Positions 1-64,000 of a stretch of 64,000 nucleotides of DNA are shown piece by piece; positions within the stretch are counted from its first letter, which is position 1, and the number at the start of each line of letters is the position of its first letter. Source of the DNA: Alphaproteobacteria bacterium. GTDB lineage: Bacteria; Pseudomonadota; Alphaproteobacteria; RF32; CAG-239. The position numbers were made by a program, and so were the translations under genes. Below the pieces are notes generated by a model. The model did not search any database, was not told the origin of the DNA, and saw only the letters and a list, made by a program, of their open reading frames with translations. The DNA lies in NCBI GenBank assembly GCA_017480745.1, contig JAFUSA010000023.1, positions 1 through 64,000 on the forward strand, given 5' to 3'.

Positions 1-102
1 GAGAGTGTCCCACCCGATCCCATTCCGAACTCGGTCGTTAAACCTCTTATCGCCTATGGTACTTTGTCTTAAGACACGGGAGAGTCGGTCGTCGCCGGTT
101 CT
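1..102 (+). rRNA. rrf: 5S ribosomal RNA, 5' end cut by the window
   Basis: The first hundred bases read as the body and 3' end of a 5S rRNA: the conserved CCGAACTC loop B/C motif near 26-33, the GGTACT/AAGAC helix IV-V region at 58-75 and a GGGAGAGTCGGTCGTCGCC 3' segment at 78-97. About 10-15 bases of the 5' end lie outside the window. It is presumably the last gene of an rRNA operon reading into the window. The 3' end is set to about one or two bases' uncertainty. Confidence 0.93.
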
Positions 103-150
103 TCTGATTACTACTCCTCCTTTCCTTATCTCCTTTGTTTTTTTCTTCTT

Positions 151-171
151 AACCACTGTCGTGGTTTTTTT
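151..171 (+). terminator. intrinsic terminator of the rRNA operon
   Basis: CCAC (153-156) and GTGG (161-164) form a short stem with loop TGTC, followed by seven T. It lies about 50 bases after the 5S gene, inside a strongly pyrimidine-rich stretch (about 104-215), so it most simply ends rRNA transcription. Confidence 0.65.
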
Positions 172-213
172 GTTTTTTTATTCCTCCTCTTTTTTTATTT
201 ATTTCTTTTTTTC

Positions 214-241
214 TTGACTCTTGTTTGGTTTTATATTATAA
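214..241 (+). promoter_or_regulatory. promoter of leader RNA A
   Basis: TTGACT (214-219), 16-base spacer, TTATAA (236-241). The same arrangement, TTGACn plus 16 bases plus a TAnnAT-like box, precedes nearly every other leader copy in the window. Confidence 0.7.
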
Positions 242-246
242 TTACT

Positions 247-445
247 CCATAACTTCGGTTAGGAGCCTTGAACAGCTCTTAGTACATTTGATGTTGAGAC
301 ATCATTATAAGGATATCAATTATCTCCGACTTGGGTTGGGGAGCCTGCAATGGATGTTCAGAGTGTTTGCTCAAAGATTGTGGGGATCGTTTAATGTACT
401 ATGATTGTTCAACTCCCCTGCCGCCGTTTAGGTGGCATGTTTTTA
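247..445 (+). ncRNA. structured leader RNA, class 2, copy A (ends in intrinsic terminator)
   Basis: Readable helices: UAAC-UUCG-GUUA tetraloop hairpin (250-261); GAGC/GCUC hairpin (263-278) whose loop UUGAACA (268-274) is complementary to UGUUCAA (406-412); AGUACAUU (281-288) with AAUGUACU (393-400); GAUGU/ACAUC hairpin (290-303); conserved CUCC...GGAG hairpin (324-343); CCUGCAAU (344-351) with AUUGUGGG (377-384); small GAGU/GCUC hairpin (361-372); terminator TGCCGCC/GGTGGCA (419-437) with a T run. The same helices occur with different sequence in the copies at 28817 and 60695, so pairing is supported by covariation. It precedes an unknown two-gene operon, not a pilin. Confidence 0.8.
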
Positions 446-472
446 TTGCATATTAAAAATAGGAGATATGAT

Positions 473-1447
473 ATGAACTATGAAGAAAAAAACAATTTAG
501 CTTTAAAGCCTCAAAAAACATGGGAGAGTAATCATTTAAACTTGAAACCAGATGATATGAAAAAATGGTTAACTAAATCTCCAGCCGCGATTAAGGAGCA
601 ACTTACAGCACAAGGAAATATTTTTACTACGCTCCTTTCGTATTCAAGAAGTGTTAATAATGGTTTTTGTGAGGCTGAAAGCGAAATGAATCCGGCAAAT
701 TATGCAGCTAAAATGATCTCTAATTTGTTGCAAGAATATCAAGATCCGGCTAAAAAAATGGAAATGGAAGAGGCTGGAATTGATAAAAAATTTATTCAGA
801 ACTTGATGGAAGATGTGAAGGTTTCTCGTCTTAATGATCCGCAAAATTGTGATGGGAAGATTAGTTCTGAACTCAGTATAACGATGGATAGTGTTGAGAA
901 TGGTTGGAAGCGTGAAAAAGAGCACGAAAGGAACATAGAGCTCGCTGCCAATCGAGCGTATGAGTTAAGATTGTTAAAACAGCAAACACAAGAACTGATG
1001 CAGGATAAACCTCGTTTAGATGCAGAAACGTATGAAAGATTGCAACAAGGCATAACTTATAAAGAAAATAGAGCTTATGATGATTTAAAAGAGCTGGGAG
1101 TCACGCCGGAGGAAGCATTTAAAGCCTTAAAACAACGTGAAATTAACGAATATAATCAAAGGAAAACGGAAGACCAAAAAGGACAAGAAAGTCGCACAGC
1201 AGCTGTGCAACGTGGAGATGTTATTACAACGTATGATCCGAATGATAAAGATAGCACGGGGCATTATAATAATGTTCGTCATTATTATGCAAAGGAAGAT
1301 GGTAGCTTGAAACCAATTTCAAAAGAAATGGCTGGCGAAATATTGAAAGGAAAACAATCACCGAATCACGAACAAAGTATTACAAACGGACAAAAAATTG
1401 ATGCCAAAGCAATTATGAATTATGCTAAAATAGATTATGGTCGGTAA
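473..1447 (+). CDS. unknown cytoplasmic protein, 324 aa
   Basis: I do not recognise the family. The start at 473 is chosen because AGGAGATATGAT directly precedes it; an upstream in-frame ATG at 401 lies inside the leader RNA, before its terminator, and is unlikely. There is no signal peptide or membrane segment. The protein is hydrophilic, rich in Glu, Lys, Asn and Gln, and residues about 135-240 look helical or coiled-coil, with charged Glu/Lys/Gln-rich stretches. Its stop codon overlaps the next gene by one base, so the two are probably translationally coupled. Expression should pass through leader RNA A and its terminator, the same arrangement used for pilin genes elsewhere in the window. 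Confidence 0.7.
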   Translation: MNYEEKNNLALKPQKTWESNHLNLKPDDMKKWLTKSPAAIKEQLTAQGNIFTTLLSYSRSVNNGFCEAESEMNPANYAAKMISNLLQEYQDPAKKMEMEEAGIDKKFIQNLMEDVKVSRLNDPQNCDGKISSELSITMDSVENGWKREKEHERNIELAANRAYELRLLKQQTQELMQDKPRLDAETYERLQQGITYKENRAYDDLKELGVTPEEAFKALKQREINEYNQRKTEDQKGQESRTAAVQRGDVITTYDPNDKDSTGHYNNVRHYYAKEDGSLKPISKEMAGEILKGKQSPNHEQSITNGQKIDAKAIMNYAKIDYGR

Positions 1448-1962
1448 TGATGAAGATATCATTAGAAAGATTAAATGCCTTACGTGGAATTAAAACAACT
1501 AAGCCATCAGCACAACCAAACAAAAATCCTGATGGTTATTCTCCACCTGTCAATACCGATGATTCTGTTAACGCAACACCAAGTATGCCGGCAAAACCAA
1601 ATAACAGTGAACAGGTAGAAATACCGTGTAAAAATTATACTGATGAAGAAGGGCATTTTGCTTATATAGATGCTCGCACCGATAAGATAGTGCATGTTAA
1701 TTTGAATAATGGCAAAGTTTATACGCAAGATGAAGTTAAACAGCTAAGCCTAAAATATGCAGTTCGGGAGTTAGGAACCGACTACCAAACCTTAAAATGG
1801 CAAGATGTGGTTAATGAAAATACTTCGTATGATCAATTTGGCAGTCCTATATTTAACCAAAGCGAGATTGAAATCGCCATGCAAAATAAAAAAACAGGTG
1901 TTGATAGTGGAGCATCATCTGAAAATGAAGTTGAGATGGACCCTTGGGGACTTCCGCTATAA
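1447..1962 (+). CDS. unknown protein, 171 aa, second gene of the leader-A operon
   Basis: The sequence TAATGATG at 1445-1452 gives a stop/start overlap with the upstream gene; either of two adjacent ATGs could serve. There is no signal peptide or membrane segment. Residues about 15-60 are Pro/Asn/Ser-rich and look disordered; residues 62-130 have the only compact composition (NYTDEEGHFAYID onward). The protein ends in an acidic tail with MDPWGLPL. I do not recognise a family. Coupling to the preceding unknown gene and the shared leader RNA suggest that the two proteins act together, but nothing in the sequence says how. Confidence 0.65.
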   Translation: MMKISLERLNALRGIKTTKPSAQPNKNPDGYSPPVNTDDSVNATPSMPAKPNNSEQVEIPCKNYTDEEGHFAYIDARTDKIVHVNLNNGKVYTQDEVKQLSLKYAVRELGTDYQTLKWQDVVNENTSYDQFGSPIFNQSEIEIAMQNKKTGVDSGASSENEVEMDPWGLPL

Positions 1963-2107
1963 ACTTAATAACATGAGTTGCATATTTTAGTGATGTATGA
2001 AAAATTGTTTGTGATAGGATTAAGTATCCAATAGACAATAAAGCAATTCCGTTTAGGGTTCACTGTTTGTAAGAACTTGTAAGAGTAGAGTTTTTATCGT
2101 TTCTTAT

Positions 2108-2156
2108 AAAACAGTATAAATACTACTTGTAATAAAGAGTATTTATACTGTTTTTT
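2108..2156. terminator. bidirectional intrinsic terminator between convergent genes
   Basis: A 17-bp perfect inverted repeat: AAAACAGTATAAATACT (2108-2124) and its complement (2138-2154), with T runs on both sides. It serves the + operon ending at 1962 and the - strand prepilin gene ending at 2163. Confidence 0.85.
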
Positions 2157-2162
2157 GTTCAT

Positions 2163-2819
2163 CTATTTAAATAAAAATCCAATAAAAGCATCATTAATAG
2201 AACACATTCTTATTGCAATATCTAATGGTACAGGAATACCAATTGAACCACCAACATGTGCTTCTGAATATCGACCGGTTTCGACTCCATCGTTGCAAGT
2301 ATTAGAATGGTGCCAACAATTATCACCATAACCCTTTGTTTGAACATTCACAGTTAACCCTACAAACCCGGAAGAAACATTACTCCAGTCTAATGTTACC
2401 AATTCAATACATGCTTCTTGGGGGACCTGATAAAATCCGATTTCAAATGATTTTTGCGGATAAGGCCCTTGTGTCATTCCCGAAATATACATTTCTCCAA
2501 AAGATCCCTGATATTTACTACCATTAATAACTTCATCAGGTACAAGCTTGGCTTTTTTAATTACGGCATTTGTTAAACCGCTAAAATCTTTTTGCGGAGC
2601 GAAAAAAGTGCGAATATTTTGCGATATTTGCGACACTTGTTCAATGGTTTTGTTGATTTTATATTTCATCATCGCCTTTGAATATCCGGCGATACCACCG
2701 ACAGACAAAACACCGATTATTGCAAGAACGCCCAACATTTCAATCATTGAACGACCGGATTGACTCTCTCGCCCCTTGCGGTAGAGAGAATCATTATTTT
2801 TTATTTTTAAGTTCTTCAT
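2163..2819 (-). CDS. type IV prepilin-like protein (cassette 1)
   Basis: 218 aa. Residues 22-51 hold the class III signal: G22, R23 at mature position +1, E27 at +5, then a hydrophobic helix MLGVLAIIGVLSVGGIAGY as in type IV pilins and type II secretion pseudopilins. The leader peptide of 22 residues contains an imperfect palindrome at DNA level (CTCTC...GAGAG around a CGCAAGGGGC core). The C-terminal domain shares the PQEACIEL and DW motifs with the five other prepilins here; a second Cys near the C-terminus could close a pilin D-loop. It is a single-gene unit with its own promoter, class 1 leader RNA and an AAGGAA ribosome binding site. No pilus assembly genes are in the window, so pilus versus secretion use is open. 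Confidence 0.85.
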   Translation of the reverse strand: MKNLKIKNNDSLYRKGRESQSGRSMIEMLGVLAIIGVLSVGGIAGYSKAMMKYKINKTIEQVSQISQNIRTFFAPQKDFSGLTNAVIKKAKLVPDEVINGSKYQGSFGEMYISGMTQGPYPQKSFEIGFYQVPQEACIELVTLDWSNVSSGFVGLTVNVQTKGYGDNCWHHSNTCNDGVETGRYSEAHVGGSIGIPVPLDIAIRMCSINDAFIGFLFK

Positions 2820-2855
2820 AATAGATTTCCTTCCATATAATTTATTGTTTTGATA

Positions 2856-3030
2856 TTAAAATAACCGCCTGATAAGACGGTCGGAAGTTGCAAACTATTA
2901 CATAATCAATAGTGCGAGCTATTTGACATATCTTATTCACCCACCTTCCAACCATAAAGTCGGAAATCTTCACGTCTGTTACGACGATTACGTAAGAGGT
3001 TTGCACACCTCAGATAATTACCTTATCCTA
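2856..3030 (-). ncRNA. structured leader RNA, class 1, copy E
   Basis: RNA runs from about 3030 down to a terminator (ACCG...CGGT, 2864-2881, then a U run). A GAGGU/ACCUC hairpin has loop GUGCAA; the loop-side segment UGCAAAC (2999-3005) is complementary to GUUUGCA (2889-2895). UUACGUAAU (2987-2995) pairs with AUUAUGUAA (2898-2906) including one G-U. A CGUC/GACG hairpin and the conserved UUCCGAC...GUUGGAA hairpin follow. The GGUUGGAAG strand can alternatively pair with CUUCCGACC beside the terminator. The pairings differ in sequence from the copies at 50731 and 55506 but are preserved. Confidence 0.78.
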
Positions 3031-3035
3031 ATTAT

Positions 3036-3063
3036 ATACTATCACAAAAAATGCAAAAGTCAA
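3036..3063 (-). promoter_or_regulatory. promoter of leader RNA E and prepilin cassette 1
   Basis: Reading on the - strand: TTGACT (3063-3058), 16-base spacer, TAGTAT (3041-3036). Confidence 0.75.
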
Positions 3064-3113
3064 ATAAAAAATGCAAGATAAGAAAAATTTACGACATACA
3101 ACGTAGTTAAAAA

Positions 3114-4868
3114 TTATTTTTTGTAAGCGGCGTCAACAATGCTTTTTTGTTTTTCCAAATCAAAATCGGCCTTAATATTCAACTGCGGAGCAATAGCGGT
3201 TATAATATTTTTGCTGACCGGAACAGCATTCCATCCGGCTGTGGTAAAGCCATAAGTTTCTTTTGAAGCCTTCGGGTCATCCATTACAACAATCAAAGCA
3301 TATTGAGGATTAGACTCCGGAAAAGCAGAAATAAACGTTGCCATACTTTTTTTATGATTATAGCGTCCATTTTCCAACTTATCAGCAGTTCCTGTTTTAC
3401 CTATTACCTGATATCCTTCAACATTTGCGCGTTTACCGGTGCCGCGTGAAACTACCGCACGTAATAATTCACGCATGGAATCTGACGTTTTTTGCGAAAC
3501 AACGCGTTTTCCTTTATGTTTACCGTCATTAAGTAAAGTAGGTTGATGATACATACCGCCGTTAACCATGGCTGAGAAAGCAGTGATAATGTGCAACGGT
3601 GTGGAAGAGATACCGTAACCATAACTGATAGTAGCCATTGAAACATCGCCCCAGCGTTTTTCACTTAAAAATTGCGGTTTAGCGATTTCCGGTAACTCAA
3701 ATTCATCTAAAGCTTTGTCCATATTGATGTTTTGCAAAAATTCACGCTGATATTTTTTGCCAACTTGCATAACTTCCAATGTAGAGCCGATATTTGATGA
3801 TTCGGCTAAAATATCTGCGGGTGTCAGCTGTCCATGTGAGCCGTGCGGATCAGTTACACGCAAGCGTCCGACATAAATTGCGTGCGATGTATCAAATCTA
3901 TCGGTAACTTTTACCTTGCCACTTTCCAAACTGAGTGCTGTATTAAATACTTTGAACACCGAACCTGCTTCATAAATGCCTTTGGTGGCAAAATTGAACA
4001 TTGCACGTTCACCAACTTTAATATTCTCATTAGGGTCATAATCCGGAACAGAGGATAATGCCACCACATGCCCTGTTCTAACATCCATCAAAATGGCAGC
4101 CGCTCCTTCGGCATTAAATTGCTTTACTCCGGCAACAAGTTCGTCACGAATAGTATTCTGCACTCCTAAATCAACGGATAAGGTTAACGGTTTTGTTGAG
4201 GTAGTGAGACGTTCGTTCATATATTTTTCAATACCGGAAATTCCTTCATTATCAATATCGGTATTGCCTAAAATATGTGCAAATAAATTTTTATGCGGAT
4301 ATATGCGCTTTTCGCAGTTTTCAAATTCAAGTTCAGGAATCCCTAAGGCGTTAACCTGTGCCTGTTGTGATGGTGAAAGGTTTCTTTTTAAATAAACAAA
4401 CGTGCTTTTGCGTTCTAATAAGGATAAAAGGTGTTCATAAGTTTCATCAGGAAAAATATAATTTAACTTTTCGGCAACATCTTGCGGATTTTTAATTTTT
4501 TTGGCGTTGGCATGAAGATTAACTGTTGGCAAAGATGTTGCAATGATTTCTCCGTTGCGGTCTAAAATATCAGCACGTTTTACCGGATTTTTGAAACGTA
4601 TAACATTTTCATCGTTTTGTTCTGAAATAGCGGTATCAATATTTATTCCGTTGCCTAAACAAACATAACTTACGCGAATACATAAAGCCAAATAAATTGT
4701 GGCAAAACAACACATAGCGAAAAATATACGCTGACGACAGGTCAAAACATTATCGTTTTCTGTTGTGTAGCTTTTGGAAGAAACAGGGCGTCGCGAGATT
4801 TTTATCTCCTGCCCGGGATGATAATAATTTTCCTGTTTGCGCTTAGAAAAACTTACGTTGAAACCCAT
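3114..4868 (-). CDS. ftsI: septal peptidoglycan transpeptidase (class B PBP, FtsI)
   Basis: 584 aa. The sequence shows a basic N-terminal cytoplasmic tail, one membrane segment at about 48-71, a PBP dimer/pedestal region, then the transpeptidase domain with SVFK (303-306, catalytic Ser303), SSN (357-359) and KTGT (491-494). These three motifs define penicillin-binding enzymes that cross-link peptidoglycan in the periplasm. Position directly after ftsL and rsmH in a dcw cluster identifies it as FtsI/PBP3. The gene start lies one base after the ftsL stop. In most proteobacteria murE and murF follow ftsI; here the operon ends and a prepilin cassette on the same strand comes next, so the cluster has been broken. 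Confidence 0.95.
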   Translation of the reverse strand: MGFNVSFSKRKQENYYHPGQEIKISRRPVSSKSYTTENDNVLTCRQRIFFAMCCFATIYLALCIRVSYVCLGNGINIDTAISEQNDENVIRFKNPVKRADILDRNGEIIATSLPTVNLHANAKKIKNPQDVAEKLNYIFPDETYEHLLSLLERKSTFVYLKRNLSPSQQAQVNALGIPELEFENCEKRIYPHKNLFAHILGNTDIDNEGISGIEKYMNERLTTSTKPLTLSVDLGVQNTIRDELVAGVKQFNAEGAAAILMDVRTGHVVALSSVPDYDPNENIKVGERAMFNFATKGIYEAGSVFKVFNTALSLESGKVKVTDRFDTSHAIYVGRLRVTDPHGSHGQLTPADILAESSNIGSTLEVMQVGKKYQREFLQNINMDKALDEFELPEIAKPQFLSEKRWGDVSMATISYGYGISSTPLHIITAFSAMVNGGMYHQPTLLNDGKHKGKRVVSQKTSDSMRELLRAVVSRGTGKRANVEGYQVIGKTGTADKLENGRYNHKKSMATFISAFPESNPQYALIVVMDDPKASKETYGFTTAGWNAVPVSKNIITAIAPQLNIKADFDLEKQKSIVDAAYKK

Positions 4869-4869
4869 T

Positions 4870-5238
4870 TTATTTCTTCTTAACTTCTGCTTTTACCAAG
4901 GTTGTTAAATTTTTATTATCTTTACGGATTGCGCTTGTGTTGCGATCATTCTCGTAATTGAATTGTAACGCGGAATAGTTAATAATTTGTTCAGGTTTTG
5001 CATTTTCAAGAGATAATTGTTCATAAGCTAATTTGCGTAATCTATCTGGAGTATTAAAGTGGCTCCATTCGGCTTTCAATACATGAATATCGGCAATATC
5101 TTTTTGAATATTGCTATTAATAGTTGCCAAACGGCGTTCTAACACTTGTACTCTGTTTTTAAGCACAGAAGAACTAAGCGCTACCACCAAAGTAAGGGTA
5201 AACCATAATACTACCATCGCCGTTTTAATACTATCCAT
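4870..5238 (-). CDS. ftsL: cell division protein FtsL-like
   Basis: 122 aa, bitopic: a short N-terminus, one membrane helix at about residues 7-25, then a heptad-like stretch (about 28-60) typical of the FtsL coiled coil. Sequence conservation in this family is low; the call rests on topology, length and the position between rsmH and ftsI, with six bases separating it from rsmH and one from ftsI. FtsL would act with FtsB and FtsQ in the divisome and activate FtsI/FtsW. Confidence 0.85.
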   Translation of the reverse strand: MDSIKTAMVVLWFTLTLVVALSSSVLKNRVQVLERRLATINSNIQKDIADIHVLKAEWSHFNTPDRLRKLAYEQLSLENAKPEQIINYSALQFNYENDRNTSAIRKDNKNLTTLVKAEVKKK

Positions 5239-5243
5239 AGCTT

Positions 5244-6158
5244 CTATCTCCTTATCGCATATCTGAGTTTTGCCGAGCGTGCACGCGGGTTAGATTCGCA
5301 CTCGGCTTTTGTTGGTTCAATTATTTTTGCCACAGTTGCAAACAAACTGCTGTCTTGCACCAGTTCCGGTGCGTATTTTGAAACGCGGATTCTCTTTCCG
5401 CCGTTTTCTTTCATAAAATTCTTAACAATCCGGTCTTCTAATGAATGAAAATCAACCACAACCAAACGACCACCTGATATCAAGCGATTTGCGGCTCCTT
5501 TAATTCCGCGTTCTAATTCACCCAACTCATCGTTGACAGCAATGCGCAACGCTTGAAAAGTGCGAGTTGCCGGATCTATTTCACCATGGTGCTTATGAAT
5601 AACCGTATAAACAATTTCGGCTAACTCTGTCGTGCTTTCAATATATTTATGGCGCCTATAATCAACAATTTTTTGCGCAATTTGCCGCGACTTACGCTCA
5701 TCACCGTATTGATAAAGCAAATCGGCTAATTCTTTTTCGCCATAATTATTAACAATATCTTGGGCAGAAATTCCCTCGCACGACATACGCATATCAAGCT
5801 TTGCCTCTTTGGCAAAAGAAAAACCGCGTTCGGCATCATCAAACTGCATGGAAGAAACACCAATATCAAACACTGCTCCGTTTATTTTTTCCGGCACTAA
5901 ATCGGCAAAATTACCAAAACAACCGGCTCTAAAATCAAAGCGTTCGCCATACATGTTTTTCATTTCATTAGCGCGTGTTTTCACGGTTGGATCTCGATCA
6001 ATGGCAATAACTTTGCAGTTGGCAGATTCTAATATAGCTTTTGAATACCCGCCGTTTCCGAAAGTCGCATCAACATAAACTTCCCCATTCTGTGGGTTTA
6101 AGGCCTGTAAAACCTCACCTAACATAACCGGAATATGTCTGCTTTTTAGTTCCGTCAT
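5244..6158 (-). CDS. rsmH: 16S rRNA (cytosine1402-N4)-methyltransferase
   Basis: 304 aa, the usual length. Family motifs: HIPVMLGEVL at the N-terminus, the SAM-binding VDATFGNGGYS (about residues 30-40), FDIGVSSMQFD and the RGFSF segment, and VVDFHSLEDRIVK near residue 235. RsmH (MraW) methylates N4 of C1402 in the ribosomal P site. Its start codon overlaps the mraZ stop by one base, the standard mraZ-rsmH arrangement. Confidence 0.97.
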   Translation of the reverse strand: MTELKSRHIPVMLGEVLQALNPQNGEVYVDATFGNGGYSKAILESANCKVIAIDRDPTVKTRANEMKNMYGERFDFRAGCFGNFADLVPEKINGAVFDIGVSSMQFDDAERGFSFAKEAKLDMRMSCEGISAQDIVNNYGEKELADLLYQYGDERKSRQIAQKIVDYRRHKYIESTTELAEIVYTVIHKHHGEIDPATRTFQALRIAVNDELGELERGIKGAANRLISGGRLVVVDFHSLEDRIVKNFMKENGGKRIRVSKYAPELVQDSSLFATVAKIIEPTKAECESNPRARSAKLRYAIRR

Positions 6159-6625
6159 TATTCTGCCTCACGTTTAATGTTGAGTGAAGGACGGTTTTTC
6201 AATACTTCGGCACGAATCCGAGCTTCTTCTTTTTGCCAATTTTGAGGATTCCAAATTTGGAACTTACGACCTTTGCCGACAAACACGGCCGTATCAGTAA
6301 TTTGCGCGTGTTGTAAAAGTTTTTCACTTAAATTTATTCGTCCGGTGCTGTCAAATGTAAAGCGACGAGCATCCCCGAACACTAAATTGGTTAAATTGTC
6401 CTGTGTTTCCGAAAAAAAGTCGGTAGCATTTTCAATGTCGGTAGCAAGTTTGTCCAAGGTTTCTTCCAAACAACCTTCAATACAAGGCGCGGATAAACTG
6501 CGGTAACAAACTATTTCACTGGATAACTCTTTAACTATGGCCCGGTAATCTGACGGCAAGGAAACGCGCCCTTTGGCGTCGACCTTGTTTATTATGGTAT
6601 CCATAAAGAGAAAAACTTTCCTCAT
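6158..6625 (-). CDS. mraZ: transcriptional regulator MraZ
   Basis: 155 aa with two SpoVT-AbrB-like half domains: NKVDAKGRVSLPSDYR (about residues 13-28) and FDSTGRINLSEKLLQHA in the second half. MraZ is a ring-forming DNA-binding repressor of the dcw cluster. I chose the start at 6625 because AAGGA lies seven bases upstream; an internal ATG at 6604 would match the shorter N-terminus of other MraZ proteins and is possible. Four 10-bp direct repeats upstream (6660-6699) fit its operator. Confidence 0.93.
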   Translation of the reverse strand: MRKVFLFMDTIINKVDAKGRVSLPSDYRAIVKELSSEIVCYRSLSAPCIEGCLEETLDKLATDIENATDFFSETQDNLTNLVFGDARRFTFDSTGRINLSEKLLQHAQITDTAVFVGKGRKFQIWNPQNWQKEEARIRAEVLKNRPSLNIKREAE

Positions 6626-6659
6626 GTCAGATTCCTTGAACTATTACCAACTATTACTA

Positions 6660-6699
6660 ATGGTATAGCATGGTATTTTATGGGATTCAATGGGAAATT
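6660..6699 (-). promoter_or_regulatory. MraZ operator: four tandem 10-bp boxes
   Basis: On the + strand the boxes are ATGGTATAGC, ATGGTATTTT, ATGGGATTCA and ATGGGAAATT, exactly in 10-bp register, 35-75 bases upstream of the mraZ start. MraZ proteins are known to bind tandem TGG(G)-type boxes with a 10-bp period in mra promoters, so autoregulation of the dcw cluster is likely. Confidence 0.8.
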
Positions 6700-6856
6700 T
6701 TAGTAAAAATTTAATTGTTCGCTTTTTGTTCGAAAAAAGTTTTAAGGCAAAAATAAAATATTGCGTAAAATCAAAACGATATTATGGGGTAAAAAAGTTT
6801 AAAAAATTAACAATGCCTTAGGATATTTTTTTGCATAGGTATTTTTCGGAGAAAAA

Positions 6857-6890
6857 TAAAACAGTCGACTTGTTAAAGACGGCTGTTTTA
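6857..6890. terminator. intrinsic terminator, probably the end of a lost cassette
   Basis: TAAAACAGTCG (6857-6867) pairs with CGGCTGTTTTA (6880-6890), flanked by T runs on both strands. It sits just beyond a leader-RNA remnant on the - strand and resembles the terminator after prepilin cassette 1 (AAAACAG...CTGTTTT). Confidence 0.65.
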
Positions 6891-6910
6891 TAAGATTTAT
6901 AACATTCAAT

Positions 6911-7000
6911 GTAAACTTCCTTTCATTGTTGTTGATACTATATTAAAACAACCGCCCGATAAAGGCGGCCGGAAGTTGACAACTATTGATACAAAAACTG
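6911..7000 (-). ncRNA. remnant of a class 1 leader RNA (3' half only), prepilin gene lost
   Basis: Reading on the - strand, 6978-6952 carries AACTTCCGGCCGCC and the terminator CCGCC/GGCGG with U run as in complete class 1 leaders, followed by the ribosome-binding segment GAAAGGAAGTTTAC (6924-6911) that in other cassettes directly precedes the prepilin start codon. Here no prepilin ORF follows; only about 20 bases separate it from the terminator at 6857-6890. The 5' half with promoter and long-range helix partners is missing. I read it as a decayed cassette downstream of the HAD gene. Confidence 0.75.
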
Positions 7001-7032
7001 CCAACAATATACAAATTACATACTAAAAATTT

Positions 7033-8091
7033 TCATTCCCGTTTAAAAACGTGGAAAAATCGGGAAACTTTGGTATTCTCAACAGGTTTATTTTTCGGTG
7101 TTGTTACCAATTTATCCGATGCGGAATCCGGTATGTTGTTTGTAGAATAACAATAACTTATTTTATCGCGAAGCTTCTTAAATTTGTATTTCAACCAGTT
7201 TCCCTGTACTAATGGCGATACATCTTGATTAAGCTTTGCTTTTTTGAGCTTCTGCAACAGTTGCTTTTTCGGATAATCCGTAATAACGCTGAACAAAAGA
7301 GCCATATCAACCTTTTGACCATATGCTAATTTGCAACGCCGCAATGCCTCAGATACCGGAGTTCCCAAAATATCAGATAATGTTTTATTCTGCGAACCAT
7401 GAAAAATCGTTTTTTGCAAAAAGCTATCCAGCTTACTGACCAAAATTGTTTTCATTCCCAATTGTTCAGCTACTTTATTATTTGATTTACTGTCATCAAT
7501 CAGCACAGACCTGCTTAAATCAATATTATAGCGTTCAGAAAAATTTTGCCAACTTTGGATATTGGTTTTGGTTTCCATGTCATTATCTTCGATTCCGCTG
7601 ATATTTACGCTATGTTTTTCAAAATTTATAGTTATTTGCTTTGGCAAACTCTCGTGCGCTAAGAGCTCTTTTTTAATTTCATCCGCCGGTCTGTTTTCTA
7701 TTACTCTTTGCCAAACCGCAGCAGCAATCGCGGTTAAACCGTCGCTACGCACTGTTATTTCTCCATAGTTTTGCAAACGTTTCAACATGGCACTAACAGA
7801 GGCATCATAAGGTATATCCTCAAAATTAAGATCTTCAACCATTCTTTTTGTGAAGTCATTAAATCTCTGTTCATTGCCGGAATATATACGTGCAAACTTA
7901 AACAGTGCGTTGGCTCCTCCACATTTTTGCATTTTCGGCCACGCTTGCAGAAGCTTTCTCCTGCCGTGAATTTTGGCTAAATTACGCATTGCACTGTATA
8001 TAAAACGCGCATAAAACTTTTGGTTTGAATACGAATTGACAACCCCATCAATATCCAAAACTACTACACTTCGTTTATCAGCTTTATCCAT
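7033..8091 (-). CDS. HAD-superfamily hydrolase-like protein
   Basis: 352 aa. HAD motif I is visible as LDIDGVVNS (Asp13 and Asp15), and a motif IV-like SVLIDDSKSNNK lies at about residue 195. Between them is a helical cap-like region of about 150 residues. After residue 240 the protein continues with a basic Lys-rich extension that I cannot assign. The family comprises Mg-dependent phosphohydrolases with an aspartyl-phosphate intermediate; the substrate cannot be told from sequence. AAAGG eight bases upstream supports the start. No operon partner is obvious; the leader remnant lies immediately downstream. Confidence 0.7.
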   Translation of the reverse strand: MDKADKRSVVVLDIDGVVNSYSNQKFYARFIYSAMRNLAKIHGRRKLLQAWPKMQKCGGANALFKFARIYSGNEQRFNDFTKRMVEDLNFEDIPYDASVSAMLKRLQNYGEITVRSDGLTAIAAAVWQRVIENRPADEIKKELLAHESLPKQITINFEKHSVNISGIEDNDMETKTNIQSWQNFSERYNIDLSRSVLIDDSKSNNKVAEQLGMKTILVSKLDSFLQKTIFHGSQNKTLSDILGTPVSEALRRCKLAYGQKVDMALLFSVITDYPKKQLLQKLKKAKLNQDVSPLVQGNWLKYKFKKLRDKISYCYSTNNIPDSASDKLVTTPKNKPVENTKVSRFFHVFKRE

Positions 8092-8220
8092 GGCTAAAAC
8101 CTTTGTTTTATCTTATACAAGTAAGTATAGCACATTTTATAAAAAATGCAACACCTTTTTGTCTAATTATGTAAAAAATTTTTTAATTTATCACAGCCGA
8201 TATATTCCATGAAATTTTTA

Positions 8221-8250
8221 TTGACTAAACTTTTTTTTGAGTGATATATT
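8221..8250 (+). promoter_or_regulatory. promoter of the 106-aa gene
   Basis: TTGACT (8221-8226), 18-base spacer, TATATT (8245-8250); 19 bases before the start codon. Confidence 0.55.
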
Positions 8251-8269
8251 GCATAATCGGAGGGTAGAT

Positions 8270-8590
8270 ATGGATGCAAAAAAAATATTGGAAGATAATT
8301 ATAAAGCAGAAAACGAAAGTTTTGTTTATTATTTGAAGGAAAAATCCTTATTCAATAAAGATGCCTTTCGCAAACTTTATGAAAGCATTAACTCTTTGGC
8401 GGAAAGCGAAGTTGAAATCAGCCGAACCGCACAGCAAATTAACTCCGTTTATGGAAAAATTCTCAAATATTTTCTCTATAATTTTGACACTGAGGATCCG
8501 TATAAAATAACCAACCTACCGGATAATTACAACAAAATGCTCGGCTATTTGGATAAAGCCGTTGAATACTATTTTTCCACTCGTATTTAA
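8270..8590 (+). CDS. unknown small helical protein, 106 aa
   Basis: The start at 8270 is chosen for the GGAGGGTAGAT ribosome binding site; an upstream in-frame ATG-like start at 8237 lies in the promoter. The protein is acidic, predicted helical by eye, with no signal peptide or membrane segment (MDAKKILEDNYKAENESF at the N-terminus). I do not recognise a family. It is a single gene, convergent with a 54-aa membrane protein; the two stop codons abut. Confidence 0.6.
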   Translation: MDAKKILEDNYKAENESFVYYLKEKSLFNKDAFRKLYESINSLAESEVEISRTAQQINSVYGKILKYFLYNFDTEDPYKITNLPDNYNKMLGYLDKAVEYYFSTRI

Positions 8591-8755
8591 TTACATAACA
8601 TCTTGTAAAAGCGGCCAGATAAACTTATATGCAGCATATGCCGTCGCGCTCAAAATGGCCAGCGAAATCAAGTAAAATGGCAGTTTTATTATAAACTTAA
8701 TCAGCCACAGCGCAACAACTCCGCCAACAATATATGCTAAAACAGTGTAATCCAT
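8591..8755 (-). CDS. small membrane protein, 54 aa
   Basis: The sequence begins MDYTVLAYIVGGVVALWLIK and continues FIIKLPFYLISLAILSATA, giving two hydrophobic segments (about 4-20 and 25-43) and a short C-terminal tail ending LLQDVM. GAGGAA lies about eight bases upstream of the ATG. Coding character is supported by the start, ribosome binding site and membrane pattern only. It ends at the base after the stop codon of the convergent 106-aa gene. Function unknown. Confidence 0.55.
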   Translation of the reverse strand: MDYTVLAYIVGGVVALWLIKFIIKLPFYLISLAILSATAYAAYKFIWPLLQDVM

Positions 8756-9030
8756 TTTTTTGTTCCTCAAATATTATAGAAGCATTATAGAACAATTTTA
8801 TAGCTTTGCAAGAATTTTTTGACGTTGTAACACAATCAAAATGCGAATCCTGTGCACGATTTTGATAGATGTTCCTTATTTTGTCAATATTTTTTCATCG
8901 TTAACAGCTAAAAAATGGCAAATTTCATCTTCGATAAGCAGATAAAATACAAAATAAATACTTGATTCATTGCTGATTTTAAGAAAATTGCTGTTTTTTG
9001 AAAAAAAGTAGTGCATTTTGAAAAAAAGTG

Positions 9031-9039
9031 TGCTATACT
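9031..9039 (+). promoter_or_regulatory. extended -10 promoter element of the Cys-rich protein gene
   Basis: TGCTATACT at 9031-9039 fits an extended -10 box without a good -35. Two copies of TTTTGAAAAAAAGT(A)GTGC (8996-9014 and 9016-9033) in 20-bp register lie directly upstream and could bind a regulator. The rest of 8756-9030 is AT-rich and holds nothing else I can identify. Confidence 0.5.
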
Positions 9040-9070
9040 TTGGACAAATAAGAAAAAGAGGAGATCAAAT

Positions 9071-10759
9071 ATGTTACAAAAAAGATTGTTTTCATTTTCT
9101 GACAAGGCGATTTTGTTAACCTTTACTGTGTTGTCGATTGTTGCGTTTGGCGTGTCATCTGCTCGGGCAGAGGTTTGCTTTTTGCCCTATGGTGAATGCG
9201 ACACAGACATAACTTCCGACGAACCGACCGGAAATTGCGAGGGATACGATGATACCGATAAGAGTTCCATTCCGGGGTGGATTTGCGATTCGTGCGAAGA
9301 TGCCAGCGGTACTCACTATAAGTGCACAATCAATGTATGTGATGAAAAATTTGAAGAAGAAGAAAAAGTGGGAGAAGGCTGGAAAGAATGCGAAACCTGT
9401 GTAAGTGGTGGAAAAACATATTACTATTGTGAGAAAAAAGACTGTCCTGAGGGCTCATCCACTGTAAACGAAAGTAATCTTTGTTTGTTATATAGTGCCG
9501 TGGGTTATTCCGGTGACGAAATTTGTTACGGCAACGGCGAAGATCAGCATCATTGCAAAGGCTCACCTCAAAGACCGGAAGGAGATGGATGGTCATGCGA
9601 TTCTCCGTGTTTAGAATGTGATGGGGAACTTTATTATGAGTGCACTCCTAGCCAGTGCCCTTCTGGTTATGCTAAAGTTTCAGGTGTAAGTTGTGAAACT
9701 GAAGAGGGGTATCATTTGGATTATAATGGCTCCTCTGGCGGTGAGGCCTGCGCCAAGTGTGTTGCTAATACTTGCCCTACCGGATTTACAACCTCCTCAA
9801 AAGTTTGTGATGATGCCAGTGGTTATGAATTAGTGTCTAACGGTATGTCTGACGGCAAAGAATGCACAAAGTGTGCGGAAAAATCCTGTCCTACCGGATT
9901 TAGCACATCTATCGATACTTGCGATATTGGCTGGGGAGTTGAAAATAATGGTTATGCCGGCGGATTGCCTTGCAAAAAATGTACTCAGTTAAAGTGTGAG
10001 ATTAATTATGCCTCTTCAACTTTCAGCAAAGATGATGACTCTGCGGTTATTCTGAACTTTGCTACCATAAAACAAGATATGTTGCCAAGCGGTGTGTTTG
10101 TTGAACCGGTTTATGAGGACTTTTTCACAGCTTCTCGTGTTTATATTTCCTCTATGACCAAGCAGCAATGGTTATCCGGCGGCAATATCCGTTTGCCGTT
10201 AAAACGAGATCACGACTTCGCATGGTCCAACATTAAAGTTGGTAATGAAGCTTATAACGGCATGTTGGACGGGTATATCAGCAACGATGATTTAAGTGCT
10301 TCGGTTGCTGCACTTAAAGAATTTACCGAAACATTGCTTGATGATGTGCCTTATTTGGAAATTAAAGCAAGTGGCGCAGAAGTTTTAGATGCTTCATCTT
10401 CCGCAACTTTTTCCGATGCAGATTATTTATGGATTAAACATTATGACCATAAATATGATGGACACTGCACAGTAGAGGGTGGAAAGTTTAAAGGTCAGGC
10501 AATTATGGGTTTGTATTTCCGTGAGTGCGAACGCGGCTATTCAACCGAAGTCAGCACTTGCGAATCCGGAGGAATATTAACAAAAAGCAATCATTCACAG
10601 GCCGCTTGTTATACCTGCAAAGTATCATGCCCTACCGGTTATGGCATATCTCCTTATGCTTATGATGAAGGTATGATTTCTGATAATGTTTGCCTAAACG
10701 GTGTTGATTTTGAAGATTCTGTTTCGGTAGGCGAATATAGTTGTTATAAATGCCGGTAA
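9071..10759 (+). CDS. secreted cysteine-rich repeat protein, 562 aa
   Basis: The start at 9071 has GAGGAGATCAAAT upstream and gives a clean signal peptide (about residues 1-33, ending SSARA, mature EVCF). Residues 35-310 carry repeated modules of about 40 residues built on CPTGF(T/S)TS...C...GY...G...C(T/A)KC, with CxxC pairs suggesting disulfides or metal sites. Residues 320-480 lack Cys and look like a separate globular domain; Cys-rich modules return at the C-terminus (CPTGYGIS...CYKC). No membrane anchor or lipobox is seen. Similar Cys repeat modules occur in cell-surface proteins of host-associated microbes; I infer an exported surface or adhesion role, without proof. A strong terminator follows. 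Confidence 0.75.
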   Translation: MLQKRLFSFSDKAILLTFTVLSIVAFGVSSARAEVCFLPYGECDTDITSDEPTGNCEGYDDTDKSSIPGWICDSCEDASGTHYKCTINVCDEKFEEEEKVGEGWKECETCVSGGKTYYYCEKKDCPEGSSTVNESNLCLLYSAVGYSGDEICYGNGEDQHHCKGSPQRPEGDGWSCDSPCLECDGELYYECTPSQCPSGYAKVSGVSCETEEGYHLDYNGSSGGEACAKCVANTCPTGFTTSSKVCDDASGYELVSNGMSDGKECTKCAEKSCPTGFSTSIDTCDIGWGVENNGYAGGLPCKKCTQLKCEINYASSTFSKDDDSAVILNFATIKQDMLPSGVFVEPVYEDFFTASRVYISSMTKQQWLSGGNIRLPLKRDHDFAWSNIKVGNEAYNGMLDGYISNDDLSASVAALKEFTETLLDDVPYLEIKASGAEVLDASSSATFSDADYLWIKHYDHKYDGHCTVEGGKFKGQAIMGLYFRECERGYSTEVSTCESGGILTKSNHSQAACYTCKVSCPTGYGISPYAYDEGMISDNVCLNGVDFEDSVSVGEYSCYKCR

Positions 10760-10776
10760 CCTCTAATTGAAAAGGC

Positions 10777-10808
10777 AAAAGGGCTGTGCAAACAGCCCTT
10801 TTTTGCGA
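10777..10808 (+). terminator. intrinsic terminator after the Cys-rich protein gene
   Basis: AAAAGGGCTG (10777-10786) and CAGCCCTTTT (10793-10802) with a T run. Confidence 0.9.
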
Positions 10809-10837
10809 ACATAGTCTTACGTTTTTACAAAAAATAT

Positions 10838-10866
10838 TTGACTTCTGCGTTATGTGATAAGATATA
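10838..10866 (+). promoter_or_regulatory. promoter of truncated leader RNA B
   Basis: TTGACT (10838-10843) within the AAAAAATATTTGAC context shared with other leader promoters. The -10 could be TAAGAT (10858-10863, spacer 14) or GATATA (10861-10866, spacer 17); the usual 16-base spacing has been disturbed. Confidence 0.55.
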
Positions 10867-10990
10867 GATCTCCGATCTGGTCGGGGAGCCGTCAGTAGAT
10901 GTTCAGGGAACAATCCTAAAAATTGACGGGATCACTTATAATAGCATGATTCGCGAACTCCCCTGCCGCCAGCTCAGGCGGTTTGTTTTT
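10867..10990 (+). ncRNA. structured leader RNA, class 2, 5'-truncated copy B
   Basis: The conserved CUCCGA...UCGGGGAG hairpin (10870-10887), helix CCGUCAGU (10889-10896) with AUUGACGG (10922-10929), the GTTCAG motif, and terminator GCCGCC/GGCGGT (10965-10982) plus T run are intact. The two 5' hairpins and the long-range helix partners present in copies A, C and D are absent: the promoter is joined almost directly to the conserved hairpin. The retained helix differs in sequence from the other copies but pairs perfectly apart from one G-U, which supports the structure. Confidence 0.72.
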
Positions 10991-11012
10991 ATGTAGAGGA
11001 AAGATCGGCGTA

Positions 11013-11243
11013 ATGATAAAAAATAAATTATATCAAAAAATGTTCATCATATTAACAATTATTGTTTCATTCTTGTTAATCATGCCAAATAATTTCACTG
11101 TATATGAGTATCTCATTAATATAAAAACAAACAAAAGTGCCGGTAATTTGATAACTCTTTATTATCAAAACACTGATGACTCATATATTTATTCTGAGGA
11201 AGGTATGATGATGATATTTATAAAGTTTCTCAAAATATTTTAA
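11013..11243 (+). CDS. unknown 76-aa protein with N-terminal membrane segment
   Basis: The gene follows leader B by about 20 bases; ATG at 11013 is preferred over the TTG at 10983, which lies in the terminator. GAGGAAAG lies about 15 bases upstream. Residues 10-26 (MFIILTIIVSFLLIM) form a membrane or signal segment; the rest is polar with no motif I recognise, and the sequence ends in a hydrophobic MMMIFIKFLKIF. It lacks the GRSMIEM pilin signature. It may be the frameshifted or truncated remnant of a larger exported protein. Confidence 0.45.
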   Translation: MIKNKLYQKMFIILTIIVSFLLIMPNNFTVYEYLINIKTNKSAGNLITLYYQNTDDSYIYSEEGMMMIFIKFLKIF

Positions 11244-11280
11244 CAAATGCGAAAAATCCTTTCTTTAAATTTATCTCAAT

Positions 11281-12624
11281 TTACTTTTTTTTCAAAGATT
11301 TAAGTACTTGTCTGGCGATTTCTTTTTTAGCGGTGGCTGAAATTGAAGTCGTCTTGCGGCGTCTTGTTGTTCCGTTTGAAGATGATGCCTTAAAGCCGAA
11401 TGCCGCCATAACAGCAGTGATTATCCAGTTGATAATCCGCGTTTGGTTACGTCTGCCGATTCTGTCCCAAAAATCAGCAATACGCGACCAAAGACTTTTC
11501 TTTTTTTCCGGTGCATATTCAATATTTTCCGCAGAATTTGCAGTGTCTTCAACTGTGGCAATGCTCAATTTTTTTTCTTCCATTTCGCAACGATACGGTT
11601 CTAACATCTGCATAATATCGTCATTAGAAACATAAGCACCCAAAATACGGGTTAATGTTCCGTTTTCTTCAAGCAGAAGAGAATCACCACGTCCGATCAA
11701 ATCTTCCGCACCGGTAGTATTCAAAATAGTCATGGAATCTGTGGCGGAAGAAACTTTATACGAAAGTCTGGTCGGAAGGTTGGCTTTAACTGTTCCGGTA
11801 ATAACATTAACCGATGGACGTTGAGTTGCTATCATTAGGTGGATTCCGGCGGCACGTGCCTTTTGTGCCAAACGTTGCACTTGCTTTTCAACGGCTTTGT
11901 CAAACATCATCAAATCGGCAAATTCGTCAATAACACAAACAATATACGGCATCTTTTTGCCCTTGGCGACATATTCTCCGATGTTGCGTACCATATTTTG
12001 CTCAAAAATGGCATAACGTGTATCCATTTCTGCACACAAGTTTTGTAAACATTGCGCCGCCTCGCTCATTTCCGTAATTACCGGTAACAGCATATATTTT
12101 TGTTTGTTATACATACTGAATTCAATACGTTTAGGATCTATCAAAACAAATTGCAGTTCATCCGGTGTTTTTTTGTTAATCAGCGATAAAATAAACGAAT
12201 TAAGCCCGACAGATTTACCGGAACCGGTTGTGCCGGCTACCAACAGATGGGGCATTTTGCTTAAATCTTTCATAAGCGGCTTACCGTGCATATTTACTCC
12301 GACACAAATAGGTAAGGCGTAGTCGGCCTCCTTAAAAACATCGTCTTTCAGCACCTGAGAAAAAGGCACACTCTGTGGTTTTTCCTGTGGCAATTCAAAA
12401 CTTATATTCTTTGAATTGGGAATCATGGCCACGCGAATTCCGCTTATTCCCAATTCTCGGGCAATATCTTTGATAGATTTTTCTACTGCGGCAAATTTTG
12501 AACCTTTTTCAAGCTCAACTTCCACATCGGTGATTAATGGTCCTTGCGTTACATTTACCACTTTGCCGAAAATATCAAAATGTGCCAACACTTCCGGCAA
12601 TTCGTTTATCAGTTCCGTAGTCAA
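11281..12624 (-). CDS. ftsK: FtsK/SpoIIIE-family DNA translocase, short form
   Basis: 447 aa. Motor domain with Walker A GTTGSGKS (about residues 131-138), Walker B VCVIDEFADLM (about 229-239) and ATQRPSVNVITG. Family members pump double-stranded DNA as hexamers. The N-terminus starts at the alpha-domain (GPLITDVEVELEKG); the four membrane helices and linker of FtsK are absent, and the usual C-terminal winged-helix gamma domain that reads KOPS is not visible. Instead there is a tail with a hydrophobic IINWIITAVMAAFGF segment (about 390-405) and a basic end. Either it is the division translocase in a reduced form, or the membrane part lies elsewhere. It is two bases from bamE on the same strand. 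Confidence 0.85.
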   Translation of the reverse strand: MTTELINELPEVLAHFDIFGKVVNVTQGPLITDVEVELEKGSKFAAVEKSIKDIARELGISGIRVAMIPNSKNISFELPQEKPQSVPFSQVLKDDVFKEADYALPICVGVNMHGKPLMKDLSKMPHLLVAGTTGSGKSVGLNSFILSLINKKTPDELQFVLIDPKRIEFSMYNKQKYMLLPVITEMSEAAQCLQNLCAEMDTRYAIFEQNMVRNIGEYVAKGKKMPYIVCVIDEFADLMMFDKAVEKQVQRLAQKARAAGIHLMIATQRPSVNVITGTVKANLPTRLSYKVSSATDSMTILNTTGAEDLIGRGDSLLLEENGTLTRILGAYVSNDDIMQMLEPYRCEMEEKKLSIATVEDTANSAENIEYAPEKKKSLWSRIADFWDRIGRRNQTRIINWIITAVMAAFGFKASSSNGTTRRRKTTSISATAKKEIARQVLKSLKKK

Positions 12625-12626
12625 TT

Positions 12627-13082
12627 TTATAGTCCTTTTGAATTTTTATCTCCGCCAAACGGCATATATGTTCCCACTCCACCGAAGTATTTTTTGAAAA
12701 ATCCTTGTTCGCGTTCGGTGGATTGTGTTTCTTCTTCATCTATTTTTATATCATTACCGTCAGCTAAAGTTTTTTTATCTATCTTGCTAACCTGATCGTT
12801 ATCAAAAGTTATTGCCAACACCTGACGTTCCACTTCTTGCGGCCGCATAAACGCTACCTTTTTAACTCCGGAAGACATATAAATCCAATGATCGTCGCTT
12901 AAACCGCTGATTGAACTCGGAGCGCCAAGAATGCTGTAAACCGTATCTTTACTTTGTCCTAAATGTATTTGTTCAATTTTACTTTTGTCCGGCATATTTC
13001 CGTTACTATCCAAAAATAAATCGGAGGAACAAGCCGAAGATACACTAAGCAATGCAATAAAAAACATTTTACGTATTGACAT
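12627..13082 (-). CDS. bamE: outer membrane assembly lipoprotein BamE-like
   Basis: 151 aa. A lipoprotein signal peptide with lipobox-like SSAC (Cys18) is followed by the SmpA/OmlA fold: the IHLGQSKDTVYSILGAPS motif, DDHWIYMSS and VLAITFDNDQVSKID. BamE is a small lipoprotein of the beta-barrel assembly complex on the periplasmic face of the outer membrane. The C-terminal 40 residues are acidic and low-complexity. It lies divergent from a DUF177 gene, an order common in alphaproteobacteria. Confidence 0.88.
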   Translation of the reverse strand: MSIRKMFFIALLSVSSACSSDLFLDSNGNMPDKSKIEQIHLGQSKDTVYSILGAPSSISGLSDDHWIYMSSGVKKVAFMRPQEVERQVLAITFDNDQVSKIDKKTLADGNDIKIDEEETQSTEREQGFFKKYFGGVGTYMPFGGDKNSKGL

Positions 13083-13139
13083 ATTTAATATTCCTTATAT
13101 TTATAATCATATCTTTATATATAGCACAAGGATTTAAGA

Positions 13140-13658
13140 ATGCAAAAAAAATTTTCATATCCTCTCAAAATCAGTGAATTAAAACAAACGAAATATACTT
13201 TCAATTTATCTGCCGATAAGGATGAATTAGCGGATATCAGGGAAATTTTACAGGTTGTGGATGTGAAAAATTTTAGTGCGGAAATTTTTCTGAAATTTGA
13301 AAACAGAGATAATTTACTGCGAGTATGGGGCAAAGTTGAAACAGATTTGATTCTGCAAAGTGTGATAAGTTTGAAAAACTTTAAGCAACATATCAATAAT
13401 TCTTTTGAGCTTTTTTATGATACCAAAGCGACTTATAAAGATATTCACGAAATGGAAGCCGGTATTAATGATGATGTGCCGGATATTATCGAAAATGATG
13501 AAATTAATTTAGCGGATATTGCCCTTGAACAGGTGGCGCTTTGTATGGATGATTATCCACGTGCCAAAGGAGAAAAATTTGATTTTTCAGAATATGCAAC
13601 CATAGAGCCGGAAGAAAAAAATAACCCGTTTGCAATTTTACAAACGCTAAAAAAATAG
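13140..13658 (+). CDS. yceD: YceD/DUF177 family protein
   Basis: 172 aa. It has the family pattern: an N-terminal beta-rich part, a middle LLRVWGKVETDLILQSVISL in place of the CxRCL motif, and the C-terminal acidic IENDEINLADIALEQVALCMDDYPRAKGE followed by NPFAIL. Family members act in ribosome (23S rRNA/L32) maturation and usually precede rpmF; here rpmF is about 31 kb away at 44908. The gene is divergent from bamE. Confidence 0.85.
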   Translation: MQKKFSYPLKISELKQTKYTFNLSADKDELADIREILQVVDVKNFSAEIFLKFENRDNLLRVWGKVETDLILQSVISLKNFKQHINNSFELFYDTKATYKDIHEMEAGINDDVPDIIENDEINLADIALEQVALCMDDYPRAKGEKFDFSEYATIEPEEKNNPFAILQTLKK

Positions 13659-13739
13659 CCGGCGGTTTTTAATTTTTTTTACCATGTTTTAACCAAATAA
13701 TAACTCTTGTTTTGCTATATTCGGCAAAGCGAGGAAATT

Positions 13740-14897
13740 ATGGAAGATAAAGAGTTTTTGGAGAATGCGCTGAAACAAGCTTTTGCTCATCCGCTGATTC
13801 GCAAGGAGAGCGATTTGTTGTTGTTCAATACTTTGGCATGGTCAGATCATTTTATTTTGGTTGATTTGAATGAAAAAGTATTTTCGCCTGTTTACATACC
13901 TTTTTCATACATAAAAAAACAAGAGAATTTAATTCGATTCGATTTTAAGCGAAATGAAGAAATATTGGCACAATATCAGATATTTAAACATTATCTTCAC
14001 GAAAATATCGTTGTTCCTGACAATATGCCGGAAGCCGGAGAATTTAAGCAACGTCTTGATTTGCAAGAGATAAGCCGACAAGCGGCGCAAAAGAAAAAAA
14101 TTTTGGCAGCCATAATTCCGGCGGATTTTGCTTGGCAGGCAAAGGATATGAAAAACAAACATGATATACTTATGCAAAATACCTTAAAGTTTGCTGAAAA
14201 TAATTTGCTTAATTGGGATTTGGCAAAACTTTATGAATTTGTGTCGGTTTATGAGCGTTTTTTGCGTTTGACTCGGCGTATCAGCATTGTGTATTGGTTC
14301 AATAAAAAACGTTTCATATCTTATTTGTGTGAGGCTGTGCAAATTCTTAAAGTTTATGATACTTTGCCTGATGATTTTTTACAAACGCGCACTCTTCGCG
14401 GCTTAAATCATCGGTGGAGTGCTTCCGGCGTTCGCTTGTGTAATGTTTATTTGCATCATTTGTTAAAAATATTGCAATCTTTGGCCAAAAAGCCTGAATT
14501 ATTGGCGTTGGCGCAAAACAGAATGGCCGGTTTGGATGTATATAAGAGCAATTTGGCGGCCTATAAAAAGCAACACGAAATAAAGGGGGCGGAAAAGTCT
14601 GTCGCCGTTTATCGTGCAACGCAAAAGTGCATAGAATGTTTTGCGTTTTTGAATTATTTGGAAGGCGTAAGATTTTCGTTTGAAAACTTGTATTTGAATG
14701 AATGTCCGGAACCGCGTAATCCGACAATGCAGACCGTATCACCCAAAGATGAACTGAACAAGATAAACAAAATAGTTTCCGAGAGGCGTAAAGTTGGTCC
14801 GGCATCCGGTAAAATTGCAGCGTTGTTCAATTCGGCACTTGCGGAATATATCAAGTCCGGAAAAATTTTAGAAAAAATGCTGAATGAGGCAAAATAA
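13740..14897 (+). CDS. unknown protein, 385 aa
   Basis: GAGGAAATT sets the start at 13740 rather than the upstream in-frame ATG at 13707. There is no signal peptide or clear membrane helix; composition is balanced and largely helical, with Tyr/Phe-rich stretches (LAKLYEFVSVYERFLRLTRRISIVYWF at about 160-186). I do not recognise a family or catalytic motif. It is a single gene with a TATATT-like -10 about 20 bases upstream and a terminator at 14899-14933. Confidence 0.6.
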   Translation: MEDKEFLENALKQAFAHPLIRKESDLLLFNTLAWSDHFILVDLNEKVFSPVYIPFSYIKKQENLIRFDFKRNEEILAQYQIFKHYLHENIVVPDNMPEAGEFKQRLDLQEISRQAAQKKKILAAIIPADFAWQAKDMKNKHDILMQNTLKFAENNLLNWDLAKLYEFVSVYERFLRLTRRISIVYWFNKKRFISYLCEAVQILKVYDTLPDDFLQTRTLRGLNHRWSASGVRLCNVYLHHLLKILQSLAKKPELLALAQNRMAGLDVYKSNLAAYKKQHEIKGAEKSVAVYRATQKCIECFAFLNYLEGVRFSFENLYLNECPEPRNPTMQTVSPKDELNKINKIVSERRKVGPASGKIAALFNSALAEYIKSGKILEKMLNEAK

Positions 14898-14898
14898 A

Positions 14899-14933
14899 GC
14901 CGACGCCTTTTATTAAGCGCCGGCCGATTTTTG
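14899..14933 (+). terminator. intrinsic terminator of the GCCGGCG type
   Basis: GCCGACGC (14899-14906) pairs with GCGCCGGC (14917-14924) with one mismatch, followed by GATTTTT. Several terminators in this window share this GCCGGCG core (18457, 38550, 44651, 49808). Confidence 0.7.
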
Positions 14934-14989
14934 CAAAAATGAATAAGCTCTTCGATTCTTAACAAATGTCAGAACATAAAAAAGAGTGT

Positions 14990-15550
14990 TTAGCCTTTAT
15001 GGCTAAGCACTCCACCTAATTCACGGTAAGATGAGATTCCCTGGATGTATGATTTTGCAAAATCAAGATCAGGTAAGTTCTTTTCTTTCCGTCGCATGTC
15101 AATACTTTCGAGCTTGCTATGAATGTCGGCATAGAATATGCGGCCATTTTCACAAAGCAAGGACAACAATTTTACCTGAGTTTCCTCATCGGCTGTTGCG
15201 GCATAATCGCAGATCTTGCTACCGATTTCATTTGTATAGCCATATCGGGAGACAGAAATGACAATGAGATAAACGGCATCGGAATTGGCAAGATTGTTTA
15301 CCAAAATACGATCAGTGCTTATAAAGCCGGGATAATGCTGAAGATACTCCTTAACAAAAAACAGCCATTCTTCGCGAATATTATTATCTGCGGCAAATAA
15401 CTGTTTCAATACGGAGTTTTCTTCTTCCTCTGAAAGAGGTTCGACAAAAGATGACTTTGCTCCCGCCGTCAACTTCTGATTAAACACCCTTTTAGTAAGC
15501 TCAGATACTTTGTTTTCCATAATTAATGGAAGAAAATTGTTTTTGTGCAT
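14990..15550 (-). CDS. unknown protein, about 186 aa
   Basis: No signal peptide or membrane segment; the protein is acidic and helical. A good promoter lies upstream (15589-15616), but neither the ATG at 15550 nor the internal ATG at 15520 has a clear ribosome binding site, so the start is uncertain. Segments such as EEEENSVLKQLFAADNNIREEW and the paired short helices afterwards could be a small alpha-solenoid, but I cannot assign a family. Confidence 0.55.
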   Translation of the reverse strand: MHKNNFLPLIMENKVSELTKRVFNQKLTAGAKSSFVEPLSEEEENSVLKQLFAADNNIREEWLFFVKEYLQHYPGFISTDRILVNNLANSDAVYLIVISVSRYGYTNEIGSKICDYAATADEETQVKLLSLLCENGRIFYADIHSKLESIDMRRKEKNLPDLDFAKSYIQGISSYRELGGVLSHKG

Positions 15551-15588
15551 AGGCAATAATATTTAAATTATACATGAATATAAACTCT

Positions 15589-15616
15589 AATATACATTGT
15601 TTTGTAATTTTGTCAA
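15589..15616 (-). promoter_or_regulatory. promoter of the 186-aa gene
   Basis: On the - strand: TTGACA (15616-15611), 16-base spacer, TATATT (15594-15589). Confidence 0.65.
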
Positions 15617-15696
15617 TAAAAAAATTAAAGATGCAACAAAAAATAAAAATTTCGCTCGTTACTAAGATAACTTGATTTTTGCAAGATTAATCGAAA

Positions 15697-16416
15697 TCAG
15701 CCTATATTACGGAAAAACTTGGTCAATTTAACGATGTCTTCACTGCTTAATATTTTTTTCACCGCGATGGTTTTTTGATACATTCCGCCGTGATAATAAG
15801 TATGATTCCAACGAAAATCGTCTTTGTTACTGCAAAAATTTTCTATCGGTTGTTCCCACAGGCTCTCGGTAAACGGACGATATAAACGATTATACCATAA
15901 AAGCGGCCAACGCAGCGGATTCCACCATTTCGGCTTAGCATAATCTACAAAAATTGCCTTGCCACCGTTAGTTAACCCGTCTAACACGTTATCCATAACT
16001 ATTTTGCGCGTTTTTAGCGGCAACTCGTGTAATAAATTATAGCAAATTATTATATCATATTTTTCATACCATACCTGAGTTGCATCATATTTAATGATTT
16101 CCATTTCGCGGTGGCTGTAACGCTCGCGGGCAAAATCTATTTGTGTTTGCGATATATCGAAAATATCCAATTTACCTTGCAAATGTACTTTGCCGTAAAC
16201 GGTGATTATTTCATTGCCAAAAGTCAGACCGATTTGTAATACGTGTGAATTGCGATTTATATCGTGCCACAAATCTTTCAAGATTTTATTTTGTGCGCCA
16301 AAATAAGAAAGACCGGCGATGCGAGGATCATCCAAAACGGCGCTCCACTTTCGGCTGGCATAAACTTTGTTGCCTAATATACTCATATAAGGAGGCAATT
16401 CATTTATTTTTCCCAC
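15697..16416 (-). CDS. class I SAM methyltransferase, RquA-like (rhodoquinone biosynthesis)
   Basis: 239 aa from a GTG start with GGAGAG seven bases upstream. The SAM-binding motif is HVLQIGLTFGNEI with an acidic LDIFDIS after strand 2; motif IV is IIICYNLLHELPLKTR; a post-core segment VDYAKPKWWNPLRWPLLWYNRL followed by PFTESLW matches what I recall of RquA, which converts ubiquinone to rhodoquinone for anaerobic fumarate respiration. RquA belongs to the UbiE/COQ5-like methyltransferases, so a related quinone or small-molecule methyltransferase is the alternative. It lies 14 bases downstream of a NarL-type response regulator, probably co-transcribed. Confidence 0.6.
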   Translation of the reverse strand: MGKINELPPYMSILGNKVYASRKWSAVLDDPRIAGLSYFGAQNKILKDLWHDINRNSHVLQIGLTFGNEIITVYGKVHLQGKLDIFDISQTQIDFARERYSHREMEIIKYDATQVWYEKYDIIICYNLLHELPLKTRKIVMDNVLDGLTNGGKAIFVDYAKPKWWNPLRWPLLWYNRLYRPFTESLWEQPIENFCSNKDDFRWNHTYYHGGMYQKTIAVKKILSSEDIVKLTKFFRNIG

Positions 16417-16430
16417 TTTGCGCTCTCCAA

Positions 16431-17108
16431 TTACTCATTTTGCAAAATACCCAATTTTTTTCCCTCAAGAATAGCAGCAACACGGTTACTTACTTCCAAA
16501 GTGCGCATCAAAAGGGTAATATGAATCTTAACCGTCCCTTCGCTCAAACCCAACTCATAGGCAATTTGTTTGTTAGAAAGTCCCTTTGCCAAACATTGCA
16601 GAACCTCGGTTTGTCGTGGTGTGAGGATATTACCGTCGGCACGCTTTGGCTTTTTTGTTTCATTCAAATCTTTTATTAAATTGCGCATCGGTTCCGGCGA
16701 AACATTCATACTCATTTGCAATATTTCCGGTGGAATATACATACCGCCCGCCAAAACTAAATTGATTGCACTGATAATCAAACTGTTCGGGAAAGATTTT
16801 GAAATATATCCGGAAACGCCAATATCAAAAGTTTTTTGCAGAATATCTTTATCAAAAACGGCTGAAATAATAATTATCGGAACTTCCGGACAGTCATGAT
16901 GTATTTTTTCCAGTGCTTCAAACCAATTTGCCCCCGGCATAGCCAAGTCGGTTAAAATTAAATCGAAGTCTTTTTGTTTTTTTAAAACATCAAAAATTGC
17001 ACTATAACTGTTAGCCAAAACTATTTCCGCCTTAGCATATTCTTTATGCAAAACGAACTCTAAGCCCTGTAAAAACAGTTCATGATCATCGGCAATTAAA
17101 AACTTCAT
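16431..17108 (-). CDS. NarL/FixJ-type response regulator
   Basis: 225 aa. Receiver domain (about 1-120): MKFLIADDHELF with the acidic pair, phospho-acceptor Asp in LILTDLAMPG, and a Lys near ISKSFPNS. LuxR-type helix-turn-helix at about 155-215: LTPRQTEVLQCLAKGLSNKQIAYELGLSEGTVK. It would bind DNA as a dimer on phosphorylation. No sensor kinase gene is adjacent. Its tight linkage to the RquA-like gene suggests that it responds to respiratory conditions, which is inference. Confidence 0.9.
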   Translation of the reverse strand: MKFLIADDHELFLQGLEFVLHKEYAKAEIVLANSYSAIFDVLKKQKDFDLILTDLAMPGANWFEALEKIHHDCPEVPIIIISAVFDKDILQKTFDIGVSGYISKSFPNSLIISAINLVLAGGMYIPPEILQMSMNVSPEPMRNLIKDLNETKKPKRADGNILTPRQTEVLQCLAKGLSNKQIAYELGLSEGTVKIHITLLMRTLEVSNRVAAILEGKKLGILQNE

Positions 17109-17230
17109 TTTTATCTCTCCTTAATCCGGTAAACATAAAAAATATGGTATAAACTCAAATTTATTCCCTATTATACGCAAAAATATGTTAAAGAAAACAT
17201 AAAAATGCAATTTAATAACGGGATAAAGTG

Positions 17231-17908
17231 ATGATTATAACAATTGACGGACCGGCAGCGGCAGGAAAGGGCACATTTTGTAATTATTTGGCAAAAAAAT
17301 ATAGGTTGGCTTATTTTGATACCGGAATGGTATATCGTGCAGTTGGGTTGCAAATGGTTTTGACCGGTTGTGATTTGAAAGATCAGGCAAAAGCGGCGGA
17401 GTTTGCTCGCACACTTACTTTCCCTAAAATGATGGAACTTGCCGCGCATAAAGATTTTCGCTCCGATGTGGGGAGCAATGCGGCGTCAGTTGTTTCTGCA
17501 TATCCGGATGTTCGAGCCGCTTTATTGAAAATGCAGCAAGATTTTGCGCTAAATCCGGTATTTGCCGATGGCTCGCCGGCAAAAGGAGTTGTTTATGACG
17601 GTCGTGATACAGGAACGGTTGTTTGTCCTAATGCCGATTTAAAGTTATTTGTCAGTGCTTCTACTGAAATACGTGCTCAACGCCGTTATGAAGAATTTTT
17701 ATCTAAGGGTATAGCCACCACCTACGAAAAAGTTTTGCAAGATATGAAAGCTCGTGATGAGCGCGACAGCAATCGTTCTGCCGCTCCGCTCAAACCGGCA
17801 GATGATGCTGTTATTATTGATACATCGGCCAAAGATGTTGAAGTTAATATGCAAAAAATTATTCCGTTGGTTGAAGCGGTTTTGCAAAATCTTACAATTG
17901 AAAAATGA
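17231..17908 (+). CDS. cmk: cytidylate kinase
   Basis: 225 aa. P-loop IDGPAAAGKGT (residues 6-16), DTGMVYRAVG for nucleotide monophosphate binding, and VVYDGRDTGTVVCPNADLKLF with the CMP-recognition Asp and Arg region, then ARDERDSNRSAAPLKPADDAVIIDT as in CMP kinases. It phosphorylates CMP and dCMP in the cytoplasm. ATG at 17231 is preferred to the overlapping GTG at 17228. Confidence 0.95.
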   Translation: MIITIDGPAAAGKGTFCNYLAKKYRLAYFDTGMVYRAVGLQMVLTGCDLKDQAKAAEFARTLTFPKMMELAAHKDFRSDVGSNAASVVSAYPDVRAALLKMQQDFALNPVFADGSPAKGVVYDGRDTGTVVCPNADLKLFVSASTEIRAQRRYEEFLSKGIATTYEKVLQDMKARDERDSNRSAAPLKPADDAVIIDTSAKDVEVNMQKIIPLVEAVLQNLTIEK

Positions 17909-17913
17909 TTTTT

Positions 17914-17953
17914 CAAACATATATTTTTTCCACAAGGAGAAAATATATGTTTG
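17914..17953 (+). promoter_or_regulatory. perfect 14-bp hairpin enclosing the tspO ribosome binding site and start codon
   Basis: CAAACATATATTTT (17914-17927) and its exact complement (17940-17953) flank a 12-base loop TTCCACAAGGAG. The ribosome binding site AAGGAG is in the loop; the tspO ATG (17947-17949) is in the 3' arm. The stem is almost all A-T, so it could melt with temperature or be opened by a translating ribosome from cmk. There is no T run suited to termination. Confidence 0.75.
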
Positions 17954-18438
17954 AGAAACCTTTTTATAACTTTTTATACAGTCTGTTTTTAGTTGGGATT
18001 ACCGCTGCAATTTCCAGTTATTTTAATGGAATAGGTATGGAGTCGTTTTACGGTAATTTGCAGCTTTCGGCCATAAATCCGCCGGATTATGTTTTTCCGT
18101 TTGTTTGGTTGTTTCTTTATGTTTTGTTGATAATTTCATTTGATATGATTCTAAATCATTCTGATAAAGCAGCCATACGTCCGGCGGCGCAAATGTTTAC
18201 CATGAATATGTTTTTGCAGGTTTTATGGTGTTATGTGTTTTTTGCCAATGGTTATTTTTTGGTGGGTTTTGCCATATTGGTAGTGCTAAACTTTGTTAAT
18301 ATGTTTATGATGCGTATGTTTTACCGTTTGAACAAAACTGCAATGTGGCTGCTTGTGCCGTATCAATTATGGCTGTTGTTCGCCGCATATCTTAATTGGG
18401 CGGTGGTTGATCTTAATGGTGTAATGTATAATTTTTAG
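17947..18438 (+). CDS. tspO: TspO/MBR family membrane protein
   Basis: 163 aa, five membrane helices. Family features: PPDYVFPFVWLFLYVLL (about residues 43-59, matching the PPxWVFxPVW motif), NMFLQVLWCYVFF, and LVPYQLWLLFAAYLNW near the C-terminus. TspO proteins bind porphyrins and other tetrapyrroles or cholesterol-like ligands. The start at 17947 is chosen for AAGGAG eight bases upstream; the in-frame start at 17905 overlaps cmk. Translation initiation is likely affected by the hairpin at 17914-17953. Confidence 0.88.
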   Translation: MFEKPFYNFLYSLFLVGITAAISSYFNGIGMESFYGNLQLSAINPPDYVFPFVWLFLYVLLIISFDMILNHSDKAAIRPAAQMFTMNMFLQVLWCYVFFANGYFLVGFAILVVLNFVNMFMMRMFYRLNKTAMWLLVPYQLWLLFAAYLNWAVVDLNGVMYNF

Positions 18439-18456
18439 TCCTCGCTTAATGTTTTT

Positions 18457-18493
18457 CCGCTGACGTTTTTATATATGCGCCGGCGGTTTTTTT
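18457..18493 (+). terminator. intrinsic terminator after tspO
   Basis: CCGCTGACG (18457-18465) pairs with CGCCGGCGG (18478-18486), one mismatch, then seven T. Confidence 0.75.
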
Positions 18494-18617
18494 GCGTGCA
18501 TAATTAAAAACAAAATTTTTTTACAAAATCTGCCAAAAATTATCACACCTCGATAACTTATCTCTTGTTTTTTTTATCTTTTTGCGCTAATAGCAAAATC
18601 AGTTAGGAGTGTTTTTA

Positions 18618-19418
18618 ATGTATACAAACAAACAGGGAATAAAAATATATGATGAGGAAGCCGATTTTATCGGTATGCGTAAGGCCGGAAAAGTGGCGGC
18701 CGAGTGTTTGGACTATATAACCGATTTTGTGCAAGTGGGAGTAAGCACCGGCGAGTTAGATGATTTATGTCGCGAGTTTATGGAAAGCAAGGGTGCAATT
18801 CCGGCATGTTTGGGGTATAACGGTTATCCTAAATCTGTTTGTATTTCCATCAATCAGGTGATTTGTCATGGTATTCCGGATTATGAGCGCAAGCTTGCAG
18901 ACGGAGATATTTTAAACATAGATGTAACAGCCATTGTTGACGGCTATTATGGCGATACCAGCCGGATGTATTTTGCCGGCAAGCCAAAAATTAAGGGAAA
19001 ACGCTTGTGTGAAGTTACATACGAATGTTTGATGCGCGGTATTGATGTTGTAAAACCGGGGGCGCATTTTGGCGATATTGGTGCCGTAATTGAAGAGTAT
19101 GCTCATAAATACGGTTATTCGGTAGTAGATATGTTTTGCGGTCACGGTTTGGGTAAGGTTTTTCATGATGCACCTAACGTTATGCACTGCGGTCGCAAGG
19201 GAACCGGTCCGATTATGGAAGAAGGTATGTTTTTTACTATTGAACCGATGATTAATATGGGTAAAAAAGACGGTGTTATCCTTTCTAACGGTTGGACCGC
19301 CGTAACCTGTGATCATTCTTGGTCCGCACAGTTTGAACATTCTATGGGAGTTACTAAAAACGGAGCAGAAGTTTTCACTTATTCTCCCAAAAATTTGGAT
19401 AAGCCTCCTTACAAATAA
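18618..19418 (+). CDS. map: methionine aminopeptidase, type I
   Basis: 266 aa, the usual length. The five metal ligands of the pita-bread fold are visible in context: DILNIDVTAIVDGYYGDTSRMY (two Asp), GHGLGKVFHDAP (His), FFTIEPM (Glu) and SAQFEHSMGVT (Glu). It removes the initiator Met from nascent proteins. TAGGAG nine bases upstream of ATG 18618 sets the start. radC follows after 18 bases. Confidence 0.97.
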   Translation: MYTNKQGIKIYDEEADFIGMRKAGKVAAECLDYITDFVQVGVSTGELDDLCREFMESKGAIPACLGYNGYPKSVCISINQVICHGIPDYERKLADGDILNIDVTAIVDGYYGDTSRMYFAGKPKIKGKRLCEVTYECLMRGIDVVKPGAHFGDIGAVIEEYAHKYGYSVVDMFCGHGLGKVFHDAPNVMHCGRKGTGPIMEEGMFFTIEPMINMGKKDGVILSNGWTAVTCDHSWSAQFEHSMGVTKNGAEVFTYSPKNLDKPPYK

Positions 19419-19436
19419 TTATTGAAGGAACTATTT

Positions 19437-20189
19437 ATGACTACACATACTGAAACTACCGTGGAAATACCTGATTATATAGGTCATCGTAAAAGACTGC
19501 GAGAGAGATTCTTAAAGGATAACGGAGCCAGTATGCCTGATTATGAAATATTAGAGCTTATGCTGACTATGGTTATTCCGCGTAAAGATGTAAAACCGTT
19601 GGCTAAAAAATTATTACATCGCTATAAAAGTTTGCTTAAAGTTTTGCATGCGTCGCATTTGGAATTAAAGGAAGATTTTAAGCTCTCCGACAACGTTATT
19701 GCCTTGTTTGAAGTGGTTAATGCTTGCAATTTGCGGCTATCGGCGCAATTTTTGTATGATCCTGATTGTGATGCTGTTACCAATCGCATTCAGTTTGAAG
19801 AAATGCTGAAAGAAAAAATCGGTTTCAAACCGATTGAAGAGTTGTGGATTTTTTATTTTGATGCAAAAATGCGCTATTTGGGCGAAAAACAAATATCCAG
19901 CGGAACCATTGATTCAACGGCAATTTATCCGCGAGAATTGTTTGTCGGAGCTTATCAATATCGCGCCAAAATCGTTTATTTAGCACATAATCATCCATCT
20001 GGTATAGCCAGACCTTCGGATGCTGATATTGCTGTAACAAACTTTATTATAGAAGCATGCTCTTTGTTTAATGTGGATTTTGGCGATCATATTATCGTTA
20101 CGGCAGATGATACTTACAGTATGCTTGATCATGGTGTGTTTAAGCTTCCTAAAAAGAAAAAACTGCAACTGACAGAAGATGAGTTTTAA
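19437..20189 (+). CDS. radC: RadC/MPN(JAB) domain protein
   Basis: 250 aa. N-terminal helix-hairpin-helix-like region, then the JAB/MPN+ metalloprotease-like domain with LAHNHPSGIARPSDADI, the metal-binding HxHPSG...D motif. Despite the name, a repair role is doubtful; the biochemical activity is unresolved. GAAGGAA sets the start at 19437. Linkage with map is common in alphaproteobacteria. Confidence 0.93.
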   Translation: MTTHTETTVEIPDYIGHRKRLRERFLKDNGASMPDYEILELMLTMVIPRKDVKPLAKKLLHRYKSLLKVLHASHLELKEDFKLSDNVIALFEVVNACNLRLSAQFLYDPDCDAVTNRIQFEEMLKEKIGFKPIEELWIFYFDAKMRYLGEKQISSGTIDSTAIYPRELFVGAYQYRAKIVYLAHNHPSGIARPSDADIAVTNFIIEACSLFNVDFGDHIIVTADDTYSMLDHGVFKLPKKKKLQLTEDEF

Positions 20190-20273
20190 TCTGTATGTGA
20201 TAATACCACAAGTTTATTTGTTTCTCTCAGCATAGCGGATTTTTAAGTTTTGGCCGAACATAAAAATTTTTGT

Positions 20274-20301
20274 TTGACTTTTGTTTTTTTTGTGTTATCA
20301 T
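20274..20301 (+). promoter_or_regulatory. orphan leader-type promoter
   Basis: TTGACT (20274-20279), 16-base spacer, TATCAT (20296-20301), the same architecture as the prepilin leader promoters. Confidence 0.65.
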
Positions 20302-20307
20302 AGGCAT

Positions 20308-20345
20308 AAGATAAGGTAACTTGTCTGAGGTGTTCAAATATAACA
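20308..20345 (+). ncRNA. remnant of a class 1 leader RNA (5' end only)
   Basis: The first hairpin AGATAAG-GUAA-CUUGUCU (20309-20326) and GAGGU (20327-20331) match complete class 1 leaders, then homology stops: ATATAACATC replaces the expected ACCUC arm. No conserved hairpin, terminator or prepilin gene follows; comF begins 45 bases on in the opposite direction. It complements the 3' remnant at 6911-7000 as evidence of cassette decay. Confidence 0.72.
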
Positions 20346-20389
20346 TCAAAAAATTACAATATTGTATTCTCAGTATCTTTCAAATAATA

Positions 20390-21118
20390 TTACTTTTCTG
20401 TGCGAGCCAAGGTTATGGAATAAACCGCCTTGGCTCCGGCACGATGCAAAACTTTGGCGCATTCATTCAAAGTAGAGCCTGTGGTGGCAACATCATCTAT
20501 CAACACAATCTTTTTGCCTTTAATATTTTGCGGATATTTGACCATAAACGCGGTGGTTAAATTTTTGCGCCTTGCTTCACCGGAAAGTTGCACTTGCGGT
20601 ATGGTGTTTTCGTGGCGAATAAGTGATGTGTAATCTGCCATAACTCCGGCACGCGGACTCAAATATTTAACCAACAAGGCGGATTGATTATAACGCCTTT
20701 TTAACATCCGCAAATAATGAATCGGCACCGGCACAATCAAATCAGGCTTTTGTTCCCAAATATCTCTTCCGGCAGCAAACAGCATATTCGCCAATACCGG
20801 TGCAGCAAAAGTTTTGTCGCGAAACTTCAAATCAAGAATCATATTTTTAGATTCGTCATTATAAATAAAGGCACTACGTTGCATGACAAACAGATGTCTT
20901 TTCTTTTTCAAACAATTTGCACAACATTGTTTAGCATTATATTTTATGTGTGCGGCGGAATCAAATGGTCTTCCACAACAATAACACATCGGAGCACTGA
21001 TAAAATCTATTTTGCCGAAACATTCAGCGCACAAACCATTATGTCCGTCCAATACTTTTCCGCATTTTATACAACGCGGTGGTAATATTAAACTGATAAA
21101 ATTTTGTAAAAGTCCCAT
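20390..21118 (-). CDS. comF: ComF-family phosphoribosyltransferase-like protein
   Basis: 242 aa. N-terminal double zinc-ribbon: CIKCGKVLDGHNGLCAEC and CYCCGRPF, plus CCANC. The C-terminal PRTase fold has the PRPP-binding loop IVLIDDVATTGSTLNEC. ComF is linked to DNA uptake in naturally competent bacteria, where type IV pilus-like machinery also acts; here that link is only suggestive. Its start overlaps the sucD stop by one base. Confidence 0.92.
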   Translation of the reverse strand: MGLLQNFISLILPPRCIKCGKVLDGHNGLCAECFGKIDFISAPMCYCCGRPFDSAAHIKYNAKQCCANCLKKKRHLFVMQRSAFIYNDESKNMILDLKFRDKTFAAPVLANMLFAAGRDIWEQKPDLIVPVPIHYLRMLKRRYNQSALLVKYLSPRAGVMADYTSLIRHENTIPQVQLSGEARRKNLTTAFMVKYPQNIKGKKIVLIDDVATTGSTLNECAKVLHRAGAKAVYSITLARTEK

Positions 21119-21984
21119 TATAAATGCAAATCCGCCAAAGCTTTATGAATATCGTTTATATTGTCCACTACAATCATGCCGGATTCGCGCATAATATTTT
21201 TCTTGTCGGTAACAGTTACACGTCCATGGGTGATAATATCATGGGCATATCCCATTGTATGACCATAGGGCAGAGCAATTCCGGCAACAAAGGCAACCAC
21301 CGGTTTTTTATTTTCCAACGAGGCATAATATTCTGCTGCCGCTTGTTCATAAGAATTGTCGGCTTTGCCTATTATAACTAAGGCTTTTGTGGCTTCGTCT
21401 GCCATAAAACGTTGCATAATCTCACGATAATCCGAACCAATAATCATATCATCACCCAAACCGATAACGGTTGATTGCCCGAACTCCTGTGTTTCTAAAA
21501 CAGCCTCATACGATAAAGTTGAAGCGCGTGATATTATACCGATACATCCTTTACTGACAATATTTTCCGGAAAAATACCTAAACTTGCTTCTTCCGGAGT
21601 GATAATTCCCGGAGTATTCGGTCCGATCATCATAGTTTTGGAACCTTTAAGCATAGATTTTATTTCCAGCATATCGTGCACCGGAACCCCTTGTGCAATA
21701 GAAACAACCAATTCAACTTCGGCTTCTACGGCTTCACGCATGGCTGCTTTAACTCCCATTGCCGGAACAAACTGCACACAGGAATCAAACTCTATTTGTT
21801 TTTTTGCCTCTCGCAGATTATTAAACACCGGTAATCCGAAATATTCTTCTCCACCACGTTTAGGTGATGTTCCGGCAACAATCTGTGTTCCGCCGGCAAG
21901 AGCACGTCTGACATGGAATGAAGCTTGAGTTCCGGTAATGCCTTGAACTAATATTCGAGTATTTTTATTTGCTAAAACAGACAT
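21118..21984 (-). CDS. sucD: succinyl-CoA synthetase alpha-subunit homologue with altered active site
   Basis: 288 aa, full length. The CoA-binding Rossmann domain (ILVQGITGTQASFH) and MIGPNTPGIITP are normal, followed by the ligase domain. The phosphohistidine motif GHAGAI of the family reads GYAHDI here: position 246, His in E. coli SucD, is Tyr, and a His occurs two residues on. The GEIGG motif reads GKADN (Lys for the active-site Glu), and GGDPIPG reads GDDMIIG. The catalytic centre is thus substituted at several sites at once. It forms a one-base-overlap pair with sucC. Either the chemistry has changed or this pair is not a standard TCA-cycle enzyme. Confidence 0.85.
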   Translation of the reverse strand: MSVLANKNTRILVQGITGTQASFHVRRALAGGTQIVAGTSPKRGGEEYFGLPVFNNLREAKKQIEFDSCVQFVPAMGVKAAMREAVEAEVELVVSIAQGVPVHDMLEIKSMLKGSKTMMIGPNTPGIITPEEASLGIFPENIVSKGCIGIISRASTLSYEAVLETQEFGQSTVIGLGDDMIIGSDYREIMQRFMADEATKALVIIGKADNSYEQAAAEYYASLENKKPVVAFVAGIALPYGHTMGYAHDIITHGRVTVTDKKNIMRESGMIVVDNINDIHKALADLHL

Positions 21985-23183
21985 CAGTCATTTACCTCCA
22001 TTTGAGCAATAAGTTTTTCTGCTGCTTCATCTGTGTTTTCGGCAAAGATAACCGGCAGATTAGATTGCTGCAAAATAGCAATGGCTTCTTCTTTGTTGGT
22101 GCCTTCAAAACGCACCACCATCGGAACGCTTAATCCAACATCCTGTGAAGCGCTGATAATCCCCTCGGCAATCATATTACAACGCATAAATCCGCCTAAA
22201 ATGTTGATAAAAACGCCTTCAATACGCGGATTTGTCATAATCAATTTAATGCCGTTGGCAATTTTTTCTTTGTCTACTCCGCCTTTAATGTTAAGGGAAC
22301 ACGCCAAACCTCCACCGTGTGATTTTATAGTATCCATAGCAGCCAAAGCTAACCCTTCGCCGTTTATAATGCAGCCGATATTACCGTTAAATTCGTTATA
22401 TTGGAAACCGTACCTTTTGGCTCTTAATGTGCGCTCGTCTTCTTCATAATCGTCGTGCATTTTCACTATATCCGGATGTCGAAACAATGCGTTGTCATCA
22501 AAATTTATTTTGGCGTCAATCGCCAACAGCTTCTTCTCAGGGGTTATTCCCACCGGATTTATTTCTATCATTGTGGCATCTAAGTTAATAAATGTAAACA
22601 ACACTTTTCCGAAAAAGTCGTGAAAACTTTGTAAATAACTTTTATCCAGCGACAGAAAATTTAGAATTTCATAAATTTTTTCATCGCTTATTCCCTTATC
22701 ATAATGCAAAGGAATTCGTAAAAATTTGCCTTTTCCCATATCAGCAAATTGAATGATGTTTTCAATAATATCATCAGAAATTAACAAGGTTATCGCCGGA
22801 GCAGAGCTATCTATAATCATACCGGCGTAAAATAAGTGCTTTACATCGGCAAATTCTTCAACATATACCTTGCTTACCAATCGTCCGTGGGGTCCGGTCT
22901 GACTGGTAATAAGCGTTTTATTAAGCATCTGCGAAGCTTCATTAGGAATATTGGCTATTTGCGTAATTTGCCTAATTCCTCCCTTACCGCCTTTTTTACC
23001 CGAAAAATATCCGTTGGCACGAGCACCGGCTTGTATTTGAGCTTTTAGCATCCACGGACCGCGTGCCGATATTTTTTGCGCCACGCGCTTTGCTTCTGCC
23101 GGAGTATAAGCTATACCCCCTTTGGGCACATTAATACCGTATTGCGCCAAAACTTTTTTTGCTTGATATTCATGGATATTCAT
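21984..23183 (-). CDS. sucC: succinyl-CoA synthetase beta-subunit homologue
   Basis: 399 aa. ATP-grasp N-terminal domain (MNIHEYQAKKVLAQYGINVPKG, KAQIQAGARANG) and the C-terminal ligase domain with DAKINFDDNALFRHPD and GNIGCIINGEGLALAAMD, GGFMRCNMIAEG. The family converts succinyl-CoA to succinate with NTP formation. The nucleotide-grasp and Mg motifs look better kept than the catalytic residues of the alpha subunit. It is followed by sucD with a one-base overlap and preceded by sufE on the same strand. Confidence 0.9.
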   Translation of the reverse strand: MNIHEYQAKKVLAQYGINVPKGGIAYTPAEAKRVAQKISARGPWMLKAQIQAGARANGYFSGKKGGKGGIRQITQIANIPNEASQMLNKTLITSQTGPHGRLVSKVYVEEFADVKHLFYAGMIIDSSAPAITLLISDDIIENIIQFADMGKGKFLRIPLHYDKGISDEKIYEILNFLSLDKSYLQSFHDFFGKVLFTFINLDATMIEINPVGITPEKKLLAIDAKINFDDNALFRHPDIVKMHDDYEEDERTLRAKRYGFQYNEFNGNIGCIINGEGLALAAMDTIKSHGGGLACSLNIKGGVDKEKIANGIKLIMTNPRIEGVFINILGGFMRCNMIAEGIISASQDVGLSVPMVVRFEGTNKEEAIAILQQSNLPVIFAENTDEAAEKLIAQMEVND

Positions 23184-23192
23184 GACAGTCCC

Positions 23193-23591
23193 CTATATCA
23201 TATCGGCATATTCTTTTATTTTAGCCACCATCGACATCATACCGTTACGTCGACTTGGAGTCAAGTTTTCTTCTAACCCTAATTTAGCAAAAATTTGCGC
23301 AATATCAATACGTTTTATTTCATCTTTTGTCTTGTCATTATAAATCAGCAGAACAATGGCAATGATTCCTTTTACCAAAATAGCATCACTATCGCCGCGA
23401 AAATGAATATGCGAATCATTAAATTGCGGCACTAACCACACTTGCGATTGACATCCCTTTATTTTCCATTGCTCGCACTTATATTCATCTTCCAAAGGTT
23501 CAAGTTGACGCCCCAAGTCAATTACATACTGATACTTGTCTTCCCAACAATCAAAAAAAGCAAAATTATCTATTAAATCATCTATGCTCAT
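23193..23591 (-). CDS. sufE: SufE, cysteine desulfurase sulfur acceptor
   Basis: 132 aa. The acceptor Cys is in KIKGCQSQVWL, followed by the family pattern GDSDAILVKGIIAIVLLIYNDKT and LGLEENLTPSRRNGM. SufE takes persulfide sulfur from SufS and stimulates it. It is one base from the sufT-like gene in the order sufS-sufT-sufE. The scaffold genes sufBCD are not in the window. Confidence 0.95.
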   Translation of the reverse strand: MSIDDLIDNFAFFDCWEDKYQYVIDLGRQLEPLEDEYKCEQWKIKGCQSQVWLVPQFNDSHIHFRGDSDAILVKGIIAIVLLIYNDKTKDEIKRIDIAQIFAKLGLEENLTPSRRNGMMSMVAKIKEYADMI

Positions 23592-24074
23592 CTATAATAG
23601 CTCCAACATTTCTTTTGCTTCATCGGTCATTCTGTCGGGAGTCCACGCCGGCTCCCATATTAACTTAACCTCAACTTTTCCTACTCCGGAAACAGCAGCG
23701 GCCGCGTCGGCAACCTGTTGCGGCAAAACACCGGCAATAGGGCAGGTTGGGGCGGTTAGAGTCATATCTATAAATAAATCGCCGTTATCAGTTTGGTTTA
23801 TTTTATAAATAAGTCCCATATCATAAACATTAAGCGGAATTTCCGGATCACTTACCGTGCGAATGGCTTGTATTATATCATACATTTTAGCTTTTTCACT
23901 TTCGGCAGATAATTCTTTTCCGGCATAAGCAATAAAATCCTGCAAAGGCATAGTACCTGCATCATCGGCATTTTCGTCGGCCATTGCCATTGCTTGTAAC
24001 AGCCGGCTTTCTGTTGCCCCTATAATTTTTTCTTCTTCATCTGTTATATTTTCGTTTTCATTTTCAATATTCAT
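23592..24074 (-). CDS. sufT: SufT-like DUF59/MIP18 family protein
   Basis: 160 aa. The C-terminal MIP18 domain has SDPEIPLNVYDMGLIYKI and LTAPTCPIAGVLPQQVADA with the conserved Cys. SufT supports Fe-S cluster maturation. The N-terminal 60 residues are acidic and less conserved. The stop of sufS overlaps its start by one base. Confidence 0.9.
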   Translation of the reverse strand: MNIENENENITDEEEKIIGATESRLLQAMAMADENADDAGTMPLQDFIAYAGKELSAESEKAKMYDIIQAIRTVSDPEIPLNVYDMGLIYKINQTDNGDLFIDMTLTAPTCPIAGVLPQQVADAAAAVSGVGKVEVKLIWEPAWTPDRMTDEAKEMLELL

Positions 24075-25297
24075 TAGTTTTCTCTAAAAAATTTTTCCGC
24101 TTTTAATAAGGCTTCTACAAGTGCATCAATATCTTCTGTGGTGGAATATAATCCGAGTGAAGCGCGAGCCAAAGATGTATATCCCATACGATTCACAATC
24201 GGTTGTGCGCAGTGATGTCCGGTTCGGATGAATACATTTTCTTTGTTCAGTATAAAGGCAATATCTTGCGGATGTATATCGGCAATTGCAAAGCTAAACA
24301 CTCCGCCACGATTTTTTGCCTGTCCGACAATTTTGAGGTTCGGAACTTGTTTTAAACGCATTAGGGTATATTGAGTAAGTTCTTTTTCATGCGCCATAAT
24401 GTTTGCCAAACCAAGATTTGTCATATAACGCAAACCCTCGGCCATCCCGATGGCTTGTACCGAAGCCGGAGTGCCTGCCTCAAAACGAGCCGGAATATCA
24501 GCAAAAGTTGTTCGTTCATAAGTTACATTGTCTATCATGTCTCCGCCAAATTGATAAGGTGGCATTTTTTGCAAAAGTTCTGCCTTACCATATAAGGCTC
24601 CGACTCCGCTGGGACCGTATGTTTTATGCGCCGAAAAAGCCAAAAAATCGCACTTGATATTTTGCACATCTATATGGTTATGCACAGCAAATTGACAAGC
24701 ATCAATCAAAACTTTTGCCCCCGCCTTATGCGCTTGTTCGGTAATTTGCTCAATAGGAAAGACAGTACCCAAAACATTAGACATTGCTGTAATAGCCACC
24801 ATTTTTGTTTTTGAAGACAGACGTTGTATAAATTCATCTTCTAAAAAATTACCGTTGTCGTCAACCGGTGTAACCACTAATTTGGCACCTGTTGCTAAGC
24901 AAATTTGTTGCCACGGCACTAAGTTTGCATGATGTTCGGCTTCGGATATTAGAACTTCATCACCTGAGCGCAAATTATCTTTTCCCCAAGAAGAAGCCAC
25001 CAAGTTAATAGCTTCTGTTGCATTGCGTGTAAATATTATTTCACGCGATTCGCGAGCATTAATAAATTCGGCAACCGTTTGTCTGGCTTTTTCAAATTCG
25101 GTAGTGATTGCGTCGGCAAAATAATATGATCCTCGATGTGGATTCGCGTATGCTTCGGTATATATGTAATGCATCTTATCAATAACACAGAAAGGCTTCT
25201 GCGCCGAAGCAGAAGTATCTAAATAATAAATCTGCCTGTTATTTATTTTTTTAGCAAGTATGGGAAAATCATTCCTTATTTTATTAGCATCATACAT
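24074..25297 (-). CDS. sufS: cysteine desulfurase SufS
   Basis: About 407 aa. PLP-enzyme motifs: DTSASAQKP near the N-terminus, HHANLVPWQ, the PLP Lys in SAHKTYGPSGVG and the catalytic Cys in RTGHHCAQP. It mobilises sulfur from L-cysteine for Fe-S assembly. I chose the ATG at 25297 because MYDANKIRNDFPIL aligns with the SufS N-terminus; an in-frame ATG at 25330 is also possible. Confidence 0.95.
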   Translation of the reverse strand: MYDANKIRNDFPILAKKINNRQIYYLDTSASAQKPFCVIDKMHYIYTEAYANPHRGSYYFADAITTEFEKARQTVAEFINARESREIIFTRNATEAINLVASSWGKDNLRSGDEVLISEAEHHANLVPWQQICLATGAKLVVTPVDDNGNFLEDEFIQRLSSKTKMVAITAMSNVLGTVFPIEQITEQAHKAGAKVLIDACQFAVHNHIDVQNIKCDFLAFSAHKTYGPSGVGALYGKAELLQKMPPYQFGGDMIDNVTYERTTFADIPARFEAGTPASVQAIGMAEGLRYMTNLGLANIMAHEKELTQYTLMRLKQVPNLKIVGQAKNRGGVFSFAIADIHPQDIAFILNKENVFIRTGHHCAQPIVNRMGYTSLARASLGLYSTTEDIDALVEALLKAEKFFREN

Positions 25298-25449
25298 AAT
25301 ATCCGCCCCACAATCTGAAACTTTAACCATATTTATCTCGCAAAAATAAAAAATTCAAGTTTAATATGCAAATTAGCGCATAACTGTGATAATTTGAGTG
25401 AAAAAATCATAAAAACTCACAAATATTGAAAAAATAGTTATTTTTCTTA

Positions 25450-25478
25450 TTGACAGCGCTAAAAAACTTGTGTATATC
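25450..25478 (+). promoter_or_regulatory. promoter of rplU
   Basis: TTGACA (25450-25455), 17-base spacer, TATATC (25473-25478), 39 bases before the rplU start. Confidence 0.65.
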
Positions 25479-25517
25479 ACAACGCATTATATTATGTTTA
25501 AATAATAGGTGAAAAAT

Positions 25518-25820
25518 ATGTACGCAGTAATTAGAACAGGCGGAAAGCAATATAATGTAACAACAGGTGATGTTGTGAAGATTGAAAAAATCGCCGGTGA
25601 AGAAGGTAAGGAAGTTGTTTTTAACGAAGTTTTGGCGTTGGACGATACTTTCGGTTCGCCGATGGTAGAAGGAGCCAGTGTTAAAGCTCTTGTTTTAAAA
25701 CAAGCTAAAGATGCGAAAGTTATTGTTTTCAAAAAGAAAAGAAGACAAAACTATCGTCGTAAAAATGGTCACAGACAAAATATCACGATTGTTAAAATCA
25801 TGGATATTTTGGGTAAATAA
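25518..25820 (+). CDS. rplU: 50S ribosomal protein L21
   Basis: 100 aa. MYAVIRTGGKQYNVTTGD and KVIVFKKKRRQNYRRKNGHRQ are diagnostic of L21. The start at 25518 follows AGGTGAAAAAT. First gene of the rplU-rpmA-obgE group. Confidence 0.98.
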   Translation: MYAVIRTGGKQYNVTTGDVVKIEKIAGEEGKEVVFNEVLALDDTFGSPMVEGASVKALVLKQAKDAKVIVFKKKRRQNYRRKNGHRQNITIVKIMDILGK

Positions 25821-25838
25821 GTTTAGGGAGAACACATT

Positions 25839-26093
25839 ATGGCACATAAAAAATCAGGTGGTAGCTCCAACAACGGTCGCGACTCCGAAGGTCGTCGTTT
25901 AGGTGTTAAAAAATTTGGCGGTGAAGCAGTAATACCGGGCAATATCATTATTCGTCAGCGCGGAACAAAATATCATCCGGGTGCGAATGTCGGCTTGGGT
26001 AAAGATCACACCATTTTTGCTACTTCCGAAGGAAAGGTAGAATTTAAGACTAAAGCTAATGACAAGGTATATGTTTCCGTTGTTAGCGAATAA
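25839..26093 (+). CDS. rpmA: 50S ribosomal protein L27
   Basis: 84 aa. [29 protein letters not shown] and [22 protein letters not shown] are diagnostic. There is no cleavable N-terminal extension of the Firmicute type. 18 bases after rplU. Confidence 0.98.
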
Positions 26094-27227
<1,134 letters not shown>

Positions 27228-27237
27228 TTAAAGGAGA

Positions 27238-27597
27238 ATGAAATTGAAAAAAGAACTGAAACAAGATGAAAAAATACTAAAAATAATCACCGATAGCTTA
27301 GATGATATGAAAGCCGAAGATGTAGTGGTTATTGATTTGGCCGGCAAAACGTCGATAGCTTCTTATATGGTGGTTGCAAGCGGTAATTCTAACCGCCATG
27401 TGGCATCTATTGCCCAAAAAATTGAAGAAAATTTGAAAGCTGCCGGACATCGCAGTGTTGCCGAAGGTGAAACTAAGGCTGATTGGGTTTTGATAGATGC
27501 CTTTGATGTGATTGTGCATATTTTCCGTCCGGAAGTTCGCGAGTTCTATAATTTAGAAAAAATGTGGCAATCGGCTGCGAATATGCGCAAAGAATAA
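27238..27597 (+). CDS. rsfS: ribosome silencing factor RsfS
   Basis: 119 aa. Family motifs: KAEDVVVIDLAGKTSIASYMVVASGNSNRH, AEGETKADWVLIDAFDVIVHIF and FYNLEKMW. It binds L14 and blocks subunit joining. AAAGGAG precedes the start; one base separates it from rlmH. Confidence 0.96.
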   Translation: MKLKKELKQDEKILKIITDSLDDMKAEDVVVIDLAGKTSIASYMVVASGNSNRHVASIAQKIEENLKAAGHRSVAEGETKADWVLIDAFDVIVHIFRPEVREFYNLEKMWQSAANMRKE

Positions 27598-27598
27598 G

Positions 27599-28039
27599 AT
27601 GAAAGTTATTATCTCAGCCATCGGAAAGTGTAAGAGCAATTCGCCGGAAGCAGCGATAATTGCCGAATATATCAAGCGTTCCGGTTGGGATGTTATAATT
27701 AAGGAAAAAGATAACTCCAATCAGGAAGATGAAGCTAAATTTTTGCAAAATTCAATTCCGCATGGAGCAAAAGTCATTGTTTTAGACGAGCGCGGCGAAA
27801 ATATGAGCAGTCCGGAGCTGGCGTCCAAAATAGAAAGTTGGATATTGAACGGTTGTTCGGAGCTTTGTTTTTTGATTGGCGGAGCAGACGGACATTTGCC
27901 ATCTACCCGCCAAAAGGCTGATTTAATTCTTTCATTCGGCAAACTTACTCTCCCGCATATTTTAATGCGCGCAGTTTTAAGCGAGCAAATTTACCGCATT
28001 CAAACAATTATCAACCACCATCCGTACCATCGGGTGTAA
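27599..28039 (+). CDS. rlmH: 23S rRNA (pseudouridine1915-N3)-methyltransferase
   Basis: 146 aa SPOUT enzyme: VIVLDERGENMSS, CFLIGGADGHLPS and the C-terminal LPHILMRAVLSEQIYRIQTIINHHPYHR knot. It ends only four bases from the stop of the convergent prepilin gene, with no terminator between them, so the prepilin cassette abuts it very tightly. Confidence 0.96.
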   Translation: MKVIISAIGKCKSNSPEAAIIAEYIKRSGWDVIIKEKDNSNQEDEAKFLQNSIPHGAKVIVLDERGENMSSPELASKIESWILNGCSELCFLIGGADGHLPSTRQKADLILSFGKLTLPHILMRAVLSEQIYRIQTIINHHPYHRV

Positions 28040-28043
28040 GAGT

Positions 28044-28781
28044 TTATTGAACGGCTAAACTTATTCTGAAAATGTTGGAACCGCTTGTAGGCTGACACGC
28101 GGTAACGGCTTCATCAACAGAAACCGGAGGAGTGTGTATTTTAACGGTGTCAGCATCTTGCAATATTTCTAAGCTGTAAGCATTTATATTACTCCAATCG
28201 TATGTTGCCAATTCTATGCAAGCCTCTTCCGGAACTGTATCAAAGGATATTAAAAAAGAATCATTAGATTTGTTTCTATCTGCGGCATCTACGGCTACAC
28301 TACCACCAAAAGAATTGGTAATTGCAGAAATTTTTCCATCAGTTATAGTTAACATTTCATCAGGTATTAATTTGGCTTTTTTTGCTATGGCCGTGTTATT
28401 TTCATTACAACCACCACCGCACACCTGCACACCGGCATAATTAGGTTGGGTGCTGTAAAAAGTTCGAAAGTTTCCGGCAATTAAAGTTATTTGCTCAATG
28501 GTTTTGTTAATGCGATATTTCATCATTGCCTTACTATATCCGGCAATACCGCCAACCGATAAAACACCGATTATGGCAAGAACACCCAACATTTCAATCA
28601 TGCTTCTTCCGTATTGCGGCACATCTGCTTGCCTGTTTTTCGCTAGTGTACTGTCTGTGTACACGGTACTCAAAACAGTCGGCGCATCTGTACCACTCTT
28701 CGGAAGAAGTGTACGTCCGGACAGGCTTTCTTTCCCGCAAGGGTTGAGAGAATTATTATTTTTTATTTTTAAGTTTTTCAT
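28044..28781 (-). CDS. type IV prepilin-like protein (cassette 2) with long leader peptide
   Basis: 245 aa. The prepilin signal is G58-R59 with Glu at mature +5, then the same hydrophobic helix as the other copies. The leader peptide is 58 residues, far longer than the usual 5-25; it contains inserted sequence with near-palindromes at DNA level (for example CACTCTTCGGAAGAAGTG at 28694-28711) and a QADVPQYGRS end shared with cassette 6. The mature part has VPEEACIEL, a DW motif, an additional CGGGC pair at about residues 120-125 and a final Cys. It is driven by a class 2 leader RNA. Confidence 0.82.
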   Translation of the reverse strand: MKNLKIKNNNSLNPCGKESLSGRTLLPKSGTDAPTVLSTVYTDSTLAKNRQADVPQYGRSMIEMLGVLAIIGVLSVGGIAGYSKAMMKYRINKTIEQITLIAGNFRTFYSTQPNYAGVQVCGGGCNENNTAIAKKAKLIPDEMLTITDGKISAITNSFGGSVAVDAADRNKSNDSFLISFDTVPEEACIELATYDWSNINAYSLEILQDADTVKIHTPPVSVDEAVTACQPTSGSNIFRISLAVQ

Positions 28782-28816
28782 AATTTTATCTCCTAAATCA
28801 TAGAGTTTAACACATT

Positions 28817-29013
28817 AAAAAATCAACCGCTAAACAGCGGTCGGGAGAGTTTACAAATCATATGTACTGAAATGATCCTCACAGTCTTTAAGCAAACGCT
28901 CTGAACATCCACTGCAAGCTCCCCGTCCAAGTCGGAGATACTTATCATACCTAATAACGATGCTAAGCACCGCAGTACATAAGAGCTTGTAAAGGCCCCG
29001 AACCGAAGTTCTG
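28817..29013 (-). ncRNA. structured leader RNA, class 2, copy C
   Basis: On the - strand: GAAC-UUCG-GUUC tetraloop hairpin; GGGC/GCUC hairpin with loop UUUACAA (28993-28987) complementary to UUGUAAA (28856-28850); AUGUACUG (28980-28973) with CAGUACAU (28869-28862); GGUGC/GCAUC hairpin; conserved CUCCG...CGGGGAG hairpin; CUUGCAGU with ACUGUGAG; terminator ACCGCT/AGCGGT (28826-28841) plus U run. Every long-range helix is perfectly paired (G-U allowed) with sequence different from copies A and D. Confidence 0.82.
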
Positions 29014-29018
29014 ATCTC

Positions 29019-29046
29019 ATAATAACACAAAATAAGCAAATGTCAA
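29019..29046 (-). promoter_or_regulatory. promoter of leader RNA C and prepilin cassette 2
   Basis: On the - strand: TTGACA (29046-29041), 16-base spacer, TATTAT (29024-29019). Confidence 0.75.
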
Positions 29047-29165
29047 ATATTTTCTGCACAATTGTAATGGCAAAATTAATATGTTGCAATCTGCAACTTA
29101 TGTATTGACTTTTTGATTTTTCATTTTACCATAACCGCAAGTAATAACGGAATTTTTTTGAAAAA

Positions 29166-30812
29166 ATGAGAAAGTCTTTAATTGCAAAGTTCAAATACAA
29201 CATTATAATGGGGGTGTTGTTTCCTTTATTTGTGTTGTTACCTGATTATATTTTTCAACTAATTTATCCGAATGTTCATTATCTGACTGATGTTGTTTTT
29301 ATTTTAGTGATAGCCGTTTTCGGATTTTTTCTGTCTATGTCTGGTATCTGGATGTATATTTTATGTTGCGGGCTGTTTATTTTTATGCAGCTGATTCAAC
29401 TTGGACATATTGCATATTTTTCACGTCCGATAAATCCGTTGGATATAGGCAAAGTTTTTAATGAGTTTTCTGATATATATTCTGCATCGGTTACCGATAT
29501 TGATGATTTTTGGTTTATTCCTTTAATGGCGATTTTGCCGTTTCTGATATTAATTATTCTTGAATTTAAGTGGCGGAAAAAACTTTATTTTTCGGTTGTC
29601 GGTATATTAGCTGTTATAATTTTTTTGGGTGTTAAGCCGGAAAGAGCCACTCGCAGAGGTCTTCACCATTTTTTACCGCCCGAAACAAGATATTCCATAC
29701 ATAATTCCATAAATTCTTTTTCATTTTATTTGGTGCGCGGAATGGATAAGAAAAATATTCGAGATATAGTGCCAAACAATTTTTATAAGTCGTATGTTGT
29801 TGAAAAACACGATAACTCGTCAAATTTGGTAATTTTTGTTATGGGTGAGAGCACAAGCGCGGAAAAAATGCACATATTCAATAACGATGTAAATCCGGAC
29901 ACTCCACTGTTGGAAAAATTTATCCCTGATACACATTTTTATTATCAAAAAGCTGTTTCCGGAGGTGTTTCAACTCATGCTTCTTTGCCGATATTTTTTA
30001 ATTTGATGAAAGAACCCGGCAATATAAATAAACTGCTTTCATACGATACTAACTTATTTAAGCTGGCTAAGGAAAACGGCTACAAAACTTATTTTTTGTC
30101 TGCCTATGATATGAAACAACTTAATTTGATAGGTGTTCCCTATATTGATGAAATGGTAACATCCGAATCAAATCCTCGCCGTTTTAAAACGGAAAAAGAG
30201 GATTATTTGCTTGATTTGCTGAAAAGTTTAGATTTAAAGCAAGGTAAAAATTTTGTAGTGCTTAATTTCAGAAGTGTGCATTCTCCTTATGAAAAAAATT
30301 ATGAACATCATCAAGAATTTAATGTTTTTGCACCGCAAAATGAGTCCAGATTCGCCGAAGAAAATGCGGCTTATGAAAACTCTATATTATATATAGACAG
30401 TGTTTTAGCGCAAATGATTGAATATTTTAAATCTCTCAATGTGGAAAATTCGCAGTTTATATTTACCTCTGATCATGCGGAAATGTTGGGGATTCCGGAT
30501 GGAAGATATGGTCATAATCAGTTATTGAAACAGGCGATGATTGTGCCGTTTATAATGTATAATATAGGAACTAAAACCATTTTACCCAAAGATTATATAT
30601 CTCATTATGAAATTGCCAAGCTTATCGCTTTTTATTTAGGCTACGATGTTAAAAATCCAAACTTTGCGGAAGATGATTTTTTTGTGCATGGCAACAATTT
30701 GTTTGAAGAATATCAGTTTTTGCAAATACATCGTAATGAAGATAATACCATCAACATAGATAAGCCACAAACCATCGGAACATACATAAGGCAAAAAACA
30801 AAAAAGCATTAG
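29166..30812 (+). CDS. membrane-anchored sulfatase-fold transferase, phosphoethanolamine-transferase-like
   Basis: 548 aa. Five hydrophobic helices span about residues 13-165, then a periplasmic alkaline-phosphatase/sulfatase-fold domain. The nucleophile motif is VMGESTSAEKM (Thr in EST, as in EptA-type enzymes); other metal-site segments are SGGVSTHASLPIFF, FRSVHSPYEKNY and FTSDHAEMLG with GRYGHN. Such enzymes transfer phosphoethanolamine from phosphatidylethanolamine to lipid A or other glycans at the periplasmic face; EptA, OpgE-like or LPS-core enzymes cannot be separated by eye. Ribosome binding site is weak. Confidence 0.82.
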   Translation: MRKSLIAKFKYNIIMGVLFPLFVLLPDYIFQLIYPNVHYLTDVVFILVIAVFGFFLSMSGIWMYILCCGLFIFMQLIQLGHIAYFSRPINPLDIGKVFNEFSDIYSASVTDIDDFWFIPLMAILPFLILIILEFKWRKKLYFSVVGILAVIIFLGVKPERATRRGLHHFLPPETRYSIHNSINSFSFYLVRGMDKKNIRDIVPNNFYKSYVVEKHDNSSNLVIFVMGESTSAEKMHIFNNDVNPDTPLLEKFIPDTHFYYQKAVSGGVSTHASLPIFFNLMKEPGNINKLLSYDTNLFKLAKENGYKTYFLSAYDMKQLNLIGVPYIDEMVTSESNPRRFKTEKEDYLLDLLKSLDLKQGKNFVVLNFRSVHSPYEKNYEHHQEFNVFAPQNESRFAEENAAYENSILYIDSVLAQMIEYFKSLNVENSQFIFTSDHAEMLGIPDGRYGHNQLLKQAMIVPFIMYNIGTKTILPKDYISHYEIAKLIAFYLGYDVKNPNFAEDDFFVHGNNLFEEYQFLQIHRNEDNTINIDKPQTIGTYIRQKTKKH

Positions 30813-30900
30813 TGCTTGCTTTGTGCTAAAATTTGAAAATATGTCTTGATTTTTTCTTTATTTGTGCTATTATTCACCGTATAGATTTGGGAGTATAGTA

Positions 30901-32433
30901 ATGTCTAAAAAATTGAAAGTTATGTTTTCTACTCATGGACTGGTAGAAGGCGATTTTGGTTTTGCTACCGATGAGTATGGTTTTCCGGTAACGAAAGTGT
31001 TGTCCAAAAAAGTTATAACCGGACAAGATACTGGCGGACAGGTTTATTACGTTAAAGCTCTTGCCGGCAATTCAACTAATTATGATGTTGATTTAGTAAC
31101 TCGCAGGGTTGATCCGCGTATTTGCCCACAATTCGGCGGAACTTATAAGGAAATGGATAAATCTGAGCTCAATTATACCATAGAAGCGCAATGGCATGAA
31201 AGCGAAAATATTCGCAGTCGGGTTTTGCGTGTGCCGGCAGGTGGTAATTTTATGTTTGTGCCAAAGGAAGAAATTGTGCCTTTACTGCCTGAATTAGTGG
31301 ATAATTTGTTTGAGTATTATAAGAAAAATAATGAGCTGAATAATATTGAAGTTGTTGAAGGTCATTATCGTGACGGTATGTTGGCAGCTGATATGTTGTG
31401 CACAAAAATTGAAAACTTTACTGGTAGACGTCCGATTATGTTGGTTACCAGCCATTCGCTCGGACACAAAAAGTTTGAACGCAATTTGCCGCACTATCAA
31501 TCCGGTAAAATAAGCGAGGAAGAATGGAAGTGGCATAATTTTGAGCAACGCATTTATCACGAAAAAACGGCATTTGACAAGGCCGATATAATTATTGCCA
31601 CCTCGCAGGACGAGCAGGTTCGTTTGTTGGCAGAGCCGTATTTGTCAGATGCTTCAAAAATAACCGTAATTGCTCCGGGATATAATGATGCAATTTTTGC
31701 GCCGTTATTGCCACAAGAAATTAACAAACTCAAACATCAGTTTGAATATAAAGATTTGGATGGTAATGTGCAACGTGTTGACTTATCCGGTAAAAAAGTT
31801 GTTTCTTCTCTTGGTCGTGTTGTTCCGGATAAGGGGTTTGCCGAACTTTCACGCTCTATGGCGGAAATTATGCGTGAAAATCCGGATGTTGTTTATATGG
31901 TCAGTGGCGAAAAAGGTAATCCTGTTACCGAGGAGTGTAAGTCTGTAATGTCCGGATTTACTGAAAGAGGTAGGGTTATCTTCTTGCCTTCATTAAATCA
32001 AAAAGAAATGGCTCGTATATATAATGTGTCGGATGTTTTTGTAATGTCGAGCTTGAACGAGGCCTTTGGTATGGTGCCGATTGAGGCCATGGGGTGCAAG
32101 ACAGCGGTTATCGTTGGTCGCAGCGGTTTCAATGATTTTGCCCATTGTGCCGATATTCGTGACGACAAACAAGATTTCAGCAAGGCAATAGGCTTATATG
32201 CTCCTTCTCAGGAAGAAGATCGTTGGCGTCAAGTCAAAGCCTTAAAATTGTTGTTGGGAGATGAAAAATTACATGATAAAATTGCTCAAAACGGCTATAA
32301 TTACGTGCGTGAAAATTTAACGTGGGAACAAATTTCCGCACAAAAAGATCGTTTAGTGCAAAAAGTTTTGGATGAAAATCCTCAGCGTGTAAAAATTTCG
32401 GCATTAAAAGGAAAGAGCGGTAATGAACGCTGA
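30901..32433 (+). CDS. GT4-family glycosyltransferase, sucrose-phosphate-synthase-like
   Basis: 510 aa from ATG 30901 (GGGAG upstream). The N-terminal acceptor domain starts MFSTHGLVEGDF and contains GQDTGGQVYYVKALA, the DTGGQ motif of sucrose and sucrose-phosphate synthases; RVPAGG and TSHSLGHKK(F) follow the same family. The C-terminal donor domain has SLGRVVPDKGF and SSLNEAFGMVPIEAMGCKT, the E-x7-E motif. It likely transfers glucose from an NDP-glucose to a hexose phosphate; sucrose-phosphate synthase is the best guess. It lies alone, ended by a terminator. Confidence 0.75.
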   Translation: MSKKLKVMFSTHGLVEGDFGFATDEYGFPVTKVLSKKVITGQDTGGQVYYVKALAGNSTNYDVDLVTRRVDPRICPQFGGTYKEMDKSELNYTIEAQWHESENIRSRVLRVPAGGNFMFVPKEEIVPLLPELVDNLFEYYKKNNELNNIEVVEGHYRDGMLAADMLCTKIENFTGRRPIMLVTSHSLGHKKFERNLPHYQSGKISEEEWKWHNFEQRIYHEKTAFDKADIIIATSQDEQVRLLAEPYLSDASKITVIAPGYNDAIFAPLLPQEINKLKHQFEYKDLDGNVQRVDLSGKKVVSSLGRVVPDKGFAELSRSMAEIMRENPDVVYMVSGEKGNPVTEECKSVMSGFTERGRVIFLPSLNQKEMARIYNVSDVFVMSSLNEAFGMVPIEAMGCKTAVIVGRSGFNDFAHCADIRDDKQDFSKAIGLYAPSQEEDRWRQVKALKLLLGDEKLHDKIAQNGYNYVRENLTWEQISAQKDRLVQKVLDENPQRVKISALKGKSGNER

Positions 32434-32453
32434 AAATAATTTAATATAACGCT

Positions 32454-32490
32454 TGCCGACAGAGTGTGTTGAGCTTTGTCGGCATTTTAT
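32454..32490 (+). terminator. intrinsic terminator after the glycosyltransferase gene
   Basis: TGCCGACA (32454-32461) and TGTCGGCA (32477-32484) with a T-rich tail. Confidence 0.8.
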
Positions 32491-32586
32491 TTATCATAAG
32501 TGTTAATATTCATCTACATTTTTTGTAAAAATGTGTAAAAAAAACTTGCATTGCAAAAAAAAATAACATATTAAGGTTAACAACGA

Positions 32587-32678
32587 GGTGAGATGGCAGA
32601 GTGGTCGAATGCGGTTGACTCGAAATCAATTGTACGTTTTACCGCGTACCTAGGGTTCGAATCCCTATCTCACCGCCA
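32587..32678 (+). tRNA. tRNA-Ser (anticodon CGA), CCA encoded
   Basis: Acceptor arms GGTGAGA (32587-32593) and TCTCACC (32668-32674), discriminator G, encoded CCA (32676-32678). Anticodon CGA at 32621-32623 in loop CTCGAAA. A long variable arm typical of tRNA-Ser and GGGTTCGAATCCC T arm are present. Confidence 0.96.
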
Positions 32679-32841
32679 ATAATGGTAAGTCGTCAGAAGT
32701 GACGACTTTATTGCTATTAAAAGTTGGTAAGTGATTTGAACAATAAAAATAGGTTTGATTTAACGGAATAAAAAATCAACGTTATTGAGGAACAGGTATA
32801 AATACATAAAAAAATCAATTCCAATTTTAGTTGACTATAAA

Positions 32842-34134
32842 TCAATTATTTTTGGCTTCCTCAAATTTTTGTTGCATTGTCGGATTACCGCGTGTCAATT
32901 TCTTAATAGAGATATCTTGCGCTTTGTCATTTGCTAACCGCATTTTGTCTTCCGATACCAATAGATTTTCTTTGACTTTCTGTAAATGCGCAATCGTTTT
33001 ATCTATTTCTTCAATAGCCGAATCGAATCTTTCTTTTGCCAACCGCACATTGTTACCAAACTTTTCTTGAAAATCCAAAAGCTTATTTTCAAAATTCGTT
33101 ACATCAATATTTTGATTGTGATATTCAACAAGTTGCCTTTTATATTGAGCCGAATTTGCTGCGGCATTTCTTAAAAGCGTTATAATCGGAATAAAAAATT
33201 GTGGACGTATTACATACATCTTAGGATATTTATAAGATACATCCACGATTCCTGTGTTATAAAATTCGTTATCGGCTTCAAGTAACGATACTAAGACGGC
33301 ATATTCGCAACCTTTTTCTGTTCTATCCTTGTCTAATTCTTTGAAAAAGTCTTCGTTTTTATGTTTTGTGGCTGTTGTATCCATTTCATTTTTCATCTCA
33401 AACATAATTGAGATATATTCTATACCGTCATCTGTTTTGTCTTTGAAAATAAAATCACCTTTACTTCCGCTTCGGGCATCATTATCTTTTTCAAAATATG
33501 CATTTTGAAAGCCGGTTGCGCGTAGTTTATTAAACTCTATTTCACAATGTTGCTCCAATGTTTCTCCAACCATTTTGGTGGACATTTTAGTTTTCAAATC
33601 TCTAAGACGCTCAATTTGTTCGTCTTTTTCTTTAAGTTGAAATGCGTAATTTTCTTTAAGAGTTTGTTCCTGTAATTGCTTGTCTTTTTCGGTATTTTGT
33701 AACATTGTTTGCAACAAAAGGATTTGTTTTTCTTTGGCAACAATTTCATCTTTTTTCTCTGACAAAGCGGTTGTAACGGCCAAATTTCGTTCCTGAGCAT
33801 TATTTTCAATTTTTGCCTTTAATTGCTCATTTTCTTGTTTAAGGGCATTCAACGAACGTTCTTTATCCAATTCAAAATCTTTTTCTTGCGCGTTTATTTT
33901 GGCTTTCAAGCTTTCAATTTCTTTATTTAATTCAAAAACAGATTTATCTTTTTCGGCTATGGCTTGTGTTTTGATAAGGGATAATTCGGCATTTTTAGAT
34001 TTTTCTAATTGAGCCACACGCTCGCATAGTTCTTTATGAAACTCGGCATTTTTAATTTGGCTGACAATAGCGGCATATCCGCTTTCATCAACCGTGAATA
34101 CTTCTCCGCATTTAGGACATTTAATTTCCGGCAT
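32842..34134 (-). CDS. DUF2130 domain protein with N-terminal zinc ribbon and coiled coil
   Basis: 430 aa. N-terminal [15 protein letters not shown] half zinc ribbon, then a long Glu/Lys/Gln-rich coiled coil (about residues 30-185), and the DUF2130 core with [60 protein letters not shown] and [19 protein letters not shown]. The core resembles restriction-endonuclease-like nuclease folds (conserved D and ExK-like residues), but the cellular role is not established. AAAGGAG precedes the start. Flanked by tRNA-Ser and tRNA-Leu. Confidence 0.85.
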
Positions 34135-34318
34135 AATGTAAACTCCTTTATAAATATATTATTTGCACACTTCGGTTAAGAGAGTAATATATATTTTGCC
34201 AAAGTGCAACATTTTTTGTTACGATTAATTTTTGCATATAAACGCATTTTTGTGAAAAAAATATAAAAAAATACTTGATTTATCTAAAATATTATATTAA
34301 CTGTATGTTGTTTTGTAT

Positions 34319-34404
34319 GCGGCCATGGCGGAATTGGTAGACGCGTAACGTTGAGGTCGTTATGAACTAAGTTCGTGGAAGTTCAAGTCTTCTTGGCCGC
34401 ACCA
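34319..34404 (+). tRNA. tRNA-Leu (anticodon GAG), CCA encoded
   Basis: Acceptor arms GCGGCCA (34319-34325) and TGGCCGC (34394-34400), discriminator A, encoded CCA. Anticodon stem TAACG/CGTTA with loop TTGAGGT (anticodon GAG, 34353-34355). A long variable arm and GTTCAAGTC T arm are present. Confidence 0.96.
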
Positions 34405-34450
34405 ATGCAAAACTTACTTGGCAAAATTCAATGTCTGAGGAGAGCTTAAT

Positions 34451-35404
34451 ATGTTAAGAATTTACAAAACGGAAAGTGTGGGTAAATTAGTTAAGCTCAA
34501 AAAATTTAAAGCGGTTTCCAAAGCATGGTTTAGTTTGATCAATCCTACCGGTAAGGAGATTGAGCAAGTGTCAAAGTTATTAAAACTCGACACGGATATT
34601 TTGCGTTATGCTTTGGATGCCGATGAACGTTCTCGTGTTGAATTAGATGACGGTATATTATCTGCAATCGTTAATTTGCCGTTGTTGGATGAAGAGGGCA
34701 ATTTTGATACTTTGCCTTGCGGCTTGGTATTTAGCGCAGCTAATTTTTTAACAATATGTTCTCGTGATAATCGTATTTTGAGTTCGTTTAATAAAAATAC
34801 CGCTAAAACTTTTGATACGCGTGAACGCACACGCTTTATGCTCTCCATTTTGTATAAAACAACACAATATTATTTGCGCTATTTGGCGATAATCAATCGC
34901 AAAACAGAGCATATTGAAGATGCGCTTAAACAAACAACGACTAACAAAGAATTGTTCCAGCTGATAGAGATTCAAAAATCGCTTGTGTATTTTACAACAG
35001 CGTTGCGCGATAACCAGCTTGTTTTGGAGAAAATTTTGCGAATGACCAAATCTCCGGCAACATCTAAGGTTTTGGCATTTACGGAAGATGATACTGATCT
35101 GTTGGAAGATGTTATTGTAGAAAATAAACAAGCCATTGAAATGGTTGATATGCATCGTTCCATTTTGGAAGGTATGATGGACGGTTTTGCTTCAATTATT
35201 AATAACAATGTTAACCAGATTATGAAATTTTTAGCGGCGATTACCATTGTGCTTTCCGTTCCAACCATGCTTGGCACATTTTGGGGAATGAATGTCGCTG
35301 TGCCGGCGCTTAATACGGTTTACGGCTTTTGGATGGTAATCACTCTTTCTTTGATAGCCACAATCTTAGTCATAATTTACTTCCGCAAAAAAGGAATGTT
35401 TTAA
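34451..35404 (+). CDS. corA: CorA-family Mg2+/Co2+ channel
   Basis: 317 aa, the family length. Long N-terminal cytoplasmic domain, then two C-terminal membrane helices with the GMN selectivity motif (FWGMNVAVP, about residues 279-281). It imports Mg2+ as a pentamer. GAGGAGAG precedes the ATG. Confidence 0.95.
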   Translation: MLRIYKTESVGKLVKLKKFKAVSKAWFSLINPTGKEIEQVSKLLKLDTDILRYALDADERSRVELDDGILSAIVNLPLLDEEGNFDTLPCGLVFSAANFLTICSRDNRILSSFNKNTAKTFDTRERTRFMLSILYKTTQYYLRYLAIINRKTEHIEDALKQTTTNKELFQLIEIQKSLVYFTTALRDNQLVLEKILRMTKSPATSKVLAFTEDDTDLLEDVIVENKQAIEMVDMHRSILEGMMDGFASIINNNVNQIMKFLAAITIVLSVPTMLGTFWGMNVAVPALNTVYGFWMVITLSLIATILVIIYFRKKGMF

Positions 35405-35410
35405 CAGCAA

Positions 35411-35447
35411 TTAAAAACTTCCGCCGACTCATATGGGTCGGCGGAAG
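35411..35447 (-). terminator. intrinsic terminator between convergent corA and hdeD-like genes
   Basis: CTTCCGCCGACTC (35418-35430) and GGGTCGGCGGAAG (35435-35447) form a 13-bp stem with one G-U; the T run lies on the - strand side, so it chiefly ends the HdeD-like transcript. Confidence 0.8.
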
Positions 35448-35455
35448 ACTGAAAA

Positions 35456-35986
35456 TTATTTTGTTTGTGTCAGTTGGCAATAGTGGCGGAAGTAAAAATA
35501 TTCGGCAATACTGATAATACCATAAGCAATAACATAACTGCCGACAGTTAGTACCAATGCTAAATCGCCGAATTGTCGTGATGTGAGAATAAAAAACGCC
35601 AATACCACTCCGATAATACCCGAAGCCAAACTCCAACCCCACGGCATACCTATTCTCCCTATTTCAAAACTTCCGGCAATTTGAATACTTCCCGAAGCCA
35701 AAATCCATAAAGCAAAAAATATCGGCAACGTTTCTACGGTCAGGCCTAAATTAGTAAGGAAAATCAAACCTATAAAAATGTCAAACAAGCCGACAATCAT
35801 ATACCAGCCGGAATATTGACTGAGTGAAAAAGTTACGTAGCCACAACCTAAAAGAAAAATCACAAGTCCCAAATAAAAGGCTAATGCCAACAATGATTCT
35901 GCCGGATTTGCCCAAATTAAAATTCCTAAAAAAAGCATAATCAAACCGGCAACCAAGTGCCAAATATTACATCTTTTATCTTGCAT
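35456..35986 (-). CDS. hdeD: HdeD-family (DUF308) membrane protein
   Basis: 176 aa, six hydrophobic segments in paired repeats: WHLVAGLIMLFLGILIWANP, AFYLGLVIFLLGC, IVGLFDIFIGLIFLTN and so on, with the GWYMIVG and ASGIIGVVLAF patterns of HdeD. HdeD is associated with acid resistance in E. coli, but the molecular function is not known. The start at 35986 has GGGGGTATT upstream; longer in-frame starts run into non-coding sequence. Confidence 0.8.
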   Translation of the reverse strand: MQDKRCNIWHLVAGLIMLFLGILIWANPAESLLALAFYLGLVIFLLGCGYVTFSLSQYSGWYMIVGLFDIFIGLIFLTNLGLTVETLPIFFALWILASGSIQIAGSFEIGRIGMPWGWSLASGIIGVVLAFFILTSRQFGDLALVLTVGSYVIAYGIISIAEYFYFRHYCQLTQTK

Positions 35987-36070
35987 AATACCCCCTTTGC
36001 AGTTGTTTAGAGCAATAATGTATGCTTTGTTTGAGGTATAACAAGATAAACAAAAGTTAAATAAAATATA

Positions 36071-36106
36071 ATAAAAACCTCTTTGACACAAATGTCAAAG
36101 AGGTTT
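36071..36106 (-). terminator. intrinsic terminator of the 137-aa membrane protein gene
   Basis: AAACCTCTTTGACA (36075-36088) and its perfect complement (36093-36106), 14 bp, with T run on the - strand. Confidence 0.85.
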
Positions 36107-36120
36107 CGCAACACAAATTT

Positions 36121-36534
36121 TCAGCACCATTTGGTTTCTTCAAAGCAATAAAAATCCGGATTTCCAAAACTTATCCACTTGTCTGCCAATGCAAAGAAAC
36201 GCCGATAAGGTTTGTAATAAAAACATTCTCGTAAGTTGCAGATTAAGTTTTTGATGTATATAATTATAAACAACAAAAACAAGACAACCGCTATGTTTTT
36301 ATCTATATTGCTAAAACCGGCAAAATACATCACAATAAAGCCAAACAGAGCAATTTCAAAACGAAAAAGAGCTAAAATAAATGCCGTGGCAACATATGTT
36401 ACAGATTCAAGCAGATGGAGCGCCACCGACTTTATTGTGTAACATGTCATTAAAACGGCATCTTTAACTCCAAATGCGAAGCATAGCAACAGAAAAAAAG
36501 CCAACGCAACGCAGCCAATAATTAACCACATCAT
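36121..36534 (-). CDS. unknown membrane protein, about 137 aa
   Basis: The frame is open from 36765, but the first 77 codons are T-rich, Lys/Asn-rich sequence with promoter-like character; I place the start at the ATGATG near 36534, preceded by GGAT. The product has hydrophobic segments MWLIIGCVALAFFLLLCFAF, ATAFILALFRF/ALFGFIVMYFAGF and VVLFLLFIIIYI, then a cytoplasmic Arg/Tyr-rich tail. I recognise no family. Confidence 0.5.
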   Translation of the reverse strand: MMWLIIGCVALAFFLLLCFAFGVKDAVLMTCYTIKSVALHLLESVTYVATAFILALFRFEIALFGFIVMYFAGFSNIDKNIAVVLFLLFIIIYIKNLICNLRECFYYKPYRRFFALADKWISFGNPDFYCFEETKWC

Positions 36535-36802
36535 AATTATCCGAATACCGACTCGACGGTCAGAGGTTCTCTCCGGTTTTCTTACATAATTATTAAAAAT
36601 ATAGCCATAGATAGCATAAAAAAATTTTTTGGGCAAGTTATTTTTTTTCGGCTTAGCAATTTTTTTGCAAAAAATTTTGAGATTAACTGTAAAAAACTCT
36701 TGATTTTTATTTTTTCCGGTGTATAATAACCATAATAAATAATGACAGTGGCTGTGGAATAGCAATATTTTGCAGTCTGATTTTTTTCAATAAAATTAAA
36801 CG

Positions 36803-36827
36803 ACCTATTGCCAAGTAGGTGTTTTTT
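36803..36827 (+). terminator. leader terminator (attenuator-like) just before greA
   Basis: ACCTATT and AAGTAGGT (36803-36820) form a short stem followed by GTTTTTT (36821-36827), 11 bases before the AGGAGG ribosome binding site of greA. In E. coli the greA leader also ends transcripts early (GraL). The rest of 36535-36802 is AT-rich with no gene I can support. Confidence 0.6.
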
Positions 36828-36848
36828 ATTCAACTCAGGAGGTAAAAA

Positions 36849-37322
36849 ATGGAGAAATTTCCATTAACTAAAATTGGTTTTATGAAATTGGAAGAAGAGT
36901 TAAAATCCCGCAAGGGTGTTGAGCGTCCGAATATTATTGCGGAAATAGCTGAAGCGCGCTCTAAGGGGGATTTATCAGAAAATGCTGAATATTCTGCCGC
37001 CAAAGAAAAGCAAAGCTTTAATGAAGGGCGTATTCAGGAATTAGAAGCCGTTATCAGCCGTGCTCAGGTGATTGATCCGACACAAATGAGCGGCGATACT
37101 GTGCGTTTTGGTGCCACCGTTTTAATTTCTAATGTGGATACGGAAGAGGAGAAAGAATATCAAATTGTCGGTGATTATGAGGCCGATATCGAAAACAATA
37201 AAATTTCTCTTTCATCACCTTTGGGGCGTGCGCTGATAGGCAAGGAAACAGGTGATATTGCTGAATATTCCGCTCCGTCCGGTTTAAAATCGTATGAAAT
37301 TTTGGAAGTTAAATGGCTGTAA
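36849..37322 (+). CDS. greA: transcription elongation factor GreA
   Basis: 157 aa. N-terminal coiled-coil hairpin with the conserved acidic tip ([16 protein letters not shown]) and C-terminal FKBP-like domain ([19 protein letters not shown]). GreA stimulates cleavage of backtracked RNA in RNA polymerase. AGGAGG sets the start. Confidence 0.98.
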
Positions 37323-37365
37323 AAATATAGCTGAAAGTAAAGCCGTGCGTAACGGTCTGCTTATT

Positions 37366-37395
37366 TCAAAAAAACTCCGCTTTGGGCGGAGTTTT
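37366..37395 (+). terminator. intrinsic terminator after greA
   Basis: AAAACTCCGC and GCGGAGTTTTT around TTTGG; strong stem with T run. Confidence 0.88.
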
Positions 37396-37433
37396 TGCTG
37401 TGTGCCGTATGTTTTAGTTTTTTTATTTTTTAT

Positions 37434-37461
37434 TTGACATTTAGTAAATTTGTGATATAGT
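37434..37461 (+). promoter_or_regulatory. promoter of leader RNA H and prepilin cassette 3
   Basis: TTGACA (37434-37439), 16-base spacer, TATAGT (37456-37461). Confidence 0.75.
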
Positions 37462-37467
37462 GAAGAC

Positions 37468-37640
37468 AAGATAAGGTAACTTGTCTGAGGTCTGAAAACC
37501 TCTCTAATATGCGTCATATAAAGACGTTAAATATTTCCGGCTATGGCTGGAAGGTGGGTGAATAAGGCTATACCAATACACAACACTATTTATAACGAAG
37601 TAGTTCTGAACTTCCGGCCGCCTTTATCGGGCGGTTGTTT
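37468..37640 (+). ncRNA. structured leader RNA, class 1, copy H (apparently chimeric)
   Basis: Local hairpins are intact: AGATAAG-GUAA-CUUGUCU, GAGGU-CUGAAA-ACCUC, GCGUC/GACGU, conserved UUUCCGGC...GGCUGGAA, and terminator CCGCC/GGCGG (37618-37634) with U run. The long-range pairs are not: the loop and its distal partner match at about 5 of 7 positions and the 8-nt helix at about 5 of 8. Its GGTGGGTGAATAAG segment matches copy E (2856-3030), while CAATACACAACACTATT matches copies I and J, as if two leaders had recombined near 37575. Confidence 0.75.
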
Positions 37641-37679
37641 TAATGTAATATCAACAATTCATACGAAAGGAAGTTTACT

Positions 37680-38531
37680 ATGAGAAACTTAGAGATAAAA
37701 AATATAAAAAGTCATCCCTCGCAGAGCCTTGCAAAGGCGAATGCGTCAAGGGATCTTCAAATTAATTTTAATCAAGCGGAAGATGCCTTGACGATTCCTA
37801 CGGAATCGAGGTATGACTATAAGTGTGGATCTGCTACACAGAGCGGTCGTTCAATGATTGAGATGTTGGGCGTGCTCGCTATAATTGGCGTTCTCTCTGT
37901 TGGTGGAATCGCCGGATACAGCAAAGCAATGATGAAATATCGCATCAATAAAAGTATTGAGCAGATAACTCTCATTGCCGGTAATATTCGTGCCTTTTGG
38001 GGACCACAGAAGAATTATATCGGGGTTTATTGTAATGGAGGTGATTGCGATGCCTCCGGTTGCAATGGGCATTCCGGCGTTAATGCACAAGGAAGACCTA
38101 CCAATACTGCCAATGGCTGTCCGGTAATTAAAAAAGCCAAGATATTTCCCGATGAAATGATTACCGTAGAAGGTGGTAAGATTACGTCTATTACCAATCC
38201 TTTCGGTGGTAGGGTTGATTTAGACACATACAGTAAAGCTAAAAGCGGAGATAATCAGGCGTTTTCTGTGCTTTTAAGCCACGTACCTGAGGAAGCCTGC
38301 ATCGAACTTCTGAGTAACGACTGGACAAATGCGGGAGTAAAAGCATATCGTGTTGCCGGAGGCCCCACTTATAATAAGTCATTCAAAGCGCCGTTAGATG
38401 TGGCTACGGCTGTTGATACATGTTCCAAAGCCAAAACAGTAGCAGATGGTGGATATTTTATAGTAATAGAATTCTATTTTGATATAGATCTCAACTCCAC
38501 CTATTGGAGCAGTATGACTTGGGAAAATTGA
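37680..38531 (+). CDS. type IV prepilin-like protein (cassette 3), longest
   Basis: 283 aa. The leader peptide is 56 residues (G56-R57 cleavage context, Glu at +5), largely encoded by a 109-bp palindromic insert at 37710-37818. The mature region up to about residue 180 (GPQKNYIGVYC, a CDASGC segment, ANGCP, KKAKIFPDEM, ITNPFGG) is nearly the same as in cassette 4 on the opposite strand at 49929, then the C-terminal third diverges apart from PEEACIEL, the DW motif and the last Cys. AAAGGAAG precedes the ATG. Its leader RNA has lost its long-range pairing. Confidence 0.85.
   Translation: MRNLEIKNIKSHPSQSLAKANASRDLQINFNQAEDALTIPTESRYDYKCGSATQSGRSMIEMLGVLAIIGVLSVGGIAGYSKAMMKYRINKSIEQITLIAGNIRAFWGPQKNYIGVYCNGGDCDASGCNGHSGVNAQGRPTNTANGCPVIKKAKIFPDEMITVEGGKITSITNPFGGRVDLDTYSKAKSGDNQAFSVLLSHVPEEACIELLSNDWTNAGVKAYRVAGGPTYNKSFKAPLDVATAVDTCSKAKTVADGGYFIVIEFYFDIDLNSTYWSSMTWEN
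37710..37818 (+). repeat. palindromic element inserted in frame in the prepilin leader peptide
   Basis: Outer arms AGTCATCCCTCG (37710-37721) and CGAGGTATGACT (37807-37818), 11 of 12 paired; inner arms CGTCAAGGGATCTTC (37744-37758) and GAAGATGCCTTGACG (37779-37793), 14 of 15 paired. The frame stays open throughout. This matches the behaviour of Rickettsia palindromic elements, which insert in frame in genes, though I cannot assign it to a named family. Confidence 0.75.
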
Positions 38532-38549
38532 TTTAGCTCGCAACATAAC

Positions 38550-38581
38550 TGCCGGCGCTAATCAAAAGCGCCGGCGGTTTA
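38550..38581 (+). terminator. intrinsic terminator after prepilin cassette 3
   Basis: GCCGGCGCT (38551-38559) and AGCGCCGGC (38567-38575), perfect 9 bp, then GGTTTAT. Confidence 0.8.
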
Positions 38582-38728
38582 TAAGCTGAAATTTTTATAA
38601 GCACAAATCTATTTTTTGTTTTAATAACTTGTTAAATAAAATTTTATACAATGAACGCTGTAAAGAACTTGCAATCATTATAAAATTATGATTTAATGTT
38701 CCATGTTTTAACAACCGCGAGATACAAA

Positions 38729-39826
38729 ATGTCTTTATTGAAAAGTACGTTGTTATGGGGGTTTGTGCTGTCGGCGATTTATTTCGGCGGTCAGTGGACT
38801 CAGGGAGAAAACAGTGCCGTTCAGGGGTTTGGTTTTGTAACAATAGTTGTTGCCGCTGTTTGTCTTTATATCATATTTAAATTGATGTCCGGCTCTGTCG
38901 GCGGTTTTTTCAAGTTTGTTTTGTTTGGTCTGATTTGTGTTTTTGCCGCATATTCGCTCGGACTTTTTGATGAGAATGTGCGGAATTCTTTTCTAAACGG
39001 CAAATCCTCGGTGGTTGCACAAAAAACAACTCACTCCGAAAGCGATGATTATGAGGCTGATAAACTTGCCGATGCTATGTTTAATAATGATAGCGGAAGG
39101 CTATTGCCCACGGTTGCTTCAACAAACACTAAAAGTGCCGAAGCCGAGCAAAGTTATGTAGATAAGTTTATAAAACAGGGTGGATTGGTCGGGAAAATAA
39201 AAGCGCTTATTTTCGGAGAACAATCCTCGCCGGATCAAAATGCCTCTAAGCCGATGTTGGGCGATATAAATCCTATGGATTATCCTTCTGTTGAAGGAAT
39301 GCCTAGAGTTATTAGCGGCAGTGTGTTGTTGGTTAACGGGCTTTATATTAAATTGTTGGGGATAGAGGCGCCGGATCCGCAACAGACTTGTTCAAATCGC
39401 TATGGTGGCGGGTATTATTGCGGGCAAGAAGCAATTTTGTGGGTGCAAAACTGGTTAAATAACCGACCGGTTAAGTGTCATATTTTGGGCGAGGTTATAA
39501 ATCAATGGGCAACAGGAATTTGTTTTGTTGACGGTTATCAATATGATGTTGCCGCTGTTACCACAAATGCCGGATGGGCTGTGGCTTATACCAAAAATAC
39601 CGATGTTTATATTCCGTATGAACAACAGGCGGCAGAAAAAAAACGTGGTTTGTGGCAGGGAAGTTTTTATAAACCATGGGATTGGCGCAAAATTCAAAAT
39701 CGTAAGGTTGAGGTAAAAATAAACTATAATCCGCCAAAAGCCGGTAAAAAATCGGATTCTGACGGTATGTTCGATTTTGATTTTAATTTTGATCTGAAAA
39801 AATTTAACTTATTTGGACTATTCTAA
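38729..39826 (+). CDS. membrane-anchored staphylococcal-nuclease-like (SNase) protein
   Basis: About 365 aa. Two N-terminal hydrophobic segments (about residues 4-24 and 30-50, then 57-76) are followed by a low-complexity linker and an SNase-like OB-fold domain: MPRVISGSVLLVNGLYIKLLGIEAPDPQQTC, YCGQEAILWVQNWLNNRPVKCHIL, GICFVDGYQYDVAAVTTNAGWAVAY and EQQAAEKKRGLWQGSF. The usual catalytic Arg/Glu residues are only partly visible, so activity is uncertain. The ribosome binding site is weak. The stop overlaps tsaE by one base. Confidence 0.72.
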   Translation: MSLLKSTLLWGFVLSAIYFGGQWTQGENSAVQGFGFVTIVVAAVCLYIIFKLMSGSVGGFFKFVLFGLICVFAAYSLGLFDENVRNSFLNGKSSVVAQKTTHSESDDYEADKLADAMFNNDSGRLLPTVASTNTKSAEAEQSYVDKFIKQGGLVGKIKALIFGEQSSPDQNASKPMLGDINPMDYPSVEGMPRVISGSVLLVNGLYIKLLGIEAPDPQQTCSNRYGGGYYCGQEAILWVQNWLNNRPVKCHILGEVINQWATGICFVDGYQYDVAAVTTNAGWAVAYTKNTDVYIPYEQQAAEKKRGLWQGSFYKPWDWRKIQNRKVEVKINYNPPKAGKKSDSDGMFDFDFNFDLKKFNLFGLF

Positions 39827-40275
39827 TGGAAAGAGTTTTTTTATCGTATAAAGAAGAAGATACGGCAGAATTGGCAGAAAAGGTTGCCGCTATATGCCGG
39901 ATAGGTGATGTTTGGGCTTTAAGCGGAACATTGGGTGCCGGTAAAAGTGTGTTTGCTCGTGCATTTATCAAAAGTTTGACTGATGTGGACGAAGTGCCGA
40001 GTCCGACTTTTACATTAGTGCAAACATATACGGCAGAAGCATTTGAAATTTATCACTATGATTTATATCGCTTGGAACAACCGGCAGAAATATTTGAATT
40101 AGGGGTTGAGCATTCATTTTATTCGGGTGTTAATTTGGTAGAATGGCCTGAAAAAATGGGAAGTTTTGCTCCGCGAGATATGTGGCGTATAAATATTGAA
40201 ACAGATAACGGTTTGCGTAAAATAACCATTATTGCCCCTGATGAGGAGAAAGCCAACCGTTTGCAAAATATTTAA
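39826..40275 (+). CDS. tsaE: tRNA threonylcarbamoyladenosine biosynthesis ATPase TsaE
   Basis: 149 aa. Walker A GTLGAGKSVFARAF, SPTFTLVQTY, YHYDLYRLE and VNLVEWPEK are the TsaE signature. It works with TsaD (57000-58076) and TsaB in t6A synthesis on ANN-decoding tRNAs. First of a compact run tsaE-hprK-mlaE-mlaF-radA-cvpA. Confidence 0.95.
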   Translation: MERVFLSYKEEDTAELAEKVAAICRIGDVWALSGTLGAGKSVFARAFIKSLTDVDEVPSPTFTLVQTYTAEAFEIYHYDLYRLEQPAEIFELGVEHSFYSGVNLVEWPEKMGSFAPRDMWRINIETDNGLRKITIIAPDEEKANRLQNI

Positions 40276-40288
40276 CGGATAAATATGA

Positions 40289-40747
40289 ATGTCTGAAAAC
40301 AATATTGTTCATGCAACATTGATAGAAATCAACGGAAAAGGCGTTTTAATCAAAGGGAAAAGCCAAAGCGGAAAGTCTGATTTGGCTTTGCGTCTTATAA
40401 GCCGTTATGGAGCTTTTTTGGTAGCTGATGATATAGTTATTTTGGCTGAAAAAGATGGAAGACTGATAGGTTCGGCTCCGGATAATTTGGCCGGTTTACT
40501 GGAAATAAGAGGCTTAGGGGTGTTTAAATACCCCTATAAAGTGCAAACGGACATATTTTTGGTGTTAAGGTTGGTTGAAGAAAGAACACAAATTGAGAGA
40601 ATGCCCAAAATATGCAAAGAAAGTATTTTAGGACTTGAAATTGTGCAAATAGATATGTATGCTAAGGAAGATTCTGCACCGGATAAAGTTATGGCGGCGC
40701 TTAGTATGTTTGCACAAGACGTGTGCGTTATGGAAGGTAATGATTAA
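40289..40747 (+). CDS. hprK: HPr kinase/phosphorylase-like protein, short alphaproteobacterial form
   Basis: 152 aa, only the C-terminal catalytic domain. Walker A GKSQSGKSDLAL, LVADDIV (catalytic Asp region) and the signature GLLEIRGLGVFK. Such short forms act in nitrogen/carbon PTS regulation in alphaproteobacteria. No PTS gene is in the window. Confidence 0.88.
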   Translation: MSENNIVHATLIEINGKGVLIKGKSQSGKSDLALRLISRYGAFLVADDIVILAEKDGRLIGSAPDNLAGLLEIRGLGVFKYPYKVQTDIFLVLRLVEERTQIERMPKICKESILGLEIVQIDMYAKEDSAPDKVMAALSMFAQDVCVMEGND

Positions 40748-41539
40748 ATGTTTAACAAGGCTGTTGAAAACTTTTTGCAAACTTTGGGGAGACCGTTAGT
40801 TAATTTTTTAATGAACCTTGGTTATTTTTCGCAATTTGTAGCGCGTGCCGTTTATAATTGTTTTATGCCTCCGTTTTATTTTAAGTTGTTCGGTAAACAG
40901 TTTTTGAATATGGGATTTTATTCATTGCCGGTTGTAGGGCTGACAACCCTTTTTGCCGGAATGGTGATAGCCATTCAAACTTATTCCGGTTTTTCCAAAT
41001 ACGGTGCGGAAAGCGCGGTTGCTACGGTTGTATTGATTTCGGTAACTCGTGAATTGGCGCCTGTTCTTTCAGCATTAATGGTGGCAGGGCGTATTGGTGC
41101 AGCAATGGCGGCAGAAATAGGAACTATGCGCGTTACGGAGCAAATTGATGCTTTAATAACACTGTCGGCAAATCCTTTTCGTTATTTGATTGCTCCGCGT
41201 TTATGGGCCGGTGTTGTTGTTATGCCTTTGCTTGTTTTGTTTGGCGATATAATCGGTATTTTCGGCGGTTATGTAGTTGGCGTTTATAAGTTAGATTTTA
41301 ATCCGGCTAACTACATTAACGCTACAATGCAAAGTTTGCAGGCCATAGATGTTATTTCCGGTATGGTTAAAGCCGGTGTTTTCGGGTTTATTATATCTAT
41401 GATGGGCTGTTACCACGGTTATCGCTCAAAAGGTGGCGCACAGGGTGTAGGGGAGGCTACAACCAATGCAGTTGTAGCATCGTCCATCTTGATTTTAATC
41501 TTTAATTACTTACTTACCGAAGTATTCTTTGCAAGATAG
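40748..41539 (+). CDS. mlaE: MlaE-family ABC permease (lipid transport)
   Basis: 263 aa, five to six membrane helices with GMVIAIQTYSGFSKYGAES, LAPVLSALMVAGRIGAAMAAEIGTMRVTEQIDAL and the C-terminal GAQGVGEATTNAVVAS. It forms the membrane part of an Mla-type phospholipid importer with the ATPase encoded next. The periplasmic MlaD and MlaC genes do not follow here. Confidence 0.94.
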   Translation: MFNKAVENFLQTLGRPLVNFLMNLGYFSQFVARAVYNCFMPPFYFKLFGKQFLNMGFYSLPVVGLTTLFAGMVIAIQTYSGFSKYGAESAVATVVLISVTRELAPVLSALMVAGRIGAAMAAEIGTMRVTEQIDALITLSANPFRYLIAPRLWAGVVVMPLLVLFGDIIGIFGGYVVGVYKLDFNPANYINATMQSLQAIDVISGMVKAGVFGFIISMMGCYHGYRSKGGAQGVGEATTNAVVASSILILIFNYLLTEVFFAR

Positions 41540-41546
41540 GTGAAAA

Positions 41547-42299
41547 ATGTCCGACAACAAAATTGAAATCAGAAATTTATATAAGGCATTCGGTAAAAAA
41601 AAGGTGCTGGATGGTGTTGATTTAGAAGTAAAAAAAGGTGAATCCTTGGTGGTTATCGGTGGCTCGGGAACAGGTAAGTCTGTGTTAATAAAATGTATTC
41701 AAGGGTTGTTAACTCCAGATTCCGGTTCCATAAAAATAGATGATGAAGAAACAATCGGATCAAAGAAAAATATTCACGAAAAAATGGGAATGTTATTTCA
41801 GGGAGCCGCCTTGTTTGATAGTTTGAGCGTATGGGAAAATGTGGCTTTTTCACTGTTGGAAAATAAAAAAATGTCGCGCAAAGATGCAAAATTGGAAGCC
41901 ATCCGCGTGTTAAGACAGGTTGGTTTGGCTCCTGATGTGGCCGATTTATCTCCGGCCGAACTTTCAGGCGGTATGCAAAAGCGTGTCGGTTTAGCACGAG
42001 CCGTTATAAGTAAGCCGGAAATAATCTTTTTTGATGAGCCTACCACCGGTTTGGACCCGATTATGGCAGACGTAATCAACGATTTGATTATTGAATCCGC
42101 CCGCGGTTTAGGGGCAACAACTCTGACCATTACTCATGATATGGCTTCGGCTCGCAAAATTGCCGACAGAATAGCTATGTTGTATAATGGAAAAATTATT
42201 TGGAGCGGAACGGTTAAGGATTTGGAAAAAACAGATAATCCTTATTTGCGACAATTTGTTTCCGGTAGTTCACAGGGACCAATAACAGTGGAAGTGTGA
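41547..42299 (+). CDS. mlaF: MlaF-type ABC transporter ATPase
   Basis: 250 aa. Walker A GGSGTGKSVL, Q-loop LFQGAALFDSL, signature LSGGMQKRVGLARA, Walker B IIFFDEPTTGLDP and H-loop TITHD. It energises the MlaE permease for phospholipid trafficking between membranes. Seven bases after mlaE. Confidence 0.95.
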   Translation: MSDNKIEIRNLYKAFGKKKVLDGVDLEVKKGESLVVIGGSGTGKSVLIKCIQGLLTPDSGSIKIDDEETIGSKKNIHEKMGMLFQGAALFDSLSVWENVAFSLLENKKMSRKDAKLEAIRVLRQVGLAPDVADLSPAELSGGMQKRVGLARAVISKPEIIFFDEPTTGLDPIMADVINDLIIESARGLGATTLTITHDMASARKIADRIAMLYNGKIIWSGTVKDLEKTDNPYLRQFVSGSSQGPITVEV

Positions 42300-42301
42300 A
42301 G

Positions 42302-43678
42302 ATGGTTAAAAAAACGACAATGTTTGTATGTCAAAACTGCGGTGCCGCTTATCACAAGTGGCAGGGCAAGTGTGATGCCTGTAATGAATGGAACAGCATT
42401 GTTGAAGAAGTCAGCCAAAATGATGGTTTTTCTAAAATCAACAACAAAAAAGAGGGACGTATAATTGATTTTGTTCCGCTCAAAGGTTCGGCACAAACAT
42501 ATAGTCGTATGCAAACTGGAATTAAGGAAATAGACCGCGTCAGCGGGGGTGGTTTAGTTCCAGGTTCGGTAATTTTAGTAGGCGGTGATCCCGGAATAGG
42601 TAAATCAACTTTATTGTTGCAGGTTTGTGCTAATTTGGCATTATCTAATCCGCAAGATTCTTGCTACTATATTTCCGGTGAAGAAGCCATTGATCAAGTG
42701 CGTATCAGGGCAAATCGCTTGGGACTCGCTGAAAGTCCGGTCAATTTGGCAAGTGCTACCGATGTTTTGAATATTATAACAACACTGGAAAAAACCGAAG
42801 CCAAAGTAGTGATTATTGATTCTATTCAAACAATGTATTTAGATGGGGTGGAATCAACCCCTGGCAGTGTCGGACAAGTCAGAGCCTGCGCCTATGAGCT
42901 GATTAAATTAGCAAAGCGTAAAGGGTTTGTGCTGTTTTTGGTTGGGCATGTAACAAAACAGGGAGAAATTGCCGGACCGCGTGTTTTAGAACATATGGTT
43001 GATACGGTGTTGTATTTTGAGGGCGAAAGAGGACATCATTTTCGCATTTTGCGCGCAGTGAAAAATCGCTATGGTGCGACTGATGAAATTGGCGTATTTG
43101 AAATGCAGGATAAAGGATTGGTTGAAGTGGAAAATCCGTCAGCACTGTTTTTGGCAGAAAGACAGGGTAACATCTCCGGTTCTTGTGTTTTTGCCGGTAT
43201 AGAAGGATCCCGCCCGTTATTGGTTGAAATTCAGGCCTTGGTAAGCCCAAGCGGATATTCAACTCCCAAAAGGGCTGTTGTCGGTTGGGATAGTAATCGA
43301 CTTTCTATGATTTTAGCAGTATTAGAAGCGCGTTGTGGTATTAATTTTAGTGCGCACGATGTTTATTTAAATATAGCCGGTGGCTTAAAAATAAGTGAAC
43401 CGGCGGCAGATTTGGCGGTGGCAATGGCGGTTATTTCCTCGCTGACAAACAAACCTTTACCGGCCGATATGGTAATATTCGGGGAAATCGGACTTTCCGG
43501 TGAAATACGTGCGGTTACACAAGTTAATTTGCGCTTAAAAGAGGCTCAAAAATTAGGTTTTGCAAGTGCAATTATTCCGCCGGCATTCGGTAAGGATAAA
43601 AAAGACAAAGGTAAAAATTATGAACTTTCCTGTTATGAAATCGGGCATGTTCAACGTTTAATTAATTGGTTTAATTAG
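42302..43678 (+). CDS. radA: DNA repair protein RadA (Sms)
   Basis: 458 aa. N-terminal C4 zinc finger (CQNCGAAYHKWQGKCDAC), RecA-like core with Walker A GGDPGIGKST, Walker B VVIIDSIQTM, the RadA-specific motif as KNRYG (43061-43075; KNRFG in most RadA proteins), and a C-terminal Lon-like domain (NIAGGLKISEPAADLAVAMA). It drives branch migration in recombination. The start ATG 42302 lies just after the mlaF stop. Confidence 0.97.
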   Translation: MVKKTTMFVCQNCGAAYHKWQGKCDACNEWNSIVEEVSQNDGFSKINNKKEGRIIDFVPLKGSAQTYSRMQTGIKEIDRVSGGGLVPGSVILVGGDPGIGKSTLLLQVCANLALSNPQDSCYYISGEEAIDQVRIRANRLGLAESPVNLASATDVLNIITTLEKTEAKVVIIDSIQTMYLDGVESTPGSVGQVRACAYELIKLAKRKGFVLFLVGHVTKQGEIAGPRVLEHMVDTVLYFEGERGHHFRILRAVKNRYGATDEIGVFEMQDKGLVEVENPSALFLAERQGNISGSCVFAGIEGSRPLLVEIQALVSPSGYSTPKRAVVGWDSNRLSMILAVLEARCGINFSAHDVYLNIAGGLKISEPAADLAVAMAVISSLTNKPLPADMVIFGEIGLSGEIRAVTQVNLRLKEAQKLGFASAIIPPAFGKDKKDKGKNYELSCYEIGHVQRLINWFN

Positions 43679-43690
43679 GAGCAACGAATT

Positions 43691-44626
43691 ATGGAACAAT
43701 TAAACAATTTGGATGTTACTTTTTTGATTATCATCGGTATTTCCGCATTAGTGGGAATTGCTCGCGGTATGACTAAAGAGATATTATCAATAACCGGCTG
43801 GGTTTTGGCCGCTGCCGCTGTTTTTTATATTGTCCCGCTGTTAAATCCTATGATGGAACAACATATTGCTTCCAAAATTTTGGCCAGCGTTGTATCTGGA
43901 ATGATTGTATTGATAGTGTTCAGCCTGATATGGGTGCTGACGGTAGATAAAATTGCTTCGGTGATTCGTCTTAGCAAATTGAGTTATTTGGATCGCTTGT
44001 TCGGTTTTATGTTTGGGGCGGCACGCGGAATTGTTATAGTTATTTTGGTGGCTCTGATGGTTAATACTCTTCTTCCGGAAGAGGCTAAAAAAGGGGTATT
44101 TGCCGAATCTCAATATTTTGAAATTGCCAGCCAAAATGCTGAACCGTTGAAGGAACTTATTCCGGAAAGTTGGATAGAAAGATTTAAGGCTAAAACTGAA
44201 AGTTTGGGTTTTGGTAATAAGGAACAAAAGAAAGAAAGTACGGAGGTCGCTACTGATGATGCAAAAGATGCTGATAAAAATAATAGCGCTGAAAGCAAAA
44301 CAGAGGAACAAAACCCGACAAAAGCCATTTCCGCCGTTCAAGAAGTGAAAGAAAATATTGAAAAAATAGGCAGTAATTTAGATGTTTTGCAACAAAGCGG
44401 TGAAGCCTTGTTTAATCAGTTAGCTCAGCCGAAAACATCGCAAGTAAACGATGAAAACGGCAATATTGTCAGTCAAGAATCCGCTTCGGATTTGGATATG
44501 TTGTTAGATGTTTTGGAAGATAATATGGTAGTAACCGATGAACAGACGGAAGAAATTAAATCCGAAACACAAAAAATCAACGATAAAATATTGGAAAAAT
44601 TAGATAATTCAGATATGGGACTGTGA
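43691..44626 (+). CDS. cvpA: CvpA-family membrane protein with long acidic tail
   Basis: 311 aa. The N-terminal 150 residues carry four membrane helices with DVTFLIIIGISALVGIARGMTKEILSITGW and SYLDRLFGFMFGAARGIVIV, the CvpA signature. Residues 165-311 are a Glu/Lys/Asp-rich extension, likely disordered or coiled, that is much longer than in E. coli CvpA. Role in the family: envelope homeostasis, colicin V production in E. coli. TAGGAG precedes the start. Confidence 0.88.
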   Translation: MEQLNNLDVTFLIIIGISALVGIARGMTKEILSITGWVLAAAAVFYIVPLLNPMMEQHIASKILASVVSGMIVLIVFSLIWVLTVDKIASVIRLSKLSYLDRLFGFMFGAARGIVIVILVALMVNTLLPEEAKKGVFAESQYFEIASQNAEPLKELIPESWIERFKAKTESLGFGNKEQKKESTEVATDDAKDADKNNSAESKTEEQNPTKAISAVQEVKENIEKIGSNLDVLQQSGEALFNQLAQPKTSQVNDENGNIVSQESASDLDMLLDVLEDNMVVTDEQTEEIKSETQKINDKILEKLDNSDMGL

Positions 44627-44650
44627 TTGCTTAATAGATTAAAGTATGAC

Positions 44651-44687
44651 TGCCGGCGTTTTTCACAAACGCCGACAGAGCTTTTTC
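44651..44687 (+). terminator. intrinsic terminator after cvpA
   Basis: TGCCGGCGTTT (44651-44661) pairs with AAACGCCGACA (44667-44677), one mismatch, followed by a T run. Confidence 0.8.
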
Positions 44688-44764
44688 CACACCTATTTAA
44701 TTCTTAAAATTACACAAATTAAACATTTTTTTACAAAAAATATCACAAATCATAAAAAAAGTGC

Positions 44765-44792
44765 TTGCAAAATACAAAAAAAAGTGTATACA
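44765..44792 (+). promoter_or_regulatory. promoter of rpmF-plsX-fabH
   Basis: TTGCAA (44765-44770), 16-base spacer, TATACA (44787-44792). The 5' leader of about 110 bases to rpmF shows no clear structure. Confidence 0.55.
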
Positions 44793-44907
44793 GGCAATAA
44801 ATCATTCGTAACTGTAATTTTTATCTTGCTTTTTTAGTAAAGATATGTTAGAGCTAACGGCGAATGTTTGTGTTAATAATATGTAACTAAATGAAATAGA
44901 GGGAAAA

Positions 44908-45093
44908 ATGGCTACACCAAAGAAAAAAGTATCTAAGTCACGCCGCGATATGCGTCGTTCTCATGACGCGTTAACTCCTAACGCATACCAAGAATGCCCG
45001 AACTGCGGCGAATTGAAAAGACCTCATCATGTTTGTCCGAAATGTGGTCAATATGATGGCAAAGAAGTTATTGCCGATAAAGAAGCAAAATAG
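44908..45093 (+). CDS. rpmF: 50S ribosomal protein L32
   Basis: 61 aa. [22 protein letters not shown] at the N-terminus and a C4 zinc motif [27 protein letters not shown] precedes the start. It leads the classic rpmF-plsX-fabH order, but yceD is located elsewhere (13140). Confidence 0.98.
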
Positions 45094-45122
45094 CCCTTTA
45101 AATTAACTGGACGGAGCGGGTT

Positions 45123-46175
45123 TTGTCTGATAATAATCTGGTTATATCGGTGGATGCGATGGGGGGAGATAATTCCCCTCGTGTCGTAGTTGAAGGGATA
45201 CATATCGCACACAAAAAGAACCCCGATATTAATTTTATTCTGTTCGGCGATGAGGTTAAAGTTGCCGAAGAAATGAAACGTTTTCCAAAACTAAAAGACT
45301 TTTGCCGTGTTGTGCATACAGATGAATATGTGCATAATGAAGATAAACCTTCACAGGTTATCCGCAACAAAAACACAAGTATGTATATGGCAATAGACGC
45401 TGTGCGCAGAGGTGATGCTGCGGCGGTTATTTCCGCCGGCAATACAGGTGCGTTGATGGCTATATCCAAGATGATTTTGAAAACAATTCAAAAGATACAT
45501 CGCCCGGCTATTTGCACAAATATTCCACATAAAAACGGAATGTGCGTTATGCTTGATTTGGGCGCAAATACCGAGTGCAGTGCCGTTAATTTGGCTGAGT
45601 TTGCCATTATCGGCAATATTTTGGCGCGCCACAGTTTGGAAATTGAGCGTCCGCGAATCGCCCTTTTGAATATAGGTGCGGAAGAAATGAAAGGGCGTGA
45701 AGAAATCCATCAGGCAGCCAAAATGATAAAGAATACTCATTTGGATTTGAATTTTATCGGCTATATTGAACCTCATCAAATCAGCGAGGGGTATGCCGAC
45801 GTTATTGTTTCTGACGGTTTTACCGGCAACATAGCTTTAAAAACTATGGAAGGGACGGCTAAATTGGTTTCCGGGTTATTAAAAAGTTCTATAAAGAATT
45901 CGGTTTTGGCAAAGTTAGGATTGCCGTTTTTATTGCCGGTAATTTGGAATATGAAAAAAACTATGGATCCGCGTAAGTATAACGGTGCTATGTTTGTCGG
46001 CCTAAATGGCTTATCTGTTAAAAGTCACGGCGGAACTGATGCTATAGGTTATTCTTATGCTATTGATAATGCGTCCAAATTAGTTCGTCAAAACTTTGTG
46101 CAGACCATTCGTGAAGAAGTTGAACATGTTGATTTAGATGAATTATCGCAGGAAATATTATATGATGTCTATTAG
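45123..46175 (+). CDS. plsX: phosphate acyltransferase PlsX
   Basis: 350 aa from a TTG start with GGAG eight bases upstream. SVDAMGGDNSPRVVVEGI, ISAGNTGALMA, LDLGANTECSAVNLAEFA, and HGGTDAIGYSYAI are typical. PlsX makes acyl-phosphate from acyl-ACP for phospholipid synthesis. The fabH start overlaps its 3' end by 14 bases. Confidence 0.96.
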   Translation: MSDNNLVISVDAMGGDNSPRVVVEGIHIAHKKNPDINFILFGDEVKVAEEMKRFPKLKDFCRVVHTDEYVHNEDKPSQVIRNKNTSMYMAIDAVRRGDAAAVISAGNTGALMAISKMILKTIQKIHRPAICTNIPHKNGMCVMLDLGANTECSAVNLAEFAIIGNILARHSLEIERPRIALLNIGAEEMKGREEIHQAAKMIKNTHLDLNFIGYIEPHQISEGYADVIVSDGFTGNIALKTMEGTAKLVSGLLKSSIKNSVLAKLGLPFLLPVIWNMKKTMDPRKYNGAMFVGLNGLSVKSHGGTDAIGYSYAIDNASKLVRQNFVQTIREEVEHVDLDELSQEILYDVY

Positions 46176-47139
46176 AAGTGAAATGATAGGATTCGGCCAC
46201 TATTTGCCGGCAAAAGTTTTAACCAATGATGATTTATCTGAAATGGTGGAAACTAATGATGAATGGATTCGCACCAGAACAGGTATATGTCAGCGTCATA
46301 TAGCCGAAAATGAAACAACCTCGGTAATTGCTGGAAAAGCGGCGATTATGGCTTTGCAGAATGCCAAAGTTGCTCCTCAGGATGTAGATTTACTTATTTT
46401 GGCAACGGTTACTCCGGATAATACAACGCCGGCATGTTCCGTTAAAATCGCTCGTGATTTGGGTTTAAGGGTCGGAGTTCCCGCCTTTGATATTTCAGCG
46501 GCCTGTTCCGGATTTGTGTATGCGCTTACCTTGGCCGATAACATGATCCGCTTGGGACAAGTTAAAACAGCAGTTGTTATTGGAGCAGAATGCTTGTCCA
46601 AAATTGTGGATTGGACAGACCGAAATACTTGCGTTTTGTTCGGAGACGGTGCCGGAGCAGTTGTATTGCGTGCCGGAGATGGTGTTGGAAATAGTGCTGA
46701 TACCGGTGTTTTAAGCACTTGCATATATGCTGATGGTACCCAATATGACAACTTAAAAACAACCGGAGGTGTTTCGTCTACCCAAAATTCCGGCTTTGTT
46801 GCCATGAATGGCAAAGAAGTATTTAAACATGCAGTGGTAAGTTTGTCCGAAGCAGCAGAAAATGCTTTGGATAAAGCAGGGTTAAGCAAAAGCGATGTAG
46901 ATTGGCTTATTCCGCATCAGGCAAATATTCGCATTATAGAAAGTGTTGGTGAACGTTTGGGCTTACCTGAGGAAAAAGTTATAGTAACTGTGGATCATCA
47001 TGGTAATACTTCGGCAGCGTCTATTCCGTTGGCTCTATCGGAAAATATTGAGGCCGGTCGTTTACACAAAGGTGATGTGGTGGTTTTAACTGCAATGGGA
47101 GCCGGTTTTACTTGGGGTGGCGCAGTTGTACGCTTATAA
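46162..47139 (+). CDS. fabH: beta-ketoacyl-ACP synthase III
   Basis: 325 aa. Catalytic triad in context: Cys in DISAACSGFVYAL, His in WLIPHQANIRI and Asn in HHGNTSAASIPLAL. It starts fatty acid chains by condensing acetyl-CoA with malonyl-ACP. AGGAAATATT upstream supports ATG 46162, overlapping plsX. Confidence 0.97.
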   Translation: MMSIRSEMIGFGHYLPAKVLTNDDLSEMVETNDEWIRTRTGICQRHIAENETTSVIAGKAAIMALQNAKVAPQDVDLLILATVTPDNTTPACSVKIARDLGLRVGVPAFDISAACSGFVYALTLADNMIRLGQVKTAVVIGAECLSKIVDWTDRNTCVLFGDGAGAVVLRAGDGVGNSADTGVLSTCIYADGTQYDNLKTTGGVSSTQNSGFVAMNGKEVFKHAVVSLSEAAENALDKAGLSKSDVDWLIPHQANIRIIESVGERLGLPEEKVIVTVDHHGNTSAASIPLALSENIEAGRLHKGDVVVLTAMGAGFTWGGAVVRL

Positions 47140-47153
47140 TACGGGAGAAAATT

Positions 47154-47456
47154 ATGGAAGAGAAAAAAATTGAAATAGAAGAAATCAGAGAAGGAACAAC
47201 TTTAATTTGCAAGCTCTCCGGTTGGTTAGATCCTAACACTTCGCCGGAATTTGTTGCCCGAGTTGATGTAGAGGGCGTTAAATCACTGGTATTTGACCTG
47301 CAAAATGTTGAATATGTTTTTTCTGCCGGCATCAGAGCTTTTTTAATTTTTCAGCGCAAAATGGAGGCTCAGGGAGGCACTATGAAATTGGTCAACGTTT
47401 CGGATTTTATTCGCTCCATTTTTGATTATGCCGGTCTTGCGGCATTTATAGAATAA
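47154..47456 (+). CDS. STAS-domain anti-sigma factor antagonist-like protein
   Basis: 100 aa, a single STAS domain: TTLICKLSGWLDPNTSPEF, SLVFDLQNVEYVFSAGIRAFLIFQRKM. The phosphorylatable Ser of SpoIIAA/RsbV proteins sits in the FSAG motif. ATG 47154 follows GGGAGAAAATT. The gene is followed within four bases by a fused phosphatase/kinase, giving a compact partner-switching module; no sigma factor gene is adjacent. Confidence 0.88.
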   Translation: MEEKKIEIEEIREGTTLICKLSGWLDPNTSPEFVARVDVEGVKSLVFDLQNVEYVFSAGIRAFLIFQRKMEAQGGTMKLVNVSDFIRSIFDYAGLAAFIE

Positions 47457-47459
47457 CTA

Positions 47460-49802
47460 ATGATAAATGCTTTTAATTTATGGTTTAGTCGCCAATCTCT
47501 GGTTCAAAAACTAAGCTGGAGTATATTGAGTTGTGTGTTCTTCGGCTTTTTAGCTTTGGTATCGTTTATATCCGAACATTCAGAGCATATTATTAAATCG
47601 CAGTTAGATTCCTTAGCGCAAAAAAATGTGCAAAATTATGTTGCTGAAATATCCGGATTAGCGGCAGATACGGAAAAAATTGTTTTAAACACGCGCAATT
47701 CTCTCAATCAAATCAGCGAAAATGATGTAGATTCCATAAAGTTATTACTGACCTCAGCTCTTAAATCAAGTACAAGTTCAAGTTCAAGTTTCAATTTTAA
47801 TGATGCATGGATTTATTTTTTCGCGGAAGATGAAGTTGCAAAAGGCACTTTATATGTGAGTAAATACCATGATTACAGCATAGGATTTTCTGCTGAAAAA
47901 ATAGATAATTTTTATGCTCATTTTCCGTGGTTTAAAGAAGTTCCGAAAGAAGAAAAAATTTATTGGTCCGAACCTTATATTGATCAGGAAACAGGTCGCA
48001 CGGTAATTACATGCTTATTGCCATTTATGTTTAAGAACAGCACAATTTTGAACGGCTTAGCCGCCATATCAGTTGATTTAACTAATATTCAAGACAACAT
48101 AAGCAAATTTTCATTCAATGAAAAAGGGAAATTATTACTCATATCTCGCTCAGGTCTTTATGTTACTTACCCAGATCCTGGTATTGCTTTGCATACCACC
48201 ATATTTGAGCTTGCTGAACAGTTGAATTTGCCCAAACTGAGTGCGCTTGGCAAAGATGTATTGTCCGGTCATTCCGGAATGATGAATATTGCCGTTGATG
48301 TAAAGGATTTTAATGGTAATGCCGTATTTTTCTATGCTCCTGTACCACAGCTTAAATGGGGAATTTTTTTGATTTATTCGGCCGAACAGTTTTTCTTCCC
48401 TTTACATAAATTCAGAAGTGCCATCATGCTTGCTCTATTATCTGGGTTGTTAATTTTATTTTCCATAATAAGCTGGATTTGCCACTATTCTACACGTCCA
48501 TTGTTGCAACTGAGCAAAATTGCCGAGCATTACGGACAGGGAAATTTTTTAGAAGATTTTCCGGAAATTAAATCGGCTGATGAAATAGGAATTTTATCGC
48601 GCACACTCTCAAATATGCGAACCAATTTGCTTGACTATATTGAAAAGGAAAAAAACGCGGCTTCGGAAAAGCAGCGTTCACAAAGTGAACTTGAAATTGC
48701 CAAACAAATACAAAAATCGGCACTTTCTGTTGATTATCCTCAGCATAAAGCTTTTCAAATATGTTCGTTTATGGAACCAGCTCGGCAAGTTGGTGGAGAT
48801 TTCTATGATTTTTTCTTTATTGACAAAAATAAGTTTGCCATAGTTATTGCAGATGTTTCTGGCAAAGGGATACCAGCGGCCTTATTTATGATGAAAACGC
48901 AAGCATTGATTAAAAGTATTGCAAAACAAGAAAAGTCGGCTTCCGAAGTATTTTATAAAGTCAATAACGAATTATATATCGGCAATGATACTTGCATGTT
49001 TGTTTCGGCATTTATGGCGGTAATTGATTTAGAACGCGGAATTATGGAATATGTGAATGCCGGACATACTCCACCGTTTTTGGATAGTGGGAATGGTTAT
49101 AAAATAATGTCGCCCGATAAAAATGTATTATTAGGAATTTATAAAGACGCCCGTTTTACTTCCGGTAGTTTGCAGTTACAATCAGGCAACCGTGTCTTTT
49201 TATACACTGATGGCGTAACAGAGGCTGAAAATGTTAAAACACATTTTTATGGAGAAAACAGATTAAGCAAAATTTTGCTCCAAAAATCAACCACCCCAAG
49301 TGAAACTATATCCTTAGTGATAAAAGACATTAAAAAATTTGTAAAAAACAACGAGCAGTCTGATGACATTACAATGCTTGAATTTTTATACACAGGGAAT
49401 TCCGCAAACGGATTAACGGTTGAAGCAAATAATTTGTGTTTGCCGGAAGTGTTAAATTACATTCGCAAGGATATGTCGGCGGAAAATATTGCAACAGAAA
49501 AGCAAAACAATATGATTGTGGCTGCGGAAGAAATATTCTCCAATATTGCACAATACGCATACAAAGACAACGGCAAGGTGGATATTATAACCGCGATTGA
49601 AAACGGATATTATACTATAACTTTTAAAGATTCCGGCAAACATTATAATCCGCTCAAACATAAAGATATGGATTTAAGTTTGCCACCGGAAGAGCGTCCT
49701 ATCGGCGGTTTGGGAATTATATTGATTAAAAAAATGACTGATTTACAGAGCTACAGTTATGCAAATCAGCAGAATATTTTTAAAGTGGGGATAAAAATAT
49801 AA
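47460..49802 (+). CDS. membrane sensor with SpoIIE phosphatase and HATPase kinase domains
   Basis: 780 aa. Order: membrane helix (about 18-38), periplasmic Cache-like sensor (about 40-300; WIYFFAEDE, PYIDQETGRTVITC, FFYAPVPQLKWGIFLIY), second helix (about 320-342), HAMP (about 343-395; TRPLLQLSKIAEHYGQG), PP2C/SpoIIE domain (RQVGGDFYDFF, VIADVSGKGIPAALFM, LYTDGVTEAEN, SDDITML) and a C-terminal RsbW-like ATPase (VAAEEIFSNIAQYAY, FKDSGKHYNP, GGLGIILIK). Phosphatase and kinase for the neighbouring STAS protein appear fused in one chain, so an external signal could set STAS phosphorylation both ways. Confidence 0.9.
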   Translation: MINAFNLWFSRQSLVQKLSWSILSCVFFGFLALVSFISEHSEHIIKSQLDSLAQKNVQNYVAEISGLAADTEKIVLNTRNSLNQISENDVDSIKLLLTSALKSSTSSSSSFNFNDAWIYFFAEDEVAKGTLYVSKYHDYSIGFSAEKIDNFYAHFPWFKEVPKEEKIYWSEPYIDQETGRTVITCLLPFMFKNSTILNGLAAISVDLTNIQDNISKFSFNEKGKLLLISRSGLYVTYPDPGIALHTTIFELAEQLNLPKLSALGKDVLSGHSGMMNIAVDVKDFNGNAVFFYAPVPQLKWGIFLIYSAEQFFFPLHKFRSAIMLALLSGLLILFSIISWICHYSTRPLLQLSKIAEHYGQGNFLEDFPEIKSADEIGILSRTLSNMRTNLLDYIEKEKNAASEKQRSQSELEIAKQIQKSALSVDYPQHKAFQICSFMEPARQVGGDFYDFFFIDKNKFAIVIADVSGKGIPAALFMMKTQALIKSIAKQEKSASEVFYKVNNELYIGNDTCMFVSAFMAVIDLERGIMEYVNAGHTPPFLDSGNGYKIMSPDKNVLLGIYKDARFTSGSLQLQSGNRVFLYTDGVTEAENVKTHFYGENRLSKILLQKSTTPSETISLVIKDIKKFVKNNEQSDDITMLEFLYTGNSANGLTVEANNLCLPEVLNYIRKDMSAENIATEKQNNMIVAAEEIFSNIAQYAYKDNGKVDIITAIENGYYTITFKDSGKHYNPLKHKDMDLSLPPEERPIGGLGIILIKKMTDLQSYSYANQQNIFKVGIKI

Positions 49803-49807
49803 ATTAA

Positions 49808-49842
49808 ATGCCGGCGCTTGTGAGGAACGCCGGCGGATTTGC
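49808..49842 (+). terminator. GCCGGCG-type hairpin after the sensor gene
   Basis: GCCGGCG (49810-49816) and CGCCGGC (49828-49834); the T run is weak, so termination efficiency is uncertain. Confidence 0.55.
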
Positions 49843-49928
49843 TGTAAATTATTTCAAAATGCGATTGATTTTACCTAAAAGCAATGCTTACGCCAATGTC
49901 GAGCCAAAAGTATTATTGTTGTTATGGC

Positions 49929-50696
49929 TTAACAACCGCCTTTTTCTACGCTACAACTTTCTAAATAATTTTTCCAATACTCACTTGATGGATCTATACC
50001 GATGCGTAACGTAAAATGTAGTACACTATCACGTGTTCCATCTGAGCAAGCCATAGTTGCATCATAAACATTAAATTGTGTCTGAACATATGCGACAATA
50101 TCAATTTTAGAAATTTCTACAATCACATTATCAGCAATATTGCTCCAATCCCGCGAAGCCAGTTCAATACACGCTTCCTCATTATCTACGATATCGTAAT
50201 TTATTTCGAACGCCTGATTATCTCTGTTTTTGGCTTTATCTACTGGACTTAAATCAACCCCACCACCAAAAGGATTGGTAATAGACATAATCTTACCATC
50301 AGTTACGGTAATCATTTCATCAGGGAATATTTTGGCTTTTTTAACTATCGGACAGCCATTGGCAGCATAGGTAGGTCTTCCGTTTGCATCAACGCCGGAA
50401 GCACCCATGCAACCGGAGGCGGGGCAATTATATCCACCACAATACACCCCGATATAATTCTTCTGTGGTCCCCAAAAGGCACGCACATTGCCGGCAATGA
50501 GAGTTATTTGCTCAATGGTTTTGTTGATTCTATATTTTTGCATCGCTTTCGAATATCCGGCGATTCCGCCAACAGAGAGAACGCCAATTATAGCAAGAAC
50601 TCCCAACATCTCAATCATTGAGCGTCCGCTCTGCACGCTTTTCGTCATTGCGAGCGCAGCGTGGCAATCATTGTTTTTTATTTCAAAGTTTCTCAT
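49929..50696 (-). CDS. type IV prepilin-like protein (cassette 4)
   Basis: 255 aa. Leader peptide of 24 residues (G24-R25, Glu at +5) containing CHAALAMTK, encoded by a 27-bp sequence also present in cassette 6. The mature part shares GPQKNYIGVYC, ASGCMGASGV, NGCPIVKKAKIFPDEM and SITNPFGGGVDL with cassette 3, with extra Cys pairs; the last 90 residues differ. EEACIEL, the DW motif and the late Cys remain. Class 1 leader RNA and AAAGGAAG ribosome binding site upstream. Confidence 0.86.
   Translation of the reverse strand: MRNFEIKNNDCHAALAMTKSVQSGRSMIEMLGVLAIIGVLSVGGIAGYSKAMQKYRINKTIEQITLIAGNVRAFWGPQKNYIGVYCGGYNCPASGCMGASGVDANGRPTYAANGCPIVKKAKIFPDEMITVTDGKIMSITNPFGGGVDLSPVDKAKNRDNQAFEINYDIVDNEEACIELASRDWSNIADNVIVEISKIDIVAYVQTQFNVYDATMACSDGTRDSVLHFTLRIGIDPSSEYWKNYLESCSVEKGGC
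50643..50669 (-). repeat. 27-bp repeat within the prepilin 4 leader peptide
   Basis: Identical over 27 bases to 60952-60978 in prepilin cassette 6, in the same frame and position. Its ATTGCGAGCG...GTGGCAAT core is an imperfect palindrome of a kind I recall as a dispersed repeat in Rickettsia and other bacteria. Confidence 0.7.
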
Positions 50697-50730
50697 AGTA
50701 AACTTCCTTTCACTTAATTAAAATACACAT

Positions 50731-50902
50731 AAAACAATACCGCCCTTATGAGGCGGCCGGAAGTTCGAAACTACTTTTCACTGAATAGTGTTGTGTATTA
50801 AGATTTATTCCACAACCCTCCGGCCAACACCGGAAAACATAACGCTCTTTAAAAGCGAGTGAAAAAGAGGTTTCGACACCTCAGACAAGTTACCTCATCT
50901 TG
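50731..50902 (-). ncRNA. structured leader RNA, class 1, copy I
   Basis: On the - strand: AGAUGAG-GUAA-CUUGUCU hairpin; GAGGU/ACCUC hairpin whose loop segment UCGAAAC (50876-50870) is complementary to GUUUCGA (50771-50765); UUUUCACU (50865-50858) with AGUGAAAA (50782-50775); CGCU/AGCG hairpin; conserved UUUUCCGGU...GGCCGGAG hairpin; GUUGUG (50816-50811) with CACAAC (50795-50790); terminator CCGCC/GGCGG (50740-50756) and U run. All helices are intact. Confidence 0.82.
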
Positions 50903-50907
50903 TGTTT

Positions 50908-50935
50908 ATATTATCACAAAAAATATAAAAGTCAA
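50908..50935 (-). promoter_or_regulatory. promoter of leader RNA I and prepilin cassette 4
   Basis: On the - strand: TTGACT (50935-50930), 16-base spacer, TAATAT (50913-50908). Confidence 0.75.
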
Positions 50936-50997
50936 ATATTTTTTATAAAGAGATGCAAAATACTCAATATTAAAAGGTGTTTTTTGTCAAAAAAAAC

Positions 50998-51026
50998 TGG
51001 ACAAATGTTTTTTTGTATGCTATACT
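50998..51026 (+). promoter_or_regulatory. promoter of the 731-aa gene
   Basis: TGGACA (50998-51003), 17-base spacer, TATACT (51021-51026) with an extended TGC, the same TGCTATACT as before the Cys-rich gene. Confidence 0.65.
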
Positions 51027-51049
51027 GACAAAATAGGAAAGGAACAGAT

Positions 51050-53245
51050 ATGGCAAAAAAGTGGCGAGAAGCGGTAGAAGTTGAATATCAAGGGCAAGCC
51101 GGTGAGTTTGGTCTGATAGATACAGAGGCTCGCGGTAAATTTTTAAGCAAAATGTATGATGCCATGATAGCTCAGGATTCGCCAACCTATTATAAATCCG
51201 GTATGGATGGAGAGCGCCCGCTTTCATATTCCGAAGCGTTGATTAAAATTTATAACAACATAACGCAAATACCGGTGCGCTACCAAATAGCAGAGAAAGA
51301 TTCTCCGGAAGTGATTGCTATGAAAAAAGCGCAGCTCAAAATGGTGAATGATTGTTTGGGACCAAAAAATAGAGTAAGTGGTAAAACACAATTAGAGGAC
51401 TTGATTGAAAAATGTATGCGTGTTGAATATCCGCGGATTATGTTGGTTAAAAACAAATTTGGTCGTTATATGATGGATACAACTTCTTTGGAAGCTCCGC
51501 GCACCGGTAATATTGATAAGAAAAAAATCGCCGAATTGATTCAAAATGCCGATAAGCTTTTTCGCCATGCCGATAAGAATATGGGATGGACACAAAGCGG
51601 ACGTCCTGTAACAGATGTTTTTCGCAATACTAAAATTGCGTTGGATAATTTGAACGATAAACTTGTCGGACGAACTGTTTATTGGCGTGAACATGACGTG
51701 CAAGATGATTTGGGGCGTATAACAAAAACGGCAAATCAGCTTTTACAAGGGCGTGGTAACCACGGACAAACGGAAAAAACATTGGCTTCAATGTTGGCGG
51801 CACACGGGTTTGAACTGCATAAAGTTGAAATAAATCCCCATGATTTAGCCACTCCGCCAACGGAAGCTTTGTGCAAAACAAATATTTTGCGAGCGGCTTT
51901 TGACGGTATTATTGAGCGTCCGCAAATGCAGTTTTTATCCGCCAATATGCAAAAACTTTTGCGTGAACGTTTGCAACGTGATGGAGAATATACACCGCAG
52001 ATGTATAATTTGGAGAGTAGTCCTGTGTGGAAGCTATATTCTCAGATTTCAAGCTTTCATAGTTTAGAAAAAGATTTACGACAAGGTCTTACATATGTTC
52101 GTTTTCCGCCGGATAAATTGGATATGCTTTCCGAAATGGATATAAATTATTTGATTAACATTGTCAATGAGCCATCAGCCGATCAGCAACGTGAATTTTC
52201 CATTTTAGCGCAAAAATGCGGAATACAATATAAGGATGGTGTATTTATGGAACATTCAGCGCGCACTGAATATGTTACACAGTTTGCAAAAGAAAACGAA
52301 CAAGGTTTGCAAAAATATCTTGAAGGCCGCGTTTTCCGCTATAATAATCCGGAATTGGGAATTGATTTAAACGTTAAATATTCCGAAAAAGATGTAAATA
52401 ATATTTTGGATGAACTCAAAAAAGGGCACAACGGCAGTTCAGCTAATTTAACGGGTATTTATTCCTCGATATTAATGCAGGTTTCCGATAAGTTGGGATA
52501 TTCTTTGGAAGATACTAACATTATGATTACTAAAATAAGATCCGAGGCCGGTAATAATGACAGCTATTTACAGTCTAAATTGCAAAAAAAGGCTTATAAC
52601 TCGCTTTTGGGTTTGGGCATGCCAAAAAAAGAGACAGATAATTTGTTTGCGTCGTTTGCTTTTAAGTCAGAAATTCACCACGGGCAGCATATAAGTAATA
52701 ATGCCCGCTTTGAGGCCGAAAAACAGACTTCTTTTGCTCATATGAATGATCGCGATAATTTATACGCTATGTCACCGGAAGAGCATAGGGTAATTCACTT
52801 ATTGGATATAAACGTTAATTCCAACGGTGCAATCCATTTTGAAAAAGGGTATGCGCAGTCCTACGGAACATATTTTCACGATAAAAAATCAGATAAGTAT
52901 TTCACTTATGAGATTCGTCCGATGGAACATATAGTTTCATATTTAAACGACGGTTGTTTGCTAACGGATAAGCAATTTTTAGGCAGTATCGAAGCGGAGG
53001 TTTTTCGTTATAAAGGACAACAAGGAATTGCCGAAACTATTGCATTGAAAAATGTTTTCATCAATAACTCGGTAGAACAAGCCAAAAACCGCGTGACGGA
53101 TGCAATTCATCGTCGGGAAAGATTATTAGAGATTCCGATTTCGACTAAAAGAAAAAATTCTCCGGCTACTCGTTTGAATCGTGTAGGTAATGTTCATAAA
53201 ATACGTTCTTTCGGCGAGCGTCGTTTGTCTCGAGCCAATGGATAA
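51050..53245 (+). CDS. unknown 731-aa protein with an HNH-nuclease-like motif
   Basis: GGAAAGGAACAGAT precedes the start. No signal peptide or membrane helix. Residues 1-530 are hydrophilic, mixed helical, without a motif I recognise. At about 541-583 the spacing EIHHGQHI ... DRDNLYAMSPEEHRVIH resembles HNH/GHH-type nuclease domains: paired His (543-544), Asn570-Leu571, and His579/His583. The C-terminus is basic (KRKNSPATRLNRVGN, FGERRLSRANG). It could be a nuclease effector or a DNA-processing protein; with no immunity gene or secretion signal next to it, neither is shown. Confidence 0.6.
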   Translation: MAKKWREAVEVEYQGQAGEFGLIDTEARGKFLSKMYDAMIAQDSPTYYKSGMDGERPLSYSEALIKIYNNITQIPVRYQIAEKDSPEVIAMKKAQLKMVNDCLGPKNRVSGKTQLEDLIEKCMRVEYPRIMLVKNKFGRYMMDTTSLEAPRTGNIDKKKIAELIQNADKLFRHADKNMGWTQSGRPVTDVFRNTKIALDNLNDKLVGRTVYWREHDVQDDLGRITKTANQLLQGRGNHGQTEKTLASMLAAHGFELHKVEINPHDLATPPTEALCKTNILRAAFDGIIERPQMQFLSANMQKLLRERLQRDGEYTPQMYNLESSPVWKLYSQISSFHSLEKDLRQGLTYVRFPPDKLDMLSEMDINYLINIVNEPSADQQREFSILAQKCGIQYKDGVFMEHSARTEYVTQFAKENEQGLQKYLEGRVFRYNNPELGIDLNVKYSEKDVNNILDELKKGHNGSSANLTGIYSSILMQVSDKLGYSLEDTNIMITKIRSEAGNNDSYLQSKLQKKAYNSLLGLGMPKKETDNLFASFAFKSEIHHGQHISNNARFEAEKQTSFAHMNDRDNLYAMSPEEHRVIHLLDINVNSNGAIHFEKGYAQSYGTYFHDKKSDKYFTYEIRPMEHIVSYLNDGCLLTDKQFLGSIEAEVFRYKGQQGIAETIALKNVFINNSVEQAKNRVTDAIHRRERLLEIPISTKRKNSPATRLNRVGNVHKIRSFGERRLSRANG

Positions 53246-53282
53246 ATTTATAATATATGCCGGTGATTTTTTTCTAATTTCA

Positions 53283-53957
53283 TTATAATTTTATATTCAA
53301 AATTTCGTTTATTTTGCCACTTACTGCATCAATGGTGCCGGTTCCATCTACTGTTTTTAACAAACCGTGTCTTTCAAAATACGGAATAGTCGGATACGTC
53401 AATAAGCGATAGTTAATCAGACGATTCTGCACTGTGGTACGGTTATCATCTTGTCGTCGTGCAAACTCTGTGCCGCCACAAACGTCACAAACTCCATAAA
53501 CTTTGGGCTTTTGGAACTTGTCATGATATCCGGCTCCGCATTTCATACACGAATAACGTCCCAGTATGCGCTCCATAATGATCTCGTCCGGTACTTGAAT
53601 TTCTAAAACACAATTAAGTTTAATACCTTTTTCTTTCATCATGTGTTCTAAAATTTCGGCTTGCGGAAGAGTGCGTGGAAAACCGTCCAATATAAAGCCA
53701 TGGCGGCAATCTTCTGCATCTATCCGCTGTTCCACCATTTCAATAATCATTTCATCGGTGGCAAATTCACCGCGCTCCAATGCTGCCTTCAACTCTTGCC
53801 CTAACGGTGTATTTTGCTTTGCAAATTCGCGCAACATTTCTCCGGTGGAAAGGTGGCATATACCGGTTCTTTCTTTCAAAATACGAGCCTGAGTTCCTTT
53901 GCCGCAACCGGGAGCTCCGGTAAATACAACAAACAGACCGTCCTTTGTTTTTGTCAT
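53283..53957 (-). CDS. adk: adenylate kinase with zinc-binding LID
   Basis: 224 aa. P-loop FTGAPGCGKGTQ, NMP-binding LSTGEMLRE, DGFPRTLPQAE and a long LID carrying CMKCGAGYHD...CDVCGG, the four-Cys zinc site of Gram-positive-type and some proteobacterial enzymes. It interconverts AMP, ATP and ADP. Directly follows secY (three bases). Confidence 0.96.
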   Translation of the reverse strand: MTKTKDGLFVVFTGAPGCGKGTQARILKERTGICHLSTGEMLREFAKQNTPLGQELKAALERGEFATDEMIIEMVEQRIDAEDCRHGFILDGFPRTLPQAEILEHMMKEKGIKLNCVLEIQVPDEIIMERILGRYSCMKCGAGYHDKFQKPKVYGVCDVCGGTEFARRQDDNRTTVQNRLINYRLLTYPTIPYFERHGLLKTVDGTGTIDAVSGKINEILNIKL

Positions 53958-53960
53958 CTT

Positions 53961-55313
53961 CTACCGATTCTTTTTCTTTTTAACCAAAGCCGCTTTTTTG
54001 AGTAAACCTTCATATTGGTAGGCGATAAGGTGAGATTGAACCTGAGTTACAAAATCCATGGTAACCTGAACCACAATCAACAGCGTTGTGCCACCTAAAA
54101 CAAACGGAACACCGACTCTGCTTATTAAAACTTCCGGCAAAATACACAAACAAACCAAATAAATTGAAGCGACAACAGTTAAGCGGGTTATAACATAGTC
54201 CAAATAATCGGCTGTATTTTTACCCGGACGAATACCGGCAATAAAACCACCGTGTTTTTTCAAATTATCAGCCGTATCTTGCGGATTAAATACTACTGAG
54301 GTATAAAAGAATGTAAAGAACAAAATCAAGAAAGCATACAACGCCAAATACAGCGGTTGGCCGTGACTAAGCCATTGACTGAGTGTCTGCACCCAAGACG
54401 GACCTTTCTCGGCCGACAAATTGGCTATTGTAATTGGCAATAATAATAATGAGCTGGCAAAAATTGGCGGAATTACGCCGGTCGGGTTTATTTTGAGCGG
54501 CAAGTGTGAACTCTCGGCCGAAGTCATACGCATACCCATTTGGCGCTTTGGATATTGGATAATGATTCTTCTTTGAGCGCGCTCAACAAACACAATAACA
54601 TAAATCAAAGCCAAAGCCATAACCAGCAACATCAAAATTGTCATTTTAGACATTTGTCCGGCACGACCTAACTCAAAAGTTTGTGCTAAGGCGTTTGGAA
54701 TGTTGGCAATAATGCCGACGGTAATAATTAGTGAGGAACCGTTGCCAACACCGCGCTGAGTTATTTGATCACCTAACCAAACAATAAACATTGTGCCACC
54801 AACCAATGATACAATGGTGGAAAAACGGAAAGCAAAACTGTTAATCATAACCGCAGAAACACCGTTAGCACCGGATATACTCTCCAACCCGACAGCAATT
54901 CCATAACCTTGAATAATGGTAATAAATACGGTTAAAATTTTTGTGTAATGGGTAATTTTGCGATGTCCGGCTTCGCCTTCTTTTTTCAAAGCTTGTAACG
55001 ACGGAACAATAGATTGCGCCAACTGAATAATAATGGAGGCGGAAATGTATGGCATAATATTAAGGGCAAAAATGGTCATACGCTCCAAAGCACCTCCGGA
55101 AAACATATTGAACATTCCCAAAATTCCGCCCTGATTGTTGCTGAACATTTCTGCCAAAACACCAGCGTTAATACCTGGCAACGGAATAAATGTTCCCAAG
55201 CGAAAAACAATTAATGCCATAATGGTAAACCATAATCTTTTTTGCAGTTCTTCGGCTTTGCTGAATGCGGAAGCATCAAGACCGGCCACCATTTTATCTG
55301 CTAACGAAACCAT
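53961..55313 (-). CDS. secY: protein translocase subunit SecY
   Basis: 450 aa, ten membrane helices: RLWFTIMALIVFRLGTFIPLPGI, plug-region GGALERMTIFALNIMPYISASII, LTVVASIYLVCLCILPE. It is the channel of the Sec translocon, through which the pilins and other exported proteins must pass. Normally secY sits in the spc ribosomal operon after rplO; here nothing ribosomal lies upstream, and a divergent prepilin cassette begins about 160 bases away, so the operon has been split. Confidence 0.97.
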   Translation of the reverse strand: MVSLADKMVAGLDASAFSKAEELQKRLWFTIMALIVFRLGTFIPLPGINAGVLAEMFSNNQGGILGMFNMFSGGALERMTIFALNIMPYISASIIIQLAQSIVPSLQALKKEGEAGHRKITHYTKILTVFITIIQGYGIAVGLESISGANGVSAVMINSFAFRFSTIVSLVGGTMFIVWLGDQITQRGVGNGSSLIITVGIIANIPNALAQTFELGRAGQMSKMTILMLLVMALALIYVIVFVERAQRRIIIQYPKRQMGMRMTSAESSHLPLKINPTGVIPPIFASSLLLLPITIANLSAEKGPSWVQTLSQWLSHGQPLYLALYAFLILFFTFFYTSVVFNPQDTADNLKKHGGFIAGIRPGKNTADYLDYVITRLTVVASIYLVCLCILPEVLISRVGVPFVLGGTTLLIVVQVTMDFVTQVQSHLIAYQYEGLLKKAALVKKKKNR

Positions 55314-55471
55314 ATTACTTTCCTTAAAAAATTGAACTTTTAATACATCGGGTACACCAACCCACCGGTGGTAATTTAATACATAAAAATAAAATTAGTG
55401 CAACAAATTTCTGTTTATCCTCAAATTTTTGTGGAATATATTGTTTTGTTGGCAATTTTTGCAAAAAATAT

Positions 55472-55499
55472 TTGACAATTTACATTTTTATGATATGAT
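55472..55499 (+). promoter_or_regulatory. promoter of leader RNA J and prepilin cassette 5
   Basis: TTGACA (55472-55477), 16-base spacer, TATGAT (55494-55499), within AAAAAATATTTGACA. Confidence 0.78.
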
Positions 55500-55505
55500 A
55501 AAATC

Positions 55506-55676
55506 AAGATGAGGTAACTTGTCTGGGGTGTCGAAACCTCTTTTGAACTCGCCTTTAAGGGCGTAAAATTTCCGGCGTTGGCTGGAAGGCTGTGGAATAA
55601 AACTGTATCAATACACAGCACTATTTAGTTCAAAGTAGTTTCGAACTTCCGGCCGCCCCAGTGGGCGGTTGTTTTT
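55506..55676 (+). ncRNA. structured leader RNA, class 1, copy J
   Basis: AGATGAG-GUAA-CUUGUCU hairpin (55507-55524); GGGGU/ACCUC hairpin (55525-55540) with segment UCGAAAC (55531-55537) complementary to GUUUCGA (55638-55644); UUUGAACU (55542-55549) with AGUUCAAA (55627-55634); CGCC/GGCG hairpin; conserved UUCCGGC...GCUGGAA hairpin (55570-55587); GCUGUG (55589-55594) with CACAGC (55614-55619); terminator CCGCCC/GGGCGG (55653-55668) and U run. Alternatively GGCUGGAAG (55580-55588) pairs nine bases with CUUCCGGCC (55646-55654), overlapping the terminator arm. Confidence 0.85.
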
Positions 55677-55711
55677 AATGTAATAACAACAATTTGGAAA
55701 GGAAGTTTACT

Positions 55712-56320
55712 ATGAGAAACTTTGAAATAAAAAATCAAAATGGACGTTCAATGATAGAAATGTTGGGCGTATTGGCTATCATCGGCGTTTTGTCGGTTGG
55801 CGGTATCGCCGGATATTCAAAGGCAATGACCAAATATCGCATCAACAAAACAATTGAACAGATTACCTTAATTTCGCAAAACATTCGTACTTTTTATTCT
55901 ACGCAAAAAAATTATATTGGTTTGAGTTATACGGTAATTAATAAAGCAAAACTGATTCCGGACGAAATGGAAATGATTGACGGCAACTATCAAGGTGCTT
56001 TCGGTAATGTAACTATTGGTTATGCTACCGGTAAAAAAGGTGATGGTTCTGCCTTTAGTTTGGGTTTTGCTTCTATTCCGCAAGAAGCTTGCATAGAACT
56101 TTTAACTATGGATTGGGGTAGTGCTGCCTCTGGTTTCTTGGGAATAGCAAAAGGAGAACCGGGATGGAATCACGGTTATTATCAAGAATGCAGTGATTGT
56201 AATAGTGATCATGCATGGATAGCCTTAGTAGGTGGCACAGAAATCGGCATTCCTTTTCCAATGGAAAAAGCGATAGCTGCTTGCGATACAACGAATGGAA
56301 TACACTTGTTGTTTGAATAA
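55712..56320 (+). CDS. type IV prepilin-like protein (cassette 5), short leader peptide
   Basis: 202 aa, the most canonical member: the leader peptide is only 11 residues (MRNFEIKNQNG, then R12 at mature +1 and Glu at +5), with no palindromic insert. The mature part resembles cassette 1 (SQNIRTF, KAKLIPDE, QGAFG, PQEACIEL, GGTEIGIPFPMEKAI, late Cys). AAAGGAAG precedes ATG 55712; an in-frame ATG-like start at 55694 is upstream of the ribosome binding site. Class 1 leader RNA upstream. Confidence 0.88.
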   Translation: MRNFEIKNQNGRSMIEMLGVLAIIGVLSVGGIAGYSKAMTKYRINKTIEQITLISQNIRTFYSTQKNYIGLSYTVINKAKLIPDEMEMIDGNYQGAFGNVTIGYATGKKGDGSAFSLGFASIPQEACIELLTMDWGSAASGFLGIAKGEPGWNHGYYQECSDCNSDHAWIALVGGTEIGIPFPMEKAIAACDTTNGIHLLFE

Positions 56321-56347
56321 AAAACAATATTTATTGAATTAGAATTG

Positions 56348-56995
56348 CTAATATAATTCTCTGTTCAGCTTATCCTTACTGTGGCAGTAGGCATAAATCG
56401 GGCATTTTTCACAAAGAGGGCGCTGTGCTTTGCAAGTATAGCGCCCGAACAGCACCAGCCAATGATTAGTATTAACCACTAATTCCGGCGGCAAAACATG
56501 CATTAAATCTTGTTCCACTTCCAACGGGGTTTTACCTTGGCTAAAATCAAGCCGATGCGCAATGCGCATAACATGTGTATCCACAGCCAATGTCGGCAGA
56601 TGATACCACACATTCATCACCACATTGGCAGTTTTACGTCCTACTCCGGCCAGCGTGGTTAAAACATCGCGGTCAGCCGGCACCTCTCCGCCAAAATCAT
56701 CTGTCAGCTGTCTGCTCATCAGCATAATATTTTTAGCTTTGTTATTATAAAGGCCGATAGTTTTAATGTATGACTTTAACTTTTCTTCACCAAGTTCCAA
56801 CATTTTTTGCGGTGTATCAGCAATTTTAAACAGTGCTTCTGTGGCTTTGTTTACCCCTTTATCCGTGCTTTGCGCCGAAAGCATAACTGCCACCAACAAA
56901 GTATATGGATTATGAAAATTAAGCTCGCACTGCGGATTCGGATTCTCTGCCGCAAAAGCCTTCATTATCTCTAAAATTTCCGCTTTTTTACGCAT
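56348..56995 (-). CDS. nth: endonuclease III
   Basis: 215 aa. Helix-hairpin-helix with catalytic Lys (LAGVGRKTANVVMN), catalytic Asp (LAVDTHVMR) and the C-terminal [4Fe-4S] ligands C-x6-C-x2-C-x5-C (CKAQRPLCEKCPIYAYC). It removes oxidised pyrimidines and nicks abasic sites. Convergent with prepilin cassette 5; four bases from tsaD. Confidence 0.97.
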   Translation of the reverse strand: MRKKAEILEIMKAFAAENPNPQCELNFHNPYTLLVAVMLSAQSTDKGVNKATEALFKIADTPQKMLELGEEKLKSYIKTIGLYNNKAKNIMLMSRQLTDDFGGEVPADRDVLTTLAGVGRKTANVVMNVWYHLPTLAVDTHVMRIAHRLDFSQGKTPLEVEQDLMHVLPPELVVNTNHWLVLFGRYTCKAQRPLCEKCPIYAYCHSKDKLNRELY

Positions 56996-56999
56996 GAAC

Positions 57000-58076
57000 T
57001 TAAGCTTTCACTCCTCCGGCTCCGGGAGCTTTAGGAGCAGTTTCATCCAACGGCCAACGCGGACGCGGCTTAAAATCAAGCGGACTGGTATATCCCAAAC
57101 GAAAGCGCTCCAAACCTGCCCAAGCCACCATCACACCGTTATCGGTACAAAAGCGAATCGGCGGCGCGGCAAATTCTAAATCATAGCGCCCTGCCAAATC
57201 CTTTAACGCGTTGCGCAAATAGGTATTAGACGCCACTCCGCCGGAAACAACAATATGTTCTCCCTCAGGATAATGTTGCTTAAAATATTTGATTGCACGC
57301 TCCAATTTACGCACCAAACAATCAGTCGCAGTCATCTGAAAACAGGCGCAAACATCGGCCACATCTTGTTTTGGTAATATTGCGTGTTCCACCGCTCCAT
57401 CAGGCGAATAAGATTCAATAATCTTGCGCACGGCAGTTTTTAAGCCTGAAAATGATAAATTACAATCACCGGAATTAATCAGCGGACGCGGTAATGTAAA
57501 GCGAGAATCATCACCTATTGCCGCCATTTTTTCAATCATTGGTCCGCCGGGATAACCTAATCCCAACATTTTAGCCACTTTGTCAAATGCCTCTCCGGCG
57601 GCGTCATCTATTGTTGTCCCCAAGCGCTCATATTCGCCGACATTTTTCACCACCAATATCTGACAATGCCCACCAGAAACCAATAACAACAGATACGGAA
57701 AATGAATATCGTTAGCAATACGCGCACAAAGGGCATGACCTTCTAAGTGATTAACCGCCACAAACGGTTTATTTAGCGCCAACGCCAAGGCTTTGGCTGT
57801 CATAACTCCGACTACAACTCCGCCGATTAAACCAGGTCCGGCCGAAGCAGCAATCGCATCAACATCTTTCAAATCCTTGTGTGCACGTTGCAAACACAGC
57901 GATATTATCTCGTCCACATGTTCCAAATGCGCACGCGCTGCAATTTCCGGCACAACTCCACCATATTGTTTGTGCTCCTCCTGCGACTGCAAGGCTTCTC
58001 CCAAAATTTCCTTGCTATCCGTAACTATTGCGGCTCCGGTATCATCACAACTACTTTCAATTCCCAATACAATCAT
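57000..58076 (-). CDS. tsaD: tRNA N6-adenosine threonylcarbamoyltransferase TsaD
   Basis: 358 aa. MIVLGIESSCDDTGAAIV, metal-binding NHLEGHAL, LLLVSGGHCQIL, GEAFDKVAKMLGLGYPGG and VVSGGVASNTYLR are diagnostic. It transfers the threonylcarbamoyl group to A37 of tRNAs, with TsaE encoded at 39826. In many alphaproteobacteria hemC and hemD lie divergently next to tsaD; they are missing here. Confidence 0.97.
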   Translation of the reverse strand: MIVLGIESSCDDTGAAIVTDSKEILGEALQSQEEHKQYGGVVPEIAARAHLEHVDEIISLCLQRAHKDLKDVDAIAASAGPGLIGGVVVGVMTAKALALALNKPFVAVNHLEGHALCARIANDIHFPYLLLLVSGGHCQILVVKNVGEYERLGTTIDDAAGEAFDKVAKMLGLGYPGGPMIEKMAAIGDDSRFTLPRPLINSGDCNLSFSGLKTAVRKIIESYSPDGAVEHAILPKQDVADVCACFQMTATDCLVRKLERAIKYFKQHYPEGEHIVVSGGVASNTYLRNALKDLAGRYDLEFAAPPIRFCTDNGVMVAWAGLERFRLGYTSPLDFKPRPRWPLDETAPKAPGAGGVKA

Positions 58077-58178
58077 CTGTTTATTCCGTAAAGATTTTAC
58101 TTTATTATCTTTATTTTTTCATTTAATGTAGATATATGAAATGTATTCGGGCAAAATGTCAAGCAAAAGGATAAAAAA

Positions 58179-59210
58179 ATGTCTAAAATTGATAATAAAG
58201 AAGAGCTTAAAGCCGATGAAATTGTGAAAAACACTTCCATATTACCGAAAAATAAAGAAAATAATAAGACTTTGCCACTAATTACAATATTTTTATTGTT
58301 GGTAATTTCCGGTTTGTCTGCTGTCGGAGTTTATGAATACCGTAAGCTTAAAAGCGAAAATGAAAAAAATATTGCCGATATGACTCACAAAATGAACAGT
58401 TTGGCAAATTATGTTGATGGACGCTTGGCTTTTGTAAACGAAAATGTGGAAAAATTAAAAAATGATATGACACGTGATAACCGCGAAAAAGATTTGAAAA
58501 GAATAACCGATGTGGCAATCACCACTCTTGAAAATCAGTTAGCACAGTTAAAAATGCAAATTACTCAGGAATTGGAAAATAAAATTGATCAAAATATTGC
58601 CTCTGCCAAAAGCGAAACGATTATTAAAAAAGAAGAAACTCGCATAGCGCAAGAAACATTGTTGGCCAGCGGTGCCTTGGTGGTGCGTGATTTGGCCGAA
58701 TTGGGCGAAGATTTTCGCTATGAGTGTGAGGTCATGCAGGTTTTGGCACAAGGAAACGAATTGGCGCAAAATTATACTGCCGCTCTGCGGATACATGCTT
58801 TGAATGGCGTCAACGGTAAAAATAAACTTATAAAAGATTTTAACAAAGTTTACGCTAATTTGGGCGAAACAAAGTTAAAACCGGAAAATGCGTTAGTAAA
58901 AGATTATACCGAAATGGATTGGGCCGAAAAAATAATCTATTACTTGCGCAAATATTCAATTTTGAAAAAAGCCGCCCGTAAACCTCAGTTTAAAGCACAA
59001 GAAGATGAAGTTTATCGCCTTGTAAATGAGGGAGAGTTACGTGAAGCGTTAACAGCAATTAAAAACAGCGAGAAATATAATAAAATAGATTCCGCTCCGC
59101 TCAACGAATGGATGAAAAATACCGAAAATTATTTGGATTTTCGCCATCTGATAGATAGTTTGCTGATGAACTCGTTAGCCAATTTACACCTAAAAGAAAT
59201 GGAACATTAA
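58179..59210 (+). CDS. mitofilin/COG4223-like inner membrane protein
   Basis: 343 aa. Basic and acidic N-terminus, one membrane helix (about 31-50, LPLITIFLLLVISGLSAVGVY), a long coiled coil (about 52-160) and a C-terminal helical domain (LLASGALVVRDLAELGEDF through LNEWMKNTENYL) like the alphaproteobacterial mitofilin homologues that shape the inner membrane. The family call rests on architecture and on its place next to tsaD; confidence is moderate. It is four bases upstream of the ADP-kinase gene. Confidence 0.6.
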   Translation: MSKIDNKEELKADEIVKNTSILPKNKENNKTLPLITIFLLLVISGLSAVGVYEYRKLKSENEKNIADMTHKMNSLANYVDGRLAFVNENVEKLKNDMTRDNREKDLKRITDVAITTLENQLAQLKMQITQELENKIDQNIASAKSETIIKKEETRIAQETLLASGALVVRDLAELGEDFRYECEVMQVLAQGNELAQNYTAALRIHALNGVNGKNKLIKDFNKVYANLGETKLKPENALVKDYTEMDWAEKIIYYLRKYSILKKAARKPQFKAQEDEVYRLVNEGELREALTAIKNSEKYNKIDSAPLNEWMKNTENYLDFRHLIDSLLMNSLANLHLKEMEH

Positions 59211-59214
59211 TTTT

Positions 59215-60615
59215 ATGAATATAATGGAATTGCAAAGTGTTTGGCAAAATGCCTACGGTATTGTGCCACAGCAGCTTGAAAAAATAAAAGACATTAAGCG
59301 CGTGGTTACGGCTTTTAATACCAATATAGATGCCGTGCTAAAAATTAGCGGTAAACGTTTAGCAGAATTAGCCGATAAAGTCGGACTGCAAACAAACGAT
59401 TTATTGCGTAGTGAAGCCGGCATAGATTCGGCGCAAGATGTGATTCGCGGTATTATAAAATGCTTTACCCAAGGAATTGCCGAAGAATGGCTTTGCGAGC
59501 GTCAGGCTGTTTATGAATGGATGCGCGACAATTTAGGATATGACCGTTTGCAAATGGGAGGACAAGGCGGAATTGTGGCAAATGCCTTAGCATTATCAGG
59601 AGTGCAAGAAGTTTGTGCACATACGGCATCGCACCCGCGCTTGCAAGCAAAACAATTTTTGGATTTGGATAACTTAAAAGCACTTGATGAAAACGGAGAA
59701 ATGCGCAAAGCAACAAATGTTGATCGAGCGTCAGATTTGCCCCTAATTCACTGGATTATTGAGTTTGATAAAGACGACACATTTGTTTTTGGTGGAAAAA
59801 CATATCAATGCCCGAAAGCAAACCGTTTTATTGCTACTTATGACATAGCAAATCTGAACTTACAAATTAACTCCTCTTTTGTGCAATATGTGAACAAAAA
59901 CGGCTATGATTATATGATTCTGTCCGGATACCACAATTTGACGTCCGCTCGAGATGGTGTGCAAAAAGTAAAATCAACCGTTTCACTCATCAAGCAGTGG
60001 AAAAAGCAATTTCCGCAAGGAATTATCCATTTAGAATTGGCTTCCACGCAAGATAAGGAAGTTCGCAAAGCAATAATTGAGGAAATTGCTCCACTATCTG
60101 ATTCCATCGGACTAAATGACAGGGAAGCTCTGGATGTTTTGGAAATTATTGATGCAGAAAAATATGCCTCGGTTTACGCGCAAAAAGTAACCGCACCTCA
60201 GATGTTTGAAGTTTTGAATATTTTGCGACAACATATAAAAGCTCCGCGAATTCAACTGCATATTTTCGGGCTTTATATTACCTTACAAAACAATGATTTT
60301 CGCCTAAATGCCGAACAAAACAAACGCGGAATGATGCTGGCTTCTACCATAGCAGCCACCAAAGCCGGTATCGGCAAATTGGAAAATTATGCCGACTTAT
60401 TGTGGGCGAGTCAGTTTAAAGTAGCAGAACACAGTTTGCTTGAATTGGAAGCGTTGGCAAAATATTTACACGATGAAAATATGGTTTTGAGCGGTATTTT
60501 ACAACGTGAACGCGATACTGTTATTGCCGTGCCGACCATTTTGATAGAAAAACCGTTAACTCTGGTTGGGATGGGCGATACAATCTCTTCAATTTCTCTC
60601 TTAGGGGCAAGATAA
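59215..60615 (+). CDS. ADP-dependent glucokinase/phosphofructokinase family sugar kinase
   Basis: 466 aa, full family length. Family features: AFNTNIDAVLKI (sugar-site start), LQMGGQGGIVANALAL, IEFDKDD, MILSGYHNLTSARDG, GLNDREALDVLEII, LHIFGLYITL and the C-terminal VGMGDTISSIS with the catalytic Asp of the ribokinase-like fold. These enzymes phosphorylate glucose or fructose-6-phosphate with ADP and are known mostly from archaea and animals. Whether glucose or F6P is the substrate cannot be told. The upstream ribosome binding site is weak, so coupling to the preceding gene is likely. Confidence 0.85.
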   Translation: MNIMELQSVWQNAYGIVPQQLEKIKDIKRVVTAFNTNIDAVLKISGKRLAELADKVGLQTNDLLRSEAGIDSAQDVIRGIIKCFTQGIAEEWLCERQAVYEWMRDNLGYDRLQMGGQGGIVANALALSGVQEVCAHTASHPRLQAKQFLDLDNLKALDENGEMRKATNVDRASDLPLIHWIIEFDKDDTFVFGGKTYQCPKANRFIATYDIANLNLQINSSFVQYVNKNGYDYMILSGYHNLTSARDGVQKVKSTVSLIKQWKKQFPQGIIHLELASTQDKEVRKAIIEEIAPLSDSIGLNDREALDVLEIIDAEKYASVYAQKVTAPQMFEVLNILRQHIKAPRIQLHIFGLYITLQNNDFRLNAEQNKRGMMLASTIAATKAGIGKLENYADLLWASQFKVAEHSLLELEALAKYLHDENMVLSGILQRERDTVIAVPTILIEKPLTLVGMGDTISSISLLGAR

Positions 60616-60660
60616 TTTATAAATTAAGTTGCATAATTTCGCGTATTTTGCAAAAATTGT

Positions 60661-60688
60661 TTGACTTTTGCTTTTTTTATGATAGTAT
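60661..60688 (+). promoter_or_regulatory. promoter of leader RNA D and prepilin cassette 6
   Basis: TTGACT (60661-60666), 16-base spacer, TAGTAT (60683-60688). Confidence 0.78.
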
Positions 60689-60694
60689 GACAAT

Positions 60695-60893
60695 AGAACT
60701 TCGGTTCGAGAGCCTTCGAAAGCTCTTATTCAGTTCGGTGCTTTGCATCGTTACTTTATATTGATTTATCTCCGATTTTGGGCGGGGAGCTTGCAGTGGA
60801 TGTTCAGAGCTTTATGCTTAAAGATTGCAAGGATCATTTAACTGAATATGATTTTCGAACTCTCCCGACCGTCGTTTGCGGTCAATTTTTTTT
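60695..60893 (+). ncRNA. structured leader RNA, class 2, copy D
   Basis: GAAC-UUCG-GUUC hairpin; AGAGC/GCUCU hairpin with loop UUCGAAA (60715-60721) complementary to UUUCGAA (60853-60859); AUUCAGUU (60728-60735) with AACUGAAU (60840-60847); GGUGC/GCAUC hairpin; conserved CUCCG...CGGGGAG hairpin; CUUGCAGU with AUUGCAAG around the GGATGTTCAGAG motif; terminator GACCG/CGGTC (60867-60883) and eight U (60886-60893). Compared with copies A and C every helix is kept while both strands change. Confidence 0.85.
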
Positions 60894-60924
60894 AACAAAC
60901 AATTTTAACAGAGGAGATGAAATT

Positions 60925-61551
60925 ATGAAAAACTTTGATACAAAAAATATAGATTGCCACGCTGCGCTCGCAATGACGAAAAACGGGCAAACAGATGTGC
61001 TGCAATACGGAAGAAGCATGATAGAAATGTTGGGCGTTCTTGCTATCATTGGTGTTTTGAGTGTTGGAGGTATCGCTGGATATAGCAAGGCAATGATGAA
61101 GTATAGAATTAACAAAACTATTGAGCAAATAACACTCATTGCCGGCAATATTCGCACCTTTTTTGCCCCGCAGAAGAGTTACGATGAAGTTGGTGATAAA
61201 ACAATTCTGCGTAAAGCCAAACTGGTTCCGGATGAAATGTGGGATGGTAATAACATTAAAAATGTATGGGGTGGTGTTGGAGATATTTGGGCAGAAAGTA
61301 AGTCATCAGGTGGAGATAGAAAAGCTTTTGCTATTTATTTTGAAATAGAAAAAGAAGCATGTATTGAGTTAATTACACATGATTGGACAACATCTGGTGC
61401 ATTCATTGTAGGAAGTGGAGGTTTAAACAGCATTTTAAAAGTTCCTGTTTCTATCGATGATGCCGTAAAGGAGTGTTGGGATAGTTTATATCTTTATTTT
61501 GATATAGATATTAATTCAACATATTGGCAAAATCAATTGAATCCTAACTGA
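60925..61551 (+). CDS. type IV prepilin-like protein (cassette 6)
   Basis: 208 aa. The start at 60925 follows GAGGAGATGAAATT; an in-frame start at 60778 lies inside the leader RNA. The leader peptide is 29 residues (G29-R30, Glu at +5) with CHAALAMTK as in cassette 4 and QTDVLQYGRS as in cassette 2, so it is a composite of two inserts seen elsewhere. Mature part: FFAPQKSYDEV, KAKLVPDEMW, EKEACIEL, HDW motif and late Cys (KECWDS). The shortest variable domain apart from cassette 5. Confidence 0.87.
   Translation: MKNFDTKNIDCHAALAMTKNGQTDVLQYGRSMIEMLGVLAIIGVLSVGGIAGYSKAMMKYRINKTIEQITLIAGNIRTFFAPQKSYDEVGDKTILRKAKLVPDEMWDGNNIKNVWGGVGDIWAESKSSGGDRKAFAIYFEIEKEACIELITHDWTTSGAFIVGSGGLNSILKVPVSIDDAVKECWDSLYLYFDIDINSTYWQNQLNPN
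60952..60978 (+). repeat. 27-bp repeat within the prepilin 6 leader peptide
   Basis: Identical to the complement of 50643-50669 in prepilin cassette 4; encodes the CHAALAMT part of the leader peptide. Confidence 0.7.
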
Positions 61552-61555
61552 CATA

Positions 61556-61585
61556 AAAGCCTCTCTTTTGAGAGGCTTTATCTTA
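61556..61585 (+). terminator. intrinsic terminator after prepilin cassette 6
   Basis: AAAGCCTCTC (61556-61565) and GAGAGGCTTT (61570-61579) with loop TTTT and a T-rich tail; it overlaps the start of the cysS fragment. Confidence 0.85.
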
Positions 61586-61890
61586 TATCTTTTTCCACGT
61601 AGTGCCGGTTGGAGAATCTTCCAACACAATGCCACGTGCTTTCAGATCGTTGCAAATGGCATCGGCGGTTGCCCAGTCTTTGTTTTGCTTGGCTTCCGCC
61701 CGCTTTGCTATCAGCGCTTCAATTTCCGCTGCATCATCATCCGAATTATCGCCTTTGAACCACGTTTCCGGATCATTATACAGCAAACCCAACATATACG
61801 CATCGGCACGCAACTGTGCTTTCAACTGCGCCCGTTCCTCTTTGTTTTCTGCTTTATTTAGCGCATTAACTGTTTAGTGTAAATGCGAAA
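61583..61890 (-). pseudogene. duplicated 3' end of cysS
   Basis: This 308-bp stretch matches 62615-62922, the 3' end of the intact cysS, without indels and with scattered substitutions. The frame encodes the CysRS C-terminus ([20 protein letters not shown] to TGTTWKKI), but a TAA replaces the GAA of the intact gene upstream (ETVNAL becomes stop-TVNAL), and no start follows. Homology ends abruptly at about 61890. Confidence 0.9.
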
Positions 61891-61960
61891 TTGTAAATAT
61901 CATATTGTTTTTGCCCCAAATAGCTACCAAAAATTTTCTATCCGAGCACCGTAATAAATT

Positions 61961-62521
61961 TTAGTACAATTGAGCCATATCTCTTGAGGATTTTGTTATT
62001 TTATTCTCAGGGTTTTTCTGTACTAAATAACCTTTTTTATTTATTGAAATACCCTCTCTGGCCAGATTTTGCGGATGAACATCCAAAAAGCTTTTTTCGG
62101 TTGGATTTAACGTTCCTCCCTCTGCTTGGATTCTGAGCAAATCCCTATATACCAAATGTTGTGTTATTAAACTACGCAACAAATTATTTTCACTATTAAT
62201 AACGTTACGATCCGGCGCAATACAAGATCCGCATTTATAATTTCCATTCGGAAGTTTTTCAACTTTCGGCGTTAACAAATACGGATTGATGTTGAGACCT
62301 TTTCCAGAAATGCTTACGCTGCCGTCTTCTCTGCAAATATATGTAATTTTACCATCAGGTGTTTCTCTCTCTGTAAAATTACTGTTTACATTCTCTGTTG
62401 TTGTGCGTGTGTCATCCTGACTAATATTATTTTGTGCCAATCCCGGAACGGTAGTCGCCGCAAAAAGCCCAGTCGTCAGAGCCAACTTTAACTTGAATTT
62501 TCTCAATGTTTCTTTATCCAT
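61961..62521 (-). CDS. unknown secreted protein, 186 aa, between cysS repeats
   Basis: Signal peptide at residues 1-29 (KLKLALTTGLFAATTVPGLAQ, cleavage after Ala-Gln region). The mature protein is polar, with CREDGSVSISGKGLNINPYL, and a KCGSC motif (about 97-101) that could form a disulfide or metal site, then a helical VYRDLLRIQAEGGTLNPTEKSFL. AGGAG lies upstream of the start. I recognise no family. It lies in the 0.7-kb segment bounded by the cysS 3' duplication. Confidence 0.68.
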   Translation of the reverse strand: MDKETLRKFKLKLALTTGLFAATTVPGLAQNNISQDDTRTTTENVNSNFTERETPDGKITYICREDGSVSISGKGLNINPYLLTPKVEKLPNGNYKCGSCIAPDRNVINSENNLLRSLITQHLVYRDLLRIQAEGGTLNPTEKSFLDVHPQNLAREGISINKKGYLVQKNPENKITKSSRDMAQLY

Positions 62522-62553
62522 AGCACACTCCTTGCATTTATCTGTTATTATTT

Positions 62554-62581
62554 ATTATACAGATATTTTGTATTTTGTCAA
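62554..62581 (-). promoter_or_regulatory. consensus promoter of the secreted-protein gene
   Basis: On the - strand: TTGACA (62581-62576), 16-base spacer, TATAAT (62559-62554), a perfect sigma70 consensus. Confidence 0.8.
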
Positions 62582-62614
62582 TAAATTTTTCTAAAAATTT
62601 TCTGATTTATATGC

Positions 62615-63994
62615 TTATATCTTTTTCCATGTTGTGCCGGTTGGGGAATCTTCCAACACAATGCCTCGTTCTTTTAATTGATTACGAATTGCATCAGCGG
62701 TTGCCCAATCTTTGTTTTGCTTGGCTTCCGCCCGCTTTGTTATCAAAGCTTCAATTTCCGCTGCATCATCATCCGAATTATCGCCTTTGAACCACGTTTC
62801 CGGATCATTATACAGCAAACCTAACATATACGCATCGGCACGCAACTGTGCTTTCAACTGCGCCCGTTCTTCTTTGTTTTCTGCTTTATTTAGCGCATTA
62901 ACTGTTTCGTGTAAATACGAAAGTGCCAACGGAGTATTCAAATCGTCCGCCAGAGCGGCAATAATTTTTTCGCTCGGTTCGGCTTTAATATCTGTAACAT
63001 CGGCATTTTTCAACAGCGCATTATAAAACTTATCAAGCACTGACTTGGCTTGTGATAGCCCCTCAAATGTAAAATTAAACGGCTGGTGATAATGTGTGGT
63101 TAAAAAGAGCAAACGCAAAGCTTCTGCCGGATGTTTGGCTAAAACTTCGTCAACCGTATAAAAATTGCCAAGAGATTTAGACATTTTAACACCGTTAATC
63201 ATTAGCATTCCTGTATGAACCCAATAACGTGCAAAATGCGAATCCGGATACGCACCGCAAGACTGCGCCAACTCATTTTCATGGTGCGGAAAAATCAAAT
63301 CAGAACCACCACCGTGAATATCAAAGTCATTACCCAACAGTTTAGAACTCATCGCCGAACATTCCAAATGCCACCCCGGACGACCGTAACCCCACGGACT
63401 ATCCCACCCCGGTTGGTCGGCTTCCGACGGTTTCCACAAAATAAAGTCGGCCGGATTTTTTTTATAGTCAGCCACCTCAATTCGCGCACCGGCTAACATT
63501 TCCTTCATTGAACGGCCCGAAAGTGAACCATAATCAGGCATAGAATCCACATCAAACAGAACCTGCTTTTCAGCCTCATATGCATGACCATTAGCAAGCA
63601 ATTTTTCCACCAATTTAATCATATCTGCAATATATTCGGTTGCGCGTGGACGATAATTTGGCGACAAAACATTTAGTTTTGCCATATCTTCAATATACCA
63701 ATTATAAGTTTGCTCGGTAATTTCGCGAATAGACTTGCCGGTTTCTTTATGTTTGTTTAAAATTTTGTCATCAACATCTGTAATGTTAGAAACATAGGTT
63801 ACGTGTTCCTTGCCATAAACTTGGCAAAGCAAACGATAAAGTACATCATAAACCACCGGTGTTTTGGCGTTGCCCAAATGAGCTTTGTCATAAACAGTTG
63901 GACCACAGACATACATACGAACATTATTTGCATCAATCGGAGTGAATAAATCTTTGCGTTGTTTTAATGTATTATGTAAGTATATCTGCGTCAT
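62615..63994 (-). CDS. cysS: cysteinyl-tRNA synthetase
   Basis: 459 aa, complete. Class I motifs: CGPTVYDKAHLGNAKT (HIGH region, here HLGN) and KMSKSLGNF; zinc ligands include the Cys in MYVCGPT and the LECSAMS and FPHHENE segments that bind the Cys substrate metal. It charges tRNA-Cys. Its last 308 bases are duplicated at 61583-61890. The start lies six bases from the window end, so promoter and ribosome binding site are not visible. Confidence 0.97.
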   Translation of the reverse strand: MTQIYLHNTLKQRKDLFTPIDANNVRMYVCGPTVYDKAHLGNAKTPVVYDVLYRLLCQVYGKEHVTYVSNITDVDDKILNKHKETGKSIREITEQTYNWYIEDMAKLNVLSPNYRPRATEYIADMIKLVEKLLANGHAYEAEKQVLFDVDSMPDYGSLSGRSMKEMLAGARIEVADYKKNPADFILWKPSEADQPGWDSPWGYGRPGWHLECSAMSSKLLGNDFDIHGGGSDLIFPHHENELAQSCGAYPDSHFARYWVHTGMLMINGVKMSKSLGNFYTVDEVLAKHPAEALRLLFLTTHYHQPFNFTFEGLSQAKSVLDKFYNALLKNADVTDIKAEPSEKIIAALADDLNTPLALSYLHETVNALNKAENKEERAQLKAQLRADAYMLGLLYNDPETWFKGDNSDDDAAEIEALITKRAEAKQNKDWATADAIRNQLKERGIVLEDSPTGTTWKKI

Positions 63995-64000
63995 TTTTCA

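Follow-up and report, generated by a model that had tools for sequence, protein, structure and literature searches.

A pseudoknotted leader RNA akin to C4 and sRNA-Xcc1 upstream of type IVb-like pilin genes, probably a cis-acting transcription attenuator

The window, the whole stretch of 64,000 nt analysed here, is part of a 1.6 Mb genome (G000) of an organism known from metagenome assemblies only. The locus under study comprises a sigma-70-like promoter, a class 2 leader RNA ending in an intrinsic terminator and a type IVb-like pilin gene (Table 1). The three complete class 2 copies reported by the first-pass annotation were all present, and the loop/distal and 8-bp pairings that it had given for each were found in the sequence. 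In the copy it described as truncated (approximately 10866-10990), the 5' half was missing and the P4 hairpin was retained. Class 1 leaders in the same window showed the class 2 architecture with a distinct core sequence. Pilins were encoded at, e.g. 2163-2819 (-), 28044-28781 (-), 50448-50627 (-), 55742-55924 and 60925-61551. The pilin ORFs had near-identical N-termini and variable C-terminal parts.

Table 1. Positions of the leader RNA elements and neighbouring features in the window.
Feature	Position	Strand	Evidence or remark
Sigma-70-like promoter TTGACT-N16-TAGTAT	60661-60688	+	Predicted transcription start is the first base of the element
Whole class 2 leader RNA including terminator U-tract	60695-60893	+	
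P0 hairpin GAAC-UUCG-GUUC	60696-60707	+	Covariation analysis, helix 1
HA hairpin (GAGC/GCUC), loop holds L1, UUCGAAA (60715-60721)	60710-60725	+	Class-wide covariation, z -8.9
L2 (AUUCAGUU), 5' strand of private 8-bp helix	60728-60735	+	8/8 pairs two-sided; z -41.8
P2 hairpin	60736-60750	+	Covariation analysis, helix 5
P3 hairpin (anti-antiterminator)	60769-60788	+	Covariation helix 6; thermodynamic model
Antiterminator 5' strand (GGGCGGGGAG), 5' side of C4 outer stem	60780-60789	+	z -11.3
P4 hairpin; its internal loop, GGAUGUUCA/AAAG, is conserved	60790-60831	+	Helices 7-8; loop nearly invariant
HB hairpin (AUCAU/AUGAU), loop holds L2', AACUGAAU (60840-60847)	60833-60852	+	Class-wide z -7.5
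L1' (UUUCGAA), partner of L1	60853-60859	+	Helix 3; class-wide z -26.6
Antiterminator 3' strand CUCUCCCGACC, overlapping terminator 5' arm	60860-60870	+	
Intrinsic terminator (GACCG/CGGUC + U-tract)	60867-60893	+	Helix 10
Type IVb-like pilin (GRSMIEMLGVLAIIGVLSVGGIAGYSKAM), PilS/Bundlin	60925-61551	+	Pfam
Class 2 leader, next gene non-pilin	249-444	+	
Class 2 leader, next gene pilin	28817-29012	-	
Truncated copy lacking the 5' half (C4-like half plus terminator remain)	10866-10990	+	Promoter directly upstream
Class 1 (shorter) leader, same architecture, pilin next	37465-37642	+	
Class 1 leader, pilin next	50737-50903	-	
Class 1 leader, pilin next	55504-55671	+	
Class 1 leader, pilin next	2858-3036	-	

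BLAST and then a covariance model trained on 42 copies detected 83 full-length copies of the element (approximately 195 nt) in the genome of the window, plus truncated or weaker ones, a larger scale of occurrence than the first-pass annotation had reported. A promoter of the form TTGAC-N16..18-hexamer preceded 82 of these 83 copies. It ended a median of 6 nt before the element, which places the expected transcription start at the P0 hairpin. The terminator carried a U-tract in 86% of the genome's own copies and in 83-86% of leaders overall, and a Shine-Dalgarno sequence and start codon lay approximately 20-40 nt beyond it. Among 85 aligned copies, two of them cut by contig ends, 79 were followed by a type IVb-like pilin ORF (PilS/Bundlin in Pfam). 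Other downstream contents were a lipoprotein, a family 2 glycosyltransferase, an unassigned protein and, for one copy, no intact pilin. The genome held at least 150 type IVb-like pilin ORFs among 182 candidates. Genus relatives held 3-37, and the pilin expansion is special to the genome of the window.

In the 5' to 3' direction, the leader consists of P0, HA (loop: L1), L2, P2, P3, P4, HB (loop: L2'), L1' and the terminator. In the alignment of 85 copies, 98.8% of cells were paired, compared with 81.3 ± 0.3% after shuffling of partners and 34-46% after sliding them. Two-sided changes were found in 851 cells versus 223 ± 19 in shuffled sets, and covariation was seen in all helices. At all eight pairs of L2:L2' both sides varied, and mutual information calculated with no structure assumed recovered the same pairs. 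Cis partners were also compared with swapped partners in 97 non-redundant relatives across the class, giving z values of -8.9 for HA, -26.6 for L1, -41.8 for L2, -7.5 for HB and -11.3 for the antiterminator described below. RNAalifold proposed a single long, nested and bulged P1 helix joining L1, L2 and the linker. This fold was rejected, since HA and HB covary class-wide and are therefore both real hairpins, and the pseudoknot reading stands. The RNA is a reciprocal double pseudoknot, in which the segment immediately 3' of each hairpin, HA or HB, pairs with the loop of the other. The first-pass claim of a covarying, pseudoknotted leader RNA was thus strongly supported by the pairing statistics and the class-wide swaps, and the fold can be regarded as a near certainty.

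The long-range helices had been called private to each copy, which is accurate for the 8-bp helix only. L2 was distinct in 82 of the 83 sequences, and for 92% of the leaders the own L2' was the single best partner. L1 comprised only 29 different heptamers among the 83 copies, and the own partner was the single best one in only 4%. Active over-dispersion of the L2 sequences was considered and rejected; nearest-neighbour distances equalled those of column-shuffled sets, as for random draws. The per-site diversity of L2 was mostly about 0.7 versus 0.54 at four-fold sites of the pilins, a suggestive difference that is confounded by gene conversion.

Searches with the covariance model recovered the leader RNA in the genus, the order and the class. 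In the genus, 22 of 26 genomes carried it, most often in 1-9 copies and in one case in 37. The BLAST results had given the impression of a genus-restricted family, which was rejected by matches in 108 of 125 genomes of the order and 17 of 190 genomes of the class. In a DNA pattern scan, the hosts were alphaproteobacterial metagenome assemblies from rumen and gut. A phage reservoir was rejected as well, as none of five pattern matches in viral contigs was confirmed by the covariance model. One partial match was located on an unverified faecal scaffold. Downstream genes in the relatives encoded an LRR protein, a lipoprotein, a glycosyltransferase, a nuclease, an adhesin-like protein or a pilin. 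The relative with 37 copies originated from roe deer reticulum (G011; e.g. loci L147, L126 and L012), and its leaders were amplified before BspA-like LRR and other secreted proteins, not pilins.

A number of 83 copies in one genome would also be expected of a mobile or repeat element of the MITE type that came to lie upstream of duplicated pilins by chance and has no regulatory role. This origin is extremely unlikely, given that the helices changed in pairs instead of decaying, that the spacing to promoter and start codon is constant and that the leader was kept at orthologous genes in other species, as exemplified by the lipoprotein gene shared by G000 and G019.

The 3' arm of P3, GGUCGGGGAG, is complementary to the 5' arm of P3 and also to CUC(U)CCCGACC, a segment shared in part with the 5' arm of the terminator. 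The second pairing forms an antiterminator helix of 9-11 bp in nearly every copy. As both helices use the same strand, P3 and the antiterminator exclude each other. In relatives, covarying examples of the antiterminator were GGUCUGGGAG/CUCUCCAGACC, GGUGGGGAG/CUCCCCGCC and GGUCGGGGAA/UUCCCCGACC, and the pairing energy was -19.2 kcal/mol for cis strands versus -16.8 kcal/mol for swapped strands (sd 0.28). Its strands barely vary within the genome of the window, where the swap test was flat, and the covariation evidence for this helix therefore comes mainly from the relatives. In copies with CUCCCCUGCCGCC, the overlap between antiterminator and terminator was only about 2 nt. The GG in the loop of P3 was invariant although unpaired in P3, which is explained only by the antiterminator, i.e. 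the C4 stem. Altogether, the region upstream of the gene combines a terminator with a covarying antiterminator, each of which excludes the other; the first-pass annotation had proposed no such mechanism.

The thermodynamic model was pseudoknot-free, and in the three-dimensional structure the lock of L1:L1' and L2:L2' might coexist with the antiterminator, much as C4 may keep its fold while bound to a1b1. For the intact leader it yielded probabilities of 0.91 for the L2 part of the lock, 0.91 for P3 and 0.00 for the antiterminator. With the 5' half blocked and the terminator incomplete, the pseudoknot-free antiterminator value rose to 0.72, P3 fell to 0.13, and the antiterminator exceeded 0.5 in 83% of copies. 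With the full terminator present and the 5' half blocked, the same model favoured the terminator, leaving 0.17 for the antiterminator. Because the complete terminator is favoured even then, switching would have to be co-transcriptional.

At Rfam cutoffs, the scan of the window returned only a 5S rRNA and two tRNAs, and no Rfam 15 family matched the leader above cutoff. The first-pass annotation had recognised no known family in it, which holds at these cutoffs and is incomplete below them, where the 3' half corresponds to the C4/sRNA-Xcc1 fold and the 5' half to an a1b1-type partner. For C4 (RF01695, cutoff 45 bits), the genome of the window gave no match at E <= 1 and the best match in relatives reached 29.5 bits. 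For sRNA-Xcc1 (RF02221, cutoff 53 bits), the best matches were 42.5 bits in class genomes and 34.7 bits in G000. The distant copy L300 matched C4 with 23.5 bits and sRNA-Xcc1 as well, both below cutoff. In several genomes, sRNA-Xcc1 matches below the cutoff coincided in register with the leader's 3' half, e.g. in G153, G155, G276, G297 and G304, and also in G320, G024, G011 and G206. In the genome of the window, the sRNA-Xcc1 model gave 36 below-cutoff matches, mostly to class 1 leaders, which came to light through this search.

The antiterminator helix is the equivalent of the outer stem of C4, and P4 and HB correspond to the two C4 hairpins. The C4 layout was found in the leader as its alternative, antiterminator fold, which covaries: an outer stem encloses two hairpins, the loop of the second holds b', and a' lies after it. 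The leader also has upstream segments of the a1/b1 type, complementary to a'/b' (HA/L1/L2), with a1 in a hairpin loop. In phage P1, C4 is located at 48337-48422; upstream of it, a1 in a hairpin loop and then b1 are complementary to a'/b', and the order of a1/b1 and a'/b' is the same as that of L1/L2 and L1'/L2'. A test of 60 genuine family members, in which the hairpin-constrained version was decisive and a looser pair-score version noisy, detected an upstream hairpin-plus-L2 partner in 29 of 30 C4 and 28 of 30 sRNA-Xcc1 RNAs compared with 9-10% for swapped upstream regions. The c4-a1b1 motif was listed by Weinberg 2010 (PMC2864571), and the upstream partner was hence already known for phages. 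No report was found of the generality of this partner or of its presence in sRNA-Xcc1. The relation of the leaders to C4 and sRNA-Xcc1 is assigned with high confidence.

Leaders and C4 share the order of promoter, RNA and gene, but differ in their output. A complement of the HB loop downstream (b2-type target) was present in 83% of C4 versus 10% of swapped controls and in 60% of sRNA-Xcc1 (swapped controls for the two families 10-12%), in contrast to 14-17% of leaders. A C4-like second target at the gene start was therefore rejected for the leaders, the values being 14% versus 14% swapped in the genome of the window and, near background, 17% versus 10% swapped in relatives. A U-tract terminator was found in none of the C4 RNAs and 3% of sRNA-Xcc1, unlike the leaders. 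The internal loop of P4 is present in leaders and absent from P1 C4. Since two defining features failed, the score and the downstream target, the leaders lie outside both Rfam families, though their pairing logic is C4-like. sRNA-Xcc1 has been reported upstream of symE in integron cassettes (PMC12444791) and described as a free sRNA of approximately 88 nt (PMC2996969). The Group 1 C4-like sRNAs of Acinetobacter baumannii are likewise numerous in one genome, with variable a'/b' segments, but they were described as phage-derived and processed from larger transcripts (PMC5320573), whereas the leaders carry a terminator before a host gene family.

The leader probably attenuates transcription in cis, using the C4/a1b1 antisense-RNA fold ahead of host surface genes, with the private pseudoknot locking it OFF. 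HA displays L1 in its loop followed by L2, and approximately 100 nt further on HB displays L2' in its loop followed by L1'; L1:L1' and L2:L2' form a lock joining the 5' half to the 3' half. With the lock closed, P3 would occupy its own 3' arm, the terminator would form and transcription would stop before the gene. If L1 and L2 were prevented from pairing, the 3' arm of P3 would pair with CUC(U)CCCGACC, giving the antiterminator and the C4 fold; the terminator would be disrupted and the gene read (ON). Opening of the lock would take place during transcription. The truncated copy, with a promoter right before its C4-like half, represents a natural deletion test of the lock.

The best candidate for a sensor site that opens the lock is the conserved internal loop of P4. 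A metabolite riboswitch, in which a ligand at this loop or at the junction would shift the same switch and the long-range helices would be ordinary stems, is rather unlikely, although GGAUGUUCA/AAAG is nearly invariant even before very different genes and sits on a terminator/antiterminator platform. The downstream pilins, LRR proteins, lipoproteins and glycosyltransferases show no metabolic theme, and the nearness to C4 and sRNA-Xcc1, for which to our knowledge no ligand is known, also speaks against it. A riboswitch is compatible with attenuation and would merely name the trigger.

Another reading takes the leader as the precursor of a trans-acting sRNA of the C4 type, which RNase P would cut at the GGU opening the antiterminator strand, the freed half then silencing transcripts with matching L1/L2. 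The fold and a1b1 layout are those of C4, and the truncated copy at 10866 retains the C4-like half by itself. A GGW site has been described for C4 and for the C4-like RNAs of Acinetobacter (PMC5320573), and the conserved GG agrees with it. Every copy, though, closes with a terminator immediately upstream of a gene, and the second target at the gene start was not found. Trans pairs of L2 within 1 kcal/mol of the cis pair amounted to only 2.6%, and as L2 is private a freed RNA could match its own leader only. Such a precursor is therefore improbable compared with cis-acting attenuation.

Under the attenuator reading, the leader is likely a C4-superfamily RNA that was turned into a cis-acting switch and amplified along with the pilin family. 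Its output moved from the translation start to what looks like transcription termination, i.e. one RNA fold changed from translational to apparently transcriptional control, and an orphan multi-copy leader RNA is tied to C4, a phage immunity RNA. At least 150 pilin genes, most of them with a putative RNA switch, are carried by this one genome, which belongs to unstudied bacteria common in animal guts. It is quite doubtful that L2:L2' acts as an address, by which each of the 80-odd pilin genes would be switched separately, either by its own terminated leader working on sister transcripts or by a matching sRNA, with a few pilins expressed at once; if it did, an RNA-based surface variation would have evolved from a phage immunity RNA.

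Judging by the partner analysis, the C4 and sRNA-Xcc1 RNAs listed as independent elements would usually represent the 3' portion of a longer RNA paired in cis, and the role of a1b1 thereby becomes testable. The same upstream partner segments were observed in sRNA-Xcc1-like RNAs (L318-L322, L325, L330 and L359-L361), genuine members from Aeromonas, Pseudomonas and Nitratidesulfovibrio included. In the 5' part of the sRNA-Xcc1-type leaders L359-L361 and L318, past L2 and before the C4 portion, a conserved hairpin is followed by a T run (e.g. GGCTTTTTT) and resembles an early terminator.
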